Shown here: in pieces, positions 1 through 64,000 of the stretch
Layout of the letters: each line of letters starts with the position of its first letter
Position numbering within the stretch: the stretch's first letter is position 1
Translations under genes and position numbers: made by a program
DNA from: Marivivens donghaensis
GTDB taxonomy: Bacteria > Pseudomonadota > Alphaproteobacteria > Rhodobacterales > Rhodobacteraceae
Length of the DNA: 64,000 nt
Reading direction: 5' to 3'
Assembly (NCBI RefSeq): GCF_023541015.1
Contig: NZ_JALNPR010000004.1
Location: forward strand, 124,001-188,000
Notes under the pieces: model-generated
What the model was told of the DNA's origin: nothing
Database searches by the model: none
Seen by the model: only the letters and a program-made list of their open reading frames with translations

Positions 1-106
1 AGCCGCGGCGCGGATGATGGCGCTTATGATTGAACTTGGTGGTGCAGAGTTGGTGGGTGACATGACTGAAATGCCTTCGGGCATATTCCTTCAGCCACGG
101 AACTAA
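1..106 (+). CDS. C-terminal end of an upstream gene, possibly an ABC substrate-binding protein
   Basis: An open frame enters from the left edge (codons start at base 2) and ends at TAA 104-106, giving 34 residues that finish PSGIFLQPRN. The fragment is too short to identify by itself. The ATPase gene starts three bases after the stop with a GTG codon, so the two are almost certainly one operon. In NitT/TauT importers the binding protein commonly sits beside the ATPase, which is why that role is suggested. This is inference only. Confidence 0.5.
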   Translation, partial: AAARMMALMIELGGAELVGDMTEMPSGIFLQPRN

Positions 107-109
107 GAA

Positions 110-748
110 GTGGCGTCCACTCTCAGAAAAACAACAGAGCCCGCTTTGGCGGGCTCGGCCGTTTTGTCGGTCGAATTGGACGGTTTCGCTATTAGGGGAA
201 CGCCAATTCTCGGCGCACTCGCTCTTGAGGTGGCGCGAGGTGAAACCGTTGCTCTGACGGGGCCATCTGGGATCGGTAAGACGACATTGCTGCGGATCAT
301 CGCGGGGCTTGAGTCTGGCTATCACGGAAAAGTCCGATTGCGCGGTGTCCCTGCCGTCGTGTTCCAAGAGCCAACATTACTGCGTTGGCGAACCTTGGCG
401 CAGAACCTATGCCTCGCCACGCGCATTTCCGAACGCGATGCCTTGGATCATTTGGCCAGAGTGGGATTGGCGGACAAAGCTGACCTTTTCCCCGATCAAC
501 TCAGCCTCGGGCAGCAGCGAAGGCTATCACTCGCGCGGGCCTTCGCCTTGCGTCCTGATATCCTGCTGATGGACGAGCCTTTCGTGTCGCTTGATCCGTC
601 CTTGGCCGAAGAGATGATGACGCTCTTTGAAAAGCTCAGGGCGGATGATCAGCCCGCAACACTTCTGATCACACATGAAGAGCGCGAAGCTGAACGATTG
701 GCGGACCGCATCGTTCGGCTGGATGGCCGCCCTGCAATGGTCGTTTAG
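110..748 (+). CDS. ABC transporter ATP-binding protein, NitT/TauT/SsuB-like
   Basis: A 212-residue cytoplasmic ATPase of an importer of the nitrate/taurine/sulfonate class. Walker A GPSGIGKTT is at residues 51-59, the Q-loop FQEPTLL near 85, the signature LSLGQQ at 131-136, Walker B ILLMDEP at 151-157 and the switch histidine in LLITHEE near 196. The start is GTG, immediately after the preceding stop. No permease follows: the next gene is convergent and overlaps the last bases. The only matching permease in the window is at 14205-14993, so that may be its partner. The substrate cannot be read from the sequence. Confidence 0.88.
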   Translation: MASTLRKTTEPALAGSAVLSVELDGFAIRGTPILGALALEVARGETVALTGPSGIGKTTLLRIIAGLESGYHGKVRLRGVPAVVFQEPTLLRWRTLAQNLCLATRISERDALDHLARVGLADKADLFPDQLSLGQQRRLSLARAFALRPDILLMDEPFVSLDPSLAEEMMTLFEKLRADDQPATLLITHEEREAERLADRIVRLDGRPAMVV

Positions 749-1293
749 AACAACGGTGAGAATTTCCAGTTGTCCGCGTCAGGTGTAATTTCATTCAAAT
801 CATAGTCTGCGCCACGCAGACGCTGGGCAATTTCGACGCCTTGCGATGCGGCTTGATCAACAAATGTTTTGCCTGCCTCGCTGTCCTGTTCGACGCCCCA
901 GCCGCGCATTAAATCGATGCCATGGTTAAACATGCCGACTGGATCGCCAGCTTCGGCGGCTTGACGGTTCCATTCTGCGGCGGCCTCGGGGTCGATGTAG
1001 CCGTCGCCACCAAACCCGTTATCCTCCATGTAGGCCATCCAAGACATCGCGGCGGAGTAGCCAGCATCAGCGCAGGTCTCAAAAGTAAGGCGGGCGCTGT
1101 CATGGTTGCCACCTTTGGTCATGAAATACCCCGCAGCGCAGCCTGTCATCGAAGTCTCGCCGCGGCTCATATCCTCAAGGATTCGATCCATGGTTAGCTC
1201 TTCTCGGTTAAGGTCTCCGTAGAGCGATAGATCATCTTCTTCGGCCAAGACGGGTGTCGCGAGAATTGCGATGATGAAAGCAAACTTAAACAT
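745..1293 (-). CDS. Secreted Sel1-repeat (TPR-like) protein
   Basis: 182 residues. The N-terminal signal peptide (MFKFAFIIAILATPVLA, then EEDD) sends it to the periplasm. The mature part has alpha-helical repeats of Sel1 type: an A-D-A-G-Y-S-A-A-M unit, then EAAAEWNRQAAEAGDPVGMF and EAGKTFVDQAASQGVEIAQ. Sel1 proteins generally act as protein-binding scaffolds; no enzymatic motif is visible. It converges on the ATPase gene with a 4-base overlap of stop regions. Its place next to the PQQ-associated cluster could be coincidental. Confidence 0.7.
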   Translation of the reverse strand: MFKFAFIIAILATPVLAEEDDLSLYGDLNREELTMDRILEDMSRGETSMTGCAAGYFMTKGGNHDSARLTFETCADAGYSAAMSWMAYMEDNGFGGDGYIDPEAAAEWNRQAAEAGDPVGMFNHGIDLMRGWGVEQDSEAGKTFVDQAASQGVEIAQRLRGADYDLNEITPDADNWKFSPLF

Positions 1294-1370
1294 ATGCGTC
1301 GTCCTCCCTATCCGTTGAGACTAGCGAAAACCCCAAGAAAAGTCGCCCTTCCTATGGTCGTAGATCGGCG

Positions 1371-2159
1371 TCAGCCCTTTTTGCGGATCATACCTCGGGC
1401 AGGGTCGTATCCCCAGATAGCCAGTGCGAGAAATGCACCGGTCGCAAGGAGGCTCCATCCAAGAGCGGGCAAATTGAATTGCGCATAGAGAGCAAATCGG
1501 ACCAATTCGACGGCTTGGGTAAAGGGATTCACAGCGCAAATGTCGTGCAACAATCGGCCCGCCTCGGCCATTTTCCAGAGTGGGTAGAGCGCCGAGGACA
1601 GAAAGAACATCGGGAAGATTACGAAGTTCATCACACCTGCAAAGTTCTCTAGCTGCTTCACGAACGATGAGAGCGCGAGGCCTAAGGCTCCTAGCATCAA
1701 CCCGCCTACCAGCAGGGCGGGGAATGCGGTGACGTAGCCAATCGTGGGCATCCGAATGCCGTAAATCCTCGCAATTAGTAGGAAGGTGTAGCACTGCAGG
1801 ATGCTGATGATCGCACCTGCGACCAGCTTGCAGAATAGCAACCACCAACGGGGCAGAGGGGCCGTCAAAAGCACCTTCATCGATCCCATTTCACGATCGT
1901 AGACCAGCGATAGTGACGACTGCATCCCGTTGAACAGCAGGATCATGCCGCACAGTCCGGGGATGATGTAAATCTCGTAGGTGATGTAGGTCAGGTAAGG
2001 CGGCGTGATCGAGAGGCCGAGCGCCGCGCGGAATCCTGCTGCAAAGACCAAAAGCCAGACCAATGGACGGACCAAGGCCGCAACAAAGCGTTCGCGTTGA
2101 CCGATGTAGCGTAGCGCCTCGCGTTGAATAATGGCGATGAGGGCGGTGAAGTAGATCAT
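1371..2159 (-). CDS. ABC-2 type permease of the PQQ-alcohol-dehydrogenase-associated transporter
   Basis: 262 residues with about six membrane segments and the ABC-2 layout. The N-terminal region includes QREALRYIGQRERFVAALVR, then VWLLVFAAGFR, and a characteristic YDREMGSMKVLLTAPLPRWW coupling stretch lies between helices. It overlaps the ATPase gene by four bases (ATGA), so the two are translationally coupled. Together with the beta-propeller and binding-protein genes it forms the conserved set that accompanies PQQ-dependent alcohol oxidation (PedC-like). The transported substrate is unknown in the family. Confidence 0.82.
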   Translation of the reverse strand: MIYFTALIAIIQREALRYIGQRERFVAALVRPLVWLLVFAAGFRAALGLSITPPYLTYITYEIYIIPGLCGMILLFNGMQSSLSLVYDREMGSMKVLLTAPLPRWWLLFCKLVAGAIISILQCYTFLLIARIYGIRMPTIGYVTAFPALLVGGLMLGALGLALSSFVKQLENFAGVMNFVIFPMFFLSSALYPLWKMAEAGRLLHDICAVNPFTQAVELVRFALYAQFNLPALGWSLLATGAFLALAIWGYDPARGMIRKKG

Positions 2160-2875
2160 GCTGTCTCACCGACCATTTCGAGGAAGGCAGTCTGCAGGGG
2201 GTCGTCACCAGCGATGCGATGGGCCGTGTCGGATGCCAAAACCTCGCCTTTATGAAGGATAACTAACTCGTCTGTCAGGCGGACTTCGTCGGTTAAATGT
2301 GTCGCCCATAGAACCGTCATTTGTGTGTCGTCGCAGAGATCATGAACGTGGTTTGTGATCGCGGCTCTGGCTGGGGCGTCGAGGCCAACCGTTGGCTCGT
2401 CCAGAAGCATAACGGCGGGTCGATGAAGTAGCGCTCGTGCGATCTCTGTCCGCCGTCTGTGGCCGCCGTTCAGGGCGCGGACTTTCTCGGATGCACGTTC
2501 CCGCATGCCCAAACGATCAAGGGCTTCATCAATACGCTTTGCTGCCGTTTGACCTGACAACCCATGCAGCGCCGCAAAATACCGCAAGCTCTGCGCGACC
2601 GTCAGATCAAGGTCGAGTGTGGTTTGTTGAAAGACTACTCCCATCCGAGCGAGTGCGGCTCTCGGCTGGGTTCTTATGTCATGACCTGCAATCGCGATTC
2701 CACCTTGCCGAGCTGCCAATAATCCCGTCAGCAGGGAAAAAAGCGTGGATTTCCCTGCTCCGTTCGGTCCGAGGAGGGCACAAAACTGGCCCTCATCTAT
2801 GCTAAAGCTGACGCCATTTAGCGCCACCTTCGAGCCGTATCGGTAGTGCAGATCACTGACGCGGAGAGCGCTCAC
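2156..2875 (-). CDS. ABC transporter ATP-binding protein, PQQ-alcohol-dehydrogenase-associated
   Basis: 239-residue ATPase. Walker A GPNGAGKST is at residues 36-44 and Walker B VMLLDEP at 155-161. The signature is non-canonical: LNGGH (135-139) followed by RRR, where most ABC proteins have LSGGQ. Variants of this kind occur in the NodI/DrrA-like export group that pairs with ABC-2 permeases. It is the fourth gene counted from the right in a minus-strand run 5022-1371 (binding protein, beta-propeller, ATPase, permease), the usual order of the PQQ-dependent catabolism ABC locus. Confidence 0.87.
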   Translation of the reverse strand: MSALRVSDLHYRYGSKVALNGVSFSIDEGQFCALLGPNGAGKSTLFSLLTGLLAARQGGIAIAGHDIRTQPRAALARMGVVFQQTTLDLDLTVAQSLRYFAALHGLSGQTAAKRIDEALDRLGMRERASEKVRALNGGHRRRTEIARALLHRPAVMLLDEPTVGLDAPARAAITNHVHDLCDDTQMTVLWATHLTDEVRLTDELVILHKGEVLASDTAHRIAGDDPLQTAFLEMVGETA

Positions 2876-2886
2876 TTAGTCGTCCT

Positions 2887-3846
2887 TTACTCAGTCGGTC
2901 GAAATGCTGCGCCCCAAGGGAACCGACCGACTTTGATTGTGCGGATCGGTGTGCGGCTTGCAACATCAATCACCGTGACGTCCCCAGAGACGCCGTTGGT
3001 GGTGTAAAGCTCTGTGTTGTCGTCGTTGAATGCCATGTGCCAAACGCGGCGGCCCACGAGGATGTAGTCTTCGACTTCAAACGTCTTCGCGTTGATCGTC
3101 GCGACATGGTTAGACGGACCCAAGGTTACGAATACCGTTTTACCGTCTTCGGTAAATTCAAATCCGACAGGTTGGATATTATCAGGGTGAACCCCTGTGA
3201 TCTCGAACCTGATTTTCGCGATCTCCGATTGGTCGGCCACGTTAAACACAGTCACGGTGCCGCCGATTTCCGAGCTTACCCAAAGCTGGCTTCCATCATG
3301 GGTGAATTCTGCGTGACGAGGACGACTATCGACCAAAGTGTTCGCGAACAGTTCGTGCGTTTCCGTGTTGATCCAATGCGCCATATTGGTCGTTTCAGAG
3401 GTCGTAATGGCAATCAAACCGTCAGGTGAAATTGCCATGCCTTCTGGTTCAATGCCTACGTCAATTTGGGCGACGACTTTACGGGTTTCAACATCGACAA
3501 CGGTGGCAATCGCATCGTCTTCGTTGGCGATGTAGAGGTGCCGATTGTCGGGGTGCAGCGCGAATTGTTCGGGGTCTTCGCCAGAGGGCAGATCGTGTAG
3601 GATTTCACCTGTATTAGGGTCGACAACCTGAACTGTGTCGCTGTCAGATGCGCAGATATAAACGACCGAATAATCCTTGGAGAATGTGATCCCGCGAGGG
3701 CGTTCGCCGACCTCGATCGTGCGTTTGACTTCGTAGGTTTCCGTATCGATAACGCTGACGGTGTCGTCGTGTTCATTGGTGACCCAAATCTCACCAGACA
3801 GTGCAGGGCTTGCCGCCAATAAGGCGGGGATCAAAATCTTTTTCAT
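2887..3846 (-). CDS. PQQ-dependent catabolism-associated YVTN beta-propeller protein
   Basis: 319 residues with a signal peptide ending near ALSG, then a seven-bladed propeller of repeated units such as WVTNEHDDTVSVIDT, YICASDSDTVQVVDP and YIANEDDAIATVVDV. These YVTN-like blades define the family that travels with the PQQ/ABC alcohol oxidation genes. Location is periplasmic. Its molecular role is not established: binding of a product or cofactor, or stabilising the dehydrogenase, are possibilities. The gene lies 3 bases from the upstream binding-protein gene and 11 from the ATPase gene, so it is co-transcribed. Confidence 0.86.
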   Translation of the reverse strand: MKKILIPALLAASPALSGEIWVTNEHDDTVSVIDTETYEVKRTIEVGERPRGITFSKDYSVVYICASDSDTVQVVDPNTGEILHDLPSGEDPEQFALHPDNRHLYIANEDDAIATVVDVETRKVVAQIDVGIEPEGMAISPDGLIAITTSETTNMAHWINTETHELFANTLVDSRPRHAEFTHDGSQLWVSSEIGGTVTVFNVADQSEIAKIRFEITGVHPDNIQPVGFEFTEDGKTVFVTLGPSNHVATINAKTFEVEDYILVGRRVWHMAFNDDNTELYTTNGVSGDVTVIDVASRTPIRTIKVGRFPWGAAFRPTE

Positions 3847-3849
3847 AAA

Positions 3850-5022
3850 TTACTCCGTAAACGCTGAGCATCGGGACTCGGGTTTATCAATCCCGAGTGT
3901 GTCTAGCTCGTTAACTGGGTGTAAAAAGCCGTCCATCGGGGGCACTGCGATCACCGCATGCGCATGGACGACAGGGATTGGTTGACGCATTTGGCCGTTC
4001 CAATCCCGAAACGAAAGCGGGCGGCCCTTGAATGCGCCGAGTTCAAATTCGGGCGACAAGATGTAGTCGCGCAAAACAGAGGCATCATCTGATGCTGTGC
4101 GCGTGACAGCTTCGCCGATGGTGCGGATGGCGGCGAAAGCAGCGTAGTCGACCGAACGCATCGAGCGGCCTGCGTACTCTTCGAACCTGTTCTGAAGCTG
4201 AACACCGCCCCATTGCTCCATCACGGGGGACCATGCGACGGGTTGTGCACCTTCGGACCCGGCCAAAAGCACGGGCTCCCAGGTATTGAACGGTAGATAC
4301 CGCGCGAAGTCGCCCGTTTCATCGGCGACGAGCATCGCGTCGTGGTTGGGAAAATCTTGGGTGAACAAAGGCACTTCGGCACTGGCGGCGCGGCGCATAT
4401 TCGCGTCGAAAACCCATTCCTTTTCATCTCTGATCCGCAGGCCGAATTTGGTCGCTGATCGCCGCAAAGCGTTTGCGAACGCGATGTCTGGCTCATGGGT
4501 GCCTGACACCATCACGAGGTCGGTCCACCGCCGTGATTGTAGGAGTTGCATAAGAGCGTCCGACCGCATTGCGTAACTTGGTAACGTGTGCAGCAGGTTT
4601 GCTCGGCAATGATCGTCCCGTAGCGCGTCGTCGTAGTTCGAGACGTTAAAGAACAAGGTATCCTTAGCTGCCTCCAGATCAACGATTTGGGTCATATCTG
4701 CGCTGGGCGCATCAATCAAAATGAGGTCGGTGGATACCAGAATTTCATTAGCGGTCGCCACAAGATCACCGCCCACAGGAACGCTGCGAATATCCAGCGT
4801 GAAAGTCTGGCCGAGGAATTTCCCCGTGGTGATGTTGTCCGCTAGCCCGACAAAAGCACCCGCGATTCCTTCGTCTTCGGGGACGGCATCGAGGTTCGAT
4901 AAAACAGGTGGCCTGTCAATTTCTTGACGCAGGTAGGCAATATTCACAACGGTTTCGGCGACGACAGGCGCTGCCAAGCAAAGCGCAAAAAGCCCGCAAA
5001 ATGTGCGCGTTACGGTCTTCAT
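3850..5022 (-). CDS. ABC substrate-binding protein, PQQ-alcohol-dehydrogenase system
   Basis: 390 residues with a signal peptide (cleavage near PVVAE) and a branched-chain-amino-acid-type periplasmic binding fold: VNIAYLRQEIDRPP near the start, VADETGDFARYLPFNTWEP, and YAAFAAIRTIGEAVTRT. This matches the solute-binding member of the PQQ-dependent alcohol dehydrogenase ABC locus. It is the first gene of the leftward operon and is divergent from pedF; the 150-bp spacer must carry both promoters and contains a palindrome at 5072-5085. Confidence 0.83.
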   Translation of the reverse strand: MKTVTRTFCGLFALCLAAPVVAETVVNIAYLRQEIDRPPVLSNLDAVPEDEGIAGAFVGLADNITTGKFLGQTFTLDIRSVPVGGDLVATANEILVSTDLILIDAPSADMTQIVDLEAAKDTLFFNVSNYDDALRDDHCRANLLHTLPSYAMRSDALMQLLQSRRWTDLVMVSGTHEPDIAFANALRRSATKFGLRIRDEKEWVFDANMRRAASAEVPLFTQDFPNHDAMLVADETGDFARYLPFNTWEPVLLAGSEGAQPVAWSPVMEQWGGVQLQNRFEEYAGRSMRSVDYAAFAAIRTIGEAVTRTASDDASVLRDYILSPEFELGAFKGRPLSFRDWNGQMRQPIPVVHAHAVIAVPPMDGFLHPVNELDTLGIDKPESRCSAFTE

Positions 5023-5071
5023 AGCGATCCTCCCTCACCGCAGCCTAGGGCCTCAGAGAAGTGAGGCGAAT

Positions 5072-5085
5072 ACGACTATCGTCGT
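5072..5085. promoter_or_regulatory. Palindromic candidate operator in the divergent pedF/binding-protein promoter
   Basis: ACGAC-TATC-GTCGT, five-base arms around four bases, preceded by T. A close relative (TACGAC-CTAA-GTC) lies in the divergent promoter at 14125-14139. Spaced half sites of this size suit a LuxR-type response regulator, the class known to control PQQ alcohol oxidation genes (AgmR/ExaE, FlhR). Regulator assignment is inference. Confidence 0.4.
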
Positions 5086-5172
5086 GGCTCCCCTTAAACC
5101 AAGGTCGCATAGATTAGTGGGACGAGAGCATGGCAATCAGATCGCCAAACATGCGTTCGAGGAGGAACACTC

Positions 5173-5865
5173 ATGAAAACGTCACGCAAGACGTCGATTT
5201 TCGCAGCGGGCTTCATCGCAGTTGCGGCACTGGCACATGCTCATGGCGACGTGGCGCCCCAGCCAATTAATACCGATGCTTTGCCAGATGTGGGTGACGA
5301 ATGGTTGAGTGAGAACCCGTACCGCGCTGAAGCTGCGGGTGACGAGGTATGGCTCAAGGCTGTTGAGATCGGCTCGTCGGGGTACAACCAGAACTGCGCA
5401 CGTTGCCACGGCCTCGGCGTGATTTCTGGTGGTCTTGCTCCGGACCTCCGTTTCCTTGAAGCTGAAGAATACGGCGATGAGTGGTTCGTTGAGCGCTTCC
5501 AACACGGGTACACCCAAAACGGTACGACAAAGATGCCTGCGTTCGGTGAAATCCTTGGTCAGAAAGCGGGCTGGGCGATCCGCACCTATATCGAAACTCG
5601 TCCTGATGACGTGATGGTCACAGATCAGGCGCCCCGCCTGATGGAGCTGCGTGACCTGCTCATGTCGATGTCAACGGGTGGTGACGGCGATGCGGCCGCT
5701 ATTCAAACCGAACTCAATGAGATTGCGTCGAGCATCGAAACCCTGTCTGGCGCACCTGTGGCTGTTTCCATCGCATGGGAAGCAGCGCGTTCCATCAGCG
5801 ATACGCCTGAGAGCTACAAACACGCAGGCGAAATCCTAACCGTTGGTCTTTCGGCGGCGCACTGA
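5173..5865 (+). CDS. pedF: Cytochrome c-550 PedF-like
   Basis: 230 residues. A signal peptide ends in AHAHG, followed by the PedF-type mature N-terminus HGDVAPQP. One c-type haem site CARCH is at residues 75-79, and the likely axial Met121 is in TTKMPAFG. The protein would accept electrons from a periplasmic quinoprotein ethanol/alcohol dehydrogenase. The C-terminal 70 residues (from about 155) extend beyond the usual core and are helical, possibly an interaction tail. A strong GAGGAGG site precedes the ATG. The stop overlaps the start of the MoxJ-like gene. Confidence 0.87.
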   Translation: MKTSRKTSIFAAGFIAVAALAHAHGDVAPQPINTDALPDVGDEWLSENPYRAEAAGDEVWLKAVEIGSSGYNQNCARCHGLGVISGGLAPDLRFLEAEEYGDEWFVERFQHGYTQNGTTKMPAFGEILGQKAGWAIRTYIETRPDDVMVTDQAPRLMELRDLLMSMSTGGDGDAAAIQTELNEIASSIETLSGAPVAVSIAWEAARSISDTPESYKHAGEILTVGLSAAH

Positions 5866-6773
5866 TGATTAAAAGCCGATCCGCTCTCGCGCGTTCCATC
5901 CTAGCGATTGCATTCGCAATCGGGTCGGCCAATTTTGTGAATGCTCGGTGCGAAGACTACGCGCCGAGCGCACGCCCTCAAAATACGGCTCGCGACTATG
6001 TTGGTGCAGATCTAGACACGATTGTTGAGCGTGGATGGATCGAGTTCGCCGTTTACGAAGACCTTCCTCCTTATAGCTGGAAAGACGGTGCCGAAGATCG
6101 TGGTGTAGACGTCGAGATCGCCCGTCTGATTGCCGAAGCGCTGGGCGTCGAGCCGCGTTTTAAATACGTGACCTCGGGCGAAAACGTCGAAGCTGATCTG
6201 CGCAACTGGATCTGGAAAGGTCCCGTAGTTGGCGGCGCAGTTGCGAATGTGATGATGCACATTCCGTACAACAGCGATCTTGGGTGTCGGGTCGAACAGG
6301 TGACGTTTACGGGGCAGGTCTACGCTGACACGATCGGAATCGCATATGATCCAGCGTTTTACGAGGACAGTCAGCCAACGCCGCCCTATTTCCGCTTTGA
6401 CCCAGTTGGGGTGGAAAATGACACCATCGCTGATTTCTACCTAACCAATTTGTTGGGAATGGCTGCGGCTCCGAATATCCATCGTTACCCTGATGTAGGC
6501 GATGCAGTGCAAGCGATTGACGCGGGTGACGTACGCGCGGCCATGGGGCCTTTGGCGCGTTTGGAACACTGGGCGAGTCATGAGACAGAAGTATACGCTC
6601 CGCCTTTACCAAATTTCGCCGTCGGTAAATGGACTGTTGGTGTTGCGGTTCACATGTCGTACCGTCCTCTCAGTTACGCAGTGGATGACGCCATCGTCGC
6701 TGCTTTGGACGACGGTCGGATTGAGCAGATTTTTGAAAACTACGGGCTGACCTTTTTGGCCCCAGAACGTTAG
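5865..6773 (+). CDS. Quinoprotein dehydrogenase-associated MoxJ-like substrate-binding protein
   Basis: 302 residues with a signal peptide and the family-3 periplasmic binding fold: EFAVYEDLPPYSW, DRGVDVEIARLIAEALGV, then FTGQVYADTIGIAYDP. Proteins of this family (MoxJ and relatives) accompany methanol and lanthanide/PQQ dehydrogenases and are thought to help mature or activate the enzyme rather than feed a transporter. The start overlaps the pedF stop (TGATGATT), so translation is coupled. No quinoprotein large subunit lies beside it here. Confidence 0.84.
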   Translation: MIKSRSALARSILAIAFAIGSANFVNARCEDYAPSARPQNTARDYVGADLDTIVERGWIEFAVYEDLPPYSWKDGAEDRGVDVEIARLIAEALGVEPRFKYVTSGENVEADLRNWIWKGPVVGGAVANVMMHIPYNSDLGCRVEQVTFTGQVYADTIGIAYDPAFYEDSQPTPPYFRFDPVGVENDTIADFYLTNLLGMAAAPNIHRYPDVGDAVQAIDAGDVRAAMGPLARLEHWASHETEVYAPPLPNFAVGKWTVGVAVHMSYRPLSYAVDDAIVAALDDGRIEQIFENYGLTFLAPER

Positions 6774-6835
6774 GGTCTAGCCCTTTAGTCTTATATGAAT
6801 GTTAGCGCCCATCGGCTTAGCTTGGGTGCATAAAG

Positions 6836-7372
6836 ATGGAGGAAACCTTGGAACTTTCTGATTCCCGCGTGATCAATGCACCCAAAAATGAGGTTTGGAC
6901 CGCATTGCTGAATCCCGAAGTTCTGAAAGATTGCATCCCAGGCTGTCAGGAAATGGCGGGATCAGTTGAAGAAGGTTTCGAGGCGACAGTTGTCCAAAAA
7001 ATCGGTCCGGTGAAGGCGACCTTTAAGGGCGCGGTTCAGTTGACCGATATCGTCGAAGGCGAAAGCTGTACCATTAGTGGTGAAGGCAAAGGTGGTCCCG
7101 CTGGCTTTGCTAAAGGTGGCGCAAAGGTGCGTCTTGCCGAAGTCGAAGGCGGCACAGAGCTGTCCTATGATGTCGAGGCCAAGATCGGCGGTAAGATTGC
7201 CCAGCTTGGCAGTCGGATCATTGATGGTGTTGCCCGCAAATTGGCAGACGAATTTTTTACGAAATTCCAATCGGTCGTCGAAGGCCCTGCTGAGGAGAGC
7301 GGAGCCGTCGAAGAAGGAGCGACCGAGACAGAAGTGAAGAAAGGCTGGCTTAAACGCACTTTTGGCGGCTGA
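6836..7372 (+). CDS. coxG: CoxG-like SRPBCC protein of the molybdenum hydroxylase cluster
   Basis: 178 residues. The N-terminal 145 or so form a CoxG/START-like fold, with [29 protein letters not shown] and [17 protein letters not shown]. The tail is acidic and ends in a basic patch ([11 protein letters not shown]), typical of CoxG, which in form I systems anchors the dehydrogenase to the membrane. It is the first gene of a tight run coxG-S-L-M and is separated from the pedF/moxJ pair by about 60 bases. Confidence 0.86.
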
Positions 7373-7398
7373 GCCCAATCGTTTCAGGGAGGAGAAAC

Positions 7399-7884
7399 AT
7401 GACCAAAGTCACAATGACCGTGAACGGCAAGTCCGTAAGCGGCGAAGTTGAAGGTCGGACGCTACTCGTAGATTTTCTACGTGATGCACAACGACTGACA
7501 GGAACCCACGTTGGTTGCGATACCTCGCAGTGTGGTGCGTGTACCGTGCATGTTGACGGGCTTCAGGTGAAGTCCTGCACCATGTTCGCGCTCGAAGCTG
7601 ACGGCGCGACGGTTACCACCATCGAAGGTATGGGCAACGCAGACGGCACAATGTCGGCCCTGCAGGCATCCTTCCAAGAACATCACGGCCTACAGTGCGG
7701 TTTCTGCACTCCGGGTATGATCATGGCTGCGTCGTCGCTTTTGAAGGTGAACCCGAAGCCCACCGAGGCTGAGATCCGTCATCACCTTGAAGGCAATATC
7801 TGCCGCTGCACAGGCTACCATAACATCGTCAAGGCGATCATGGCAGCCAGCGGGCAGGACGTAAGCGCAATCGCTGCTGAATAA
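7399..7884 (+). CDS. coxS: Form II CODH-type small (2Fe-2S) subunit
   Basis: 161 residues with two 2Fe-2S domains of the xanthine-oxidase family. The plant-type cluster uses C40, C45, C48 and C60 ([13 protein letters not shown]). The second helical cluster uses C100 and C103 (QCGFCTPG) and C135 and C137 (CRCTGY). It passes electrons from the molybdenum site of CoxL to the FAD of CoxM. A good ribosome site (GGGAGGAG) precedes the ATG. Confidence 0.93.
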
Positions 7885-7915
7885 GCGGCGTCGACAACAG
7901 TCTAGGGAGGAATAA

Positions 7916-10279
7916 ATGCCTAAAGATCATGGTATCGGCGCCAGCCCAAAGCGGCGCGAAGACGTAAGATTTCTGACCGGTAAAGGTCAGTACACAGACG
8001 ACATAAACCTGCATGGCCAAACATACGTGCATTTCCTGCGGTCCGATGTTGCACACGGCATCATCAAATCGATCGACACTTCTGACGCTGAAAACATGCC
8101 TGGCGTTGTTCGTATCTTCACAGGTGCGGATTTCGAAGGCGTCGGCGGTCTTCCGTGCGGATGGCAGGTCACTGACCGTCACGGCCAACCGATGCAGGAA
8201 CCGGGTCACCCCGTTCTGGCACGTGGTAAGGTCCGTCACGTGGGCGATCCGATTGCAGCGATTGTCGCTGAAACCAAGGAGCAAGCGCGCGACGCTGCCG
8301 AAGCAATCGGCCTCGACATCGAAGAGCTTCCTGCTGTTGTGGACATGGTGTCTGCGCTCGCTCCTGATGCGCCAAAAGTTCACGACGAACTGACATCGAA
8401 CCTCTGCTACGACTGGGGTTTTGTTGAAGAAAACAAAGCGGCAGTTGACGAAGCGTTTGAAAAAGCGGCGCACGTCACCACGCTTGAGCTGATCAACAAC
8501 CGTTTGGTCGCGAACCCGATGGAGCCGCGTGTTGCTGTTGGTGACTATAACCAAGCGAACGATGAATCGACGCTCTACACGACCTCGCAAAACCCGCACG
8601 TTATTCGTCTTTTGATGGGCGCGTTTGTTCTGGGTATCCCAGAGCACAAACTGCGTGTTGTTGCTCCTGACGTTGGCGGTGGCTTCGGCACAAAAATCTT
8701 CCATTATGCGGAAGAGGCTTTTGTTACCTTCGCATCGCGTCAAATCCGTCGTCCGGTGAAATGGACCTCGACCCGTTCCGAAGCATTCATGTCGGATGCT
8801 CATGGTCGCGACCACAAGACCAAGATCGAACTGGCGCTGGATGCTGACAACAACTTCATGGCGATCCGCACGGACACCTACGCAAACATGGGCGCATATC
8901 TGTCCACCTTTGCACCGTCGGTTCCGACATGGCTTCATGGCACACTGATGGCGGGTAACTACAAGACCCCGTTGATCTATGTGAACGTTAAGGCAGTCTT
9001 TACCAACACCGTTCCAGTCGACGCATACCGCGGCGCTGGTCGTCCTGAAGCTACGTTCCAGCTGGAGCGTCTGGTCGATAAGGCGGCTCGTGAACTCGGC
9101 GTTGATCCGATTGCTCTGCGTCGTCAGAACTTCATCACACAGTTCCCATATGCAACTCCAGTTGCTGTGGAATACGATACTGGCGACTACATCGCGACGA
9201 TGGACCGTATGGAAGAGATCATGGATATCTCTGGGTTTGAAGCTCGCCGCAAAGCGTCCGAAGCCAAAGGCAAATGGCGCGGTCTGGGCGTGAACTGCTA
9301 CATCGAGGCATGCGGTATCGCGCCGTCCAACCTCGTTGGTCAGTTGGGTGCGCGCGCAGGTCTCTATGACGCGGCAACAGTTCGTGTGAACGCAACGGGT
9401 TCGATTTCGGTCATGGTCGGTGCGCATAGCCACGGTCAGGGTCACGAAACCACCTTCCCGCAGGTTATCGCAGAGATGATCGGTATCGACGAAAGCCAAG
9501 TGGACATCGTTCACGGTGACTCGTCCAAGATCCCGTTCGGTATGGGCACCTATGGTTCCCGTTCGCTCGCTGTGTGTGGTTCTGCGATGGTGCGTGCTGC
9601 TGAAAAGGTCATTCGCAAGGCGAAAAAGATCGCGGCACACCTTCTGGAAGCATCCGAGGCAGACATCGAACTGAAGGACGGTAAATTCAGCGTGGCTGGT
9701 ACGGACAAAGAGTGCGCATGGGGTGACGTTACCCTCGCAGCCTATGTCCCGCACAACTACCCGCTGGAAGATATCGAACCAGGTCTCGAAGAAACCGCGT
9801 TCTACGATCCAGCCAACTTTACCTACCCATCGGGCGCTTATGCCTGTGAGGTCGAAGTTGATCCCGAAACCGGCAAAGTCACGATCGAGAAGTTCGCCGC
9901 GGCGGATGACTTCGGCAACGTGGTCAACCCGATGATCGTGGAAGGTCAGGTCCATGGCGGTATCGCTCAAGGTATCGGTCAGGCCCTTCTCGAAGCGGCG
10001 GTTTATGATGAAAACGGTCAGCTGCAATCGGCGTCCTATATGGACTACGCAATGCCGCGCGCAGATGACGTGCCGTTCTACATCGTAGACCATTCCTGCT
10101 GCACACCGTGCACTCACAACCCGCTGGGTGTGAAAGGCTGTGGTGAGGCTGGTGCCATCGGTTCCCCGCCTGCAGTTGTGAACGCCGTCATCGACGCTCT
10201 TGCCTCTGGTGGTAAGAACGTTCCGCACATCGACATGCCCCTGACGCCTCACCGCGTCTGGAAAGCAATCAACCAGTAA
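7916..10279 (+). CDS. coxL: Form II CODH-type molybdopterin large subunit
   Basis: 787 residues, full length for the xanthine-dehydrogenase-family large subunit. The molybdenum cofactor loop VGGGFGTK is at 253-260. The active-site loop reads AYRGAGR (370-376), the form II signature; genuine form I CO dehydrogenases have AYXCSFR with the Cu-binding cysteine. The gene order S-L-M is also that of form II loci. The likely substrate is therefore an aldehyde or small heterocycle rather than CO; next to PQQ alcohol-oxidation genes an aldehyde is attractive, but this is inference. Confidence 0.93.
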
Positions 10280-10293
10280 GAGGAGGACGTATC

Positions 10294-11079
10294 ATGTATG
10301 CATTTGACGTAACCCGTCCCAAAACCGTGGCCGAAGCCGTCGCCGCCCTTGCTGGTGATGAGGCTCAGGCATTGGGTGGGGGCCAGACCCTCATCCCAAC
10401 ACTCAAGCAACGTTTGGCGTCACCCGCCACGCTGGTCAGCCTTACGGCGATCGACGAAATGAAAGGGGTTTGCGCCGATGGCGGAACCCTGACCATTGGC
10501 GGCGGGACAACCCACGCCACCGTCGCAGCCGAGGCATCGGCCTATCCAGCACTTGCTGCTCTTGCAGCAAACATCGGTGACCCAGCGGTTCGTAGCCGTG
10601 GCACAATCGGTGGTTCGTTGGCCAACAACGACCCGTCGGCGTGCTACCCCTCTGCGGCGCTTGCTTCGGGTGCGACCATCGTCACCAACAACCGCGAGAT
10701 CGCTGCGGATGATTACTTCCAAGGTCTGTTCACCACAGCTCTGAACGAAGGCGAAATCATTACAGCGGTGAAGTTCCCGGTACCGGAAAAAGCGAACTAC
10801 CAGAAGTTCGTTCAGCCCGCATCGCGCTTCAGCCTCGTCGGTGTGTTCGTTGCCAAATACGCGGACGGTGTTCGTGTTGCTGTGACAGGCGCATCTGAAA
10901 ACGGTGTATTCCGCTGGACGGAGGCCGAGGCTGCACTGTCTGCGAACTTCTCTGCGGATGCGGTCGAAGGTCTGACAGCGTCGGCTGATGGCTTAATCAA
11001 TGACCTGCATGGTGATGCAGAGTATCGCGCTCACCTGATCAAGGTGATGACCAAGCGCGCGGTTGCCGCGGCAAAGTAA
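10294..11079 (+). CDS. coxM: Form II CODH-type FAD-binding medium subunit
   Basis: 261 residues. FAD-binding motifs of the family are present: ALGGGQTLIPTLKQRL near 36-50, the TIGG motif (RSRGTIGGSLANNDPS) near 105-118 and a CoxM C-terminal domain. It completes the S-L-M enzyme and hands electrons to the respiratory chain. GAGGAGG precedes the ATG. It is the last gene of the operon, followed by a hairpin at 11105-11134. Confidence 0.93.
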   Translation: MYAFDVTRPKTVAEAVAALAGDEAQALGGGQTLIPTLKQRLASPATLVSLTAIDEMKGVCADGGTLTIGGGTTHATVAAEASAYPALAALAANIGDPAVRSRGTIGGSLANNDPSACYPSAALASGATIVTNNREIAADDYFQGLFTTALNEGEIITAVKFPVPEKANYQKFVQPASRFSLVGVFVAKYADGVRVAVTGASENGVFRWTEAEAALSANFSADAVEGLTASADGLINDLHGDAEYRAHLIKVMTKRAVAAAK

Positions 11080-11104
11080 GACCCAACTACCTCTGGGTAA
11101 GATT

Positions 11105-11134
11105 GGCCTCCGGAAACGGGGGCCTTTCTGTTTT
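11105..11134 (+). terminator. Rho-independent terminator after coxM
   Basis: GGCCTCC / GGGGGCC-type stem around GGAAAC, followed by TTTCTGTTTT. It lies between the convergent coxM and apbE genes. Confidence 0.75.
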
Positions 11135-12014
11135 AAAGGGTGCGAAGGTTGCCAGACAGATCGATGAGGCGGATCGTGAGGGGCACGTCGAGACGTGCTG
11201 CGATCAGGGGCATTTCGACCGCCGTTGCATGGCAAAGCGCCGTCGATAGCCCATCGGCAATTGCTGCACTGGGTGCGCACACAGAAACCGTTGACCACTG
11301 TGGAATGTCGCTGGCCCCCGTCGGATCAATGATATGGGCTGTGCCGTCGGGAAGCCTCATCGCGGCGGGGCTTGAGGTCGCGGTCGCACGATCTGTGAGC
11401 GTGAATTGGCCGAGTTGCCCAAACGCTGGATCAGAAAGCCCGAGCTGCCAAGGGCCAGATAGGGCGCTGTATTCCCCGATATTGACCAGCGCATGCGTAA
11501 GCCCGTGGCCTTTGAGGACCTTAGTCACACGGTCAGTGGCATAGCCCTGCGCGATGCCGTTCAGCGTGAGGGATTGCCCGTCTGCGATCCTGACCACATC
11601 ATCTGCAACCTCTACTCTGTGCCACCCCGTTTTGCCACGCGCGGCGGCAACGTCGCCCCCGTAAGCATGAGCCAGCCAAACGGGTTGAACGGTGGGGTCG
11701 AACCTACCGCCTGTCGCGTGATGGAGCGTGTCGCAAAGATTCAGCAATTCAACGAACTCGGGCGCAGGATTGCGGAGCACTCCATCACGGTTCAGCCGAG
11801 TCAAATCGGACTCTTTGTAGAGGCTAAACAGGACTTCTATGCGATCAATTTCAGCCCAAGCTGCAGCGCGAGCGGCGGTGGTGATTTCATCTGGCCCGCG
11901 TAAATTCATCGAAACATCAGCGCCCAGCGCATAGCGTCGATCCTGTGCGAAGGATGCGGTGGGCACGGTTGCGGCGGCAGCAAAAATCTTGAGAGCACGG
12001 CGGCGGGTGATCAT
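11133..12014 (-). CDS. apbE: FAD:protein FMN transferase (ApbE family)
   Basis: 293 residues with a Tat/Sec-like leader (MITRRRALKIFAAAATVPTASFA). Motifs of ApbE: LFSLYKESDLTRLN, GGRFDPTVQPVW, the SLTLNGIAQGYATDRV segment and the C-terminal TVSVCAPSAAIADGLSTAL. It covalently attaches FMN to a threonine of target proteins in the periplasm. The target is almost certainly the adjacent NosR-like protein, whose gene overlaps by four bases upstream. The lengths and order are those of a two-gene flavinylation unit. Confidence 0.92.
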   Translation of the reverse strand: MITRRRALKIFAAAATVPTASFAQDRRYALGADVSMNLRGPDEITTAARAAAWAEIDRIEVLFSLYKESDLTRLNRDGVLRNPAPEFVELLNLCDTLHHATGGRFDPTVQPVWLAHAYGGDVAAARGKTGWHRVEVADDVVRIADGQSLTLNGIAQGYATDRVTKVLKGHGLTHALVNIGEYSALSGPWQLGLSDPAFGQLGQFTLTDRATATSSPAAMRLPDGTAHIIDPTGASDIPQWSTVSVCAPSAAIADGLSTALCHATAVEMPLIAARLDVPLTIRLIDLSGNLRTL

Positions 12015-14089
12015 GGCTTTGCTCCTTTGCGATCAGCGAGGATCAGTGGAACGCATTGTTTGCGATCGTCAAAAATCTGAACGCAGTCCAAGCATTGGAA
12101 ACATTCCGAGTATGCAATCGCGCCGTCCTTTTTGATCGCATTGTAATTGCAGCGGACCTTGCACAATTGACATGGTGATCCGCAGGCCTCACGGCGTTCG
12201 ATCCAGTTGCGACCGCGTAGCAGGCCGCCAATGGCCATGAAGGCGCCGAGCGGACAGACATAACGGCAGAACCCTTTAAAGATCACCATCCCGAGCAACA
12301 GCCAGAACACAGCGTAGGCTACGTAATACCAGTTGCGGACGAAAAAGACTGAGATTGCGGTTTTGAATGGCTCAACTTCTGCGGCTTTCACACTGTAGCT
12401 AGGTGCAAAGAGGGCAACGCCGATCAAAGTTCCGAGTACTAAGAATTTCACCCATTTGAGCCGACTGTCCCAACGATCTGGCACCTTGACCTGAGGGAGC
12501 CTTAGCAATCGCCCCAGGTGGTGTGCGAATTCTTGTAGGGCGCCAAATGGACACATCCAGCCGCAAAACAGCCCTCGACCCCAAAGGACAAATCCAACGA
12601 TTGCGGCACCCCAAATGAGCAGGGAAAACGGATCGTAGAGAAGAAATTCCATCGACTGATCTTTGACGAGCGCTTGTAGCACGCCTGTGACTGTCACGAT
12701 CGACAGCTGACCTTGTCCCCACCAACCGACGAACACGGTAACAAATGCGAGGATCGAAAGTCGGACTGGTGTGAGGCGCGCCTTTTTTGCGATCCAGCTT
12801 TGCCCAAAGCCTAAGACGACTAGCAGAACCGTGACGAAAATTGCTCCGACAATCAGGTCGGTCTGTCGGTTGCGAAGGGCTTCTTTCAGAGGTGACGTTT
12901 CAATCGGCTGACCCGTGTTGCTGATAAAGAACCGAGGCGCAGCGATGTATTCCGCGTCCAATGTGATGCGACCAATCTCGGGCTGGAAAACGCCGCGTTC
13001 TCGAAGGGCGTCAATGTGGAGAACCCAATCGCGTGAGGGGTCGAACCCGAGGCGACGATCCGTTCGTAGGATCATCGCAAAACCATCGGGACCGCCACTG
13101 GTGAGATCGACCGAGACATCCGCATCACGTAATTGAATAGGTAAACCATCTTGCGTTGCAGATACCCAATCAGGCGAAGTGTTGCGGACAAAATCAGGCC
13201 CGACCAATCCGTGCCGTCCGTTCTCGATCAAGAGGATCATCTCGGAAGACGGCACTAGGCGTTGTAGGACATCTAGTTGATCGATGGTGTCTTGGCCCAA
13301 TGCTGCTCGGGCAATTGTCGGCGGTCCTATGTCCAACATCCAAAGGTCCAGATACGCACCATCTGGATCGGACAGAGCTTCGACGTCAGTGCGGGCAAAG
13401 GGGGTGCCTTCAAATGCCGCTTCTACTTCCGCGTTGGTCACTCGGATGTTCTGTGCCAATCCTTCTTCGATAAGGCGCGGCCAGTCTAGGTCCTCATGAT
13501 AGGTCATGTTTGGTGTGGCGGGCGGGACCGAGGCAACGCCTTGCATCTTTTCCTGCGCAACTGTGCGCGTGGCGGCCAATATCGACTCATGTGCAATGCG
13601 GACGCTGGCCGTCGCTTTGGTCACGCCGTCCAAATATACCAGAGCCGATCCGTCCGACGCATTGCCATAGGGTGTGCCGACCACGATGGGCTGAGAGATC
13701 GATAGCCCCCTATATTGTTCCAAAAACGCGCGGAGTGGCGCCTCGCCTAGACCCGACACAAAAATGGGTTCGTGGTGAGAGATAAGACGTACATCAATGA
13801 ACCGCCCTTCGAGGTCGATGGCGACGAACATGTTAATCGGTTCGCCGGCAAAGCCCGGCAGCGGGGCAAGCATTCCAGTTTCGAATACGTAGCCAACGTG
13901 CGCTCCACCAGAGTTCAGCAACTCCCAAACACCGCGATCATTCACGGGGTCGCCCAGCGCCATTGGAGCACTGACGTATTCTGACATCTGTTCTCGGGTC
14001 ATGGTTTCGGCGTGCGTGATCTGCGTGCTGAAGAGGCTCAACAGCAGCACAACCAAAAGCGACCTAAGGGCATTCAACATCAAGCGCAT
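12011..14089 (-). CDS. NosR/NirI-like FMN-binding, polyferredoxin membrane protein
   Basis: 692 residues. After a signal peptide comes a periplasmic FMN-binding domain with the flavinylation-type motif DGVTKATAS (around 155-163; modified Thr expected). Next is a long periplasmic region, then about five membrane helices (from around 410) and two cytoplasmic CxxxCP motifs (CGWMCPFGA, CRYVCPLGA). A C-terminal ferredoxin-like cysteine set follows (CGSPCQLCKVRC, CFQCLDC). This matches NosR/NirI/RnfD-type proteins that move electrons across the membrane. No nos genes are nearby, so nitrous oxide reduction is unlikely; service to the neighbouring oxidation module is more plausible. Confidence 0.85.
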   Translation of the reverse strand: MRLMLNALRSLLVVLLLSLFSTQITHAETMTREQMSEYVSAPMALGDPVNDRGVWELLNSGGAHVGYVFETGMLAPLPGFAGEPINMFVAIDLEGRFIDVRLISHHEPIFVSGLGEAPLRAFLEQYRGLSISQPIVVGTPYGNASDGSALVYLDGVTKATASVRIAHESILAATRTVAQEKMQGVASVPPATPNMTYHEDLDWPRLIEEGLAQNIRVTNAEVEAAFEGTPFARTDVEALSDPDGAYLDLWMLDIGPPTIARAALGQDTIDQLDVLQRLVPSSEMILLIENGRHGLVGPDFVRNTSPDWVSATQDGLPIQLRDADVSVDLTSGGPDGFAMILRTDRRLGFDPSRDWVLHIDALRERGVFQPEIGRITLDAEYIAAPRFFISNTGQPIETSPLKEALRNRQTDLIVGAIFVTVLLVVLGFGQSWIAKKARLTPVRLSILAFVTVFVGWWGQGQLSIVTVTGVLQALVKDQSMEFLLYDPFSLLIWGAAIVGFVLWGRGLFCGWMCPFGALQEFAHHLGRLLRLPQVKVPDRWDSRLKWVKFLVLGTLIGVALFAPSYSVKAAEVEPFKTAISVFFVRNWYYVAYAVFWLLLGMVIFKGFCRYVCPLGAFMAIGGLLRGRNWIERREACGSPCQLCKVRCNYNAIKKDGAIAYSECFQCLDCVQIFDDRKQCVPLILADRKGAKP

Positions 14090-14124
14090 GGCGAAACATT
14101 ATGCATGCGCCGAGGTTTGACCCA

Positions 14125-14139
14125 TACGACCTAAGTCTC
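14125..14139. promoter_or_regulatory. Second copy of the TACGAC-N4-GTC candidate operator
   Basis: TACGAC-CTAA-GTCTC in the 115-bp divergent spacer between the NosR-like gene and the permease gene. It shares TACGAC-N4-GTC with the palindrome at 5072-5085, although its right arm is imperfect. This suggests one regulator for both divergent promoters; not proven. Confidence 0.3.
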
Positions 14140-14204
14140 GACCTGCGCTTGGCTTTGTTGACTTGGGCCCCACTGCCGCGAAATGGTGAGCCGTAGGGAG
14201 GGCT

Positions 14205-14993
14205 GTGATGCCTCAAATGACGGGACTTTTCTCACGCATGGCCGTGCTCGCTGGATCGCTGGCGGGAATGATCGCGCTATGGTGGGTGGTCAGCATGATC
14301 TACGCTACGCCGAGGATTTTTCCCGATCCGATCGTTGTCTTCAAACTTATCGTATCCGAGATCGACTCGGGGCGTTTGCCCTATCATCTCTGGCAAACGC
14401 TCAAACGTGTTGCTGCTGCCTTTGTGGTTGCGATGGTTTTGGGTTCGATCATTGGGGTGATGCTCGGCACGCTGCCGCGGTTGAACAGATGGGCAGAGCC
14501 ATGGGTTATCCTCGCGCAGAACCTCCCGGCCTTGGTCGTGATCGTTCTGTGTTACCTGTGGTTCGGTTTGAACGACCTTTCCGCGATCATCGCGGTCGCT
14601 TTTAACAAAACGGCACTAGTGATCGTGACCCTGCGCGAAGGTGCGCGGGCGATGGATCGAAAAGTCGCCGAAATGGCGAAGGTGTTTGGAATGTCCCCGA
14701 TGCAGCGGCTACGCCATGTGGTGCTTCCTCAGTTGGCCCCGTTCATGGCGGCGAGTGCGCGAAACGGGCTGGCCATCATTTGGAAACTGGTGCTCGTAGT
14801 CGAATTCTTGGGTCGATCAAATGGGATAGGGTTTCAAATCCACCTCTATTTCCAGATGTTCGATGTGGCGCGCGTGTTGGCCTATTCTGGTGCGTTTATC
14901 GTGATCATGCTGTTGATCGAATATCTTCTGATTCAGCCGATTGAAGCGAAAGCTACGCGGTGGCGCCAACTTCAGGGTAAAATCACCGTTTAA
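14205..14993 (+). CDS. ABC transporter permease, NitT/TauT/SsuC-like
   Basis: 262 residues, about six membrane helices, with the BPD-importer EAA loop: LREGARAMDRKVAEMAKVFG, then MSPMQRLRHVVLPQLAPFM. The family carries nitrate, taurine, sulfonates or similar small anions and pyrimidine precursors. No ATPase or binding protein adjoins it. The ATPase at 110-748, 13.5 kb away, is of the matching class, so the importer may be split around the oxidation module. Start ATG with GGGAGG-like site upstream. Confidence 0.85.
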   Translation: MMPQMTGLFSRMAVLAGSLAGMIALWWVVSMIYATPRIFPDPIVVFKLIVSEIDSGRLPYHLWQTLKRVAAAFVVAMVLGSIIGVMLGTLPRLNRWAEPWVILAQNLPALVVIVLCYLWFGLNDLSAIIAVAFNKTALVIVTLREGARAMDRKVAEMAKVFGMSPMQRLRHVVLPQLAPFMAASARNGLAIIWKLVLVVEFLGRSNGIGFQIHLYFQMFDVARVLAYSGAFIVIMLLIEYLLIQPIEAKATRWRQLQGKITV

Positions 14994-15000
14994 AATGAGT

Positions 15001-15039
15001 GGTATTCGACTTTAGTTTATCAACTTAAGGTCTAATACC
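15001..15039. repeat. Long imperfect inverted repeat upstream of the DUF1097 gene
   Basis: GGTATTCGACTTTAG pairs with CTTAAGGTCTAATACC across an 8-base loop, with one bulge and one mismatch. It lies 8 bases after the permease stop and 70 bases before the next gene. There is no T-run, so it is not a standard terminator; it may be an operator, an mRNA processing hairpin or a weak terminator. Confidence 0.5.
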
Positions 15040-15109
15040 CGCCGGACAGGCTTCTCTCTACCGTTTCGCTTGCCCCCAGAGGAGAGGGGTAAACAGGGAA
15101 GGAGAAACT

Positions 15110-15607
15110 ATGAACTTGATTAACGCATTAGCGATTTCAATCGGTGTATTGGCGGCCGTGGCAACATGGGTCTGCCTTGGGAATGGAGCAGGCTTGCAGG
15201 TTTGGGCGCTCTTTATCGGTTGGGGCGCATTCTACCACACGGGCGGAAAATTTGAGGCCCTGACTAAGAATAGCATTAACCACATCTGGGGCGTGGCCGT
15301 TGCTGCCGTGACACTTTTCGTTGTTGGATCGGTCGCTGGTTCCGTCGCTGTCACATCTATCATCGTGGGTCTGTCGGTGGTTGTTCTGGTGCTGGGCGCG
15401 CATCTGCCAGCCCTCGCCACCATTCCAGCGGGCGTCTACGGCTATGCATCAACAGCAGCGGGCACGCTTCTGACGGGTGTTGCGCTGACCGACACTGCCG
15501 CACTTGGTAAAGCGGCGATGATGATCGCGGTCTCGCTGATTGTCGGCAACGTCTTTGGCATCGTGTCTGAAAAGGTCGCGGGTGCCATGGTTGCAAAAGC
15601 TGAGTGA
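15110..15607 (+). CDS. DUF1097 family membrane protein
   Basis: 165 residues, very hydrophobic, with about five membrane segments. The pattern WALFIGWGAFYHTGGK near residues 35-50 and NHIWGVAVAAVTLF matches the YcdZ/DUF1097 family of small inner-membrane proteins of unknown function. A clear GGAGAA site precedes the ATG. It stands alone between the permease and a DMT transporter; no functional link is evident. Confidence 0.75.
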   Translation: MNLINALAISIGVLAAVATWVCLGNGAGLQVWALFIGWGAFYHTGGKFEALTKNSINHIWGVAVAAVTLFVVGSVAGSVAVTSIIVGLSVVVLVLGAHLPALATIPAGVYGYASTAAGTLLTGVALTDTAALGKAAMMIAVSLIVGNVFGIVSEKVAGAMVAKAE

Positions 15608-15709
15608 TCAGCACGGCGGCGCGTTTTCAGGACGCGCCGCTTAGCTATTAGAATACCCATTGGCGCGCGCCCATTGAGTGCTACAAGGTCCCTAGAACAA
15701 GGGCGACCT

Positions 15710-16624
15710 ATGCAGTTTTTCCGAGCCATCATTTTCAAAGTATTGTCGGTGCTTCTCTTTGTCGTCATGGCGGGGATCATCAAATCTGTCTCCGGCCATG
15801 TGCCACCAGGGCAATCGGTCTTCTTTCGATCCCTCTTTGCCATTCCAGTGATCGTTGTTTGGCTCGCGATGCGCAAAGAGTTGCGGATCGGTTTTAAGAC
15901 ACAAAACCCAATGAACCATGTTTGGCGCGGCGTGATCGGCACGTCTGCTATGGCCATGACTTTTGGGGCGCTGGGCCTTTTGCCGCTGCCTGAAATGACC
16001 GCAATTGGTTATGCGATGCCGATCTTCGTCGTCGTTTTCGCAGCGATGTTTTTAAATGAAACGGTTCGCCTGTTTCGATTGATGACAGTCGCTGTCGGCC
16101 TCGTCGGAGTTATGATCATCATGGCCCCACGGTTATCGGTCGATGTGATCGACGTGTCAGAGACGCTTGGCGCGGTTTTGGCGTTGGGGTCTGCTGTCAC
16201 AGCGGCCTTGGCGCAGGTCTTTATTCGGAAACTGACGAAGACTGAGACGACCTCATCGATTGTTTTCTGGTTCTCCGTCACTGCCACTGGACTGTCGTTG
16301 CTGACGATTTACTGGGGCTGGGTCGTACCCACGCCCAAAGAGGCCGCACTTCTGGTGCTTGCGGGTATAATTGGTGGCGTCGGTCAGATCCTTCTCACCT
16401 CAAGCTATCGGCTTGCGGATGCGTCGTTCGTGGCGCCATTCGAATATTCGTCGATGCTGTTCTCGATCGCTATTGGCTTTGCATTTTTTGATGAGGTGCC
16501 GACGGGCACCACGTTGATTGGTGCGTCGGTGGTGATCTTTGCAGGCATATTGATCATATGGCGCGAACGCCAACTTGGGCTCGAACGAACCAAGACCCGT
16601 AAAGCAATGTCGCCGCAGGGCTAA
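15710..16624 (+). CDS. EamA/DMT-family transporter
   Basis: 304 residues with ten predicted helices in two EamA halves: FFRSLFAIPVIVVWLAM in the first, then ALGSAVTAALAQVFIRKL in the second. The start at 15710 (MQFFRAIIFK) puts the first helix at the N-terminus as usual; an upstream GTG at 15674 would add 12 residues. Drug/metabolite exporters of this kind move small organic metabolites or cations out of the cell, but the substrate cannot be told. Confidence 0.85.
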   Translation: MQFFRAIIFKVLSVLLFVVMAGIIKSVSGHVPPGQSVFFRSLFAIPVIVVWLAMRKELRIGFKTQNPMNHVWRGVIGTSAMAMTFGALGLLPLPEMTAIGYAMPIFVVVFAAMFLNETVRLFRLMTVAVGLVGVMIIMAPRLSVDVIDVSETLGAVLALGSAVTAALAQVFIRKLTKTETTSSIVFWFSVTATGLSLLTIYWGWVVPTPKEAALLVLAGIIGGVGQILLTSSYRLADASFVAPFEYSSMLFSIAIGFAFFDEVPTGTTLIGASVVIFAGILIIWRERQLGLERTKTRKAMSPQG

Positions 16625-16658
16625 CCTACGGCGACATAATGTTCATCAGAACCTACGA

Positions 16659-17525
16659 TTAGGCGCGAACGAGTGCTTCATAGTCCTCTGCGATTGAGCG
16701 GGTGATATCACCAACTTCAAAAGTGTAGTCACCGATCTGACCAACGGGAGTAACCTCAGCCGCAGTGCCTGTCAGCCAGCACTGTTCAAAGTCAGCCAAC
16801 TCTTCCAGCTGAATGCGGCGCTCAATGACGTTGATGCCTTTGTCGCGCAGCATGCCGATGACGGTTTGACGGGTGATGCCATTCAGGATCGCGTCTGGGA
16901 TCGGGGTGTGCACTTCGCCGTCTTTGACGAAGAAGATGTTCGCGCCAGTCGCCTCAGCCACGTAGCCACGATAGTCGAGGAACAGTGCGTCAGAGCAGCC
17001 TTTGGCTTCTGCGGCGTGTTTGGACATCGTGCAGATCATATAGAGACCAGCGGCCTTTGCAGCGGTCGGGATAGTTTCGGGCGACGGGCGCTTCCATTTC
17101 GCGATGTCCAGCTTTGCGCCTTTCATCTTTGCGTCGCCGTAGTAGGCACCCCAAGTCCAAGCGGCCACAGCCATGCGAACAGGGTTGCGCGCGGATGCAA
17201 CACCCATGTCTTCGCCCGCGCCACGCCATGCAACAACGCGGATGTATGCGTCGGTCAGGCCGTTCGCATCCAAAACAGCTTTCTTCGCAGCTTCGATTTC
17301 TTCAACGGTGTAGGGGATCGGCATGTCGAGCATTTCGCCCGATTTCAGCAAACGCTCAGAGTGCTCGACGGATTTGAAGATTTTGCCGTTGTAAGCGCGC
17401 TCGCCTTCGAAAACGGACGATGCGTAGTGCAGCGCATGGGTCAGAATATGGACGTTTGCGTCACGCCAATCGACCAACTGGCCGTCCATCCAGATTTTAC
17501 CGTCACGATCATCATAGCCAGCCAT
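16659..17525 (-). CDS. ilvE: Branched-chain amino acid aminotransferase
   Basis: 288 residues, fold-type IV PLP enzyme. The N-terminal ASSVFEGERAYNG is the family substrate-gate motif. The catalytic lysine is probably in DIAKWKRPSPETIPTAAKAAG. EATGANIFFVKDG and LTGTAAEVTPV complete the PLP phosphate site. It makes or degrades Leu, Ile and Val via their 2-oxo acids. The start MAGYDDRDG at 17525 is preferred because AGAGGG precedes it; the longer frame would add seven residues. It is divergent from petP. Confidence 0.93.
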   Translation of the reverse strand: MAGYDDRDGKIWMDGQLVDWRDANVHILTHALHYASSVFEGERAYNGKIFKSVEHSERLLKSGEMLDMPIPYTVEEIEAAKKAVLDANGLTDAYIRVVAWRGAGEDMGVASARNPVRMAVAAWTWGAYYGDAKMKGAKLDIAKWKRPSPETIPTAAKAAGLYMICTMSKHAAEAKGCSDALFLDYRGYVAEATGANIFFVKDGEVHTPIPDAILNGITRQTVIGMLRDKGINVIERRIQLEELADFEQCWLTGTAAEVTPVGQIGDYTFEVGDITRSIAEDYEALVRA

Positions 17526-17674
17526 AGTGCACCCTCTGCTTTTCATTTATTTCTCAACGCACTACGATTTCTATCGTAAAATTGCGCGAATTCATGAGAT
17601 TCGCTAACAGTGAAGGCTTGGAATGTCAACAAGGCTGACGTATTCTGTCCGTGAACGAAAGAAGGGTTTCGGCC

Positions 17675-18172
17675 ATGAATGACGTGCCAAGCGGACAGTC
17701 CTTGCTGTTTTTGACGGATGAACAGCTACGGCAGGGGATTGAGGCGATGTATTTTGCCTACCGCGGTTTCACGGCAGACCCTGATCGCATCCTTGAAGAA
17801 AAAGGCTACGGACGGGCGCATCACCGTGCTGTCCACTTTATCAACCGAAGCCACGGTACGACGGTGAATAATCTCTTGTCTATTCTTGGTGTTACAAAGC
17901 AGTCCCTTAATCGTGTGTTGCGCGCTTTGATCGATGACGGTTTGGTAGAGAGCAGGGTCGGCCAAGAGGACAAGCGTGAACGTCACCTTTTCCTCACCGA
18001 AGCTGGCCAGCGTCTGGAGCGCGAGCTGTCCGATGCGCAGCGGGATCGAATGCGGGCAGCGTTTCGCGCCGCAGGTCCAGCTGCCGTTGGTGGGTTCCGC
18101 CAAGTTCTAGAGGCGATGATGGATACGGACATGCGTCGTCAATACGAGGCGCTGAGGGATAGAACGACATGA
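17675..18172 (+). CDS. petP: MarR-family regulator PetP
   Basis: 165 residues with a MarR winged helix: NRSHGTTVNNLLSILGVTKQ (recognition region), LIDDGLVESRVGQEDKRERH (wing), FLTEAGQRLERELSDAQRDR. The gene overlaps the following OmpR-type regulator by ATGA, the same pair as petP-petR of Rhodobacter capsulatus, where it was found next to the bc1 genes. Here the bc1 operon is about 14 kb away. ATG at 17675 has GAAGG upstream; a GTG at 17651 is an alternative. Confidence 0.82.
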   Translation: MNDVPSGQSLLFLTDEQLRQGIEAMYFAYRGFTADPDRILEEKGYGRAHHRAVHFINRSHGTTVNNLLSILGVTKQSLNRVLRALIDDGLVESRVGQEDKRERHLFLTEAGQRLERELSDAQRDRMRAAFRAAGPAAVGGFRQVLEAMMDTDMRRQYEALRDRTT

Positions 18173-18870
18173 GCGCCGATGACGCCCATATTTTAATTGT
18201 TGATGACGACGAACGGATCAGGGGACTTCTACAGAAGTTCCTTATGCGGAATGGTTTTTTGGTGAGCACCGCACGCGATGCGGCTCATGCGCGTCGTATC
18301 CTGTCTGGTCTCGAATTCGATTTGATCGTTTTGGATGTCATGATGCCTGGTGAAGACGGCATGTCGTTGTGCCGCGATCTGCGGGCACGGTTGGGCACGC
18401 CCGTTATGTTGCTGACGGCAAAGGGTGAGACCTCTGATCGAATTGCTGGTTTGGAAGCGGGCGCTGACGATTACCTAGCAAAGCCGTTCGAGCCCAAAGA
18501 ACTGCTGTTGCGGATCAATGCAATCCTGCGCCGTGTTCCGCAGGCGGTTCCTGCTGTCGTGGTGCCGAAGTCGCTTAATATGGGTCCGTTTCGCTACGAT
18601 GTGGATCGGGGGGAGTTGTGGAGGGGTGATGATCTGATCCGCCTGACCGCGACCGAGAGCCAGTTGATGAAGATTTTCAGCGCTAAGCCCAGTGAACCCG
18701 TATCGCGGGGTACCTTGGTCGAGGAGCTTAGCCGTTCTGGTGGGCAAACGCAGGAACGCGCGGTCGATGTTCAGATTACCCGTCTACGCCGCAAGATCGA
18801 GGTCGATCCGAAGCAGCCTCGTTATCTCCAGACGGTTCGCGGTTCGGGCTACATGCTGCAGCCTGATTGA
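18169..18870 (+). CDS. petR: OmpR-family response regulator PetR
   Basis: 233 residues. The receiver domain (about 6-120) has acidic residues in LIVDDDERI, phospho-acceptor Asp in LIVLDVMMPGEDG and Lys in YLAKPFEP. A C-terminal OmpR winged helix follows (about 135-230; VDVQITRLRRKIEVDP, LQTVRGSGYML). No histidine kinase adjoins it, as in the known petP-petR pair, where PetR is required for growth through the bc1 complex in R. capsulatus. Translationally coupled to petP. Confidence 0.85.
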   Translation: MSADDAHILIVDDDERIRGLLQKFLMRNGFLVSTARDAAHARRILSGLEFDLIVLDVMMPGEDGMSLCRDLRARLGTPVMLLTAKGETSDRIAGLEAGADDYLAKPFEPKELLLRINAILRRVPQAVPAVVVPKSLNMGPFRYDVDRGELWRGDDLIRLTATESQLMKIFSAKPSEPVSRGTLVEELSRSGGQTQERAVDVQITRLRRKIEVDPKQPRYLQTVRGSGYMLQPD

Positions 18871-18900
18871 CGGACGGATGGGATTGGGGTTCCTTGCGGT

Positions 18901-19827
18901 ATGACCACAGCCTTAATCACACACCCCGCCTGCCTGAACCATGTGACGCCCGACGGACATCCTGAACAAGTTGCCCGTCTTCAAGTCGTTTTGGACGCCT
19001 TGTCTGATATTCCGTTGGAGCGGTTTACAGCCCCAATGGCGGCGGACGACGATTTAAAACGGTGCCATCCGCAGTCTTACATCGACCGACTACGTTCGGC
19101 ATTGCCCACATCTGGCTCGCGGCAGTTGGATGCCGACACGCATATGTCGCCCGGATCGCTTGAGGCGGCGTATCGTGCTGCAGGCGCTGTCATGCTCGCA
19201 GTCGACAAAGTGCTAAACGGCGATGTGAAGAACGCCTTTGCCGCCATTCGCCCCCCCGGTCATCACGCCGAACAAGAAATCCCGATGGGCTTTTGTTTGT
19301 TCGGTAATGTCGCCATCGCGGCGAAGTATGCGCTTGATCATCATGGACTGCGCCGTGTCGCTATCGTTGATTTCGATGTTCATCACGGCAATGGCACTCA
19401 GGCGTTGTGCGAAGATGATCCTCGTATCCTTACGATCACATCGCAACAGATGCCGCTTTGGCCGGGGACGGGTGATCCTGTTGATACGGGTGAGTTTGAT
19501 AACGTTCTAAATATCGCCTTGCCGCCCGCAAGCGGCTCTGACGTTTTTCGCAAAGTATACGAAGACCAAGTGTTCCCCCGTCTTGCGGCTTTCGCACCCG
19601 AGCTATTGATTATTTCTGCTGGCTTCGATGCGCATCGTGATGATCCGCTCGCCCAGTTGGAATTCGAGACCGAAGACTTTGCCTGGGTGACACACCGCCT
19701 GTGTGATATTGTCGAGTCCTCTTGCAACGGGCGCGTGGTATCTGCATTGGAAGGTGGCTATAACCTTGACGCGTTGGCAGCCTCCGCTGCCGCCCTTGTA
19801 AGTGTTCTGGAGGAAAGAGGCCGATGA
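18901..19827 (+). CDS. Histone-deacetylase-family amidohydrolase
   Basis: 308 residues, zinc-dependent class II HDAC / acetylpolyamine amidohydrolase fold. Key residues: RPPGHHAE (catalytic His pair), VDFDVHHGNGTQ (zinc Asp and His), SAGFDAHRDDPL (second Asp) and EGGYNL (transition-state Tyr). Bacterial members deacetylate polyamines, acetoin-type substrates or proteins; which one applies here cannot be decided. The stop overlaps the xseB start (ATGA), placing it in an operon with xseB, ispA and dxs. Confidence 0.9.
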   Translation: MTTALITHPACLNHVTPDGHPEQVARLQVVLDALSDIPLERFTAPMAADDDLKRCHPQSYIDRLRSALPTSGSRQLDADTHMSPGSLEAAYRAAGAVMLAVDKVLNGDVKNAFAAIRPPGHHAEQEIPMGFCLFGNVAIAAKYALDHHGLRRVAIVDFDVHHGNGTQALCEDDPRILTITSQQMPLWPGTGDPVDTGEFDNVLNIALPPASGSDVFRKVYEDQVFPRLAAFAPELLIISAGFDAHRDDPLAQLEFETEDFAWVTHRLCDIVESSCNGRVVSALEGGYNLDALAASAAALVSVLEERGR

Positions 19828-20066
19828 CTGACACGCCCGTTGATGAAATGAGCTTTGAGCAGGCGATGAAAGAGCTGGAGTCGGTTGTGAACCGTCTTGA
19901 GCATGGTGATGTGGCGCTCGACGATTCCATCGCGCTTTATGAACGTGGCGCTGCGCTAAAGGCCCGTTGCGAGGCCAAGCTGAAAGAAGCTGAAGAAAAA
20001 GTGGCCAAGATCACTTTGGGCGCTGATGGCGCACCGACTGGAACGGCACCGCTGGACGCTGGCTAA
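19824..20066 (+). CDS. xseB: Exodeoxyribonuclease VII small subunit
   Basis: 80 residues with the XseB signature: SFEQAMKELESVVNRLEHGD, then VALDDSIALYERG, CEAKLKEAEEKV. It forms the helical hairpin that binds the XseA large subunit for single-strand DNA degradation; xseA is not in the window. Overlaps both neighbours by a few bases, the common xseB-ispA-dxs arrangement. Confidence 0.95.
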   Translation: MTDTPVDEMSFEQAMKELESVVNRLEHGDVALDDSIALYERGAALKARCEAKLKEAEEKVAKITLGADGAPTGTAPLDAG

Positions 20067-20923
20067 TGTCATTGAACGCCGCACTAACCCGCGCTCGCGA
20101 TCTGGCCGAGGCTGAGATCGCGCAGGCGCTGTCGGGCATTGATATGCCTGTCGCTGATGCGATGGGATATGCAGTGCGCGGCGGAAAAGGGTTGCGCGGT
20201 TTTTTGGTTCTCGAAGGTGCGGCGCTCCACGGTATTGCGAACGCTACCAAGGTCGCGGCGGCGATCGAATGTTTGCACGCCTATTCTCTGGTGCATGATG
20301 ATCTGCCCTGCATGGACGATGATGATGTGCGCCGTGGGCAGCCGACCGTTCATCGCAAATGGGACGAAGCGACCGCCGTCCTTGCAGGTGATGCGCTTCA
20401 ATCGTTAGCATTTGAATTCTTGGCTTCCGCTGATTGTGCCGCTGAACGGCGCATAGACCTGATCCGTTCCTTTGCCGAGGCGTCGGGTGTGCGTGGGATG
20501 GTCGGTGGTCAGGCGTTGGACATCGCGGCAGAGACCGCTTTGGCTCCGCTCACACTCGATCAGATCACCACATTGCAGGCAGGTAAAACGGGTGCGCTCA
20601 TCACGTGGTCCGCGACGGCGGGGCCTCGAATGGCGGGCGCGGACATTGGACCGTTGAAACGCTATGGCGATGCCTTGGGGCTGGCTTTCCAAATCTGGGA
20701 CGATGTTCTGGACGTGACGGGCGATGCTGAAACGGTCGGCAAAGCCGTGGGTAAAGACGCTGATGCTGGCAAAGCGACATTCGTGTCCCTCTTGGGTTTG
20801 GACGGGGCGAAACGCCGCGCAGCCGATTTGGTGACCGAGGCTTGCGATGCCCTATCTATCTATGGTGAAACCGCGCAAACCCTGCGCGACGCGGCACGTT
20901 TTGTGATCGCCCGCGACAAGTGA
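20066..20923 (+). CDS. ispA: Farnesyl (geranyl) diphosphate synthase
   Basis: 285 residues. First aspartate-rich motif [10 protein letters not shown] with following RRG, second DDVLDVTG in the [11 protein letters not shown] context; [16 protein letters not shown] is the C-terminal family signature. It condenses IPP with DMAPP/GPP to make FPP for quinones and cell-wall carriers. TAATG overlap with xseB and 7 bases to dxs indicate one transcript delivering isoprenoid precursors. Confidence 0.95.
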
Positions 20924-20930
20924 GACAGCC

Positions 20931-22856
20931 ATGACTGACACACCGATGACACCACACCTCGACCGCGTTCACACACCTGCGGACCTTAAGGGTATGTCGG
21001 ATTCTGAACTGCGCCATGTAGCCGATGAACTGCGTGCCGAGACGATCAGTGCGGTATCGGTGACAGGCGGGCATTTGGGCGCTGGATTGGGCGTCGTGGA
21101 ACTGACGGTCGCGCTTCATGCGGTGTTCGATACGCCCAAAGATAAGATCATCTGGGACGTTTCGCACCAGTGCTACCCGCATAAGATTTTGACGGGTCGT
21201 CGTGATCGTATTCGGACCCTCCGTCAAAAAGACGGCCTGTCTGGTTTCGCCAAGCGTAGCGAGAGCCCGTATGACGCGTTTGGCGCTGGTCACTCGTCGA
21301 CGTCGATCTCTGCGGCACTCGGCTTTGCCGTGGCACGCGATTTGGGCGGCGTCACCGAAGAGGGCGTCGGCGACGCGATTGCGGTGATCGGTGATGGGTC
21401 CATGTCTGCGGGCATGGCGTTCGAGGCGATGAACAATGCGGGCCACTTGGGCAAGCGGATGATCGTAGTTCTGAACGACAACGAGATGTCGATTGCAGAG
21501 CCCGTTGGCGCGTTGTCGTCTTATCTATCGCGTCTTTATGCAGGCGCTCCGTTCCAAGAGCTGAAAGCGGCTGCCAAAGGCGCGGTAAGCCTTCTCCCCC
21601 CGCCATTCCGCGAAGGCGCTAAGCGGGCGAAGGATATGCTCAAGCATATGACCGTCGGTGGGACCATGTTCGAAGAGCTTGGGTTCTCTTACATCGGGCC
21701 GATTGATGGCCACGACATGGAGCAGCTTTTGGCCGTCTTGCGCACGGTCAAGGCGCGCGCAACTTGTCCGATCCTGATCCATGCGATTACGAAAAAAGGC
21801 AAGGGTTACGCCCCTGCTGAGGCGGCACGCGACAAAGGTCACGCGACGGCCAAATTCGACGTTCCGAGCGGGAAGCAGCACAAGGCGCCGTCCAACGCAC
21901 CAAGCTACACGAATGTTTTTGCTGAAACCTTGCTCGATTTGGCGGCAAAGGATCAAAAAATCTGCGCGATCACGGCTGCGATGCCGGATGGCACGGGTCT
22001 GTCGAAATTTATGGAACGTTATGCATCACGTTGTTTCGACGTGGGTATCGCCGAACAGCATGCGGTGACCTTTGCTGCGGGGCTGGCTGCGGGTGGAATG
22101 AAACCATTCTGCGCGCTCTATTCGACGTTCTTGCAGCGTGGTTACGATCAAGTCGTTCACGATGTTGCTATCCAACGTCTGCCCGTTCGTTTTGCAATCG
22201 ACCGTGCTGGTCTCGTTGGTGCTGATGGCGCGACACATGCAGGTAGCTTTGATGTGGCGTTTCTGGCGAATTTGCCGGGCATGGTTGTCATGGCTGCGGC
22301 GGATGAGGCCGAACTGGTGCGGATGGTTGTGACGGCTGCGGCGCATGACGAAGGGCCGATCGCATTCCGCTTCCCTCGTGGTGAAGGTGTTGGCGTCGAA
22401 ATTCCAACCGATGCGGAGCCTCTCGAAATCGGCAAGGGCCGCATGATTGTTGAGGGTAAGAAGGTTGCAATCCTCTCGTTCGGGACTCGACTTCAAGAGG
22501 TGATGCAAGCCGTCGAAAGTCTGAACGCTAAAGGCATCTCGCCGACCGTCGCAGATGCGCGTTTCGCAAAACCGCTCGACCGTGAATTGATCCTGAAACT
22601 TGCCGCAGATCATGACGCCTTGATCACTATCGAAGAAGGCGCGGTTGGCGGTTTCGGCAGTCACGTTGCGCAATTGCTGTCTGACGAGGGTGTATTCGAT
22701 GCGGGTCTGAAATTCCGTTCGATGGTCCTGCCTGATACGTTCATCGATCACGCCAACCCGCGCGATATGTATGCGACGGCTGGATTGAACGCCGACGACA
22801 TCGAAGCAAAAGTGCTCGAGGTTCTGGGCGTGGCGACGATCGGCAAGACTGCTTAA
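20931..22856 (+). CDS. dxs: 1-Deoxy-D-xylulose-5-phosphate synthase
   Basis: 641 residues, full length. TPP-binding region [18 protein letters not shown] with downstream [10 protein letters not shown]; substrate and cofactor residues in [14 protein letters not shown]; transketolase-like domain with [15 protein letters not shown] and [15 protein letters not shown]-terminal domain from about 510. It makes DXP from pyruvate and glyceraldehyde 3-phosphate, the first step of the MEP pathway, in the cytosol. Confidence 0.97.
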
Positions 22857-23701
22857 TCGGTTCCAGCGGCGAGAAGGGCGTCCAGACCGCTGCGGTAGTC
22901 TGGATATTTCAAAATCACACCCAATTCGTCCTTAATCCGGTCGTTTTTCACCTTTTTACTCTCGGCATAGAACGACCGCGCCATAGGCGTCATTTCGGCT
23001 GTCTCGAAATCCTCGGCTGGCGGGATCGGAAGATCCAGCAGTTTCGCGGCATAGGCAATGACGTCTTCGGGCGGGGCAGGGTCGTCGTCGCAGACGTTAT
23101 ACGCGGCCCCCGGATTGGGACGGTTGATTGAGGCCCAAAGCACCTGCGCGATGTCTTCGACATGGGTACGGCTGAACACCTGACCCTGTTTAATGATCCG
23201 CCGCGCCGTCCCATTACGCACTTTCGCAAACGGTCCACGACCGGGTCCATATATTCCCGCGAGCCTAAAGATATGGAGCGGCAGGCCCATAGTCCGCCAT
23301 TCGGCCTCTGCCTTAACTCGCAGTTGCCCACGTTTTGTGGCGGGGGTCAGGGGAGCATCTTCATCCACCCAATCGCCGCTGTGATCGCCATAGACGCCCG
23401 TCGTGGACAGATATCCGACCCATTCAAAGGTATCGGCTCGCGATAGAATTTCATCGCGCAGATGCTGAAGCACTGGGTCGCCATCTTCGTTCGGCGCAGC
23501 GGAAACCAGAAGGTGCGTCGCACAGTCCAGTGCAGGCCGCAAGTCTGCGCCGGGCCAAACGCGGGGATCAACGCCTTCGGAGAGCAATCTTGTGGCCTTG
23601 TCGGCGGACCGAGTGGTCCCGATCACCGTCCAGTCGTCGGGCAATAGTTGTGTAAGGGCTTGGGCGGAATAGCCGTGACCGAATGAGAGAAGCGTTTTCA
23701 T
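22853..23701 (-). CDS. NAD(P)-dependent epimerase/dehydratase-like protein (YeeZ-like SDR)
   Basis: 282 residues, extended short-chain dehydrogenase fold. The N-terminal nucleotide motif is altered: [11 protein letters not shown] instead of GxxGxx[17 protein letters not shown] (with Tyr), [14 protein letters not shown] and [14 protein letters not shown] follow. Homologues are commonly annotated as SDR family oxidoreductases without a known substrate. ATG at 23701 is chosen; a TTG three codons earlier is possible. Converges on dxs with a four-base overlap. Confidence 0.8.
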
Positions 23702-23740
23702 GTTTCGCAATGTGACGTGACCTCAGGCATGGTCAAGTGG

Positions 23741-24493
23741 TCAGTCCCACCAGAACTGCCAAGTGGCGGCATTCAAGAGCGCCCCAGCAAGCGCATCCAG
23801 CGTTTCGAACCCTTGATCAACGACATCTGGGCAATAGGCATAGTGCTCTTCCGCAAGCGTCAGCGCTTCGGCGAGTGTGTGAGGCGGGCGCAGAACGTGG
23901 AAGGTTAGCGTGTCGTGGCTGTGACCAATTAGCCGTGCGCCGAACCGATCACGCCAGCGGCGCATGAGACCCATATGGACTTCGGTTTCTGGAAAGGCAT
24001 TCCATCCACCGCAGTCGAGGTATGCAGGAACTTCGGTCGGGTCTGCGGTGGGGAAAAGCGCGATGTAGATCGTCTGCAACGCCGCGCCGCGTGCAGGATC
24101 CCAGACGGCGCTGTCAATCGCATCGGCGTGGTTGGTGTGCGTATCCGATGGCCCGCGTGGCGGCACTGGCTGTTTGGCGGTATTTGATCGAGTGGCCCAG
24201 TCGAGCTTTGCCTGATCCATCCATGCAGGGAAATCGAATTTGGCAGCCCGTAACGCGATGTCTGTGATGGGTCGCGGCGTGGCATCGTTCAGCAATTCGA
24301 CCGATCGGATCGAGCCGATGATGATGGGGGTATGATCCCGATTTTGGGCTTCTTTTGCGATCACGGCCTGAGCGAGATCGCTGTGACAGCGGATCAGTGG
24401 AAAGCGAGTTACTGTGGTTTCGACCAATGAACCAGCGTCGTAGATCAGAGCCTGATCATCATCTGGGCCAAATAACTTTTTCAAAATACTCAT
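23741..24493 (-). CDS. DUF4253 domain protein
   Basis: 250 residues, soluble, no signal peptide. The C-terminal part (about 120-250) carries the DUF4253 pattern: PAYLDCGGWNAFPETEVHMG, RFGARLIGHSHDTLTFHVLR, then EEHYAYCPDVVDQGF and a final WQFWWD. DUF4253 proteins are of unknown function and often resemble immunity or housekeeping accessory proteins. Start MSILKKLFG chosen over an in-frame ATG nine codons upstream. Confidence 0.72.
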   Translation of the reverse strand: MSILKKLFGPDDDQALIYDAGSLVETTVTRFPLIRCHSDLAQAVIAKEAQNRDHTPIIIGSIRSVELLNDATPRPITDIALRAAKFDFPAWMDQAKLDWATRSNTAKQPVPPRGPSDTHTNHADAIDSAVWDPARGAALQTIYIALFPTADPTEVPAYLDCGGWNAFPETEVHMGLMRRWRDRFGARLIGHSHDTLTFHVLRPPHTLAEALTLAEEHYAYCPDVVDQGFETLDALAGALLNAATWQFWWD

Positions 24494-24684
24494 GCTTGCC
24501 CCCAAGCGGTTTGACGCCATTTGCCATCATCGCTCTGCCAGCGGCAAGTGCCATTGCGTCTTGAAGACGTTGCATAACTGGTGTCAGATTTGAGGATGGA
24601 CCGATCAGGCATCATAACCGGACACTCCGACCCCGTAATCGGGGCGCATGCCGACGTCCAAAACAATTCCAAAAAGGTAGAAGA

Positions 24685-26151
24685 ATGAACCAAATCATTA
24701 CGGCCGACACATTGGCGGCGGAGAGCTTTGATAACGCAGATCAGGCCGTTGAACGCTTGATCGAATTGTATGACGCCGCCGTTCAATTCCTCGGTAAAGA
24801 GTTTTCGCGCGCTGTGACCGAAGGCAAGCCAGAAGCCCGCTATCGCGCGTTTTATCCCGAAATCCGAATTGAAACCAAAAGCTATGCCCAGACCGATAGC
24901 CGCTTGTCGTTTGGCCATGTGGCGACGCCCGGTGTCTATTCGACGACCGTGACGCAGCCCCGTTTGTTTGCGAATTACTTGCGGCAGCAGATTGGTCAGC
25001 TGATCGAAAATCACGGTATCGCAGTCGAAATCGGGCCCTCTACGACGCCGATTCCTGTCCACTTTGCCGTCGTGAACGATGCGGCGGTTACGATCCCCCA
25101 AGAAGGCGCGATGAATTTCACCTTGCGGGATGTGTTCGACGTGCCTGATCTGTCGATCACGCACGATGATATCGTGAATGGCACGGGGTTTACGTATCCC
25201 GATGGCTCGCATCCGCTCGCTCCGTTCACGGCGCAGCGGGTGGACTATTCGCTGGCGCGGTTGTCGCACTACACGGCCACATCGCCTGATCATTTCCAGA
25301 ACCACGTTCTGTTTACGAACTACCAGTTCTACGTCGAAGAATTCGAATCCTACGCCCGTCAAATGTTGGCTGATCCCGATAGCGGCTACATCGAATTCGT
25401 CGGGCCAGGGAACATCGTGATCACGGGCGCTGCGGAGCCGTTGCTCATTCCTGCAAAACTCCCGCAGATGCCGACATACCACCTCAAACGCTCTGACGGC
25501 TCGGGTATTACGTTGGTCAATATCGGCGTCGGTCCGTCGAACGCGAAGACGGCAACAGACCACATTGCTGTGCTTCGTCCGCACGCTTGGCTGATGGTTG
25601 GACACTGTGCTGGTTTGAGGAATAGCCAACGCTTGGGCGATTTCGTTTTGGCCCATGCGTACCTGCGCGAAGACCACGTTCTGGACGATGATCTGCCTGT
25701 TTGGGTTCCGATCCCAGCCCTTGCCGAGATCCAGATCGCGCTCGAGAATGCTGTGGCAGAGGTCACAGAGGTCTCTGGCTATGATCTTAAGCGCATCATG
25801 CGCACAGGCACCGTTGCGACCATTGATAACCGCAATTGGGAACTAAGGGACCACTCTGGCCCTGTGCAGCGTTTGAGCCAATCAAGGGCCGTAGCGCTCG
25901 ATATGGAGAGCGCGACCATCGCCGCCAACGGTTTCCGCTTCAGAGTGCCCTACGGCACGCTCCTGTGCGTCTCTGATAAGCCGCTGCATGGCGAGTTGAA
26001 ATTACCCGGAATGGCGTCAGATTTCTATAAAACACAGGTCGCACGGCACCTCATGATTGGTGTTCGTGCTATGGAACATCTGCGAGAAATGCCTCTTGAA
26101 CGCATTCATAGTCGGAAATTGCGCAGCTTTGAGGAAACAGCCTTCCTGTGA
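24685..26151 (+). CDS. amn: AMP nucleosidase
   Basis: 488 residues, the usual size of Amn. N-terminal AMP-nucleosidase-specific domain (1-170, including YRAFYPEIRIETKSY and the TPGVYSTTVTQP stretch). The C-terminal nucleoside-phosphorylase-like domain has GVGPSNAKTATDHIAVLRPH, WLMVGHCAGLRNSQ and ALDMESATIAANGFRF. It hydrolyses AMP to adenine and ribose 5-phosphate in purine salvage. Single gene with its own AAAGGTAGAAG site. Confidence 0.93.
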   Translation: MNQIITADTLAAESFDNADQAVERLIELYDAAVQFLGKEFSRAVTEGKPEARYRAFYPEIRIETKSYAQTDSRLSFGHVATPGVYSTTVTQPRLFANYLRQQIGQLIENHGIAVEIGPSTTPIPVHFAVVNDAAVTIPQEGAMNFTLRDVFDVPDLSITHDDIVNGTGFTYPDGSHPLAPFTAQRVDYSLARLSHYTATSPDHFQNHVLFTNYQFYVEEFESYARQMLADPDSGYIEFVGPGNIVITGAAEPLLIPAKLPQMPTYHLKRSDGSGITLVNIGVGPSNAKTATDHIAVLRPHAWLMVGHCAGLRNSQRLGDFVLAHAYLREDHVLDDDLPVWVPIPALAEIQIALENAVAEVTEVSGYDLKRIMRTGTVATIDNRNWELRDHSGPVQRLSQSRAVALDMESATIAANGFRFRVPYGTLLCVSDKPLHGELKLPGMASDFYKTQVARHLMIGVRAMEHLREMPLERIHSRKLRSFEETAFL

Positions 26152-26283
26152 TTTCGCCTTTTTGGTCGAAAATAGGGCTTTTTTGCTTGCATCGATCCAC
26201 TTTTCATAGTGGTGATCTACTATATACCGTTATTATACGGGACATGAGGCCCAATATCGGGCGGAACTAGGGAGACCATAAAA

Positions 26284-26571
26284 ATGGCAAAGCCGATGAC
26301 TAAGGCGCAACTCGTCGCCGCACTCGCTGAAAAAGCAGGCACAGACAAAAAGACCGCAACCGCTGGTCTCGAAGCTCTGATCGATATCATCACCTCCGAA
26401 GTTTCGGGCGGTGGCGCTGTGACCCTTCCGGGCGTAGGCAAGATCTACTGCCGCGAGCGCCCCGAGCGTATGGTTCGCAACCCTGCAACCGGCGAAACCA
26501 TGTCGAAGCCGGCAGACAAGGTTGTGAAAATGACCATCGCGAAAGCACTTAAAGACAGCGTTAACGCATAA
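26284..26571 (+). CDS. hup: HU-family nucleoid protein
   Basis: 95 residues. HU/IHF fold: MTKAQLVAALAEKAGTDKKT at the N-terminus, the DNA arm region YCRERPERMVRNPATGETM, and a C-terminal VVKMTIAKALKDSV. It bends and packs DNA as a dimer. The arm begins with a RERPERMVRNP sequence like other Rhodobacteraceae HU proteins. Preceded by GGGAG and an AT-rich promoter region with a CCACT/AGTGG hairpin at 26197-26212; followed by a strong terminator. Confidence 0.93.
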   Translation: MAKPMTKAQLVAALAEKAGTDKKTATAGLEALIDIITSEVSGGGAVTLPGVGKIYCRERPERMVRNPATGETMSKPADKVVKMTIAKALKDSVNA

Positions 26572-26611
26572 GTCGTTCTGCAGGTCTTGCACCTGACGCA
26601 TTCTTAAGAAA

Positions 26612-26639
26612 GGGTCGCTGGCATCAGCGGCCCTTTTTT
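26612..26639 (+). terminator. Rho-independent terminator after the HU gene
   Basis: GGGTCGCTG-GCAT-CAGCGGCCC stem followed by TTTTTT. Confidence 0.92.
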
Positions 26640-26655
26640 CATTCTCGGGGACATT

Positions 26656-27525
26656 ATGGATTTACGTGCTATTTTGATGGGGCTGTCTTTTGCCCTTATG
26701 TGGTCTTCAGCTTTCACCTCAGCACGAATTATCGTCCAATATGCCCCGCCAATGGCCTCTCTATCGCTTAGGTTTTTGGTCTCGGGTCTTCTGGGGATCG
26801 CGATTGCTTATGCGATGGGGCAGCGGGCCAAACTTACGCGAGAGCAATGGAAGGCTACGCTGATTTTTGGCGTTTGCCAGAACGCGCTTTACCTCGGCCT
26901 GTTCTTTGTGGCGATGCAAACGATTGAAGCGTCGCTGGCTGCAATCATTGCAGCGACGATGCCGTTGATCGTAGCTCTTTTCGGGTGGGTGATGGGCGAT
27001 CGGCCAAAGCCGTTAGGCATGCTCGGGCTTGTTGCAGGGATCATCGGCGTGACTGTGATCATGGGTGCACGCCTGTCGGGGACCATCGATGTGATGGGCC
27101 TCGTTCTATGCGCCATTGGTGTGACGGCACTGGCAGTTGCAACGCTGTCCGTGCGCGGTGCGTCCTCGGGCGGCAACGTTTTGATGATTGTTGGTTTGCA
27201 AATGCTGGTTGGCTCGGCTGTGCTGTCCGTGCCTGCGACGCTGCTCGAGAGCTGGGACATTATTTGGAGCTGGCAGCTGATTGTGGCGTTCTTCTACACC
27301 ACTTTGGTTCCCGGTCTTTTGGCGACCCTTGTCTGGTTCCTGCTCGTTCAGAGGATTGGCGCGATCAAAGCGGCGACGTTCCACTTTTTGAACCCGTTCT
27401 TTGGCGTAACCATTGCGTGGGCTCTGATTGGTGAAGAACTGACACACTGGGACGTGATCGGGGTTGCGATTATTGCAGCGGGAATTTTGGCCGTCCAATT
27501 GTCCAAGCAGGGCGCAAAATTATAA
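26656..27525 (+). CDS. EamA/DMT-family transporter
   Basis: 289 residues, ten predicted helices in two EamA repeats (SFALMWSSAFTSARIIVQYA; LATLVWFLLVQRIGAIKAAT; FFGVTIAWALIGEELTHWD). Resembles the YedA/RhaT-like metabolite exporters. Not closely similar to the DMT protein at 15710. Lies only about 17 bases after the HU terminator, with its own start. Substrate unknown. Confidence 0.88.
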   Translation: MDLRAILMGLSFALMWSSAFTSARIIVQYAPPMASLSLRFLVSGLLGIAIAYAMGQRAKLTREQWKATLIFGVCQNALYLGLFFVAMQTIEASLAAIIAATMPLIVALFGWVMGDRPKPLGMLGLVAGIIGVTVIMGARLSGTIDVMGLVLCAIGVTALAVATLSVRGASSGGNVLMIVGLQMLVGSAVLSVPATLLESWDIIWSWQLIVAFFYTTLVPGLLATLVWFLLVQRIGAIKAATFHFLNPFFGVTIAWALIGEELTHWDVIGVAIIAAGILAVQLSKQGAKL

Positions 27526-27544
27526 CGGCGCCTCTCGGGCGCCG
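27526..27544. terminator. GC-rich hairpin between convergent DMT and aroC genes
   Basis: CGGCGCC-TCTC-G-GGCGCCG, perfect seven-base arms with no marked T-run. Probably stops transcription from both sides weakly. Confidence 0.55.
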
Positions 27545-27569
27545 CTTAGTATCTTGAGCATCAACAGTG

Positions 27570-28673
27570 TTAGCCGATCTGACCTCGGACGCCGCCAGTG
27601 TGGGCGCGGTCGAGCAGGATATGATCGAGGATGACACACGCCGCCATTGCTTCACCAACGGGGACCGCGCGGATGCCGACGCAGGGGTCGTGGCGGCCTT
27701 TGGTGACGACTTCTGTCGGAGTGCCGTCCATGCGAATAGAACGGCGTGGAGACAGGATAGACGAGGTCGGCTTTACAGCAAAGCGCACGACGACATCTTG
27801 GCCAGTCGAAATGCCACCAAGGATACCGCCAGCGTGGTTTGACCCGTAACGCACCTGACCGTCGTCAAAGAAAATCTCGTCGGCGTTGTCGCGTCCCGTC
27901 AGGGCTGCTGCTGCCATGCCTTCGCCGATTTCAACGCCTTTGACGGCGTTGATCGACATCATCGCTGCTGCGAGATCGGTATCCAGCTTTGCATAGATCG
28001 GAGCGCCGATCCCCGCAGGGACATTACGCGCTACAACTTCGATCACTGCGCCAACGCTGTTGTGGTCATCCTTGCGGAGCCACTGAAGGTACTCTTCCCA
28101 CTCAAGCGCCATTTGCGCGTCAGGGCACCAGAAATCGTTCTGGTCGATGGCGTTCCAATCAAACCGATTACGGTCGATCTTTTTATCGCCCATCTGGACC
28201 ATGTAACCTTTGATCTCAATCGCGGGTGCGAGGGTCTTCAACACTTCGCGCGCAACACCACCAGAGGCAACGCGCGCCGCAGTTTCGCGTGCAGAGGAAC
28301 GACCCCCACCGCGATAATCGCGCAGGCCATATTTTTGGTGATATGCGAGGTCAGCGTGACCGGGGCGGAAGGTCTGGGCGATGTCGCCGTAGTCCTTGGA
28401 CCGCTGGTCTGTGTTTTCGATCATCAGCTGGATTGAGGTGCCAGTGGTCACGCCTTCAAACACACCCGACAGGATTTTCACTGCATCGGGTTCATTGCGC
28501 TGGGTCGTATTTTTGTTCTGACCTGGTTTGCGCTTGTCGAGCCAGACTTGAATCATCTCTGGTGTCAGCGCCACGCCCGGAGGGCAGCCGTCGACCGTTG
28601 CGCCCAAAGCTGGACCATGGCTCTCGCCCCACGTGGTGGTGCGGTAGATGTGACCGAAGGTATTATACGACAT
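27570..28673 (-). CDS. aroC: Chorismate synthase
   Basis: 367 residues. Starts [20 protein letters not shown], the family N-terminus including the first catalytic-region His. [18 protein letters not shown] (FMN/EPSP site) and GKGVEIGEG-like and [11 protein letters not shown]-type segments ([15 protein letters not shown]) are present. It converts EPSP to chorismate in the shikimate pathway. The start at 28673 is fixed by AGGAGG upstream; the frame is open 41 codons further but lacks family similarity. Confidence 0.97.
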
Positions 28674-28777
28674 GGGCGCCTCCTTTGTTGTTTCCTCTAT
28701 CGCGGACAGGGCGAGGGGCCAAGGTCTTTTGCGAATTCCTCTTGAACATCGTTTTTGCGCGTCTATGTTCGCCGTTA

Positions 28778-28857
28778 CCTCGGGGTGCTCTGGCAACAGG
28801 GCTGAGATGCGAAAGCGAACCCGTTGAACCTGAACCGGTTAAGACCGGCGGAGGGAA
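28778..28857 (+). ncRNA. TPP (thiamine pyrophosphate) riboswitch, THI element
   Basis: Conserved blocks in order: CGGGGTGC, GGCTGAGATGCG, GAACCCGTTGAACCTGA, and CCGGTTAAGACCGGCGGAGGGA. These match the THI-box core (pyrimidine-sensor GGGGUGC/GGCUGAGA and pyrophosphate-sensor CCUGA...GGAGGGA). It ends about 60 bases before thiB, so it probably controls thiBPQ transcription or translation in response to TPP. Confidence 0.95.
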
Positions 28858-28916
28858 GGTGCAGAGTTGATCCTCTTGACCCCCGTCCGTTCGGCGCATG
28901 AAGAGGAAAGACCATT

Positions 28917-29900
28917 ATGAAAACCACCCTCACGCATGTCGCAGGACTATGTTTCGTTGCCACTGGCGCAATCGCTGAAACATCGACCCTGACGATTTAC
29001 ACCTACGACGGCTTTAACAGCGAATGGGGCCCAGGTCCGCAGATCGAGGCGAACTTTGAGGCCGAATGCGCCTGTGATCTGGAGTTTGTCGCCGCTGGTG
29101 ACGGCGCTGCCGTACTGTCGCGCCTGAAACTCGAAGGCGCAAATACGGATGCAGATATCGTGCTCGGCCTCGATACGAACCTGACGGCGGATGCAGCGGC
29201 GACCGGCCTTTTTGCGGCATCGGGCGTGACTGCAGCCTATGATTTGCCAATCGAATGGTCCGACGACACATTTGTTCCGTTCGATTGGGGCTATTTTGCT
29301 TTCGTTGCTGGGAAGGACGTCGAAGCACCGACCAATTTCCGTGAACTCGCTGCAAGCGACCTGAAAATCGTAATCCAAGACCCGCGGTCGTCGACACCAG
29401 GTCTGGGCCTCGTCCTCTGGATTGAAGCGGCCTATGGTGACGAAGCTGGCAGCATTTGGGCTGATCTGGCAGACAACATCGTCACCGTAACCCCCGGATG
29501 GTCCGAAGCCTACGGTCTATTCCTCGAAGGCGAAGCAGACGCTGTATTGTCCTACACAACCTCGCCTGCCTATCACCTGATCGCGGAAGGCGACGACAGC
29601 AAGACATCGTGGGCCTTTGAAGAGGGTCATTACATGCAGGTCGAAGTTGCAGCAAAGGTCGCATCGACCGATGTGCCAGAGCTTGCGGATGCCTTCCTCG
29701 CGTTCATGACGACCGAAGGGTTCCAGTCTGTGATTCCGACAACCAACTGGATGTATCCTGCGGTGACACCTGCGGTTGGTCTGCCCGAAGGGTTTGAGAC
29801 CCTTGTCACACCCTCGACCGCTTTGTTGCTCAGCTCTGAGGATGCGGCTGCAAAGTCGGGTCCGGCGATTGACGCATGGCGCGCAGCACTCGCTCAATAA
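28917..29900 (+). CDS. thiB: Thiamine ABC transporter, periplasmic binding protein
   Basis: 327 residues with a signal peptide (ending near GAIAE). Thiamine-binding fold: LTIYTYDGFNSEWGPGPQ, DADIVLGLDTNL, QDPRSSTPGLGLVLW, IPTTNWMYPAV. The TPP riboswitch directly upstream supports specificity for thiamine or phosphate esters. It overlaps thiP by 25 bases. Confidence 0.95.
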   Translation: MKTTLTHVAGLCFVATGAIAETSTLTIYTYDGFNSEWGPGPQIEANFEAECACDLEFVAAGDGAAVLSRLKLEGANTDADIVLGLDTNLTADAAATGLFAASGVTAAYDLPIEWSDDTFVPFDWGYFAFVAGKDVEAPTNFRELAASDLKIVIQDPRSSTPGLGLVLWIEAAYGDEAGSIWADLADNIVTVTPGWSEAYGLFLEGEADAVLSYTTSPAYHLIAEGDDSKTSWAFEEGHYMQVEVAAKVASTDVPELADAFLAFMTTEGFQSVIPTTNWMYPAVTPAVGLPEGFETLVTPSTALLLSSEDAAAKSGPAIDAWRAALAQ

Positions 29901-31417
29901 ACTATCCACGCTGGCCGGGGGCGATGGTGATCGCCCTCGTGCTAGTGTTGACGCTGGGAACGCTGTTGGCTGTTCTTTGGCGCGCCGAAGGCGTGGGTGG
30001 GCTAGGTCGGGCTGAATGGGCCGCCATTCGGTTTACCGTGCTTCAGGCCATACTATCTGCGGCGGCCAGTGTTGTGCTGGCGATCCCAGTTGCGCGGGCG
30101 CTATCTCGACGCAGGTTTCGGGGACGCTCGGTCCTTATAACGCTCCTCGGCGCTCCATTCATTTTGCCAGTCATTGTCGCGGTTATGGGGCTGTTGGCTG
30201 TCTTTGGCCGCAATGGTCTTTTGAATGATGCGATCTCTATGGCGGGCGGGGATCGGATCTCAATCTATGGGCTGGGCGGCGTTGTGTTGGCTCATGTCTT
30301 CTTCAACCTTCCGCTTGCGGTGCGGATGATACTGCAAGGCTGGATCGCTATACCCGCCGAGAGATTTCGGTTGGTCGTGAGCCTTGGTGCCTCGGTGAGC
30401 GCAATGCTAGAGCGACCGATGTTACGAGCCGTTTTGCCGGGTGCGTTTATGGCCATTTTCCTGATTTGCTTGACGAGTTTTGCTGTCGCACTCGTTCTGG
30501 GCGGTGGCCCAAAGGCAACCACGGTTGAATTGGCAATCTATCAGGCTGTGAGATTTGACTTCGACCTCGGGCGGGCCGCGCTTTTGGCTGCTGTCCAATT
30601 CGGTTTGTCCATTATCGCCGCGCTGGCTGCGTGGTTCATCACTGTTCCTGAAGGCTTTGGGGCGGGGTTGGACCGTGTTCTGCCGCGCTGGGATGGAGCC
30701 AGCCTATGGGAGCGGTCATGCGATGCCCTCGCTATCGCATTGGCCGCTGCATTTCTGATTCTGCCGCTATCGATGGTGGTCATCAAAGGCATGATTGGCT
30801 TGTCCGATCTGCCAGCGTCCGTTTGGCCCGCAATTGCGCGTTCGGTTTCAGTCGCTGCGGTTTCTACTGCTTTGACCATCACTGCCGCAGTCCTCTTATC
30901 GATGCGTGGCGGACGCGCCGTTGGGGTGGCCTCAGCCTTGCCGTTGGCTGCGTCTTCATTGGTGGTCGGGACGGGGCTCTTTGTTGTTGTTCAACCTATG
31001 TTCAATCCCGGGAAATTAGCGCTGCTGGTCACGGCTTTGATGAATGCGCTTATGGCGCTTCCTTTTGCGCTACGGGTCATCGCGCCTGCGTTTGAACGTG
31101 TTGAGGCGGACTACGGACGCCTTGCCGATTCGATCGGGCTGAAAGGTTGGGCGCGGGTTAGAATTTCAGTCCTGCCTCGTATTCGAAAGCCGCTCGGCTT
31201 TGCTGCAGGATTGGCGGCAGCACTTTCGATGGGTGATCTTGGTGTGATCGCTCTCTTTGCGACCTCGGACCAGCAGACTTTGCCGTTGTTGATGTATCAA
31301 TTGATGGGAAGTTACCGCACGGATGCCGCGTCTGGCGCGGCACTTGTGTTGTTGAGTCTGAGCCTTTGTGCCTTTTGGATTTTCGACAGGGGAGGACGCG
31401 CCGATGCTGATGCTTGA
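29876..31417 (+). CDS. thiP: Thiamine ABC transporter permease
   Basis: 513 residues, about twelve membrane helices in two fused BPD halves, as in ThiP. Each half carries a coupling loop (GWIAIPAERFRLVVSLGAS; RVEADYGRLADSIGLKGWAR). Works with ThiB and ThiQ to bring thiamine into the cytosol. Start ATGGCGCGCAGC lies within the thiB 3' end; the 3' end overlaps thiQ by 14 bases, so translation is coupled. Confidence 0.93.
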   Translation: MARSTRSINYPRWPGAMVIALVLVLTLGTLLAVLWRAEGVGGLGRAEWAAIRFTVLQAILSAAASVVLAIPVARALSRRRFRGRSVLITLLGAPFILPVIVAVMGLLAVFGRNGLLNDAISMAGGDRISIYGLGGVVLAHVFFNLPLAVRMILQGWIAIPAERFRLVVSLGASVSAMLERPMLRAVLPGAFMAIFLICLTSFAVALVLGGGPKATTVELAIYQAVRFDFDLGRAALLAAVQFGLSIIAALAAWFITVPEGFGAGLDRVLPRWDGASLWERSCDALAIALAAAFLILPLSMVVIKGMIGLSDLPASVWPAIARSVSVAAVSTALTITAAVLLSMRGGRAVGVASALPLAASSLVVGTGLFVVVQPMFNPGKLALLVTALMNALMALPFALRVIAPAFERVEADYGRLADSIGLKGWARVRISVLPRIRKPLGFAAGLAAALSMGDLGVIALFATSDQQTLPLLMYQLMGSYRTDAASGAALVLLSLSLCAFWIFDRGGRADADA

Positions 31418-32102
31418 AAACCTGAATGTGCGTCAGGGTGATTTCCACCTAACGGCAAATGTAGGCTTTGCGGCGGGCCAGATTACAGCTCTCATCGGCC
31501 CGTCTGGTGCTGGCAAATCCACGATCCTTTCTGTGATCGCGGGTTTCTATCAAGCCGAAGGGCAGGTGTTGTGGCGCGGTGAGCCGATAACCGATTTGCG
31601 ACCTGATCAGAGACCAGTTTCGATCCTGTTCCAAGACAACAACCTCTTTCCTCATTTGACTGTTTCACAGAATGTCGGCCTCGCGCTGCGAGCATCGCTT
31701 CGGCTGACGCGCGATGAACCGCGCCGCGTTGATGAAATGCTCGCCAGCGTCGGGCTATCGGGAATGGGAGCCAGAAAACCTGCGGCTCTCTCGGGCGGGC
31801 AACAGAGCCGCGCAGCGCTGGCGCGGCTTTTGCTGCAGGATCGTCCTGTGATCCTCTTGGACGAACCCTTTGCCGCTTTGGGACCCGGTCTCAAGCAAGA
31901 GATGCTTACCCTCGTGCGGGAGCGCGCGCTTACCGACAATCGTGTCGTTTTGATGGTGACTCATGACCCGCAGGATGCGCTGGTCGCTGCTGATCAAATT
32001 GCCCTGGTCGATGAAGGGCAGTTATTCGCACCTTTGCCGGCACGAGAGGTGATGGATAACCCGCCTGATGTGCTGCAGCGGTATTTAGGAACCTCCTCCT
32101 AG
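31404..32102 (+). CDS. thiQ: Thiamine ABC transporter ATP-binding protein
   Basis: 232-residue ATPase: Walker A GPSGAGKST near 37-45, signature LSGGQQSRAALARLL, Walker B VILLDEPFAALGP, switch MVTHDPQDAL. Start MLMLENLN at 31404 inside the thiP 3' end. An in-frame ATG at 31368 would add 12 residues without family similarity. Last gene of the riboswitch-controlled operon. Confidence 0.94.
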   Translation: MLMLENLNVRQGDFHLTANVGFAAGQITALIGPSGAGKSTILSVIAGFYQAEGQVLWRGEPITDLRPDQRPVSILFQDNNLFPHLTVSQNVGLALRASLRLTRDEPRRVDEMLASVGLSGMGARKPAALSGGQQSRAALARLLLQDRPVILLDEPFAALGPGLKQEMLTLVRERALTDNRVVLMVTHDPQDALVAADQIALVDEGQLFAPLPAREVMDNPPDVLQRYLGTSS

Positions 32103-32107
32103 AAATG

Positions 32108-32138
32108 AAAAAGGCCCGCCAATTTGGCGGGCCTTTTC
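32108..32138. terminator. Bidirectional terminator between thiQ and petC
   Basis: AAGGCCCGCCA-ATT-TGGCGGGCCTT stem, flanked by A-run on the left and TTTT on the right, so it can stop both convergent operons. Confidence 0.92.
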
Positions 32139-32157
32139 CTATTCAGAGCGCGTCAGA

Positions 32158-33021
32158 TTACTCTTCGTCGCGCTTTTTACCTTTGTGCGGTGCCCACAGA
32201 CGTTTGTTGGTCATGTAGAGCAGAACCGACAGAACGATCAGGAAGATCACGCCGGTCAGGCCAGCTTCTTTACGAGCGTTCAGTTTCGGCTCAGCAGCCC
32301 ACATCAGGAATGCAGCAACGTCCTGAGCTTCGTGGTGCAGGTCGTTGGAGTGACCGTCATCGAATTCAGTGTCTTCACCGTAGAGCGGCTGTGCCATCGC
32401 GATCCAGCTGCCCGGATAGAGGTGGTTGCCGTGCTCGTCTTTACATTCGTTCGGGTAGCCACCTGCAGTAAAGACGGTGTTGTAGTTACCGTCAAAACCT
32501 TCAGGCGCACATTCAGGTGCCTCTTCGTAGCCGGACAGAAGCGACGCGATGTACTCGGGGCCGCCCATGCCTTTGACGATCTGGTTGATACCGAGGCCGT
32601 AGGGGCCGTGGAAACCAGCGCGTGCTTTGGCCATCAGGGACAAGTCAGGTGCGTTTGACAGCGACGAACCAGGGAATTTGTCAGCCGGAGTGGCGGCGCG
32701 GAAGTCGCCTTCACCGTCCGCAAGTTCAGGATCCCAAACTTCGAACTGACCAGCGTAGTCCCAGACTTCGTCGATGCCGTAGTGCGGTCCGCCCTCATCA
32801 GCGAGGGTGCCGATGCGAACGTGCTCGAGGCCGTGACATGCCGAACAAACTTCGGTGTAGATTTTCAGACCGCGCTGAAGCTGCATCTGGTCGTAAGAGC
32901 CGAACGGGCCTTCGAACGAGAATGCGAAATCTTCGACGTGACTGGTGCCACCCGATGCCAGAGCAGCACCGGAGGACAGGCCAAGAGCGATCGCGGCGGA
33001 AAGGGTAAGTTTACGGAACAT
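32158..33021 (-). CDS. petC: Cytochrome c1 of the bc1 complex
   Basis: 287 residues. Signal peptide to about residue 23 (AALASGG), haem c site CSACH at 59-63 followed by GLEHVRIGTL, likely axial Met in WIAMAQPLYG, and a C-terminal membrane anchor (GLTGVIFLIVLSVLLYMTNK) ending in a charged tail. Accepts electrons from the Rieske centre and passes them to cytochrome c. Last gene of petABC. Start MFRKLTLSAA at 33021 follows AAAGGAAAC; a longer frame adds seven residues. Confidence 0.97.
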   Translation of the reverse strand: MFRKLTLSAAIALGLSSGAALASGGTSHVEDFAFSFEGPFGSYDQMQLQRGLKIYTEVCSACHGLEHVRIGTLADEGGPHYGIDEVWDYAGQFEVWDPELADGEGDFRAATPADKFPGSSLSNAPDLSLMAKARAGFHGPYGLGINQIVKGMGGPEYIASLLSGYEEAPECAPEGFDGNYNTVFTAGGYPNECKDEHGNHLYPGSWIAMAQPLYGEDTEFDDGHSNDLHHEAQDVAAFLMWAAEPKLNARKEAGLTGVIFLIVLSVLLYMTNKRLWAPHKGKKRDEE

Positions 33022-33038
33022 AGTTCTTGTTTCCTTTC

Positions 33039-34352
33039 TCACTCGGCCGGGTTGCCGTAGTGGGCATTGAAATCTTCCTCGATGGTCGCAGGCTGTGCCA
33101 GCGGCTTTTCGATTACACCCAGCAGCGGCAGGATGACGAGGAAGTACGAGAACCAGTAGGTCGCAGCGATGAGCGAGATCCAGTCATACGGGAAGGTTGT
33201 TGCCTGTGCGCCAACCCACATCAGTACGAAGAAATCGACGACCAGCAGAGCGAACCACCATTTGAACATCGGACGGTAACGACCCGAACGTACTTTGGAT
33301 GTGTCCAGCCAAGGTGCCAGAGCCATTACAGCGATCGCACCGAACATCGCGAGAACGCCAAAGAACTTTGCGTCGACGATGCCAGCAGTGATGAAGCTTG
33401 CGAACTGAACGGCCCAAACGTCAGCGGTGAACGCACGCAGGATCGCGTAGAACGGCAGGAAGTACCATTCAGGAACGATGTGCGCCGGAGTCGCCAGCGG
33501 GTTTGCCGGAATGTAGTTGTCCGGGTGGCCGAGGTAGTTCGGCATGAAGCCTACGATAGCAACGAAGACCACGAGGATCACAGCGAGTGCGAAGAGGTCT
33601 TTGATGACGAAGTAGGGCCAGAACGGCAGAGTGTCTTTCTGTGCTTCTTCTTTCGAGCCACGACGAACTTCAACACCAGTTGGGTTGTTGTTGCCTGTCG
33701 AGTGGAATGCCCAGATGTGCACCAATGTCAGGCCGGCCAGAACGAACGGCAGCAGGTAGTGCAGCGAGAAGAAACGGTTCAGAGCTGGTTGACCAACAGC
33801 GGACGCACCGAGCAGCCAAGTCTGGATCGATTCACCGATGAACGGGATCGCACCAAATAGACCGGTGATAACAGCGGTACCGTGGAACGACATCTGGCCC
33901 CAAGGCAGAACGTAGCCCATGAACGCGGTGCCCATCATGATCAGGTACATAAGCATACCGATGATCCATGTGACTTCGCGCGGTGCTTTGTACGAACCGT
34001 AGTAAAGGCCGCGGAAGATGTGTGCGTAAACAGCCACGAAGAACAGCGATGCGCCGTTCATGTGGAAGTAACGGATCATGTGACCGCCGTTTACGTCGCG
34101 CATGATGTGTTCGATCGAAGCGAACGCCATGTCAACGTGCGGGGTGTAGTGCATGACGAGCACAACACCAGTTGCAATCTGAAGACCCAGTGTGAAGGCC
34201 AAGACAATGCCCCAGATCCACATCCAGTTAAGGTTCTTCGGAGTTGGGATCATGAGGGTGTCATAGAGAAGACCGATGACGGGCAGGCGGCTGTGGAGCC
34301 ATTTTTCTGCGCCAGTCTTCGGCTCGTAATGATCGTGCGGGATACCGGACAT
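33039..34352 (-). CDS. petB: Cytochrome b of the bc1 complex
   Basis: 437 residues, eight membrane helices. Haem-ligand His pairs (VLVMHYTPH and HYLLPF on helices B and D), Qo-site [14 protein letters not shown], and GAVVTGLF-type region ([19 protein letters not shown]). It oxidises quinol at the Qo site and reduces quinone at Qi. Middle gene of petABC, 12 bases after petA. Length is typical of Rhodobacter cytochrome b. Confidence 0.97.
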
Positions 34353-34364
34353 TCGTGCCTCTCC

Positions 34365-34925
34365 TTAGCCGAGCTGGATTGTGGTTTCGTCGATAAAGGC
34401 AGCGACGGGGATATCGAGGTTGCGCGGTGCCGGACCTTTGCGGATGCGGCCTGCGGTGTCGTAGTGCGAACCGTGGCACGGGCAGTACCAGCCACCGAAA
34501 TCGCCCGACTCACCGAGCGGCACGCAGCCAAGGTGGGTACAAACGCCCATCTGAACGAGCCATACGCCGTCTTCCGACAGTGCGCGGTTTTCGTCCGAAG
34601 CATCTGCATCGGCAGCCAAGTTTGCGTTTTCAGCATTCTGGTCAGGCAGCGCATTCAGTTCAACTGCGCGAGCTGCGTCGATTTCTTCCTGCGTACGTGC
34701 GCGGATGAAAACAGGCTTGCCCTGCCACAGAACAGTCAACTGGGTGCCAGCGGCAACCGAGCTAACGTCTACACGCTTCGAGGCTTGCGCCTGAACGTCT
34801 GCGGACGGGTTCATCTGATTAACGAGAGGCCAGACAGCGGCGCCGGTCACCACTGCGCCCGCACCTGCGGTAGCGTAGTAGATGAAATCGCGGCGTGTGC
34901 CCTGGTGTTCTTCTTGATGTGACAC
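34365..34925 (-). CDS. petA: Rieske iron-sulfur subunit of the bc1 complex
   Basis: 186 residues from a GTG start. Twin-arginine leader [20 protein letters not shown], which stays as the membrane anchor. 2Fe-2S ligands lie in CTHLGC (129-134) and CPCHGSH (148-154); the disulfide cysteines are inside the same motifs. Start choice: GGAG sits directly against the ATG at 34934 (unusable spacing) but nine bases from GTG at 34925, and MSHQEE matches the R. capsulatus N-terminus MSHAED. There is an acidic insertion around 95-120. Confidence 0.95.
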
Positions 34926-35255
34926 GGGGTGCATCTCCGATTTTTCCGGGCCTCGGCCCATACGAATAGGACAGACGGCAGAAAACCGCCGTCCGTTCGG
35001 GCGCTGTTTAGCTATCAAAACCTGTCGCGTCTAGCGGACAATCGGGCGCAGGCATTGGGAATAAGGTCGTAGGGTGGGGAAAGATGGCGCAAAAACCACA
35101 ATTTGCCCCGTAATCTGGTGGTAATTTCGATATTTGCGAGATTCCGTAGCGATTTTTTTGTGCGGGAGGCAAAATGACGCGAAGCCGCCGCGACGCTTGA
35201 TAGCTTAGGGCTCGAGGCGTAGGACGGGAACAAATATCAATTTTGGGATGTTATC
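34926..35255. promoter_or_regulatory. Divergent intergenic region upstream of petA and an outer-membrane protein gene
   Basis: About 330 bases without a gene. Near petA are two hairpins that would form in its leader: GGGCC-TC-GGCCC (34948-34959) and GACGGC/GCCGTC (34974-34993). The rest is AT-richer around TTTTTTTG (35153-35160) and presumably holds both promoters. No clear regulator site recognised. Confidence 0.5.
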
Positions 35256-35921
35256 ATGACAAAAGCCAAACTTCTTACGGCCATCGCATTTGTCGCCCTG
35301 CCGACCTTCGCCGCGGCAGAATTCGAAATTAGTGGCTACACGGGTACACAGGGCGCACCTCATTCTCCGGTCACGATGGATGACGATGAGAATGGTGGCG
35401 TGACTAGTTATACATTTGGTTGGGAAGGTAAGCCTTTCGCGATGCCCCCCTACTATGGCTTCCGAGGAACGTGGTGGCGCACCGACAACCTCGGCTTTGG
35501 TGTCGAGTACACGCACTCCAAGGTTTATGCTGACGCAGATTCACTAGCAGCCGCAAATTATGAGCGTTTCGAACTGACGGACGGTATCAACGTACTGACC
35601 GCAAACGCGACATACCGCTGGAATGACAAATGGGCTTCCGGCGCTGTGACACCTTACGTTGGCGGTGGTCTTGGTTTCACGTTCCCGCACGTCGATATTC
35701 AAGCAGATGGTGGCGCAACCCACACTTGGGAATACCAGATTACTGGCGCTGCGGCCCGCCTTTACGCAGGTGCGAAGTATGATCTCAGCGATACTTGGGC
35801 CGTGTTCGGTGAATACCAGTTCACATACAGCAAACAGGACATCGATTTGGACAATGGCGGCAACGTCCAGTTCAACTTGATTACAAATGCGCTGAACGTT
35901 GGCCTTAGCTACACGTTCTAA
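35256..35921 (+). CDS. Outer-membrane beta-barrel protein, possibly LpxQ-like
   Basis: 221 residues: signal peptide (cleavage near FAAAEF), then alternating strands with aromatic girdles and a terminal Phe (LNVGLSYTF), as in eight-stranded barrels. The start of the mature part (EFEISGYTGTQGAPHSPVTM) resembles the lipid A oxidase LpxQ group seen in alphaproteobacteria, but enzymatic residues cannot be confirmed by eye. A general OmpW/porin-like barrel is the safe call. Confidence 0.75.
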   Translation: MTKAKLLTAIAFVALPTFAAAEFEISGYTGTQGAPHSPVTMDDDENGGVTSYTFGWEGKPFAMPPYYGFRGTWWRTDNLGFGVEYTHSKVYADADSLAAANYERFELTDGINVLTANATYRWNDKWASGAVTPYVGGGLGFTFPHVDIQADGGATHTWEYQITGAAARLYAGAKYDLSDTWAVFGEYQFTYSKQDIDLDNGGNVQFNLITNALNVGLSYTF

Positions 35922-35924
35922 CCC

Positions 35925-36527
35925 TTATTCCGGTACGGTGTCCGTCATGGATTTCCGTGCCGCGAATTCGGCGTGCCATTTTGCCAGTTCAGGCCGTGTG
36001 GCGCGCCAATTCCGATCTCCCAAACGAAAATCGACGTAGGACAGCGCGACGCCAATCGCAATCTGACCCATGTCGAGCGGCCCCAGAAGATTGCTGATCC
36101 AGCGTTCTTCGACGGCAGTGAGAGCACGGTCAATCTTTGCCCACTGAGCCTCAACCCATTCGGGATACTGACATTCGGCGGGACGCATACGGGCTTCGTA
36201 GACAATTGCCACAGCGGCTTCGAGAATCGCATCCGCGGTCGCTTCGAGCGTCAGAACATCCCACTGGCGATCAGCCGGATAAAGGCCGAGGTCCCAATGC
36301 GTATCGAGGTAGCGCGTGATGACGCGGCTATCGTAAATTGCGGGGCCTGACTCGCGGATCAGGGCGGGGATTTTTCCCAGCGGGTTCGCCGCAATAACCG
36401 ACGAATCGGTGGCCAAGGGCGTGGTGGCGACCATCACCTCTTCGACCTCGTCCGTTTTGCCAGCTTCGCGGATCAAAACGCGGACTTTTCGAACGAATGG
36501 GGATGTGATCGAGGCGATTAGTTTCAT
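35925..36527 (-). CDS. Glutathione S-transferase family protein
   Basis: 200 residues. N-terminal thioredoxin-like domain (KLIASITSPFVRKVRVLIRE; IPALIRESGPAIYDSRVITRYL, with the cis-Pro and the glutathione-contact Ser) and an all-helical C-terminal domain. Cytosolic; substrate unknown. It is convergent with the barrel gene, 4 bases apart. Confidence 0.88.
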   Translation of the reverse strand: MKLIASITSPFVRKVRVLIREAGKTDEVEEVMVATTPLATDSSVIAANPLGKIPALIRESGPAIYDSRVITRYLDTHWDLGLYPADRQWDVLTLEATADAILEAAVAIVYEARMRPAECQYPEWVEAQWAKIDRALTAVEERWISNLLGPLDMGQIAIGVALSYVDFRLGDRNWRATRPELAKWHAEFAARKSMTDTVPE

Positions 36528-36556
36528 TGTCGTATCCTACGTTGAGTTGCCCAAGG

Positions 36557-37180
36557 TTAATCAGTGAGAGTCGCCCGCATCAAGGCTCCAATCGTAGACG
36601 GCTCTAGACCAAACCCATGTTTGTCTACCTCGTTCGATGCGGCCAACCGTGCTTCGGCGGTCTTATTCTGGGCGAGCTTCCATGTGCCATCGACAGAGGT
36701 GATGGTCAGTCGAACAGGAACGATCTGCCGCATCATTCGCTCAATGACCTCGCTGGGCATTTTCTCCGTTCTCCAAGGCTTCTTTGGCAGAAGGCGCGAT
36801 TCGAAAAACGCCGATTGGCGGTCGAGCATGTCGCGCATTGTGTCATCAGGCAGCTTTTCGAGGGTTCCGCGCAGATGTGCCGCCACGTAGTTCCAAGTCG
36901 GCACTTGATCGTCGAGGCCATACCAATCGGGCGATATGTAACTATCGGCCCCGTTCACGGCCAAAAGACACTTTTGAGGCTCTGATAGGGCACGGACGAT
37001 CGGGTTGGACCGAACGAGGTGAACATCGGCGGTCTTGCCATCCTCGGAGAGCAGAAACGGCACATGAGAGGCCAGCGGCCCTTCATCACCGTTGACGGTC
37101 AGGGTTCCAAACGCACGATTCCGAGCGAATTCGGTAGCTTGGTCGGGTGGCGTCTGTCTGTAGATCGGATTCGGGTGCAT
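36557..37180 (-). CDS. FMN-binding PaiB-family protein
   Basis: 207 residues. PaiB-like split-barrel: FARNRAFGTLTVNGDEGPLA, SHVPFLL, VNGADSYISPDWYG and VPTWNYVAAHLRG. PaiB proteins bind flavin and are called negative regulators of degradative enzymes and sporulation in Bacillus, though many are general FMN/pyridoxamine oxidase-like proteins. Start MHPNPIYR (37180) lies after the mtaB stop; the longer frame would overlap mtaB by 29 bases. Confidence 0.85.
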   Translation of the reverse strand: MHPNPIYRQTPPDQATEFARNRAFGTLTVNGDEGPLASHVPFLLSEDGKTADVHLVRSNPIVRALSEPQKCLLAVNGADSYISPDWYGLDDQVPTWNYVAAHLRGTLEKLPDDTMRDMLDRQSAFFESRLLPKKPWRTEKMPSEVIERMMRQIVPVRLTITSVDGTWKLAQNKTAEARLAASNEVDKHGFGLEPSTIGALMRATLTD

Positions 37181-37220
37181 GGGGCGCTTTCGTTTGGCGT
37201 GTCGTATCGACAGCCAACGA

Positions 37221-38474
37221 TCAGGCGCGAAGCTGTTGTCCGTCAACACCCAGAATTGTAGCGGTCACAATTTCCGATTCGGGCTGGTCTGTTTCGAACA
37301 TCACTTCGGTGAATTGTTCGGTCCGACCCATACGCGCGTTTTCCATCAAAATCTGATGCGTCCGGCCGATTTGTTGCGCCAGATGGGCGGCGACTCGTTC
37401 GTCCCCTTTTGCGCGAAGACGGGCGGCGCGATCTTTGATGAGTTTTCCGTTCACTTGCGGCATTCGTGCGGCTGGTGTGCCCTGACGGATCGAATAGGGA
37501 AACACATGAAGCCACGTCAGATGGCATTCATCGACCAGACGTAGTGAGTTTTGGAAATGCTCTTCGGTCTCGGTCGGGAAGCCCGCGATAATGTCTGCAC
37601 CGAACGTCATGTCGGGGCGCAGCTTAATCGCGTCTTCGGCAAAGCGGATCGCATCATCACGGAGGTGGCGGCGCTTCATCCGTTTGAGGATCAAATCATC
37701 ACCATGCTGTAGCGACAAATGCAGGTGAGGCATGAGCCGAGGTTCAGTAGCGATGGCCTGCATGAGGTTTTCGTCAACTTCGATAGAATCGATGGAACTG
37801 ATCCGAAGGCGACGAAGGTCTGGCACCAGTTTCAAGATTCGCATGACCAGATCGCCGAGTTTCGGCGTGGCGGGGAGGTCGGCGCCCCACGAGGTCAGGT
37901 CCACACCGGTGAGGACGACTTCGTTATATCCCTTATCGACCAAGCGTTTGATCTGATCGACCACGACACCAGCAGGGACCGAGCGAGAGTTGCCGCGGCC
38001 AAACGGGATAATGCAAAACGTGCAGCGGTGATCGCAGCCGTTCTGGACCTGAACATAAGCGCGCGAACGTGTCCCAAATCCGTCGATCAAATGACCAGCG
38101 GTTTCAGTGACCGACATGATGTCGTCGACGCGCACAGCCTCGGTTTGACCAATGAGGTCGGGGGCCATGGATGCCCAAGTATCCGCCTGCATCTTTTCGG
38201 TGTTGCCGATGACGCGAGTTACTTCGGGCATCGCCGCAAATGTTTCTGGTTCGACCTGAGCGGCACAGCCCGTCACGATCAGAACTGCATCAGGGTTTTC
38301 ACGACGAAGTTTGCGAATCTCTTGTTTGGCTTTGCGCACGGCCTCGGATGTCACCGCACAGGTATTCACGACCACAGCGTTTTCGACCCCTGCTTTCGCA
38401 GCAAGATCTTTCATCGCTTCGGTCTCGTAGGCGTTCAGGCGGCAGCCCAAGGTCGAAAAGACAGGTGCGCTCAT
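37221..38474 (-). CDS. mtaB: tRNA t6A37 methylthiotransferase
   Basis: 417 residues. N-terminal UPF0004 domain with cluster Cys in TLGCRLNAYE, VVNTCAVTSEA and VTGCAAQVEP; radical SAM CDHRCTFCIIPFGRGNSRS; C-terminal TRAM-like region. It inserts methylthio on t6A37 in tRNAs reading ANN codons. The start overlaps dapF's stop by four bases (ATGA), so dapF-mtaB is an operon. Confidence 0.94.
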   Translation of the reverse strand: MSAPVFSTLGCRLNAYETEAMKDLAAKAGVENAVVVNTCAVTSEAVRKAKQEIRKLRRENPDAVLIVTGCAAQVEPETFAAMPEVTRVIGNTEKMQADTWASMAPDLIGQTEAVRVDDIMSVTETAGHLIDGFGTRSRAYVQVQNGCDHRCTFCIIPFGRGNSRSVPAGVVVDQIKRLVDKGYNEVVLTGVDLTSWGADLPATPKLGDLVMRILKLVPDLRRLRISSIDSIEVDENLMQAIATEPRLMPHLHLSLQHGDDLILKRMKRRHLRDDAIRFAEDAIKLRPDMTFGADIIAGFPTETEEHFQNSLRLVDECHLTWLHVFPYSIRQGTPAARMPQVNGKLIKDRAARLRAKGDERVAAHLAQQIGRTHQILMENARMGRTEQFTEVMFETDQPESEIVTATILGVDGQQLRA

Positions 38475-39283
38475 CGCCAGATACCATCAAACACATGCGC
38501 CGTTGGCCCAGTCATCCAGACGCCATCCTCGCGCCAGTCGATGTGGAGGGTGCCGCCATCCAGATCAATCCGTACCATGCGCCCTGTGAGCCCCCTGCGG
38601 GCCGCTGCGACAGCTGTCGCACATGAAGATGACCCAGATGCCAGCGTTAGGCCAGCGCCACGTTCCCAAACCCGCATACGAATGTGATCAGGTCCAACAA
38701 CCGTGGCGACCTGCACATTCGTGCGCTGGGGGTAGAGCGGGTGATGTTCGATTGTGGGTCCAAAGGTGGTCAGATCGACAGCCTCGGCATCGTCGACAAA
38801 GAACGTGCAGTGTGGGTTGCCCATCCCAGTTGCCGTGGGGGAGCCGTCCATCGGCAGTGACAGCGTATCCATTTCACGAGCGAGCGGGATTTCGTCCCAG
38901 TTCAGCTGAGGTGGCCCCATATTCACCGAGGTCAGGCCATTGCCTGCATCTTCGGCGAATAGGGTGCCGCGATCTGTGGTGATCGTGAGGGCGGATTTGC
39001 CCGTGCGATCCATTTCCCAGCGGGCAATACAGCGAGTCGCGTTTCCACAGGCGGCGGATTGCGATCCGTCAGAGTTCCAAAAGACCAGATGAAGGTCCGA
39101 ATTTCGGCCTTCGTGAATGGTCGCCAGTTGATCGAACCCGATTCCCATGTGGCGATCGGCCATGGCAATAGCCAAGGTTTCGTCCACGACAGTGCCGAGG
39201 ACGCGTTCATCAATGACTACGAAATCATTGCCCAAACCGTGCATTTTCATGAACGGCAGGCCAGTATTTTGTTCTGCGCGCAT
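38471..39283 (-). CDS. dapF: Diaminopimelate epimerase
   Basis: 270 residues. The two catalytic Cys are in SAACGNATRC and SGSSSCATAVA; KMHGLGNDFVVID is the N-terminal signature. It interconverts LL- and meso-diaminopimelate for lysine and peptidoglycan. The start lacks an obvious upstream alternative. Confidence 0.96.
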   Translation of the reverse strand: MRAEQNTGLPFMKMHGLGNDFVVIDERVLGTVVDETLAIAMADRHMGIGFDQLATIHEGRNSDLHLVFWNSDGSQSAACGNATRCIARWEMDRTGKSALTITTDRGTLFAEDAGNGLTSVNMGPPQLNWDEIPLAREMDTLSLPMDGSPTATGMGNPHCTFFVDDAEAVDLTTFGPTIEHHPLYPQRTNVQVATVVGPDHIRMRVWERGAGLTLASGSSSCATAVAAARRGLTGRMVRIDLDGGTLHIDWREDGVWMTGPTAHVFDGIWR

Positions 39284-39377
39284 GGTGGTCGTATACGCCT
39301 CGATAAAAATTAAATCCAGAGATCGCGATTTTCGGGTTGACCCTACCCAGCGACCTTTCTAGAAGCCGCACCACAGT

Positions 39378-39453
39378 GGGCCGTTAGCTCAGTTGGTAGA
39401 GCAACTGACTTTTAATCAGTGGGTCGCAGGTTCGAATCCTGCACGGCTCACCA
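39378..39453 (+). tRNA. tRNA-Lys (TTT)
   Basis: 76 bases including encoded CCA. Acceptor GGGCCGT pairs with ACGGCTC; the D arm contains AGCTCAGTTGGTAGAGC; anticodon loop CTTTTAA gives TTT; T arm GCAGG-TTCGAAT-CCTGC. Confidence 0.98.
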
Positions 39454-39471
39454 CTTTCTCTAAAGAGAACG

Positions 39472-39500
39472 AAAAAAGGCGCCTTTCGGGCGCCTTTTTT
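39472..39500. terminator. Terminator after tRNA-Lys
   Basis: AAAAAAGGCGCC-TTTC-GGGCGCCTTTTTT. Symmetric, so it also serves the convergent membrane-protein gene. Confidence 0.93.
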
Positions 39501-39546
39501 GTTTCTCAGGCTTAATTTTACAGGTTTTTCTGGGTTTCCGAGCTTT

Positions 39547-40089
39547 TCACGCCATTCGGCGTTCGATTCGAAACACGAATACCAAAATCACCATCAGGAA
39601 GAATTGACCGGAAATATCGCCGATCAAATAACCAATCCCCTGAATCACGTCGGTCCCATAGACCAAACAATTGAGAATCGAATTGGCCAATGATGCGATT
39701 CCTCCTGCGATGAGGAGCAATTTCCACTGGGACATTGATTTGAGGGAGGTAATTTTCGTGCCGCTTACGGCCTCGACGGCGAGTATCCCTCCGATTCCGA
39801 CGACTGATCCGACGAGCGTTGTCAAAACAGAGGATTCTGTGATCGACCCGATTCCTTGGGACGAAATGTGCGACAGCAAAGCGCCTGGAAAAATGTAGAG
39901 GATCGACTTTTCGCGATAGAGCCATGCCGTCAGTAGGCGGACGCCGTGCGGTAAAAATAGCAGGCTCAAGTAGTTGGGAAGATTACCCAGAAAATAGGTC
40001 TGGATCGGGCCCAGAACAAAAATCGAAATCCAAAAGGCAATCAGGAAGCAGGCGGAAACGACGACCGTTCTCAGGACCTCATTTCTCAT
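39547..40089 (-). CDS. Hypothetical membrane protein
   Basis: 180 residues with about five membrane segments (VVVSACFLIAFWISIFVLG; YLSLLFLPHGVRLLTAWLY; LTTLVGSVVGIGGILAVEAV; LLIAGGIASLANSILNCLVY; FFLMVILVFVFRIERRM). The FLPHGVRLLTAW motif in a sensor-like membrane domain resembles MASE1-type domains, but no output domain is attached. Function unknown. Downstream of a small winged-helix gene on the same strand, 40 bases apart. Confidence 0.65.
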   Translation of the reverse strand: MRNEVLRTVVVSACFLIAFWISIFVLGPIQTYFLGNLPNYLSLLFLPHGVRLLTAWLYREKSILYIFPGALLSHISSQGIGSITESSVLTTLVGSVVGIGGILAVEAVSGTKITSLKSMSQWKLLLIAGGIASLANSILNCLVYGTDVIQGIGYLIGDISGQFFLMVILVFVFRIERRMA

Positions 40090-40129
40090 ACGTCTTATCG
40101 CTTCCGATATAATCCGACTCGGAGAGTCA

Positions 40130-40423
40130 CTATTTGAGTTCTGGGTTCAAACGATACCAGCCTTTTCCGAGGTCAGCATCGGACACCAAATAGCCCTTCA
40201 TGTCCAACACGCGGAGCGCACGGAAAAAAGACGCGCGGGGGACTGACGACGTCAGCTTGTGAGCCATAAGGTCTGCGGTTTTTAGGGTCCCTGTGGACAT
40301 CGAAACTTCGGCCGCTGCAGAGAGCAAGTCACGCTCAACGTCAGTGAGTTCGCTTAGCCCGAGTGAGCGTTCCATATCCCGAAGAAGAACGCGCAGTTGC
40401 GAGATTGCTTTGAGACTAGACAT
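40130..40423 (-). CDS. Small winged-helix (MarR-like) regulator
   Basis: 97 residues. Helix-turn-helix suggested by KTADLMAHKLTSSVPRASFF followed by RALRVLDMKGYLVSDADLG (wing). No sensor domain. Probably a local transcription regulator, perhaps of the membrane-protein gene downstream. The 180-base region between it and the Anbu gene holds no further gene. Confidence 0.65.
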   Translation of the reverse strand: MSSLKAISQLRVLLRDMERSLGLSELTDVERDLLSAAAEVSMSTGTLKTADLMAHKLTSSVPRASFFRALRVLDMKGYLVSDADLGKGWYRLNPELK

Positions 40424-40602
40424 GGCCGATTAGGTACCTTCGATATTGCGTCTGGTGCTGATACCGCAAACGCGCAGTGTTTTACGCGTGCTCAGAAGAC
40501 GTAGATGGTGGTTAATATGGGTAATCACCGTAAATTTCTAGACGCGTTTGTGGCATCGTAACACACATCTGAGTATTTCGCTCCATCAAACGATAAAAAA
40601 TA

Positions 40603-41334
40603 TCAAAGTGAGATTTCAGGAAGGCTGTCGAATGCAGCTTTTAGGGCATCGCCCCAGCCGTCTGTGATTGATCTAAAAGACGGATCTTCTGCTGTGATCC
40701 GCTTCGAAAGGCCCCGCTGATAGCTATCGGTTGTATAGATCTGGAGATCGAGCGGGAGACCCACTGAAAGGTTCGCTTTGATGGTCGAGTCAAAACTGAC
40801 AAGCAGCAGCTTGACAGCGGCTTCCCAGCTCATGTCGGGATCGTAAGCCCGAACAAGGATCGGTCGGCCATATTTCGTCTCGCCAATCTGGAAAAACGGT
40901 GTCTCATCGCTCGCTTCGATAAAGTTGCCTTCGGGGTAGATCAAGAACATCCGCGGTGGGCTGCCTTTGATCTGTCCGCCGACCAATACCGTGGCATTGA
41001 AGGTCGAGTCTGCGCGTTGCCCCGCGTCGGCATTGCGCGCGATCACTTCGCGCAATGTGTCCCCGATCAAACGGGCGACTTGAAACATCGAAGGCGCTTC
41101 GAGGATGGAGGGCGACCGATTGTCAGGCGCCTTCGTTCGCTCTTCGAGCATTGAGATCACGGCTTGAGTGGTGGCGAGGTTTCCGGCCGTCATCAAGGTG
41201 ATGCAACGTTCCCCAGGAACTTCGAAGGTGAACATTTTGCGGAAGGTCGAAATGTTGTCGACACCCGCATTGGTTCGCGTGTCCGACATGAAAATCAGAC
41301 CGTTGTTCAACTGCATCCCGACACAATAGGTCAT
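40603..41334 (-). CDS. anbu: Anbu: proteasome-type peptidase (ancestral beta subunit)
   Basis: 243 residues of the proteasome beta (Ntn-hydrolase) fold. It starts Met-Thr-Tyr; removal of Met would expose the catalytic Thr. GLIFMSDTRTNAG and the Lys-containing FRKMFTFE follow the proteasome pattern; later LVGGQIKGSPPRMFLIYPEGNF. It forms the last gene of a four-gene unit with transglutaminase, alpha-E and ATP-grasp genes, the conserved Anbu context. Family oligomers are known, but the natural substrate is not. Cytosolic. Confidence 0.9.
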   Translation of the reverse strand: MTYCVGMQLNNGLIFMSDTRTNAGVDNISTFRKMFTFEVPGERCITLMTAGNLATTQAVISMLEERTKAPDNRSPSILEAPSMFQVARLIGDTLREVIARNADAGQRADSTFNATVLVGGQIKGSPPRMFLIYPEGNFIEASDETPFFQIGETKYGRPILVRAYDPDMSWEAAVKLLLVSFDSTIKANLSVGLPLDLQIYTTDSYQRGLSKRITAEDPSFRSITDGWGDALKAAFDSLPEISL

Positions 41335-41346
41335 CTTACTCGTCCG

Positions 41347-42150
41347 TTACTGCTGCACTTGCAACTGGACCGCCATGCTTTCGGAAGCGGTTCCAAATCG
41401 CGTTCCCGATACAGGGGCAGCGTCTGCATAGTCCAGCCCTGACGCGACACGAACATACCGACTATCAGGCGAAATACCATTCGAGATGTCGAAACCAACC
41501 CATCCGAGGTCTTTGACATAGGCCTCGGCCCAAGCATGTGTCGCGTCCTGATGCGTGCGATCGTCCATCATCAGATAGCCCGAGATGTAGCGGCTCGGCA
41601 GGTTCATAGCGCGGCAACAGGCAATAAAGATATGCGAGTGGTCTTGGCACACGCCGTGCCCTGCTTGGGCTGCATCCTCTGCGGAATAACCAACATTGGA
41701 TGCACCGATTTCGTAGGCAACCTTGGCGCGGATTACGTTTGATAAATCGTGCAGCCACGCCAACGTGCCCACTTCGCCCGAAACTTGCCCGAGAATTTTC
41801 CGACAGGCTGATCCTGCTTTGGTGAGGGGTGTTTGCTGTTCAAAGAGCCACAGAGGCGCGAAGCCCTGATGCTGACCCGTAATACCATTCGTTTCTCTGA
41901 TATCGACCTGACCGCTGCTGGTAACTTTGACCTCGGTCACATCCGCGTCGAAGCTGATCAAGGTCACGTGGTTGCAATTCTGATCATCGTATTCGACCTC
42001 GATCTTTCCGCCTTCGACATCGACAACCCAATTGCGCACGGTCTGCCCGTGGTGATCTTTAGGACGCAACCGAAGCTGGAGCAGCGCGTAAGGCACTGGC
42101 TCATCGTAGTGATAGGTCGTTGTGTGCTGGATGGAGAGCGTTTGGGTCAT
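41347..42150 (-). CDS. Transglutaminase-like cysteine protease of the Anbu operon
   Basis: 267 residues. N-terminal bacterial transglutaminase-like beta domain (LSIQHTTTYHYDEPVPYALLQ), then the papain-like core with catalytic Cys168 (GVCQDHSH), His205 (THAWAEAYV) and Asp221 (GFDISNG). It probably cleaves or transfers peptides, perhaps releasing or processing a product made by the ATP-grasp partner. Overlaps alpha-E by four bases. Confidence 0.9.
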   Translation of the reverse strand: MTQTLSIQHTTTYHYDEPVPYALLQLRLRPKDHHGQTVRNWVVDVEGGKIEVEYDDQNCNHVTLISFDADVTEVKVTSSGQVDIRETNGITGQHQGFAPLWLFEQQTPLTKAGSACRKILGQVSGEVGTLAWLHDLSNVIRAKVAYEIGASNVGYSAEDAAQAGHGVCQDHSHIFIACCRAMNLPSRYISGYLMMDDRTHQDATHAWAEAYVKDLGWVGFDISNGISPDSRYVRVASGLDYADAAPVSGTRFGTASESMAVQLQVQQ

Positions 42151-43091
42151 TGTGTGAAACGATAATCAACTTCGATTTGCTGGCCGAGGAGGGCGTTATC
42201 CTTGAGGAAAAGTTGGATGTATTCGTGCAGGCCAGTGTCGAAAATCTCATCAATGCTGGACTGCATGGTTTGGAGTGCGAGCTTTTCGGCCAGATCATGA
42301 CAGGGCAATCGCGTCTGATAGTCCGACATCAGGTAGCCAAGGTTCGCCCGTATTTTCTCTATGCAAAACGCGAGGCTTCGGGGCATCCGACGGTCTAGGA
42401 TGAGGAATTGCGCGATTTCGCGAGGACGCGGGTCTTGGCCATAGGCCATCTGAAAACCGCCTTCGGCAGAAACAGATCGCAGGATTGTTTGCCATTGGAC
42501 GTTATCGAGCGACGACCCAACGGCCATCGCGGATGGCAACAGAACGTAGTATTTCACATCGAGGATGCGCGCCGTGTTGTCCGCCCGCTCTGAAAACGTG
42601 CCGATGCGGGCGAAGTTGTAGATATCGTTCCGCAGCATCGTTCCATGAAGCGCACCGCGCACATAGGCGCTGCGTTGGCGGATCAACTGAAGGACATGCG
42701 GCAGGTCACGTTCCGCGACTTTGCGAGCGAGTGCGGATTTGAGCGACATCCAGCATTCATTCACGGCCTCCCAAACTTCACGGGTCAGGGCTGTGCGAAC
42801 GGTTTTCGCGTTGTTGCGTGCGTATTCGACTGCGTTCAGGACACTAGACGGGTTGTCGCGGTCGCGAAGCATCCAGTCGATAACCTGATCACGGGTGACG
42901 ACACCGTCGTAAGCCACATTGTAACCATCAAGTACGGCAGCCGTCTGCATGACGCTGATCCATTCTTCGTCCGTCGATCCGCTGCGGGTGAGGGCGATGC
43001 GTAGTCCCGCTTCGATCAGGCGTGCCGTGTTTTCAGATCGTTCGAGATAGCGGAACATCCAGAAGAGGCCGCCGGCAGTTTTTCCCAGCAT
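42147..43091 (-). CDS. Alpha-E domain protein of the Anbu operon
   Basis: 314 residues, nearly all helical. It starts MLGKTAGGLFWMFRYLERSE, the hallmark of the alpha-E (DUF403) domain. Alpha-E proteins always accompany circularly permuted ATP-grasp and transglutaminase genes in predicted peptide-ligase systems. Biochemical role unknown. Three bases separate it from the ATP-grasp gene. Confidence 0.9.
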   Translation of the reverse strand: MLGKTAGGLFWMFRYLERSENTARLIEAGLRIALTRSGSTDEEWISVMQTAAVLDGYNVAYDGVVTRDQVIDWMLRDRDNPSSVLNAVEYARNNAKTVRTALTREVWEAVNECWMSLKSALARKVAERDLPHVLQLIRQRSAYVRGALHGTMLRNDIYNFARIGTFSERADNTARILDVKYYVLLPSAMAVGSSLDNVQWQTILRSVSAEGGFQMAYGQDPRPREIAQFLILDRRMPRSLAFCIEKIRANLGYLMSDYQTRLPCHDLAEKLALQTMQSSIDEIFDTGLHEYIQLFLKDNALLGQQIEVDYRFTQ

Positions 43092-43094
43092 TTT

Positions 43095-44522
43095 TTACTC
43101 CTCCAGAACCCAAGTATCTTTGGTGCCGCCACCTTGCGATGAGTTCACGACCAGGCTTCCTTTCTTGAGGGCGACGCGAGTTAGTCCCCCTGGTGTGATG
43201 TCGATCCTGTCAGGGCTGACCAAAACAAACGGCCGAAGATCGACGTGACGTGGTGCGAGGCCAGAGCGCGTAAAAATGGGCACGGTTGAGAGCGATAGAG
43301 TCGGCTGAGCGATATAGTTCGATGGCCGCGCCTTGAGCTTACGGCGGAACGTCTCGATGTCCTTTTTCGTCGCGGTCGGTCCAATGAGCATCCCGTAGCC
43401 GCCAGAGCCGTGAACTTCTTTGACGACCAATTCGGACAGGTTGTCGAGGACATAGGCGAGGCTATCAGGCTCGCTACAGCGCCATGTCGGGACGTTCTGA
43501 AGGATTGCCTTTTCGCCAGTGTAGAATTCGACGATGTCAGGCATGTAGCTATAAATTGCCTTGTCGTCGGCGATCCCTGTTCCAGGTGCGTTGGCGATTG
43601 TTATGCCGCCTGCCTTGTAGACATCCATGATACCTGGAACGCCGAGCTGGCTGTCAGGGTTGAAATTTAGTGGATCGAGGTAGTCATCATCCACGCGTCT
43701 ATACAGAACATCGATCGCTTTGTACCCTTCGGTCGTTCGCATCGCCACGCGACCATCGACGACTCGCAGGTCGTGGCCTTCAACCAACTCAACGCCCATT
43801 TTGTCGGCGAGGAAGCTGTGTTCGTAGTAGGCCGAATTGTAGATGCCCGGTGTCAGAACAGCGACCGTCGGTTTATCGGAGGTCGCGGCTGGTGCGCAAG
43901 CGGCTAGGGAGCGGCGCAACATCTTTGGGTAATTCGAGACAGGCAAAACCCGATTGCGTGCAAACAACTCAGGGAACATCTGCAGCATAGTTTCGCGGTT
44001 TTCGAGCATGTAGCTCACGCCAGACGGTGTCCGTGCGTTGTCTTCGAGGACGTAGAATTCGTCAGGCCCCGTGCGGACAAGGTCGATGCCAACAATATGC
44101 GTGTAAACACCACCTGCGGGACTGACGCCCATCATCTGCGGCAAGAAGGCCGCGTTCTTTGCGATCATTTCCGCAGGTAGACGTCCAGCACGCACGATTT
44201 CTTGGCGATGGTAGATGTCGTAAAGAAAGGCGTTGATTGCACGAACGCGTTGTTCGATCCCGCGCGATAGTCGGGCCCACTCGCGTCCCGAAATAACGCG
44301 CGGAACGATATCGAACGGGATCAGTCGTTCTGATGCGGCAGCGCGCCCATAGACGTTGAAGGTGATGCCAGTCAGGCGAAAGAGGTCTTCCGCCTCCCTC
44401 TGCTTTTTACGCAATCGGGCTGGATCTTCGCCGTCGAACCATGCGTTGAAATCCGTGTATGGGGCGCGAATGTCGTCCCCGTTTACACCTGTCATTTCGT
44501 CAAAAATATTGCGCTTTTCCAT
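43095..44522 (-). CDS. Circularly permuted ATP-grasp type 2 protein
   Basis: 475 residues from the chosen ATG. Family signatures: FNVYGRAAASERLIPFDIVP, RVISGREWARLSRGIEQRV, then VLEDNARTPSGVSYMLENR and KEVHGSGGYGMLIGP (nucleotide site) and a C-terminal VLVSPDRIDITPGGLTRVAL. Predicted to ligate an amine to a carboxylate using ATP, i.e. an amidoligase. It is the first gene of the Anbu operon. In-frame ATGs at 44567 and 44633 exist, but no good ribosome site is visible at any. Confidence 0.9.
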   Translation of the reverse strand: MEKRNIFDEMTGVNGDDIRAPYTDFNAWFDGEDPARLRKKQREAEDLFRLTGITFNVYGRAAASERLIPFDIVPRVISGREWARLSRGIEQRVRAINAFLYDIYHRQEIVRAGRLPAEMIAKNAAFLPQMMGVSPAGGVYTHIVGIDLVRTGPDEFYVLEDNARTPSGVSYMLENRETMLQMFPELFARNRVLPVSNYPKMLRRSLAACAPAATSDKPTVAVLTPGIYNSAYYEHSFLADKMGVELVEGHDLRVVDGRVAMRTTEGYKAIDVLYRRVDDDYLDPLNFNPDSQLGVPGIMDVYKAGGITIANAPGTGIADDKAIYSYMPDIVEFYTGEKAILQNVPTWRCSEPDSLAYVLDNLSELVVKEVHGSGGYGMLIGPTATKKDIETFRRKLKARPSNYIAQPTLSLSTVPIFTRSGLAPRHVDLRPFVLVSPDRIDITPGGLTRVALKKGSLVVNSSQGGGTKDTWVLEE

Positions 44523-44652
44523 AGGCTCGATCTTAGAAGCGAGCATGGGGCGCACAATTGGAACCATGATTGGTTGCGCATGCGAAATGGACTTTTGTTT
44601 AAAAAATAGGCAGCCCCAACCCCGTGAGTGCACTGTCTGGGGCTGAAAAAGA

Positions 44653-44679
44653 AATCAGCGCAAAAATTTTGCGCTGATT
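44653..44679 (-). terminator. Terminator of the lacI-type gene
   Basis: AATCAGCGCAAAA-A-TTTTGCGCTGATT, thirteen-base perfect arms, followed on the minus strand by TTCTTTTTC. Confidence 0.88.
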
Positions 44680-44698
44680 CTCTTTGCAATCGATCAAA

Positions 44699-45724
44699 TT
44701 ACGAGCGGTTGAGCGTGTCGCCAGGCTGCAGCTTTGGCGTTAGCTCAACGACGAGCCCTTCGTCGGCGTCTGGGTTGGTCACGCGGTCGGCGAGGATTTG
44801 CGCCGCACGGCGGCCAATCTCGCGGCGACAGGCGTCCATGGATGCCAATTTGCGCGGCAAACCATCCAACAGCTCAACGCCGTTAAAGCCAGCAATGCCG
44901 ATGCGACCCGGAATGTCATAGCCTTGCTCGATGAGGTAGAGCAGACCACCAGCACCGATCATGTCGTTAGAAAAATACATGAAGTCGAGGTCAGGGCTGC
45001 GCTTGAGCATCTTTTCAGTCAGTTCGCGCCCTTTAGCCAGCGCCGATCCGCCCGAATAGAACTCCTGATCCGAGATTTCTATCCCAGCCTTGGCGAGCGT
45101 CTGGGTAAAGCCTTCGAACCGCTTACGAGCTCGGTGGTCGAGCGGCATCTTCGTCCCGATAAAGCCGATCTTGCGATAGCCGTTCTGGAGGATCGACTCC
45201 GCCATTTTCCGACCGGCGCGGCGATGGGAAATGCCGACGCAGGCATCAACAGGGTGGCCGTCGACATCCATGATCTCTACCACTGGGCAGCCAGCCTGAC
45301 GGAGCATTGCGCGCGACGCATCAGAATGCTCAAGGCCTGCGATGATCACGCCCGATGGACGCCACGACAGCATCTCAAACAGGACCTTCTCTTCTTTTTC
45401 GGGAAGGTAGTCCGTCACGCCCACAACAGGTTGAAGGTCGGTGTCGGCCAAAATCTCTGAAACGCCAGACAGCACTTCGGGGAAAACCATGTTCCCAAGG
45501 CTGGGGATGATTACCGCCACTAGGTTCACACGTTGCGACGCCAGTGCGCCTGCGATTTTGTTCGGAACGTACCCGAGAGACTTTGCAGCATCCTGTACCC
45601 GTTTGCGGGTCGCATCGCTCACGTCCCCCTTATTGCGTAAAACGCGGCTGACGGTCATTTCGCTGACGCCAGATGCCTCGGACACGTCGCGAAGTGTAAG
45701 GGGGCGTTTGCTAGGAGCTTTCAC
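44699..45724 (-). CDS. LacI/GntR-type transcription regulator
   Basis: 341 residues. LacI helix-turn-helix LRDVSEASGVSEMTVSRVLR with hinge NKIAGALASQR, and a periplasmic-binding-like sensor domain (VIIPSLGNMVFPEVLSGVSE; IGFIGTKMPLDHRARKRFEG; IGIAGFNGVELLDGLPRKL). The sensor resembles GntR (gluconate) repressors. Target genes are not beside it, so its regulon is elsewhere or its own promoter. Next to the tRNA-Arg where the island is inserted. Confidence 0.9.
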   Translation of the reverse strand: MKAPSKRPLTLRDVSEASGVSEMTVSRVLRNKGDVSDATRKRVQDAAKSLGYVPNKIAGALASQRVNLVAVIIPSLGNMVFPEVLSGVSEILADTDLQPVVGVTDYLPEKEEKVLFEMLSWRPSGVIIAGLEHSDASRAMLRQAGCPVVEIMDVDGHPVDACVGISHRRAGRKMAESILQNGYRKIGFIGTKMPLDHRARKRFEGFTQTLAKAGIEISDQEFYSGGSALAKGRELTEKMLKRSPDLDFMYFSNDMIGAGGLLYLIEQGYDIPGRIGIAGFNGVELLDGLPRKLASMDACRREIGRRAAQILADRVTNPDADEGLVVELTPKLQPGDTLNRS

Positions 45725-45835
45725 GGCATTCGTCCTGTAACAGATTTATTACTCTGCATTTATCCACACATTCATCGCTAGTCCAAGCCCGAACGATTGA
45801 CGCCCGAAACAAAGGGAGGCATTCAAGGCAGCGAT

Positions 45836-45912
45836 GGCCCCGTGGCTCAACTGGATAGAGCAGCCCCCTCCTAAGGGGCAGGTTACAGGTTCAAGTCCTG
45901 TCGGGGTCACCA
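45836..45912 (+). tRNA. tRNA-Arg (CCT)
   Basis: 77 bases with encoded CCA. Acceptor GGCCCCG pairs with CGGGGTC; anticodon loop CTCCTAA gives CCT; T arm ACAGG-TTCAAGT-CCTGT. The 3' part is duplicated at 58992-59038, so this is the integration target of the adjacent island, and the tRNA stays intact after integration. Confidence 0.98.
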
Positions 45913-45913
45913 A
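45867..45913. repeat. Left attachment repeat (attL) in tRNA-Arg
   Basis: 47 bases from the anticodon stem of tRNA-Arg through CCA plus one A, identical to 58992-59038. Confidence 0.95.
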
Positions 45914-46075
45914 TTTTATCATTATATATCAATAATTTATGTCTTTTTGACTTTCTGTATTTTGACCCAAAGTAGTCAAAATAGCCATAGTCAAAACATA
46001 TACAAAAATCAGTGTAAAATCGACCATCTTTTTGATATCATGTCACAAATTCAGTGTGTGATGTGAGGTGCAGAA

Positions 46076-47290
46076 ATGGCTATCGATCGGGACTATGAGG
46101 ACCTCAGGGGTGATGGTCGGATCGTCTTGTTTCTGCGGGAAGGCAAGAAGCCGAAGTATCACGTTCGACTCAAAGTCCCCAATGCTTCAGGCTACAAGTT
46201 TGTTTCGACCAAGACTTCAGATCGGAATGAAGCCGTCAGATTGGCGATGAACTTCTACGATGAGCTGTATCACCACATCAAAGTCGGTGGCTCGATCAAA
46301 TCCAACACCTTCGCTGATGTGTTTAAGGAGTGGAAAAACTCTCGCCGCAACGCTTATCAGAAGGTTGAGACCAAGGATCGGTCTGTCGAGTATGTTGCGA
46401 CTTATGCTCTCGATTACTTTGGCAAGATGAGAATCGATCAGCTCACAGCCAAGGATTTCCATGCCTATTGGGATTGGCGAAAGCTCAACTTCAAACGCAA
46501 GAAGCCGACTGACGACACGTTGAACCGTGAGCGGAATGCGATCCAAAGCTTGATGAAGTTCGCTTTACAGAGAGGTCACGTCACCAAGCCTTTCAAGATC
46601 CCCAAGATTGAGACGAAAGGTATCAATCGACGTCCTACCTTTACCCTTGCCGAATGGAAGAAGATCACGATTGGAATGAGAGCCTGGGTCGAGGAAGGTC
46701 GTTCCAACGGTCATTGGCGAGAGCGGTTCGTCCTTCAGCAGTATGTGCTGCTCTTAAGTAACAGCGGCATCCGAATCGGTGAGATGAGGACTGTCACTTG
46801 GGATGATGTCTCAACGATTGAGGTTGAGGCTGGGCGCCTCGTGATCATCAAGGTGAATGGCAAGACTGGCTTAAGAGAAGTTGTCTGCAATCCAGGATGT
46901 GAGGTCTTCCTCAGGCGTATGTATGACCTGCGCCGCTCTGATCTCGATGGCGGTGATCCACCCCTCAACGAGCCGGTATTCATCAATCACAACTCAGGAA
47001 AGCCGATTGGGTCGTTCAAGGTCGGGTTCAATTCGATGCTTAATTACTGCGAAGTGCCGATTACTAAAGACGGGATGAACAGGACGCCTTATTCCCTGCG
47101 CCACTTCTATGGGACGCAACGGCTTCGTGGAAACATCAATCCATATATCTTGGCAAAGAATATGGGCACGTCAGTCGAGATGATTGAAAAATTCTACGGG
47201 CACATTTTGACGCCGGACATAGTGTCTTCAATCAAGAAAACCACCAATCAAAATACGACCACCAAAGCCAATAACAAATATCCCTTTTAG
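46076..47290 (+). CDS. int: Tyrosine-recombinase integrase
   Basis: 404 residues. N-terminal arm-binding region, then a SAM-like core-binding domain (about 85-170) and a catalytic domain with Arg in NSGIRIGEMRTV, Lys in VNGKTGLREVV, YSLRHFYGT (Arg; Tyr instead of the first His, common in this subgroup) and the nucleophile Tyr in MIEKFYGHI. It lies 164 bases after the tRNA-Arg and is transcribed away from it, as expected for an island integrase acting on the 47-bp att repeat. Confidence 0.95.
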   Translation: MAIDRDYEDLRGDGRIVLFLREGKKPKYHVRLKVPNASGYKFVSTKTSDRNEAVRLAMNFYDELYHHIKVGGSIKSNTFADVFKEWKNSRRNAYQKVETKDRSVEYVATYALDYFGKMRIDQLTAKDFHAYWDWRKLNFKRKKPTDDTLNRERNAIQSLMKFALQRGHVTKPFKIPKIETKGINRRPTFTLAEWKKITIGMRAWVEEGRSNGHWRERFVLQQYVLLLSNSGIRIGEMRTVTWDDVSTIEVEAGRLVIIKVNGKTGLREVVCNPGCEVFLRRMYDLRRSDLDGGDPPLNEPVFINHNSGKPIGSFKVGFNSMLNYCEVPITKDGMNRTPYSLRHFYGTQRLRGNINPYILAKNMGTSVEMIEKFYGHILTPDIVSSIKKTTNQNTTTKANNKYPF

Positions 47291-47302
47291 GCGATTCAGT
47301 GT

Positions 47303-47428
47303 ATGACCTTTAATGCAAGTAAAGGTTTTACATGGCGATCTTATAGTCGAAACGACCATGAGGAAGCTTTAAGTGCTCTCTTCTTTGCGCCATACGGCAA
47401 CATGTATGAAGATTACCAAAAGCGATAG
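47303..47428 (+). CDS. Possible 41-residue protein
   Basis: ATG at 47303 to TAG at 47428, encoding MTFNASKGFTW and ending YEDYQKR. No recognised similarity and no strong ribosome site. It could be the remains of a longer gene. The rest of 47291-47571 carries nothing else obvious. Confidence 0.25.
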   Translation: MTFNASKGFTWRSYSRNDHEEALSALFFAPYGNMYEDYQKR

Positions 47429-47571
47429 GTGACTGAAAATCTTCAACCCTGTCGAGCACGCTCGGTCGCAAGTCGATCAGATCGAACGGTTCTACGCACG
47501 GATCTTACGTCTCTTGAGGGTGTTGGCGAAGAACCTACAAACCTGTGTATTATAGAGGGAATTTATACACT

Positions 47572-47997
47572 ATGCATCTGCAAAGAGCTATTGAAATTGC
47601 TGTCGAAGCCCATCGTGGAATGACTGATAAAGGGGGAAATCCCTATATCTTGCATCCATTGAGGGTAATGCTTTCTCTATGTAGTGAAGAAGAAAGGATT
47701 GTGGGCGTACTTCACGATGTAGTTGAAGATTGTGATGGCTGGAATATTGAAAGATTAAGAGCTGAGGGATTTTCAGAAAAAATTTTGAAAGCCCTGCAAT
47801 CTGTAACAAAATCAGATGAAGATCAAAATTACGAAGACTTTATAGAACGTGCCGCTCAAAATCAGTTAGGGAGACAAGTTAAGATAGCAGATATTCTGGA
47901 TAATCTTGATGTGACGAGGATAAAAAATATCACGATGGAGGATGTCAAAAGATTGAACAAATATAAAGACGCTTTGTCCATGCTTAGAAAATATTAA
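47572..47997 (+). CDS. Small HD-domain hydrolase (RelA/SpoT hydrolase-like, MESH1-like)
   Basis: 141 residues. Metal ligands fit an HD fold: His14 and His28 (AHRGMTDKGGNPYILHPLR), HD at 48-49 with ED at 52-53 (GVLHDVVEDCDGW), and a later Asp in KIADILDNLD. This is the stand-alone (p)ppGpp-hydrolase-like domain without synthetase, as in small alarmone hydrolases. ATG at 47572 is favoured over an ATG nine codons upstream. Its AT-rich codons mark it as island cargo. Confidence 0.75.
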   Translation: MHLQRAIEIAVEAHRGMTDKGGNPYILHPLRVMLSLCSEEERIVGVLHDVVEDCDGWNIERLRAEGFSEKILKALQSVTKSDEDQNYEDFIERAAQNQLGRQVKIADILDNLDVTRIKNITMEDVKRLNKYKDALSMLRKY

Positions 47998-48019
47998 GAA
48001 CTATGGGCGATATCGAAAA

Positions 48020-48343
48020 ATGTTAAAGCAAGAAGAAGCCTTTGAAGTCTTTTCTAATTCTTGGGAAATTGACGGAAGCGTTCACACGAGATCTGTCAGA
48101 ATTTACTACACGAAGGAATGGGATATTCAAATCGAGGAATATTTAACTGGTGATAATCTTGAACAAATTTACGGTGATTGGGATCATGAAGAATTTGTTA
48201 TAATTAAAAGAATTGATGCGCCTATGCTGATGATTTTACTTTTTAAACACGCATTCAATCAAAGTGAGCCCTTAAGTTTGTCAAGCTTGAAAGTGTTGTT
48301 CCGAGAAAATGGATTGAATTTTGATAATCAAATGTGGAGCTAA
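48020..48343 (+). CDS. Hypothetical protein
   Basis: 107 residues, acidic and aromatic (SWEIDGSVHTRSVRIYYTKEW; EIEEYL-type segments), no signal peptide or membrane segment. Not recognised. It follows the HD gene by 22 bases on the same strand and may be co-transcribed. Codon use is AT-rich like its neighbours. Confidence 0.55.
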   Translation: MLKQEEAFEVFSNSWEIDGSVHTRSVRIYYTKEWDIQIEEYLTGDNLEQIYGDWDHEEFVIIKRIDAPMLMILLFKHAFNQSEPLSLSSLKVLFRENGLNFDNQMWS

Positions 48344-48592
48344 AATTCATTTATTCGGTTTTTATAAAAAAATTTAAATATGCGATCATGGCTCCGCCGA
48401 AAAAATGGCGAATGGTTTACAAAGATTTGGTGATCAATTTATAATCACAACGTCATTTGTATATTTGACTCATTTCGGACCCGAAATGGATTGAGCTAAG
48501 TGTAAAACTTTTGTTTACAGGTGCTTAGCCTATGATATCTTATTTTTGAGGTCATTTACCTCAGATATTTATTAATAAAAATGGAGAATAAA

Positions 48593-49009
48593 ATGAAAGT
48601 CGATATAAACGGAAAGATAAAGGATTGCCTATCAACTCTAGATAAGGAATTTGGCGTCAATATCAATTGTACATACAAAAGGGAAAAAAATAAAAGAGTG
48701 ACCTATGGTACGCTTGAAACTATGTTAAAAGTGGAAAAAATAGAAGAAATATGCGAAAGGTTTTCGGGGATGCAAGTATTTCCAACTTGCCTTCCCTATA
48801 ATATTCATGAAATTATACTAACCTGTCCTGAGGGTGATATTATTCAGCGATTACAGTTTTTCCCTGAACCAAACGAGGAGAGGATCAAGTTTTCAGGATA
48901 CAAAGGCGAATGCGAACTTATAATTGCTATCCTTCAAGATCAAGTTGCCCCAGATATTTGCAGCACCCAAGAAGCACTTTATTATGATCTTCTTTGTGAA
49001 AATATATAA
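48593..49009 (+). CDS. Hypothetical protein
   Basis: 138 residues, predicted soluble, not recognised (KVDINGKIKDCLSTLDKEFG; ILTCPEGDIIQRLQFFPEP). The ATG at 48593 is chosen because GGAG stands six bases before it; an ATG four codons upstream has no ribosome site. The 240 bases before it are AT-rich without a gene. Confidence 0.6.
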   Translation: MKVDINGKIKDCLSTLDKEFGVNINCTYKREKNKRVTYGTLETMLKVEKIEEICERFSGMQVFPTCLPYNIHEIILTCPEGDIIQRLQFFPEPNEERIKFSGYKGECELIIAILQDQVAPDICSTQEALYYDLLCENI

Positions 49010-49030
49010 AATATCTTCACCCGTATAGAT

Positions 49031-49512
49031 TATCTCATATAAATAAACATGTCCAACCGGACAATAACATATTGGATGTCAAACCTCGTGGGGAAACCCT
49101 GATGAGTAACGGCGGTACTTGATTGGAACGTCGGTGCAGATTGAGTTAGGACCCGCCAAGATTTATCTTGGTTTCAAGGCAGCAAAGGCGAATGGGCTGA
49201 ATAAAAATTATCGTCACGATGAAGGCTCTGCCACACTGCAACCTTCGATGACCGATCAAAGTCGTTCCGTTGGCTGATCGGTTATGCCGCTGGTTTGAAG
49301 CGGAGCATAAAAGGAGACCGGCTAACCGCCCTTACCCATAGCATGATGGGTTGCTCTAACGGAATGTGGACAGAGGCGAAGACACAAGCCCTTGGACATA
49401 CCTCACCTCTCGGAAGGTGAAGTGTGTTCAAAACAAATCCACAATAATAAATTAAAATAAAATATCTAAAGTCAATGACCCGAAGGGTCATTGATCCCGA
49501 AGGGATAGATTA
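49031..49512 (+). ncRNA. Candidate structured RNA region, unidentified
   Basis: About 480 bases with no credible ORF, GC-richer than the flanking genes and dense in hairpins: GTCC/GGAC (49051), CCAAGA-TTTA-TCTTGG (49155), ACCGATCA/TGATCGGT (49251-49282), CCGCT/AGCGG (49287), ACCCAT/ATGGGT (49334), TCACCT/AGGTGA (49402-49420), AATGACCC-GAA-GGGTCATT (49474-49492), ATCCC-GAA-GGGAT. Purine-rich single-stranded links (GATGAGTAACGGCGGTAC, GAGGCGAAGACACAAGCCC) look like ribozyme or intron joining segments. I could not find a group II domain V or group I P7/S element, so the class is open. Confidence 0.5.
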
Positions 49513-49558
49513 AAGAAAACATAAATATTTACATGATTTATTAATCAAGGAGATCAAT

Positions 49559-49762
49559 ATGAAACAAGAAATATTTCTTATGAACTTTAGGATCCCATCA
49601 GGGCTCAAGATGCAATTTGAAGAAACTTGTTATCAGCTTAGGACCAATATGACGGCTGAAATGAATAGGATGATACGAGACTTCGTTAAGAACTCACGAG
49701 AAGACCTATATGAGCCGGTAAACTGGTTTTATAGTGCAAAGGATTTTTATGATGATGAATGA
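49559..49762 (+). CDS. Ribbon-helix-helix (Arc-like) small DNA-binding protein
   Basis: 67 residues: an N-terminal strand (MNFRIPSGLKMQFEETCYQL) followed by RTNMTAEMNRMIRDFV, the beta-alpha-alpha of Arc/MetJ repressors. AAGGAG stands seven bases before the ATG. It heads a run of three overlapping small genes; probably a repressor of that run or of the element. Confidence 0.7.
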   Translation: MKQEIFLMNFRIPSGLKMQFEETCYQLRTNMTAEMNRMIRDFVKNSREDLYEPVNWFYSAKDFYDDE

Positions 49763-49940
49763 TCAAGCCACCATCAAGACCAAACATGAGCTCATTAGAA
49801 GCCTTTACAAACAACGAGTAACCCAGATCGAAGTTATTGAGCCTTATGACCAATCAAGGGCTGACGATGTTACAAAGATGGCGAAGGCTATGTCTTATCG
49901 ATCAGGTCGGGTGACAGTAATCCTGTTGAGGACGACATGA
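49749..49940 (+). CDS. Small hypothetical protein
   Basis: 63 residues, not recognised (SLYKQRVTQIEVIEPYDQ). Three tandem ATG codons lie at 49749-49757; AAGGA upstream supports the first. It overlaps the ribbon-helix-helix gene by 14 bases and the next gene by four (ATGA), so the three are translated as a unit. Confidence 0.55.
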   Translation: MMMNDQATIKTKHELIRSLYKQRVTQIEVIEPYDQSRADDVTKMAKAMSYRSGRVTVILLRTT

Positions 49941-50236
49941 AGGGCTTCAAGGCATTTCTTGCAGAGCAACAGGCTCTGGAAGAAGGAGTCGTCAAGAAGG
50001 GGGCTGTTGCGGCTTATGCCTTGCAAGGTAGGAACCATGGCAACAATGCTGTTCGATCTTATAATAAAGCCAAGCAAACCTTGAGGACTGCCACCAATGC
50101 AAAGAGCTCCGACGCCAAGGTCGATGCTCTTACTCGGGCGTTTATTGATCTGCTTGACGGTTTAGTTTCCCAAAGGTATCAGGTCGGCTCTGTTTCAGCA
50201 CAAATTACTACAGCTATTGCTTTATCGAAGAATTAG
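49937..50236 (+). CDS. Phage-like small hypothetical protein
   Basis: 99 residues: MKGFKAFLAEQQALEEGVVK followed by a helical region (YNKAKQTLRTATNAKSSDAK) and a C-terminal FIDLLDGLVSQRYQVGSV. The style (short, MKxFKxFL start) recalls small proteins of tailed phages, but I cannot name a family. Overlaps the 3' end of the convergent HEPN-like gene by 23 bases. Confidence 0.55.
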   Translation: MKGFKAFLAEQQALEEGVVKKGAVAAYALQGRNHGNNAVRSYNKAKQTLRTATNAKSSDAKVDALTRAFIDLLDGLVSQRYQVGSVSAQITTAIALSKN

Positions 50237-50771
50237 TCTTGATATGTAATTCTCTTAATACTTTTGTCGTAAGATTTGTTGTTATGCGTGCCAGTTCTGC
50301 TCCAGTGATGGCGGTATTCTTTAGATGCTCTAATCTGTGATCCAGATCTTCGTTTAGGTTTTTACGTGTGATTGTCACAAAACCATGGGCTGCAATGTTT
50401 CTCTCAGGTACCCATTCATTCAATTTTTTTCTGAGGCTTTTGAATTCGTCACCTAGATCAATACTTCTGCTTTTCATTTCAACTTGTAAAAGTTCAAGCG
50501 CAAGTCCGATACTAGTATGCACGTAATGCTCGGGTTCTTCCCTTCGTAGAAACTGAACCAACGCCTGAATACGATCTGTTATTAGACTATCAGCAATGGC
50601 GATGACTTCAAAAAAGCTCTCACTTTTAATACCATCTTCAATTCGATCAAATGCCACCTTGTAAAGTTTGAAACGTAATGAATTTTGCGGACTTCCTGCC
50701 TCACCTCGTGCACGGACTTTCGGGCTTTCTATGCCTTTAAGAAGGTCTTGGTATTTATCTTTGTCAGTCAT
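50214..50771 (-). CDS. HEPN-like protein, candidate RNase
   Basis: 185 residues, all-helical by composition. ERNIAAHGF contains RNxxxH (Arg124, His129), the catalytic motif of HEPN ribonucleases; an upstream helix with RIQALVQFLRR and a C-terminal helical region fit the four-helix bundle. HEPN proteins commonly serve as toxins or effectors in defence systems. It is the 3'-most gene of the leftward glycosyltransferase run, 33 bases after it. A non-catalytic helical protein with a chance motif remains possible. Confidence 0.6.
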   Translation of the reverse strand: MTDKDKYQDLLKGIESPKVRARGEAGSPQNSLRFKLYKVAFDRIEDGIKSESFFEVIAIADSLITDRIQALVQFLRREEPEHYVHTSIGLALELLQVEMKSRSIDLGDEFKSLRKKLNEWVPERNIAAHGFVTITRKNLNEDLDHRLEHLKNTAITGAELARITTNLTTKVLRELHIKTNSSIKQ

Positions 50772-50804
50772 TTTTTCTTATCCCATTTCTGATCCGAAAT
50801 ATCC

Positions 50805-52160
50805 TCACTTGATTTTCTCTCGGCGCATTTTGAACTGATCGGTTTCATATTTATTTTTTGATGCGTTATAGTCTTTTACGTATATTGGTGTGTTATCTCG
50901 GAAAGGTCGGTAGTCTACTTCATGATGCCACCGCCCATATTTCCAGACGGTTCTTGCTACATCAGGATGAGCCATCTCAAGCATCTTGGACTTATTGTAA
51001 GTCCCCTCTGAAGAATAGAACTCTGCTGTGTTACCACCACCTAGCTTCTGGGTAGGCGATTTTCCTTGAAGCAGATTGTAAAATTGCATTGTGCAGTAAC
51101 CATCCTTCAGAACATCCAAACTTAAAATGGTGTCTTCGTTATAACGTCCTCTCCATCGATGCGGGCAGGAATTCTCAATTAGTAAAGACGAATAAATCCG
51201 GGTGTTGAGGATGAATGGTGGAAACGCTCCCTTTTCAGGTGCGAAAAAGTCGTACACCAGTCCAGAGATAGGAACGTTTTCAAAGCGATCAACAAACTCT
51301 TCAATAACTCGGAACATCCCTCCATCAGCGATAGGTAGCCGACGATGTCGGTGCAGTCGACTAAACTCAACTATATTGTCGTCGAATACCCAATGCCTTT
51401 TGAAGCCATGTTCTACAGAATGATCCCAGCACCAGTTTCTTGCTCGACCTGGACCATCACCATGGTTAGAAAATGGTAGAACAAGGATTTTCTTTTCGTC
51501 TATGACACAAGCATACTCATCATAATCCTGTGGTTCGATAGCGATGAAGTATGGGATACTGGTTCTCTCAAAAAAACGAGCAGTAAGGCGACTGTCACCT
51601 CGACCCTTTGAAATGATATACATTGGATACTTTGGGTTCTTGTTGCCCCATTCTGAAACCCAGTGGTATTTGTAAACCTTTGGCTTTGTCGGCGGATAGG
51701 TCATAAATGCCTGACCGACACTCAATCTTTGCTTAACCCGTCGACAAAATTCTAGGAAGTCATGTTCGGTGTTAAATGTGACTTTGAAAGATATGTAATG
51801 GATCCAACCATCTTGCATAAACTCAAGTGTGTTGGTCCAGAGCTTTGATTCGATACGATTCTTATGAGTTGCTCGCTTTTTAAAGGGATCAGACCGTCTC
51901 TCTGTGTAAATCCCTGACCTTGAGGTGTTTGGTGTTGCAACAAAGGTGAATGCTCTGACATCACTGCACAGGTCCATCCCAATTGCCTCAGCAAACTTCT
52001 CAGTGCCGCCAAGGGTCCAAGTGTTGACCTTCATGGTGAAAGGGTAGTCGGGAAGCTTTGTGCTTGGCTTATCGGGTTTTGAGCCATCTACCGTTGATGG
52101 CATTAGTCCAGCCAAAGATTGGTAGGTATGAGACTCCTGAACTTCTGGCTTCTTAACCAT
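50805..52160 (-). CDS. TET-associated glycosyltransferase-like protein (TAGT), putative DNA-base glycosyltransferase
   Basis: 451 residues. Residues about 178-425 match the TAGT/GREB1-type GT-A fold: MYIISKGRGDSRLTARFFER, ILVLPFSNHGDGPGRARNW, the metal-binding DDN at 260-262 (WVFDDNIVEF), NTRIYSSLLI, RYNEDTILSL (339-348) and GGGNT (374-378), ending YGRWHHEVDYRPF. Phage members glycosylate modified cytosines in DNA. The N-terminal 170 residues are unrecognised. The usual TET/JBP oxygenase partner is absent. The gene sits three bases from a related glycosyltransferase gene. Confidence 0.78.
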   Translation of the reverse strand: MVKKPEVQESHTYQSLAGLMPSTVDGSKPDKPSTKLPDYPFTMKVNTWTLGGTEKFAEAIGMDLCSDVRAFTFVATPNTSRSGIYTERRSDPFKKRATHKNRIESKLWTNTLEFMQDGWIHYISFKVTFNTEHDFLEFCRRVKQRLSVGQAFMTYPPTKPKVYKYHWVSEWGNKNPKYPMYIISKGRGDSRLTARFFERTSIPYFIAIEPQDYDEYACVIDEKKILVLPFSNHGDGPGRARNWCWDHSVEHGFKRHWVFDDNIVEFSRLHRHRRLPIADGGMFRVIEEFVDRFENVPISGLVYDFFAPEKGAFPPFILNTRIYSSLLIENSCPHRWRGRYNEDTILSLDVLKDGYCTMQFYNLLQGKSPTQKLGGGNTAEFYSSEGTYNKSKMLEMAHPDVARTVWKYGRWHHEVDYRPFRDNTPIYVKDYNASKNKYETDQFKMRREKIK

Positions 52161-52162
52161 AG

Positions 52163-53890
52163 TTAAACGTACCGTCCCGATGTATCCTTGCGACCTTTCA
52201 CGGCGTTTCGAGTGACATCGTAGTATTCCTTACGCTTGAAGTACATTTTCGTAAGGTCATCCATTTTACTCTCAAACCGGAACTGAGCACTATTGCCTTC
52301 GCCAAAGTGCGCTGAAACCAATTGAAGGAACTGTTCAACTTGCTCCAAGTCTAGGCAGCCAATCTTGTCACCCGTCTTGCGATCAAAGTCGAGTAGTTCA
52401 CCGGAACAGTAAATTGTCAGTAGAGGTAACGTCCTCTTATCAGTGCGTTTTGCCTTCGGAGGAGGAGGGTTTTCCCATTTTTGGCGCCAAGTCCGCACTG
52501 TCTGTTCGGTCACTCTTGGACCGATCAGTGCTGGTTTCTTTGTTTTCCAGTCGAACTTTGGTTCATCGATTGTTTTCCTCGATGCCGTAAATTGCAGGCA
52601 GAGTTTGAATGTTTCTTCACTTGCTTTCAAGATCATCGATATTTCGTAGAGAGCGCCCACCGATACAGGCAATTGGTTGAGATACTTTTCGGGGTCACTC
52701 GTTTCGGATGCAACATAACTGATCACATCCCCAGCTGATGCATATTTGGTGAAATTTGCGATTGAGCCAAACAGCTTCTTCATTCCTGCCTTGTCGTACC
52801 ACTTTAGGAATTCGTCGGTATATTTCTGCGCATTTTCATCAAGATATTTGCGCCTAATGCCGCTGCTGAGAACATAAAGCCTAAAGCGATTTCGGCGGTC
52901 GGTATGGAAATGACTTTTGAGTTCAGCTTCCAGCTTTGATGAGATGGTGACCTGATTGTCACCCGGAATTGAAAAGTCCGAAAGGTTGAACGTCATCTTT
53001 GAAACCTCCACTGGGTTGGACTGTACGGTTTTTTTGACAGACCCAAATTTATTGGTCGCAGCTTTTAATGGTACTTGTGATTGCTTGAACGCTTTCGACC
53101 AATACGTTCTAACCTTGCCATAGTTTCGGAAGCCACCCGGTACCCTGTTACCTTCGGCATCCAGAAGTACTTTGAAAAAATCGGGGAGAAGTTCTTGAAT
53201 TCGTTGATGGTCTCGCCAAACTTCATCATGGGTCGCACTGTCCCATAAGCTCTGCTGCAAATCCTTGCCGAGGCTTTTGTTTTCGAAACAGAATTCTTGA
53301 CTGACCCGATTACCAAAACCTCGTGTAAGCAAGCTAAGAAAGAACAGAGTATCTTCGCCGTACTTTACTTCAGTAAGTGGTAAATCGTCGAGAACATCTG
53401 AAAAATCAGATCCGTTTACCCATATAGCACTACTCAGAGATGCGTTGTTTCGGTATGCTTGGGTTGCGGGAATATTTTGGACTTGGCTTGCTCCGCAAAG
53501 GGTTACGTTTTTTTCATCAAGCCACTGCGAAAATAGCTCAAACATCTCTGTGAGGTCGTCGTCTGTTGCTTGTCGAGACGATGTTGCCATATTGCTATTG
53601 CCGGTGAAGCGCTTTGAATTTCGTCGCTTGAATACTATGTCGTCGTCAAGAACAGCATATTTTTCATTTCGTGCTGTTCGGTAGATATGTGCTCGTGTTT
53701 TTGCCAGACAAAGACGATCGCCAAGATTGATTTCAGACGGTAGGACCAAATAGTCGCAATCATAATTGTAGTTATTTTGTTCCCATTCTTGAACTACAAG
53801 AGTCACCCGTTTTTGAAGGTGCGGCGGTAGATGCTCGTAAGTAATTTGCTGTTTCGGGCGGTTAACTGTGGGGATGAATATCCGTTCCAT
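52163..53890 (-). CDS. Second phage-type GT-A glycosyltransferase-like protein with extra C-terminal region
   Basis: 575 residues. Residues 1-270 look like a diverged paralogue of the neighbour: IFIPTVNRPKQQITYEHLP, YLVLPSEINLGDRLCLAKTR, LDDD at 81-84 (YAVLDDDIVF), KYGEDTLFFLSLLTRGFGN (176-194) and RNYGKVRTYWSKAFKQ. The same layout occurs in phage proteins predicted to decorate DNA bases. Residues about 300-575 are unrecognised, mixed alpha-beta, with a basic stretch near 475-490 that could bind nucleic acid. First gene of the leftward unit; promoter expected in 53891-54133. Confidence 0.68.
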   Translation of the reverse strand: MERIFIPTVNRPKQQITYEHLPPHLQKRVTLVVQEWEQNNYNYDCDYLVLPSEINLGDRLCLAKTRAHIYRTARNEKYAVLDDDIVFKRRNSKRFTGNSNMATSSRQATDDDLTEMFELFSQWLDEKNVTLCGASQVQNIPATQAYRNNASLSSAIWVNGSDFSDVLDDLPLTEVKYGEDTLFFLSLLTRGFGNRVSQEFCFENKSLGKDLQQSLWDSATHDEVWRDHQRIQELLPDFFKVLLDAEGNRVPGGFRNYGKVRTYWSKAFKQSQVPLKAATNKFGSVKKTVQSNPVEVSKMTFNLSDFSIPGDNQVTISSKLEAELKSHFHTDRRNRFRLYVLSSGIRRKYLDENAQKYTDEFLKWYDKAGMKKLFGSIANFTKYASAGDVISYVASETSDPEKYLNQLPVSVGALYEISMILKASEETFKLCLQFTASRKTIDEPKFDWKTKKPALIGPRVTEQTVRTWRQKWENPPPPKAKRTDKRTLPLLTIYCSGELLDFDRKTGDKIGCLDLEQVEQFLQLVSAHFGEGNSAQFRFESKMDDLTKMYFKRKEYYDVTRNAVKGRKDTSGRYV

Positions 53891-54133
53891 TCTTTACGAC
53901 CCTCTTGGCTTGTAAGTTACTTTGCCTCGGCGCTCGATGTTCTGACAACCCTGTCATTTACCGTGGTAAAGTTCGCTCAGAGGTCTCCAGACACTGATGC
54001 ACTAAGATCCATTTGATAACCAGTTGGCTTAAGCCGTTGCTCTGCCACAAAACTTTTTAAGCACTTCTCCGTGTTCGATTTAGACTGATTTTATTATTAT
54101 GAATCAGTGACATAACATCATCAGAGGTGCGTG

Positions 54134-54733
54134 ATGGCTTTAGGAAAACAAGCAAAAACTCTTACCAAGGGTCAGGTAGACTCTTTAACAGCTTTTCTTC
54201 TGACACGACGGCACGGGCTTCGGGATCAAACGGTTTTTCTGCTTTCGGTTCGTGCAGGGCTGAGGGCAAAGGAGATCGCCAACCTCAGGTGGGCGATGGT
54301 TCTTGGGGCTGACGGGGAGGTGGGAGACTCGATCCATCTGACGGACGAGGCATCGAAGGGGAAATCAGGTCGGATTGTACCTTTGAACAAGCAACTTCGT
54401 GGAAACCTCATCCAAATGTTGGATGTCGCCAGACAACAAAGGCATTTCGGATCCGAAACGGCTTATGTGGTGACAACCGAGCGATCGAAGCACACGTCAC
54501 CGCAGGCTGTCGTGAATATGTTTAAGCGCTGGTATAATGATATTGGGCTACTGGGTTGCTCATCACATTCCGGTCGCCGTACATTCATCACAAATTCTGC
54601 TCGAAAAATCAGCACAGTAGGTGGATCATTGCGGGATGTTCAGATGCTGGCTGGGCACTCGTCTTTGGCTGTTACACAGCGGTATATTGAAGGTGATAGC
54701 GATGCGAGGCGGAAGATCGTGGACTTAATATGA
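54134..54733 (+). CDS. Compact tyrosine recombinase (catalytic domain only)
   Basis: 199 residues. Arg in LSVRAGLRAKEIANLRW, Lys in ASKGKSGRIVPL, HSGRRTFIT (His-x-x-Arg), AGHSSLAVTQRYIEGD (His and Tyr nucleophile). No N-terminal core-binding domain, as in phage or plasmid resolvase-like XerC/D minimal enzymes. It stands between the divergent glycosyltransferase unit and the HNH/methyltransferase unit, so it may have brought in one of them. AGAGG precedes the ATG. Confidence 0.88.
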   Translation: MALGKQAKTLTKGQVDSLTAFLLTRRHGLRDQTVFLLSVRAGLRAKEIANLRWAMVLGADGEVGDSIHLTDEASKGKSGRIVPLNKQLRGNLIQMLDVARQQRHFGSETAYVVTTERSKHTSPQAVVNMFKRWYNDIGLLGCSSHSGRRTFITNSARKISTVGGSLRDVQMLAGHSSLAVTQRYIEGDSDARRKIVDLI

Positions 54734-54848
54734 TATATAGGTTTGGTCGACTGGCGACTTGATGTCGGCCAATCAATTAAAAATTGTATTAATAACGAAT
54801 TGAGTAGCCGGTCTTGTATATTAATTCCTTTGATGCAACAATATTTAG

Positions 54849-56234
54849 ATGGCGTCAGAGGAACCAAAATTACAGAAACGTGCAGGTAAAGCTGCGTATT
54901 CTGGGCGGCGTCGTCCGTCGACGAGAATGTCTGGTTTTAAGAGCCATTCAGAAGCTACTGGGGGAAGTCTTCGAAGGCTGCCATCAAAGGTTTATCGAGC
55001 TTCACCACAATCTCCTCTGAACATAGATTTCATTCTCCCTGAGATTGCATCTGGTCACTTTTCGGGCTTTGGATTTTATTATCGATCCGATGTAACCGTT
55101 TCTCTGCAAAGCAACAGGGAGTGGTTCAGTTCACGCTTCCACACTAATTACGAAGATCCATTATCCGTTAATAAATGTGGGTTCATATGGCAGGCAGAAG
55201 AACCTAATGACTTCCGCATAACGCTTACGCCAAGTAGGGCTACGGATATTGAAATATTTAATGCTGAGTGTGGTGAGGTTTGGCACGATTTTTTCGAAGG
55301 AGCTCGAGACAACGTATTAAAGAACATTCATACCTTTGCTCCCGAAGCTAATTTCTACACAAGGTTTGGTGAAGTGGTAATTGGCGCCACTGCACATGAA
55401 AAACCTTTCTCAGTAGTCGTGAAAGAATGTAATCGCTGCGCTCGATTCCTCCCAATCAACTTACCTGCCGAACGACATACATTATCGTTCTCAAATCACT
55501 GTGTTGCGAAGCGGCCTTGTCGCCACAAGGGCTTTGGAATTGTTAATGATTTAGACAAGGGGGTATTTGTGGAGCTTGAATATGGCTTCCAACTTGAGTG
55601 CCGATTTTGTAAGAAATTTGTAGTAAATGCCGCCTTAAATCCTCAACGTTCTGCTGATCAAATGAAAGAGGATAGCCAGAGACGCCGCTACTTTGAGCTC
55701 ATGATTGCGGAAATGTCTGGGGTGTCAGAGCAGTTAGCATTTCGGCACAAGACTGGAGTCGAACTTGCATCATTCATTTGGGAGAAATTCGGGAAGAAAT
55801 GTTTCAAATGTGGTGACCGTTTGAGAACAGCAAGAGAGATGCACCTAGATCACACACGGCCACTGGCATTGCTTTGGCCACTCGATGAAACGGCGACAGC
55901 ACTTTGCGGTAGTTGCAATTCTACCAAACGAGATCGTCAACCTAAAGATTTTTATAGTCAAACAGAGCTTGTTGAGCTGAGTAAATTCACTGGGATTCCA
56001 CTTCCAGAGCTGCTCAAGCCGTTACCCAACATCAACGTGCTGAAGGCACTAATTGAACGTTGTGATTGGCTCGTCGATGACTTCTTAAACCAAGATTTCC
56101 TCAAGAAGGAAAAAGATGGAAAAACTTCTGCTGAACTCATTTGCAAGTCGCTTGATAGGGTACTCAAGATTTCTGAGTTGGACTTTGGTGATTTTAGTTT
56201 CTCTAAGAAATGGAACGATCATTTCTTGGCGTAA
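54849..56234 (+). CDS. HNH endonuclease, probable restriction enzyme
   Basis: 461 residues. The C-terminal HNH core is CxxC at 318-321 (CFKCG), MHLDHTRPLALL (HLDH 332-335) and CGSCNSTKRDRQP (353-365), a zinc-braced beta-beta-alpha-metal site. Upstream are further Cys pairs (194/197, 218/224, 251/254) that suggest a structural zinc, possibly target recognition. It is convergent with two DNA methyltransferase genes, overlapping the first by 16 bases, consistent with a type II-like restriction-modification system. Specificity unknown. Confidence 0.78.
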   Translation: MASEEPKLQKRAGKAAYSGRRRPSTRMSGFKSHSEATGGSLRRLPSKVYRASPQSPLNIDFILPEIASGHFSGFGFYYRSDVTVSLQSNREWFSSRFHTNYEDPLSVNKCGFIWQAEEPNDFRITLTPSRATDIEIFNAECGEVWHDFFEGARDNVLKNIHTFAPEANFYTRFGEVVIGATAHEKPFSVVVKECNRCARFLPINLPAERHTLSFSNHCVAKRPCRHKGFGIVNDLDKGVFVELEYGFQLECRFCKKFVVNAALNPQRSADQMKEDSQRRRYFELMIAEMSGVSEQLAFRHKTGVELASFIWEKFGKKCFKCGDRLRTAREMHLDHTRPLALLWPLDETATALCGSCNSTKRDRQPKDFYSQTELVELSKFTGIPLPELLKPLPNINVLKALIERCDWLVDDFLNQDFLKKEKDGKTSAELICKSLDRVLKISELDFGDFSFSKKWNDHFLA

Positions 56235-57352
56235 ACCAGGTATTGATGCTCCACCGTACCACCTTTGTCCTTGATCCCATGCTTTTCGGAAGATCCCACA
56301 CACTCTGAGAATACATCAACCATTTCAAAATCATTAAATTTCAATAGTTGTAGCTTTTCTGACATGTCTACCGCCTTGTTCTTACCGACATGCAAAACAA
56401 CGGGACCACCGCTTTTTAAGACACGCCCAAAACTTTTAAAGATGTCCTCGTAAACGATCAATGATTTGTCCTTATTCCCCTCAATGAATTGAGCGCTTGC
56501 ATTGTCAAAGTCTGTTAGTGACCAGCCACAAAACCAAAAACGCATCCAATTGGTCATGTAGAACCGTGTCGATGAAGCAAACGGTGGAGAAGTAATGATG
56601 ACATCGATAGAGCCATCGGCCAATTGAGACAGATCTCGAACGTCAGATTGGATAGATATGCTTTGCGGCGTCAGTGGTAAGCTCTCTTTTGCCGCAAGAG
56701 CAGAGTGCACTTTTGTTCTTAAGTGTGTTGAAACATTCTTGTAAACATAGTCTCCTGTTGGAGCGTAAGGGGTCAAGGGATGACTATTGCGGGATAAGGC
56801 GTATGGCCTATTCCCATGCAAGATATGAAGCATAGCTGAAAATACCAAACACCAATTGGGATCACCGAGATCTTTGGTTTTTGCAAAAAAGTCACGGGCC
56901 TTCAAAACCTCTTGAAAGGTGTTCGGTTCAAAATACTCTGCAATTGTCTTATTGAAACGAATATTTGCAGTATCTTCAATTGTCTTTGGCTCAACTGATC
57001 GAGTTGACACCCACACAATTAGAGCATCAATCAATGAGTCACACGCCATTCTATTTGTATTGCCGATTTTCGCATTTGACATGGCTACTGCCATGTCGCT
57101 CAAGTCATTGGAAACTGCACATCTGCCAGATATGGCTGCCTCTAAAGGCACAGTGCCTGATCCTGAAAATGGATCAAAGACGGTCTGCCCTCGCTTAGAG
57201 AATACCTGTACCAATTGATGGGCCAAGGCAGGTTTTAGTTTACCCTGATACGAGCACAGTGAATGAAGGGGTGTCCCCCAGTTTCGCTTAGAGAAAGCTC
57301 CCTTTTTATGCGGTAGCTCTTTCTTAAATTGGCTCCAAAGCTTTTGATCCAT
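56219..57352 (-). CDS. DNA methyltransferase, TSPPF type
   Basis: 377 residues. Motif I DPFSGSGT at 60-67, catalytic motif IV TSPPF at 254-258 after a long spacer, and FGRVLKSGGPVVLHVG (motifs VI-VIII). The I-then-IV order with TSPP suggests an amino-methyltransferase (N4-cytosine likely, N6-adenine possible) with the recognition domain between. It lies one base after the second methyltransferase gene; the pair would protect the host from the HNH enzyme. Confidence 0.88.
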   Translation of the reverse strand: MDQKLWSQFKKELPHKKGAFSKRNWGTPLHSLCSYQGKLKPALAHQLVQVFSKRGQTVFDPFSGSGTVPLEAAISGRCAVSNDLSDMAVAMSNAKIGNTNRMACDSLIDALIVWVSTRSVEPKTIEDTANIRFNKTIAEYFEPNTFQEVLKARDFFAKTKDLGDPNWCLVFSAMLHILHGNRPYALSRNSHPLTPYAPTGDYVYKNVSTHLRTKVHSALAAKESLPLTPQSISIQSDVRDLSQLADGSIDVIITSPPFASSTRFYMTNWMRFWFCGWSLTDFDNASAQFIEGNKDKSLIVYEDIFKSFGRVLKSGGPVVLHVGKNKAVDMSEKLQLLKFNDFEMVDVFSECVGSSEKHGIKDKGGTVEHQYLVYAKK

Positions 57353-57353
57353 C

Positions 57354-58667
57354 CTACTTCCTGAATATCAGCAGTCGCTGGCTTAGCGCTGCGCCACGAT
57401 TAGAGTGACGCTTCCTTAATATAACTTCATCTTCAAGCGTCAGCCCCACATTCCCAAAAACAGCGCTGAGAATTTCGTGTGTAGGGACATGGATCCCGCC
57501 ATACACGCTGTCCCCAATGTCGATGCACACAGGTGCCCCATCTTGAACTTGTGCAAAAATGCCTTCAGCGACGAGCTTCATATGCTCAAAGTAGCCTGCA
57601 ATCATCCTGGGGATGCGGGCATCATAGCAACTGTTAGAGACAGCATCGACAATCTCTTTAGCTTCGTCGACGATGAGCAAGCCAGATGTCTTGGAAACAT
57701 CGTTGATCGCCGAAGTTACAACTGCTTTCCGAAATTCGCCTAGGTCAGACTTTTTTGATAAGTAGCCTAAGTACCACAGTTCTAGTTTCATGTTACGGAT
57801 ATAGTTCGTTCCATTTAGATAGGGTGGGCTGGTAATCACACCGTCATATTTGGCAGCGTTACCCAAGACTAGATTCTTAGCGTTGCTTCCTAAGAGCTTA
57901 ATCTCAGGAGCTTTCAGTTGGGCTACTGAGTTAAGGTCATTTTCAAATAAGGAAAGTTTATCAATTACAAGATCCGATATACTCCGAATTGGTTTTTGAA
58001 GCTCTTTCTCGGTTTTAAACCGAACGTCACCTGCCCTACGAAGTAAGGATGCTTCAAGCAGGCTACATGCGACAGCCATGCGAAAGAATGAATTTAAGAG
58101 GGTGTCTGATACTATACTGCTTTCTATCGATTTAAGTGATAATACTTCGTCGAATGCGTCGCTTCGAAAATATTGTGCAGTCCCAAAGACAGCTAAATAA
58201 CTTACTCTTAGCGCTTCATGAGTCCGCTCTCTTTCCCCCACCGAAACCCGCATTTTTAGATTTCTTAGACCTTTGATTGCTTCATCACGTTGGGCTGGTG
58301 ACATCTTTAGGCAAGCAGCTTTCAAAGTGACTAATTCAACTAGAAAAGGATTAACCTCAGTATATCCGCACGAAATACCGAGCTGAGCCAATGCAATAGG
58401 GGTCGTCCCGACGCCACAAAATGGTTCGAGAAGTGATTTTGGATTATTAAACTTGGCTTCAAGGATCTGTTTAACAAATTGCGAAGAATAGCCTTCAAGA
58501 TACGGGAACCAGTCATGGAAAGGCTCGCCCCGTCCTCCTGAATGGGTAACATCTTTAGCCTGCACCTGTTTTAACCGGAAGCTGATTTCGTTGCGGTTCT
58601 GTGGGTCAATTTCACTCGACAAAGTCATCTCCTCTTTTGGCATTCTGCCAGGTGTCTTTGCTTCCAT
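57354..58667 (-). CDS. DNA methyltransferase, TSPPY type
   Basis: 437 residues. Motif I EPFCGVGTT at 81-89, motif IV TSPPY at 279-283 (DGVITSPPYLNGTNYIRN), same domain order as its neighbour but clearly diverged. Two amino-methyltransferases in one locus usually mean an asymmetric recognition site, each modifying one strand. First gene of the leftward pair. Confidence 0.88.
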   Translation of the reverse strand: MEAKTPGRMPKEEMTLSSEIDPQNRNEISFRLKQVQAKDVTHSGGRGEPFHDWFPYLEGYSSQFVKQILEAKFNNPKSLLEPFCGVGTTPIALAQLGISCGYTEVNPFLVELVTLKAACLKMSPAQRDEAIKGLRNLKMRVSVGERERTHEALRVSYLAVFGTAQYFRSDAFDEVLSLKSIESSIVSDTLLNSFFRMAVACSLLEASLLRRAGDVRFKTEKELQKPIRSISDLVIDKLSLFENDLNSVAQLKAPEIKLLGSNAKNLVLGNAAKYDGVITSPPYLNGTNYIRNMKLELWYLGYLSKKSDLGEFRKAVVTSAINDVSKTSGLLIVDEAKEIVDAVSNSCYDARIPRMIAGYFEHMKLVAEGIFAQVQDGAPVCIDIGDSVYGGIHVPTHEILSAVFGNVGLTLEDEVILRKRHSNRGAALSQRLLIFRK

Positions 58668-58991
58668 AGGCAGTCTAACATGGCGAACTTTTCAGCTATT
58701 AGAGGGGTTTTGACTAACCTTCCAGAATTCAAACCAAACATTGAGGCAAAATCATAGATGTCACATCTACATGTATTACTTTTTGGTTTATTTTATGGCT
58801 AAACTAGTAGGTAAGTACACAGCAACCTGTGCGTTGATGGGGGTCACTTGGATGCAGTAACGATACTTTCAGAATAGCTAACAATGACTGCAGACGATCA
58901 GTATCCAGATGACTTTCTATACAATACATATACATATTCCAAGACCAATTATAAAATATTGATATTAAAGAAAATTATCTGAAGGCTTTTT
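58668..58991. other. Gene-poor right end of the island
   Basis: About 320 bases, AT-rich, without a credible ORF. It presumably holds the promoter of the methyltransferase pair (minus strand) and recombinase-binding sequences next to attR. No clear repeats recognised. Confidence 0.5.
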
Positions 58992-59038
58992 CCTCCTAAG
59001 GGGCAGGTTACAGGTTCAAGTCCTGTCGGGGTCACCAA
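58992..59038. repeat. Right attachment repeat (attR)
   Basis: 47 bases identical to 45867-45913, a truncated 3' copy of tRNA-Arg(CCT) starting in the anticodon arm. It marks the end of the island and is not a functional tRNA. Confidence 0.95.
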
Positions 59039-59225
59039 ATTCCCATTTTTCACACAACCTAAGCGATACAAATGTGTACGGGTGCTTTGGTGATTTTGCT
59101 CCACTATGAAGCAGCAAAGTCTCTGTATTTTAGGAATTAATCAAAATATTAACAAATGCAGGACATTCGCGGAAAGATTGAATAGAGTCGTCGCGTGGGG
59201 CAAATTTTGACGAGGACACGGGGCA

Positions 59226-59573
59226 ATGACGAGAGCGGCGCCACTAGATGAAATGATTGAATTTGCGATGGAGGAACTCCTGTCGGGGAACGAGGATCGC
59301 AAACGTGCCATGGTGCGCAAAATGGCCGAACGTTGGCCAGATCAACCCGCTTTGGCGCTTGTATATGCGGTCACCTCTGCAACTGAAGCGATTGAAGATA
59401 GTTTTGGCGAGGCGGCTGCCTCTGATCCTGTGATCCCATTGGGCTATCGTCTATCCGCTTTGATTTCGGCGGATGTACATGCCGTCCAGTCGATGGGGCA
59501 GATCCCTTCTGTTGCCGAGGACCTTTTGCATTTCTGGCGTCGGGTTGATCCGAATTTCCTGCGGATACAGTAA
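59226..59573 (+). CDS. Hypothetical protein, paralogue of the next gene
   Basis: 115 residues, helical, soluble. LDEMIEFAMEELLSGNEDRK, VRKMAERWPDQPALALVYA and FWRRVDPNF align with the protein at 59647 (LDHMIEFAIGELAAGDPERI, ISQRWPEQKALMICFA, YWRRADPYF). Not recognised otherwise. GAGGA-type site before the ATG. First backbone gene right of the island. Confidence 0.75.
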   Translation: MTRAAPLDEMIEFAMEELLSGNEDRKRAMVRKMAERWPDQPALALVYAVTSATEAIEDSFGEAAASDPVIPLGYRLSALISADVHAVQSMGQIPSVAEDLLHFWRRVDPNFLRIQ

Positions 59574-59646
59574 GTTTCTGAATTGTAACTAGTTGATTGA
59601 GCTGAGAATCGTTAAGAAATGGTAAAGCCTTGGGGGCTAGGTGGGT

Positions 59647-59982
59647 ATGAACGGTTCAGAGTTAGATCATATGATTGAGTTCGCCATCGGCGAATTGGCG
59701 GCTGGTGATCCAGAGCGGATCAGGGGCGTCGTGCGGCACATTTCGCAACGGTGGCCCGAGCAAAAAGCGCTGATGATATGTTTTGCCCTCACCTCGGCCG
59801 CTGCACAAATCGAAGACGTGTTTAAGGATGGCCGCGCTGCACGCGGCCCTCAGATTGCCTACAAAATGGCGGCATTAGTCGCGGGCGACGTTCTGGCAGC
59901 AGAGGCCATGGGCATATCGCCCGTGAAAGGGCGTGACCTGATGCATTACTGGCGCCGTGCCGATCCCTACTTCTTGAGCTGA
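59647..59982 (+). CDS. Hypothetical protein, paralogue of the preceding gene
   Basis: 111 residues sharing the pattern described for the gene at 59226, including HMIEFAIGELAAGDPER and HYWRRADPYFL. Tandem duplication with later divergence is the simplest explanation. An in-frame GTG two codons earlier (59641) is an alternative start. Convergent with the membrane regulator gene. Confidence 0.75.
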   Translation: MNGSELDHMIEFAIGELAAGDPERIRGVVRHISQRWPEQKALMICFALTSAAAQIEDVFKDGRAARGPQIAYKMAALVAGDVLAAEAMGISPVKGRDLMHYWRRADPYFLS

Positions 59983-59985
59983 CGA

Positions 59986-60684
59986 TCACACCATCCGTAT
60001 GACGTCTTTATCGATGGCGAGCATATAGCCGCGCCGCGCGATGTTTTTGACCAGTAGTTCACTGACCATCTGGTTGCCCAAGGTGTCGCGCAGGCGTTTG
60101 ATGCGGGTCGCGCCTGCCGCCTCGTCACAGTCTGCGGCGTTTCGGCCAGAAATAACGGCCTCGATTTCTGCGCCCGAAAGCACATCGTCGTCCATGCGTG
60201 CTTCGGCAAGCACAGAGAGCGTTTCGATCGCAGCTTCAGTGAGTTTGAATTCAAAGTTATTCAGATAGACGGTATTTTGATCGCGGCTGATCAGCAACGA
60301 ATTCACTTCGATCCCCTTGCGTTCAATCTGTCCCATGCGTCGATTGAACTGAACAAGCATGACCAGGAAAGTGATCGCTGCGATCAGCAGGGCGGTCGCA
60401 AAAACCAGCAGAACGTAAATCAGCACCTGATAGGATGCGATTGTATCGGAAAATGCCGTGCCCGACTGGGCAAGGATTTCCAGAAGTTTCAATTCGGCCT
60501 GTGAAGTGAAACTGTCATTCTCAACAAAGATCTGTTCGACCCGTGCGTTGAACGCATTTGCGTCGGGCAGGTTCGCGAACATCACCGCTGCGGTGATCAA
60601 TAGGATCAGCACCACAGCGGCGATGCCGCCGAGAACGAATTTGTTGCCTGTCGCGCGTGTCTCAGAAGCGGAGATAGAATTCAC
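59986..60684 (-). CDS. Membrane-tethered C-terminal winged-helix regulator
   Basis: 232 residues. Two membrane helices (FVLGGIAAVVLILLITAAVM near 15-34; YVLLVFATALLIAAITFLVM near 90-109) enclose a periplasmic segment of about 50 residues. The C-terminal cytoplasmic domain (about 135-232) ends RIKRLRDTLGNQMVSEL and NIARRGYMLAID, the OmpR/ToxR DNA-binding pattern. In ToxR and CadC this domain is N-terminal, so the order is reversed. A GTG start at 60684 limits overlap with the upstream gene to 23 bases; an ATG at 60729 is open too. Confidence 0.7.
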   Translation of the reverse strand: MNSISASETRATGNKFVLGGIAAVVLILLITAAVMFANLPDANAFNARVEQIFVENDSFTSQAELKLLEILAQSGTAFSDTIASYQVLIYVLLVFATALLIAAITFLVMLVQFNRRMGQIERKGIEVNSLLISRDQNTVYLNNFEFKLTEAAIETLSVLAEARMDDDVLSGAEIEAVISGRNAADCDEAAGATRIKRLRDTLGNQMVSELLVKNIARRGYMLAIDKDVIRMV

Positions 60685-60937
60685 CTGCACTGTCCCGTCG
60701 TTGTTCGAGCCCGGTTTCGTCAAATACATCCATGACGTTCAATAATACCCAGCCCGCAGTTTCAAGACGGGGTGAGAGTTCTGCCTCGGCTTGCGCGGCA
60801 GTGCATGGCCCGTCGATGCGAGCGACCCCGTATTGCAGACGCAATGGGGAATCCTGTTTGGCCTTATAGTCTGCGTAGCAGTCCGCCTGCGCAGCCGACG
60901 CCATCAGGAAAAGAATGAAGGATATCGCGTGTTTCAT
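60662..60937 (-). CDS. Small secreted protein
   Basis: 91 residues with a signal peptide (MKHAISFILFLMASAAQA) and two Cys (CYADYKAKQ; GPCTAAQAEAEL) that may form a disulfide in the periplasm. Not recognised. Upstream of, and overlapping, the membrane regulator gene, so the two may be a sensor pair. Confidence 0.65.
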   Translation of the reverse strand: MKHAISFILFLMASAAQADCYADYKAKQDSPLRLQYGVARIDGPCTAAQAEAELSPRLETAGWVLLNVMDVFDETGLEQRRDSAGEFYLRF

Positions 60938-61100
60938 GATGTGATCAGAACACCAGAAGGTGCGGCGCTATTCAATAACCGAATGAGTGTGAGGGTGTGT
61001 TATCGAATGGCTCAGCACTGATATTGAGCAACACACGGTGACGAACCCATCGTCCTTTCATCACGGCGCACCATCGCGTCAGACGAAGAAAGGACACACT

Positions 61101-61574
61101 ATGTTCAAGACAGTAACCGCGGGATTGACCGCACTTTCTCTGGCGCTTTCGGTGCCCACCACAGCCCAAGCTGGCAATGACGATGTCGCTAAGGCGCTCG
61201 CAGGATTGGCCTTGATCGCCATTGTCGGTGCGGCTCTTTCTGACAACAATGGACGAGCGCAAGTTCAGGTCACGCCGCCGCAAACCTACCCAAATCGCAG
61301 GGAAGGTGTTCGAGGTCACGATGATCATCGTCGTGACAATTGGGGTCATAATGCCCGCCGTGTCGCGCCCCTGCCCGAAGCATGCAGCATCGAACTGAGC
61401 CGCCATGGCGAAACACGAGAGTTGTATAACAGCCGCTGTCTGCGCCGGACCTACGCCAACTTCGACGCGCTCCCGAGCGATTGTCAGACGACTTATCGTC
61501 AGAATGGGCACACGCGAAATGGCTTCAATGCGTCGTGTCTCCGCCAATACGGTTTCCGAACAGAGCGCCGCTAA
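61101..61574 (+). CDS. Small secreted Cys-containing hypothetical protein
   Basis: 157 residues. Signal peptide ends near TTAQAGND, then a hydrophobic helix (LAGLALIAIVGAALSD), a His/Arg-rich linker and a C-terminal part with four Cys (ACSIELSR, SRCLRR, DCQTTY, SCLRQYG). The pattern is common in Rhodobacteraceae, function unknown. GAAAGGA precedes the ATG at 61101; the longer frame lacks a ribosome site. Confidence 0.75.
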   Translation: MFKTVTAGLTALSLALSVPTTAQAGNDDVAKALAGLALIAIVGAALSDNNGRAQVQVTPPQTYPNRREGVRGHDDHRRDNWGHNARRVAPLPEACSIELSRHGETRELYNSRCLRRTYANFDALPSDCQTTYRQNGHTRNGFNASCLRQYGFRTERR

Positions 61575-61610
61575 AAGGGTCGAGCAGCAGGCACCAAAGG
61601 TGCTGAGGGC

Positions 61611-61646
61611 GGGGCGAGGGTTGGACAATTACCCTCGCCCCGTTTT
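61611..61646 (+). terminator. Rho-independent terminator
   Basis: GGGGCGAGGGT-TGGACAATT-ACCCTCGCCCC followed by GTTTTA, between the secreted-protein gene and rnhB; perfect eleven-base arms. Confidence 0.85.
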
Positions 61647-61656
61647 AGGTGGAGCA

Positions 61657-62280
61657 ATGACAAAGATTGCTCCTGATTTCTCATTTGAACGCGCCGCGAT
61701 GGATCGTGGTTATCTTCGTGTCGCGGGTGTGGACGAGGTAGGTCGCGGGCCTTTGTGTGGTCCTGTGACAGCCTGTGCTGTCGTGCTTGATCCCGCACAG
61801 GTGCCCGACGGTCTGAATGATTCTAAACAACTGACCCCGAAAAAACGCGCCATGTTGCTAGAGGCGCTCTTGGACGTGGCGGATGTTTCGATCGCACATG
61901 CATCAGTGGAAGAGGTGGATAGTCTCAACATATATCACGCCACGCATTTGGCGATGTGTCGTGCTCTCGATGGACTGTCTGTTCCTGCTGACTACGCGTT
62001 GATCGACGGCAATAAGATTCCCCAAAATATCCAGATTCCAGCCGAAGCTATCGTGAAGGGAGATGCCCGTTCCGTCTCGATCGCTGCCGCCTCAATTGCG
62101 GCAAAAATGTGTCGAGACCAAATTATGGTGGACTTAGCGCAACAGTTTCCGGGCTACGGATGGGAGCGAAATGCGGGCTATGGGACGAAAGAACACCTCG
62201 AAGCACTCGTAAAAAAAGGGGTTACACCACATCATAGGCGATCGTTTAAACCCGTGCACAACATCTTGTATCAAGAATAA
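61657..62280 (+). CDS. rnhB: Ribonuclease HII
   Basis: 207 residues. Signature GVDEVGRGPLCGPV with the acidic pair, then LNDSKQLTPKKR, ALIDGNKIP (Asp), SIAAASIAAKMCRD (Asp). It removes RNA from RNA-DNA hybrids and single ribonucleotides in DNA. GGAG six bases before ATG 61657 fixes the start. ccrM follows by 106 bases, the conserved rnhB-ccrM order of Rhodobacterales. Confidence 0.95.
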   Translation: MTKIAPDFSFERAAMDRGYLRVAGVDEVGRGPLCGPVTACAVVLDPAQVPDGLNDSKQLTPKKRAMLLEALLDVADVSIAHASVEEVDSLNIYHATHLAMCRALDGLSVPADYALIDGNKIPQNIQIPAEAIVKGDARSVSIAAASIAAKMCRDQIMVDLAQQFPGYGWERNAGYGTKEHLEALVKKGVTPHHRRSFKPVHNILYQE

Positions 62281-62293
62281 AACTTAAAGGCTT

Positions 62294-63490
<1,197 letters not shown>

Positions 63491-63550
63491 GCTGATCAAG
63501 AGTTACCGCCAGAGCCACCAGCCCTGCTCGGCTGTTGTAGGCTCATACCT

Positions 63551-63578
63551 CCCCGCCGTTTGTTCGGCGGGGCTTTTT
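63551..63578. terminator. Terminator after ccrM
   Basis: CCCCGCCG-TTTGTT-CGGCGGGG followed by CTTTTTG, between convergent ccrM and alkB-like genes. Confidence 0.92.
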
Positions 63579-63579
63579 G

Positions 63580-64000
63580 CTATCGAGGCATTGGATTGCT
63601 GGCAGTTTTATAGGCTGACCAATCGGTTATGTCGGGGTAGTACTGCCGACGCCAAGCGCGAACCTTGGGATTCATCCAGCGCCGCCAAACTGGGGGCACT
63701 AAGGCAGCCATTGCCATTAGCGGATATCCGAACGGCAACTGTGGCGCTTCGTTCTCATCATAGGTTTGCAAGAGTGGGAACCGTCGGTCGGGTTTATAGT
63801 GGTGATCCGAATGGCGCTGAAGGTTGATCAGCAGCCAGTTCGTGCCCGTATGAGACGCATTCCACGAATGATGTGGTTTGACATGTTCGTATTTCCCATC
63901 ACCCAAATGTCTACGCGTTAGTCCGTAATGTTCAACATAATTGGTCAGTTCGAGGGCAAGGACGGCCATGAAGGCTTGGACAACAAAGAGGCCAAGGCCA
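63580..64000 (-). CDS. AlkB-like membrane fatty acid desaturase/alkane hydroxylase, C-terminal part
   Basis: The frame is open to the right edge, so the gene begins outside the window. Visible: a membrane segment (FVVQAFMAVLALELTNYVEH), NYVEHYGL, HHSWNASHTGTNWLLINLQR and RHSDHHYKPDRRFPLL, the His-rich diiron motifs (HxxxHH-type and NYVEHYGL) of integral-membrane alkane 1-monooxygenases. It ends with PDITDWSAYKTASNPMPR. It hydroxylates alkanes or related chains in the membrane. Confidence 0.87.
   Translation of the reverse strand, partial: GLGLFVVQAFMAVLALELTNYVEHYGLTRRHLGDGKYEHVKPHHSWNASHTGTNWLLINLQRHSDHHYKPDRRFPLLQTYDENEAPQLPFGYPLMAMAALVPPVWRRWMNPKVRAWRRQYYPDITDWSAYKTASNPMPR

Follow-up and report, generated by a model that had tools for sequence, protein, structure and literature searches.

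What do glycosyltransferases of a DNA-hypermodification type do in a bacterial chromosome that shows no oxygenase to prepare a base for them? Two adjacent genes of Marivivens donghaensis raise this question, and we followed it through the 64,000-nucleotide stretch of DNA in which they lie (the window). An initial annotation had described them as a tandem glycosyltransferase pair of that type, the first with the pattern of TET-associated glycosyltransferases (TAGT); both open reading frames and the motifs it quoted are present (Table 1), with 2 bases, not the three it reported, between the stop codon of A and the ATG of B. Its TAGT assignment of B is borne out by Pfam TAGT (PF20691), in which B scores 115.9 bits against a curated cut-off of 27.5 bits, and A also lies over that cut-off at 35.0 bits. 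Both match phrog_842 (A 2.7e-17, B 1.4e-44), and they are the only 2 TAGT matches in the whole genome (2.84 Mb). The DDN and DDD residues picked out by the annotation are conserved in relatives: DDN in B is invariant in 12 aligned relatives and in the 3 islands described below, and DDD in A is nearly invariant among its aligned relatives; RGRYNEDT in B is likewise conserved. The N-terminal part of B resembles a domain of viral loci that we call m, which has no Pfam family above cut-off. From these comparisons the prediction that A and B are TAGT-family glycosyltransferases is well supported, and we infer that DNA is their substrate.

The proposal that the two proteins are diverged paralogues of GT-A fold holds in part. 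They share family models and A is modelled as GT-A-like, but when the A and B families are compared directly, profile against profile, the match is weak (hhalign E 0.1, probability 0.6%), so that their paralogy rests on the shared models. AlphaFold2 modelled A with confidence as far as about residue 274 (residues 1-274 mostly pLDDT >88) and poorly beyond (mean pLDDT 66). Foldseek found 77 PDB matches to it at E 0.001 or better, and the 50 of these 77 that were listed include the GT-A enzymes LH3, GnT-I and ppGalNAc-T2 (E ~1e-5) as well as sugar nucleotidyltransferases. As modelled, residues 1-274 have a GT-A-like fold, a result that concerns A only; the structural search agrees with the annotation in returning GT-A enzymes, but these include the protein glycosyltransferases LH3 and ppGalNAc-T2. 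The C-terminal half of A (domain C), which the annotation had called unrecognised, indeed matches nothing in Pfam at E up to 1 and has only a low-confidence model, but it is a gene of its own (45% identical) in a second island, L084, and thus appears to be a separable protein of the element. Alignments of B, of domain C and of a HEPN-like protein encoded next to B gave chance-level matches only against PDB sequences, with no relative of the HEPN-like protein among them.

Although the pair is of TAGT type and without an oxygenase as first described, that description was incomplete, since the genes lie on a mobile element that is found in three genomes. In the window its ends are the copies, at 45867-45913 and 58992-59038, of a repeat of the tRNA-Arg end, and its G+C content, 38-47%, is below the 53-59% of most of the window.

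Table 1. Features of the integrative element, in window coordinates
Feature	Coordinates	Strand	Evidence and remarks
Integrative element, 13.1 kb, at tRNA-Arg(CCT)	45867..59038	.	Bounded by a 47-bp perfect direct repeat
Tyrosine integrase	46076..47290	+	Pfam below cut-off (Phage_integrase 0.0016); 26% identical to that of L084, 41% to that of G690
HD-type phosphohydrolase	47545..47997	+	HD_4 2.9e-8; phrog_990 1.8e-45; 57% identical to an ORF of L172
TATAAATA, T4-late-promoter-like	49038..49045	+	Upstream of RF01712 RNA; putative promoter
Methylobacterium-1 RNA (RF01712) core	49184..49294	+	49.4 bits; block common to L084 at 49075-49330
CATAAATA	49520..49527	+	39 bp upstream of s1; putative promoter
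s1, small gene	49559..49762	+	41% identical to L084 homologue; weak 19% counterpart in G690
s2, small gene	49734..49940	+	38% identical to L084, 25% to G690 counterpart
s3, small gene	49937..50236	+	Aligned with L084, G690 and L173 counterparts, 23-32%
HEPN-like protein, probable RNase	50214..50771	-	RNxxxH invariant in 3/3 islands
B (mB): m domain + predicted TAGT glycosyltransferase	50805..52160	-	451 aa; PF20691 3e-33
A: predicted TAGT-type glycosyltransferase (residues 1 to ~280) fused to domain C (~300-570)	52163..53890	-	575 aa; PF20691 1.8e-8
200-aa tyrosine recombinase	54131..54733	+	Phage_integrase 2.8e-21; 65% identical to that of L084, 59% to that of G690
HNH/endonuclease-VII-like protein, variable cargo	54849..56234	+	phrog_1035 2.9e-7; Pfam HNH below cut-off
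Two amino-type DNA methyltransferases, variable cargo	56219-57352, 57354-58667	-	N6_N4_Mtase 3.1e-11 (first)

Among the neighbours of the pair, s1 looks ribbon-helix-helix-like by eye and has no Pfam match, and the two methyltransferases match PADLOC MTase_II at 4.5e-21 and 1.5e-53. The HEPN-like protein has weak matches below cut-offs (HEPN_RiboL-PSP 0.019, Csm6 0.0013, CARF-HEPN 0.00097), and its RNxxxH fits the Rx4-6H motif of HEPN RNases, which makes it a probable RNase. The 200-aa recombinase is of a type common on plasmids (427 records) and so is not specific evidence. No phage structural gene was named when up to 10 ORFs were scanned with each of Pfam, PHROG, NCBIfam and PADLOC, nor did we recognise on the element any gene for replication or packaging; among the ORFs scanned it has the form expected of a satellite, an integrated island with an integrase and without recognised phage structural genes.

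Two further islands share this gene set. Scanning a genome collection with patterns drawn from the A alignment turned up one further locus, L084, and a TAGT family search of 385 genomes of the class found the family in 2, the genome of the window and G690. The A scan of genome contigs used short patterns and is not exhaustive, and G690 was recovered by the family search only. L084 is labelled as a Flavobacteriia metagenome-assembled genome, a bin that may be wrong. Its proteins are 26% (integrase), 41% (s1), 38% (s2), 37% (HEPN-like), 57% (mB), 65% (recombinase), 55% (A) and 45% (separate C) identical to those of the window. The G690 island lies at the same tRNA-Arg(CCT), where the repeat found is 11 bp only, and shares the A-C fusion (54%), mB (55%), recombinase (59%), HEPN-like protein (36%) and integrase (41%), and three of its small ORFs align weakly with s1-s3 (19-27%). 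Common to all 3 islands are the integrase, small genes, the HEPN-like gene, B, A, domain C and the 200-aa recombinase. The HD-type phosphohydrolase was not found in the other two, and restriction-modification-like genes are not common to the three: the cargo consists of the HNH-like protein and two methyltransferases in the window, of a C5-methylase plus a protein of 345 aa in L084, and of a NERD protein in G690. The existence of the integrative element and its kinship with the other two islands are well supported.

The histories of the two glycosyltransferases differ. In a tree of 56 rows the three island mB proteins form one clade with 100/100 support inside phage B, which shows a single origin of mB in the three islands. 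A single clade of the three island A proteins is rejected (p-AU 0.0012, 48 rows), a clade of the window and G690 A proteins is not (p 0.40, 48 rows), and the A of L084 is 64-65% identical to those of the viral loci L103 and L104 against 55% to that of the window. Because the island A proteins are not one clade and that of L084 is nearer to viral A, the lineage must have acquired an A gene on more than one occasion, an argument for the usefulness of A. Rarity, with one other contig by the A search and 2/385 class genomes by family, is what one would see if A and B were passenger genes without present function, but we regard that explanation as highly improbable, since in three diverged islands the frames are open and the motifs intact, mB forms one lineage and A was gained anew.

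The closest relatives of the pair are viral. B matches TAGTs in 24 isolated-phage records, 22 of them at 42-50% identity from phages of Aeromonas, Vibrio, Tenacibaculum and Pectobacterium and the other 2 being Nonlabens phage P12024L records (25%); A has no match at E 1e-5 in isolated phages and plasmids, and B none in plasmids. Searches of viral contigs gave 278 stretches with a B relative and 140 with an A relative, of which 80 each were kept; the set of viral loci analysed numbers 156, some overlapping or near-identical. A occurs in 87 of the 156, B in 141 and both in 72, where they are adjacent ORFs in 60 and at most 3 ORFs apart in all 72; of the 141 B loci, 119 have the m domain either as part of B or no more than 2 ORFs away from it. 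Some viral loci (L101, L139 and L148) have the window order, A then mB. Within 8 kb of the cassette, ORF groups that we named by eye as gp46-, gp47- and clamp-loader-like occur in 25, 23 and 16 of a non-redundant choice of 72 loci. In Vibrio phage henriette, which is annotated, genes like gp46 and gp44 come immediately before B, and T4 itself carries its alpha-GT inside the gp44-47 cluster. Because of these neighbours, the cassette-bearing viruses look like T4-like phages. The window pair represents a copy, in a bacterium, of such a phage cassette, a kinship that is well supported. Its motifs are those of phage TAGT, or beta-glucosyl-HMC-alpha-glucosyltransferase (PF20691, phrog_842), although A is fused to C in the window and the genes sit on a chromosomal element. 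The m-A-B cassette of uncultured T4-like phages has the same three domains but, unlike the window, no relative of C, of the HEPN-like protein or of the 200-aa recombinase, and no integrative element.

All three islands contain the HEPN-like gene, which in the window comes directly after B. Together with the protein glycosyltransferases that rank among the top PDB hits for the A model and with the failure to find a base-modifying partner, this is consistent with a protein or RNA substrate, for example a HEPN-like protein activated or inactivated by glycosylation in a toxin-antitoxin-like arrangement. We consider this improbable, however, as the gene is not beside B in L084 or G690, the phage cassettes hold no HEPN relative, and known TAGTs act on DNA (PMC13216743). 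The same paper reports that the T2 and T6 TAGTs put a second glucose on glucosylated hydroxymethylcytosine and that 288 of 753 phage genomes have a TAGT but neither alpha- nor beta-GT (PMC13216743).

If DNA is the substrate, an acceptor base must come from somewhere. The annotation saw no oxygenase on the island, and a Tet_JBP search of the whole genome agrees (no match at E up to 10); nor was any acceptor-making gene recognised on the element in the Pfam, PHROG, NCBIfam and PADLOC scans. Among 22 large viral records with A/B-type genes (31-171 kb, possibly incomplete), Tet_JBP gave no match above cut-off and 1 weak match, and thymidylate-synthase-family and C5-methylase genes gave 0 matches each; as controls, the former search found T4 gene 42 and matches in 5/6 named phage records, and the latter a match in 1/6. 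The missing oxygenase is thus not peculiar to the island. PF13640 2OG-Fe(II) oxygenase-like ORFs do occur in 10 viral loci, some near-identical, and directly follow B in all 4 loci inspected (L134, L135, L145 and L151). These ORFs beside B, the DNA methyltransferases adjoining in the window and the C5-methylase in L084 would fit constant modification of host or element DNA on a base made by an enzyme that our searches did not recognise; the lack of a TET/JBP match in the genome and of a recognised methyltransferase in the G690 island make this quite improbable. An acceptor supplied instead by an infecting phage would explain the missing oxygenase.

A second link to T4-like phages lies upstream of an RNA. 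The window and L084 share a block of 70% nucleotide identity over ~260 bp, which is RF01712 (49.4 and 47 bits, gathering score 40); the G690 island has none. This Methylobacterium-1 RNA has no known function and appears in a table of the paper describing it (PMC2864571). The T4 late promoter is TATAAATA and that of Aeh1 CTAAATA (PMC1524935), and when octamers were ranked by strand bias over the regions that precede 463 ORFs of 72 phage loci, TATAAATA came first (39 regions sense, 8 antisense). RF01712 also occurs in 5 other genomes among the 385 of the class, 4 of the 5 loci having an integrase-like ORF nearby (2 by similarity to that of the window element, 2 by eye). T[AC]TAAATA, its C variant added after the sequences had been seen, is found no more than 250 bp upstream of the RNA in 6 of 7 elements, where 0.12 would be expected. 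With the pattern fixed beforehand, a further set of 27 new loci of G690's order, in 26 of which the RNA was located, gave 18/26 with the octamer against 2.2 expected and 8/26 without it, the independent events being far fewer than 18 because most of these loci come from close relatives; antisense or downstream of the RNA there were 0 and 0 in the same 26. An integrase-like ORF lies in the short flank of 15 of the 27 loci. For 14 of the 15 it was recognised from its likeness to an ORF of L174, itself named by eye, and every one of these 14 in which the RNA was located carries the octamer. The motif is enriched upstream of RF01712, and its use as a promoter is suggested by likeness to the phage sites. 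Single sites prove little: s1 has an octamer at 39-46 bp upstream in the window (CATAAATA) and L084 (TATAAATA), G690 has none before s1, and whole-element counts of NATAAATA are 5 against 2.0 expected in the window, 5 against 0.9 in L084 and an unstriking 2 against 3.5 in G690. RF01712 was also considered as a marker of TAGT islands and rejected, since A, B and the HEPN-like gene are in 0/5 of the other RF01712 loci over the stretch read.

The layout of the island suggests an element that lives off T4-like phages or fights them. Three things speak for infection by T4-like phages, namely the glycosyltransferases, the sites that resemble late promoters and the repeated acquisition of A. We judge it the likeliest reading, with a probability of roughly 40%, that this element with its phage-type DNA-glycosylating cassette is a satellite of, or otherwise geared to, such infection. 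On infection the element would excise and replicate, and the phage's late transcription machinery would read its TATAAATA sites; A and B would add sugars to a modified base supplied by the phage, and the glycosylated element DNA, resembling phage DNA, might escape nucleases or suit packaging. The 200-aa recombinase may resolve multimers, and the HEPN-like RNase and cargo may act against competitors. The use of the promoters, the satellite life cycle and the phage-borne acceptor are inferred here. More tentatively, and as a possibility to which we give less weight, there may be a whole family of T4-like-phage satellites with helper-matched DNA-glycosylating enzymes switched on through phage late promoters; RF01712 would then be an RNA that these and kindred integrative elements transcribe late.

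A pure anti-phage defence island remains a close rival because of the HEPN-like gene, present in 3/3 islands, and of the R-M-like or NERD cargo in all three: A and B would glycosylate, and so spoil, incoming phage DNA or mark self DNA, while HEPN and R-M-like genes would kill or restrict, and transfer would be phage-independent. We hold it possible but doubtful, as PADLOC names no system for A or B, the two resemble enzymes that protect phage DNA, and late-promoter-like sites are present. Against the satellite reading, domain C has no match in isolated phages at E 0.01 and was not found in other genomes (136 of G690's order, 378 of the phylum); scans of viral contigs, by short patterns only, returned neither C nor the 200-aa recombinase, and none of the viral loci fetched has C or the HEPN-like gene, so that no packaged copy of the element has been seen in the viral sequences searched.

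VEIMEs and tycheposons, marine islands with tyrosine recombinases, travel in virus particles or are suspected of doing so; the window element can be likened to them by this general description. Both are named in PMC10803314, which describes PICMI, a small island packaged as concatemers in a virulent phage. Like PICMI, the window element is a small marine chromosomal island with an integrase, few genes and no capsid gene recognised, but PICMI adjoins fis and has a core of int, alpA and primase (PMC10803314), whereas the window element adjoins tRNA-Arg and no AlpA or primase was named among the ORFs scanned; packaging has been shown for PICMI (PMC10803314), and the window element is known from sequence. 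In our literature search we found no paper on a phage satellite with DNA modification and a glucosyltransferase, and the published TAGT work that it returned concerns phages, as far as the text returned goes. If the satellite reading is right, phage DNA-hypermodification enzymes would be working for a bacterial mobile element, which would offer a case on which TAGTs that lack known partner enzymes could be tested, and a biological setting for the orphan RNA family RF01712.

A minor observation concerns s3, whose N-terminus resembles those of T4 internal head proteins (IPII and IPIII compared), a lead only. As a T4-type head-targeted protein s3 was rejected, since in a single-window motif scan the window protein and its G690 counterpart fit the motif and that of L084 does not, and searches for s3 in phages gave chance matches only. 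A slightly looser head-protein motif occurs in 7 of the 2,980 ORFs scanned in phage loci, 2 of them T4's own.

Oxygenases of the 2OG-Fe(II) type (PF13640) lie 3' of the gene for B, the second of the two adjacent TAGT-family glycosyltransferases, in the viral loci L134, L135, L145 and L151 and in six more, and are arranged in tandem in some of them; in L134, the first oxygenase gene shares a four-base overlap with the end of B. We regard these enzymes as candidate acceptor-making hydroxylases other than TET/JBP. Some viral loci also carry the gene for A, the first glycosyltransferase, as an adjoining tandem duplicate, and 19 of the 72 phage loci encode, close to the A and B genes, an additional protein of 280 aa whose matches to glycosyltransferases are weak.

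Within the window's island, an HNH-like protein likely forms a restriction-modification set together with two DNA methyltransferases of the amino type, and the genes for all three are missing from the other two islands (L084 and that of genome G690). The HD-type phosphohydrolase of the window is 57% identical to its counterpart on the RF01712 locus of another genome (L172). RF01712 (Methylobacterium-1), an orphan RNA family, occurs in or near integrative elements of many alphaproteobacterial genomes, with carriers numbering 6 of 385 in the class and 27 of 136 in the order of G690, and TATAAATA often lies 5' of the RNA on the same strand. The small protein s3, encoded next to the HEPN-like gene, has an N-terminal start resembling those of the T4 internal head proteins IPII and IPIII, a likeness that might reflect targeting to a phage head; the L084 copy fits this start poorly.

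Locations of the features in the window and the compared loci (L-numbers)
Feature	Location	Remark
RF01712 RNA	window 49184-49294; L084 8259-8374; L166-L170; L184-L210	
s3	window 49937-50236; L178 15134-15397; L173 2081-2515	T4 IPII/IPIII-like start
2OG-Fe(II) oxygenases (PF13640)	L134 2714-3997; L135 3464-4747; L145; L151	
Tandem A duplicates	L126 7995-9696; L130, L134-L137, L145	
Two adjoining TAGT genes	L164 11641-14329	Vibrio phage Kuja
280-aa protein	L012 2253-3095 and relatives	weak glycosyltransferase matches
Likely restriction-modification set (HNH-like, amino-type methyltransferases)	window 54849-58667	within element borders
HD-type phosphohydrolase	window 47545-47997	phrog_990
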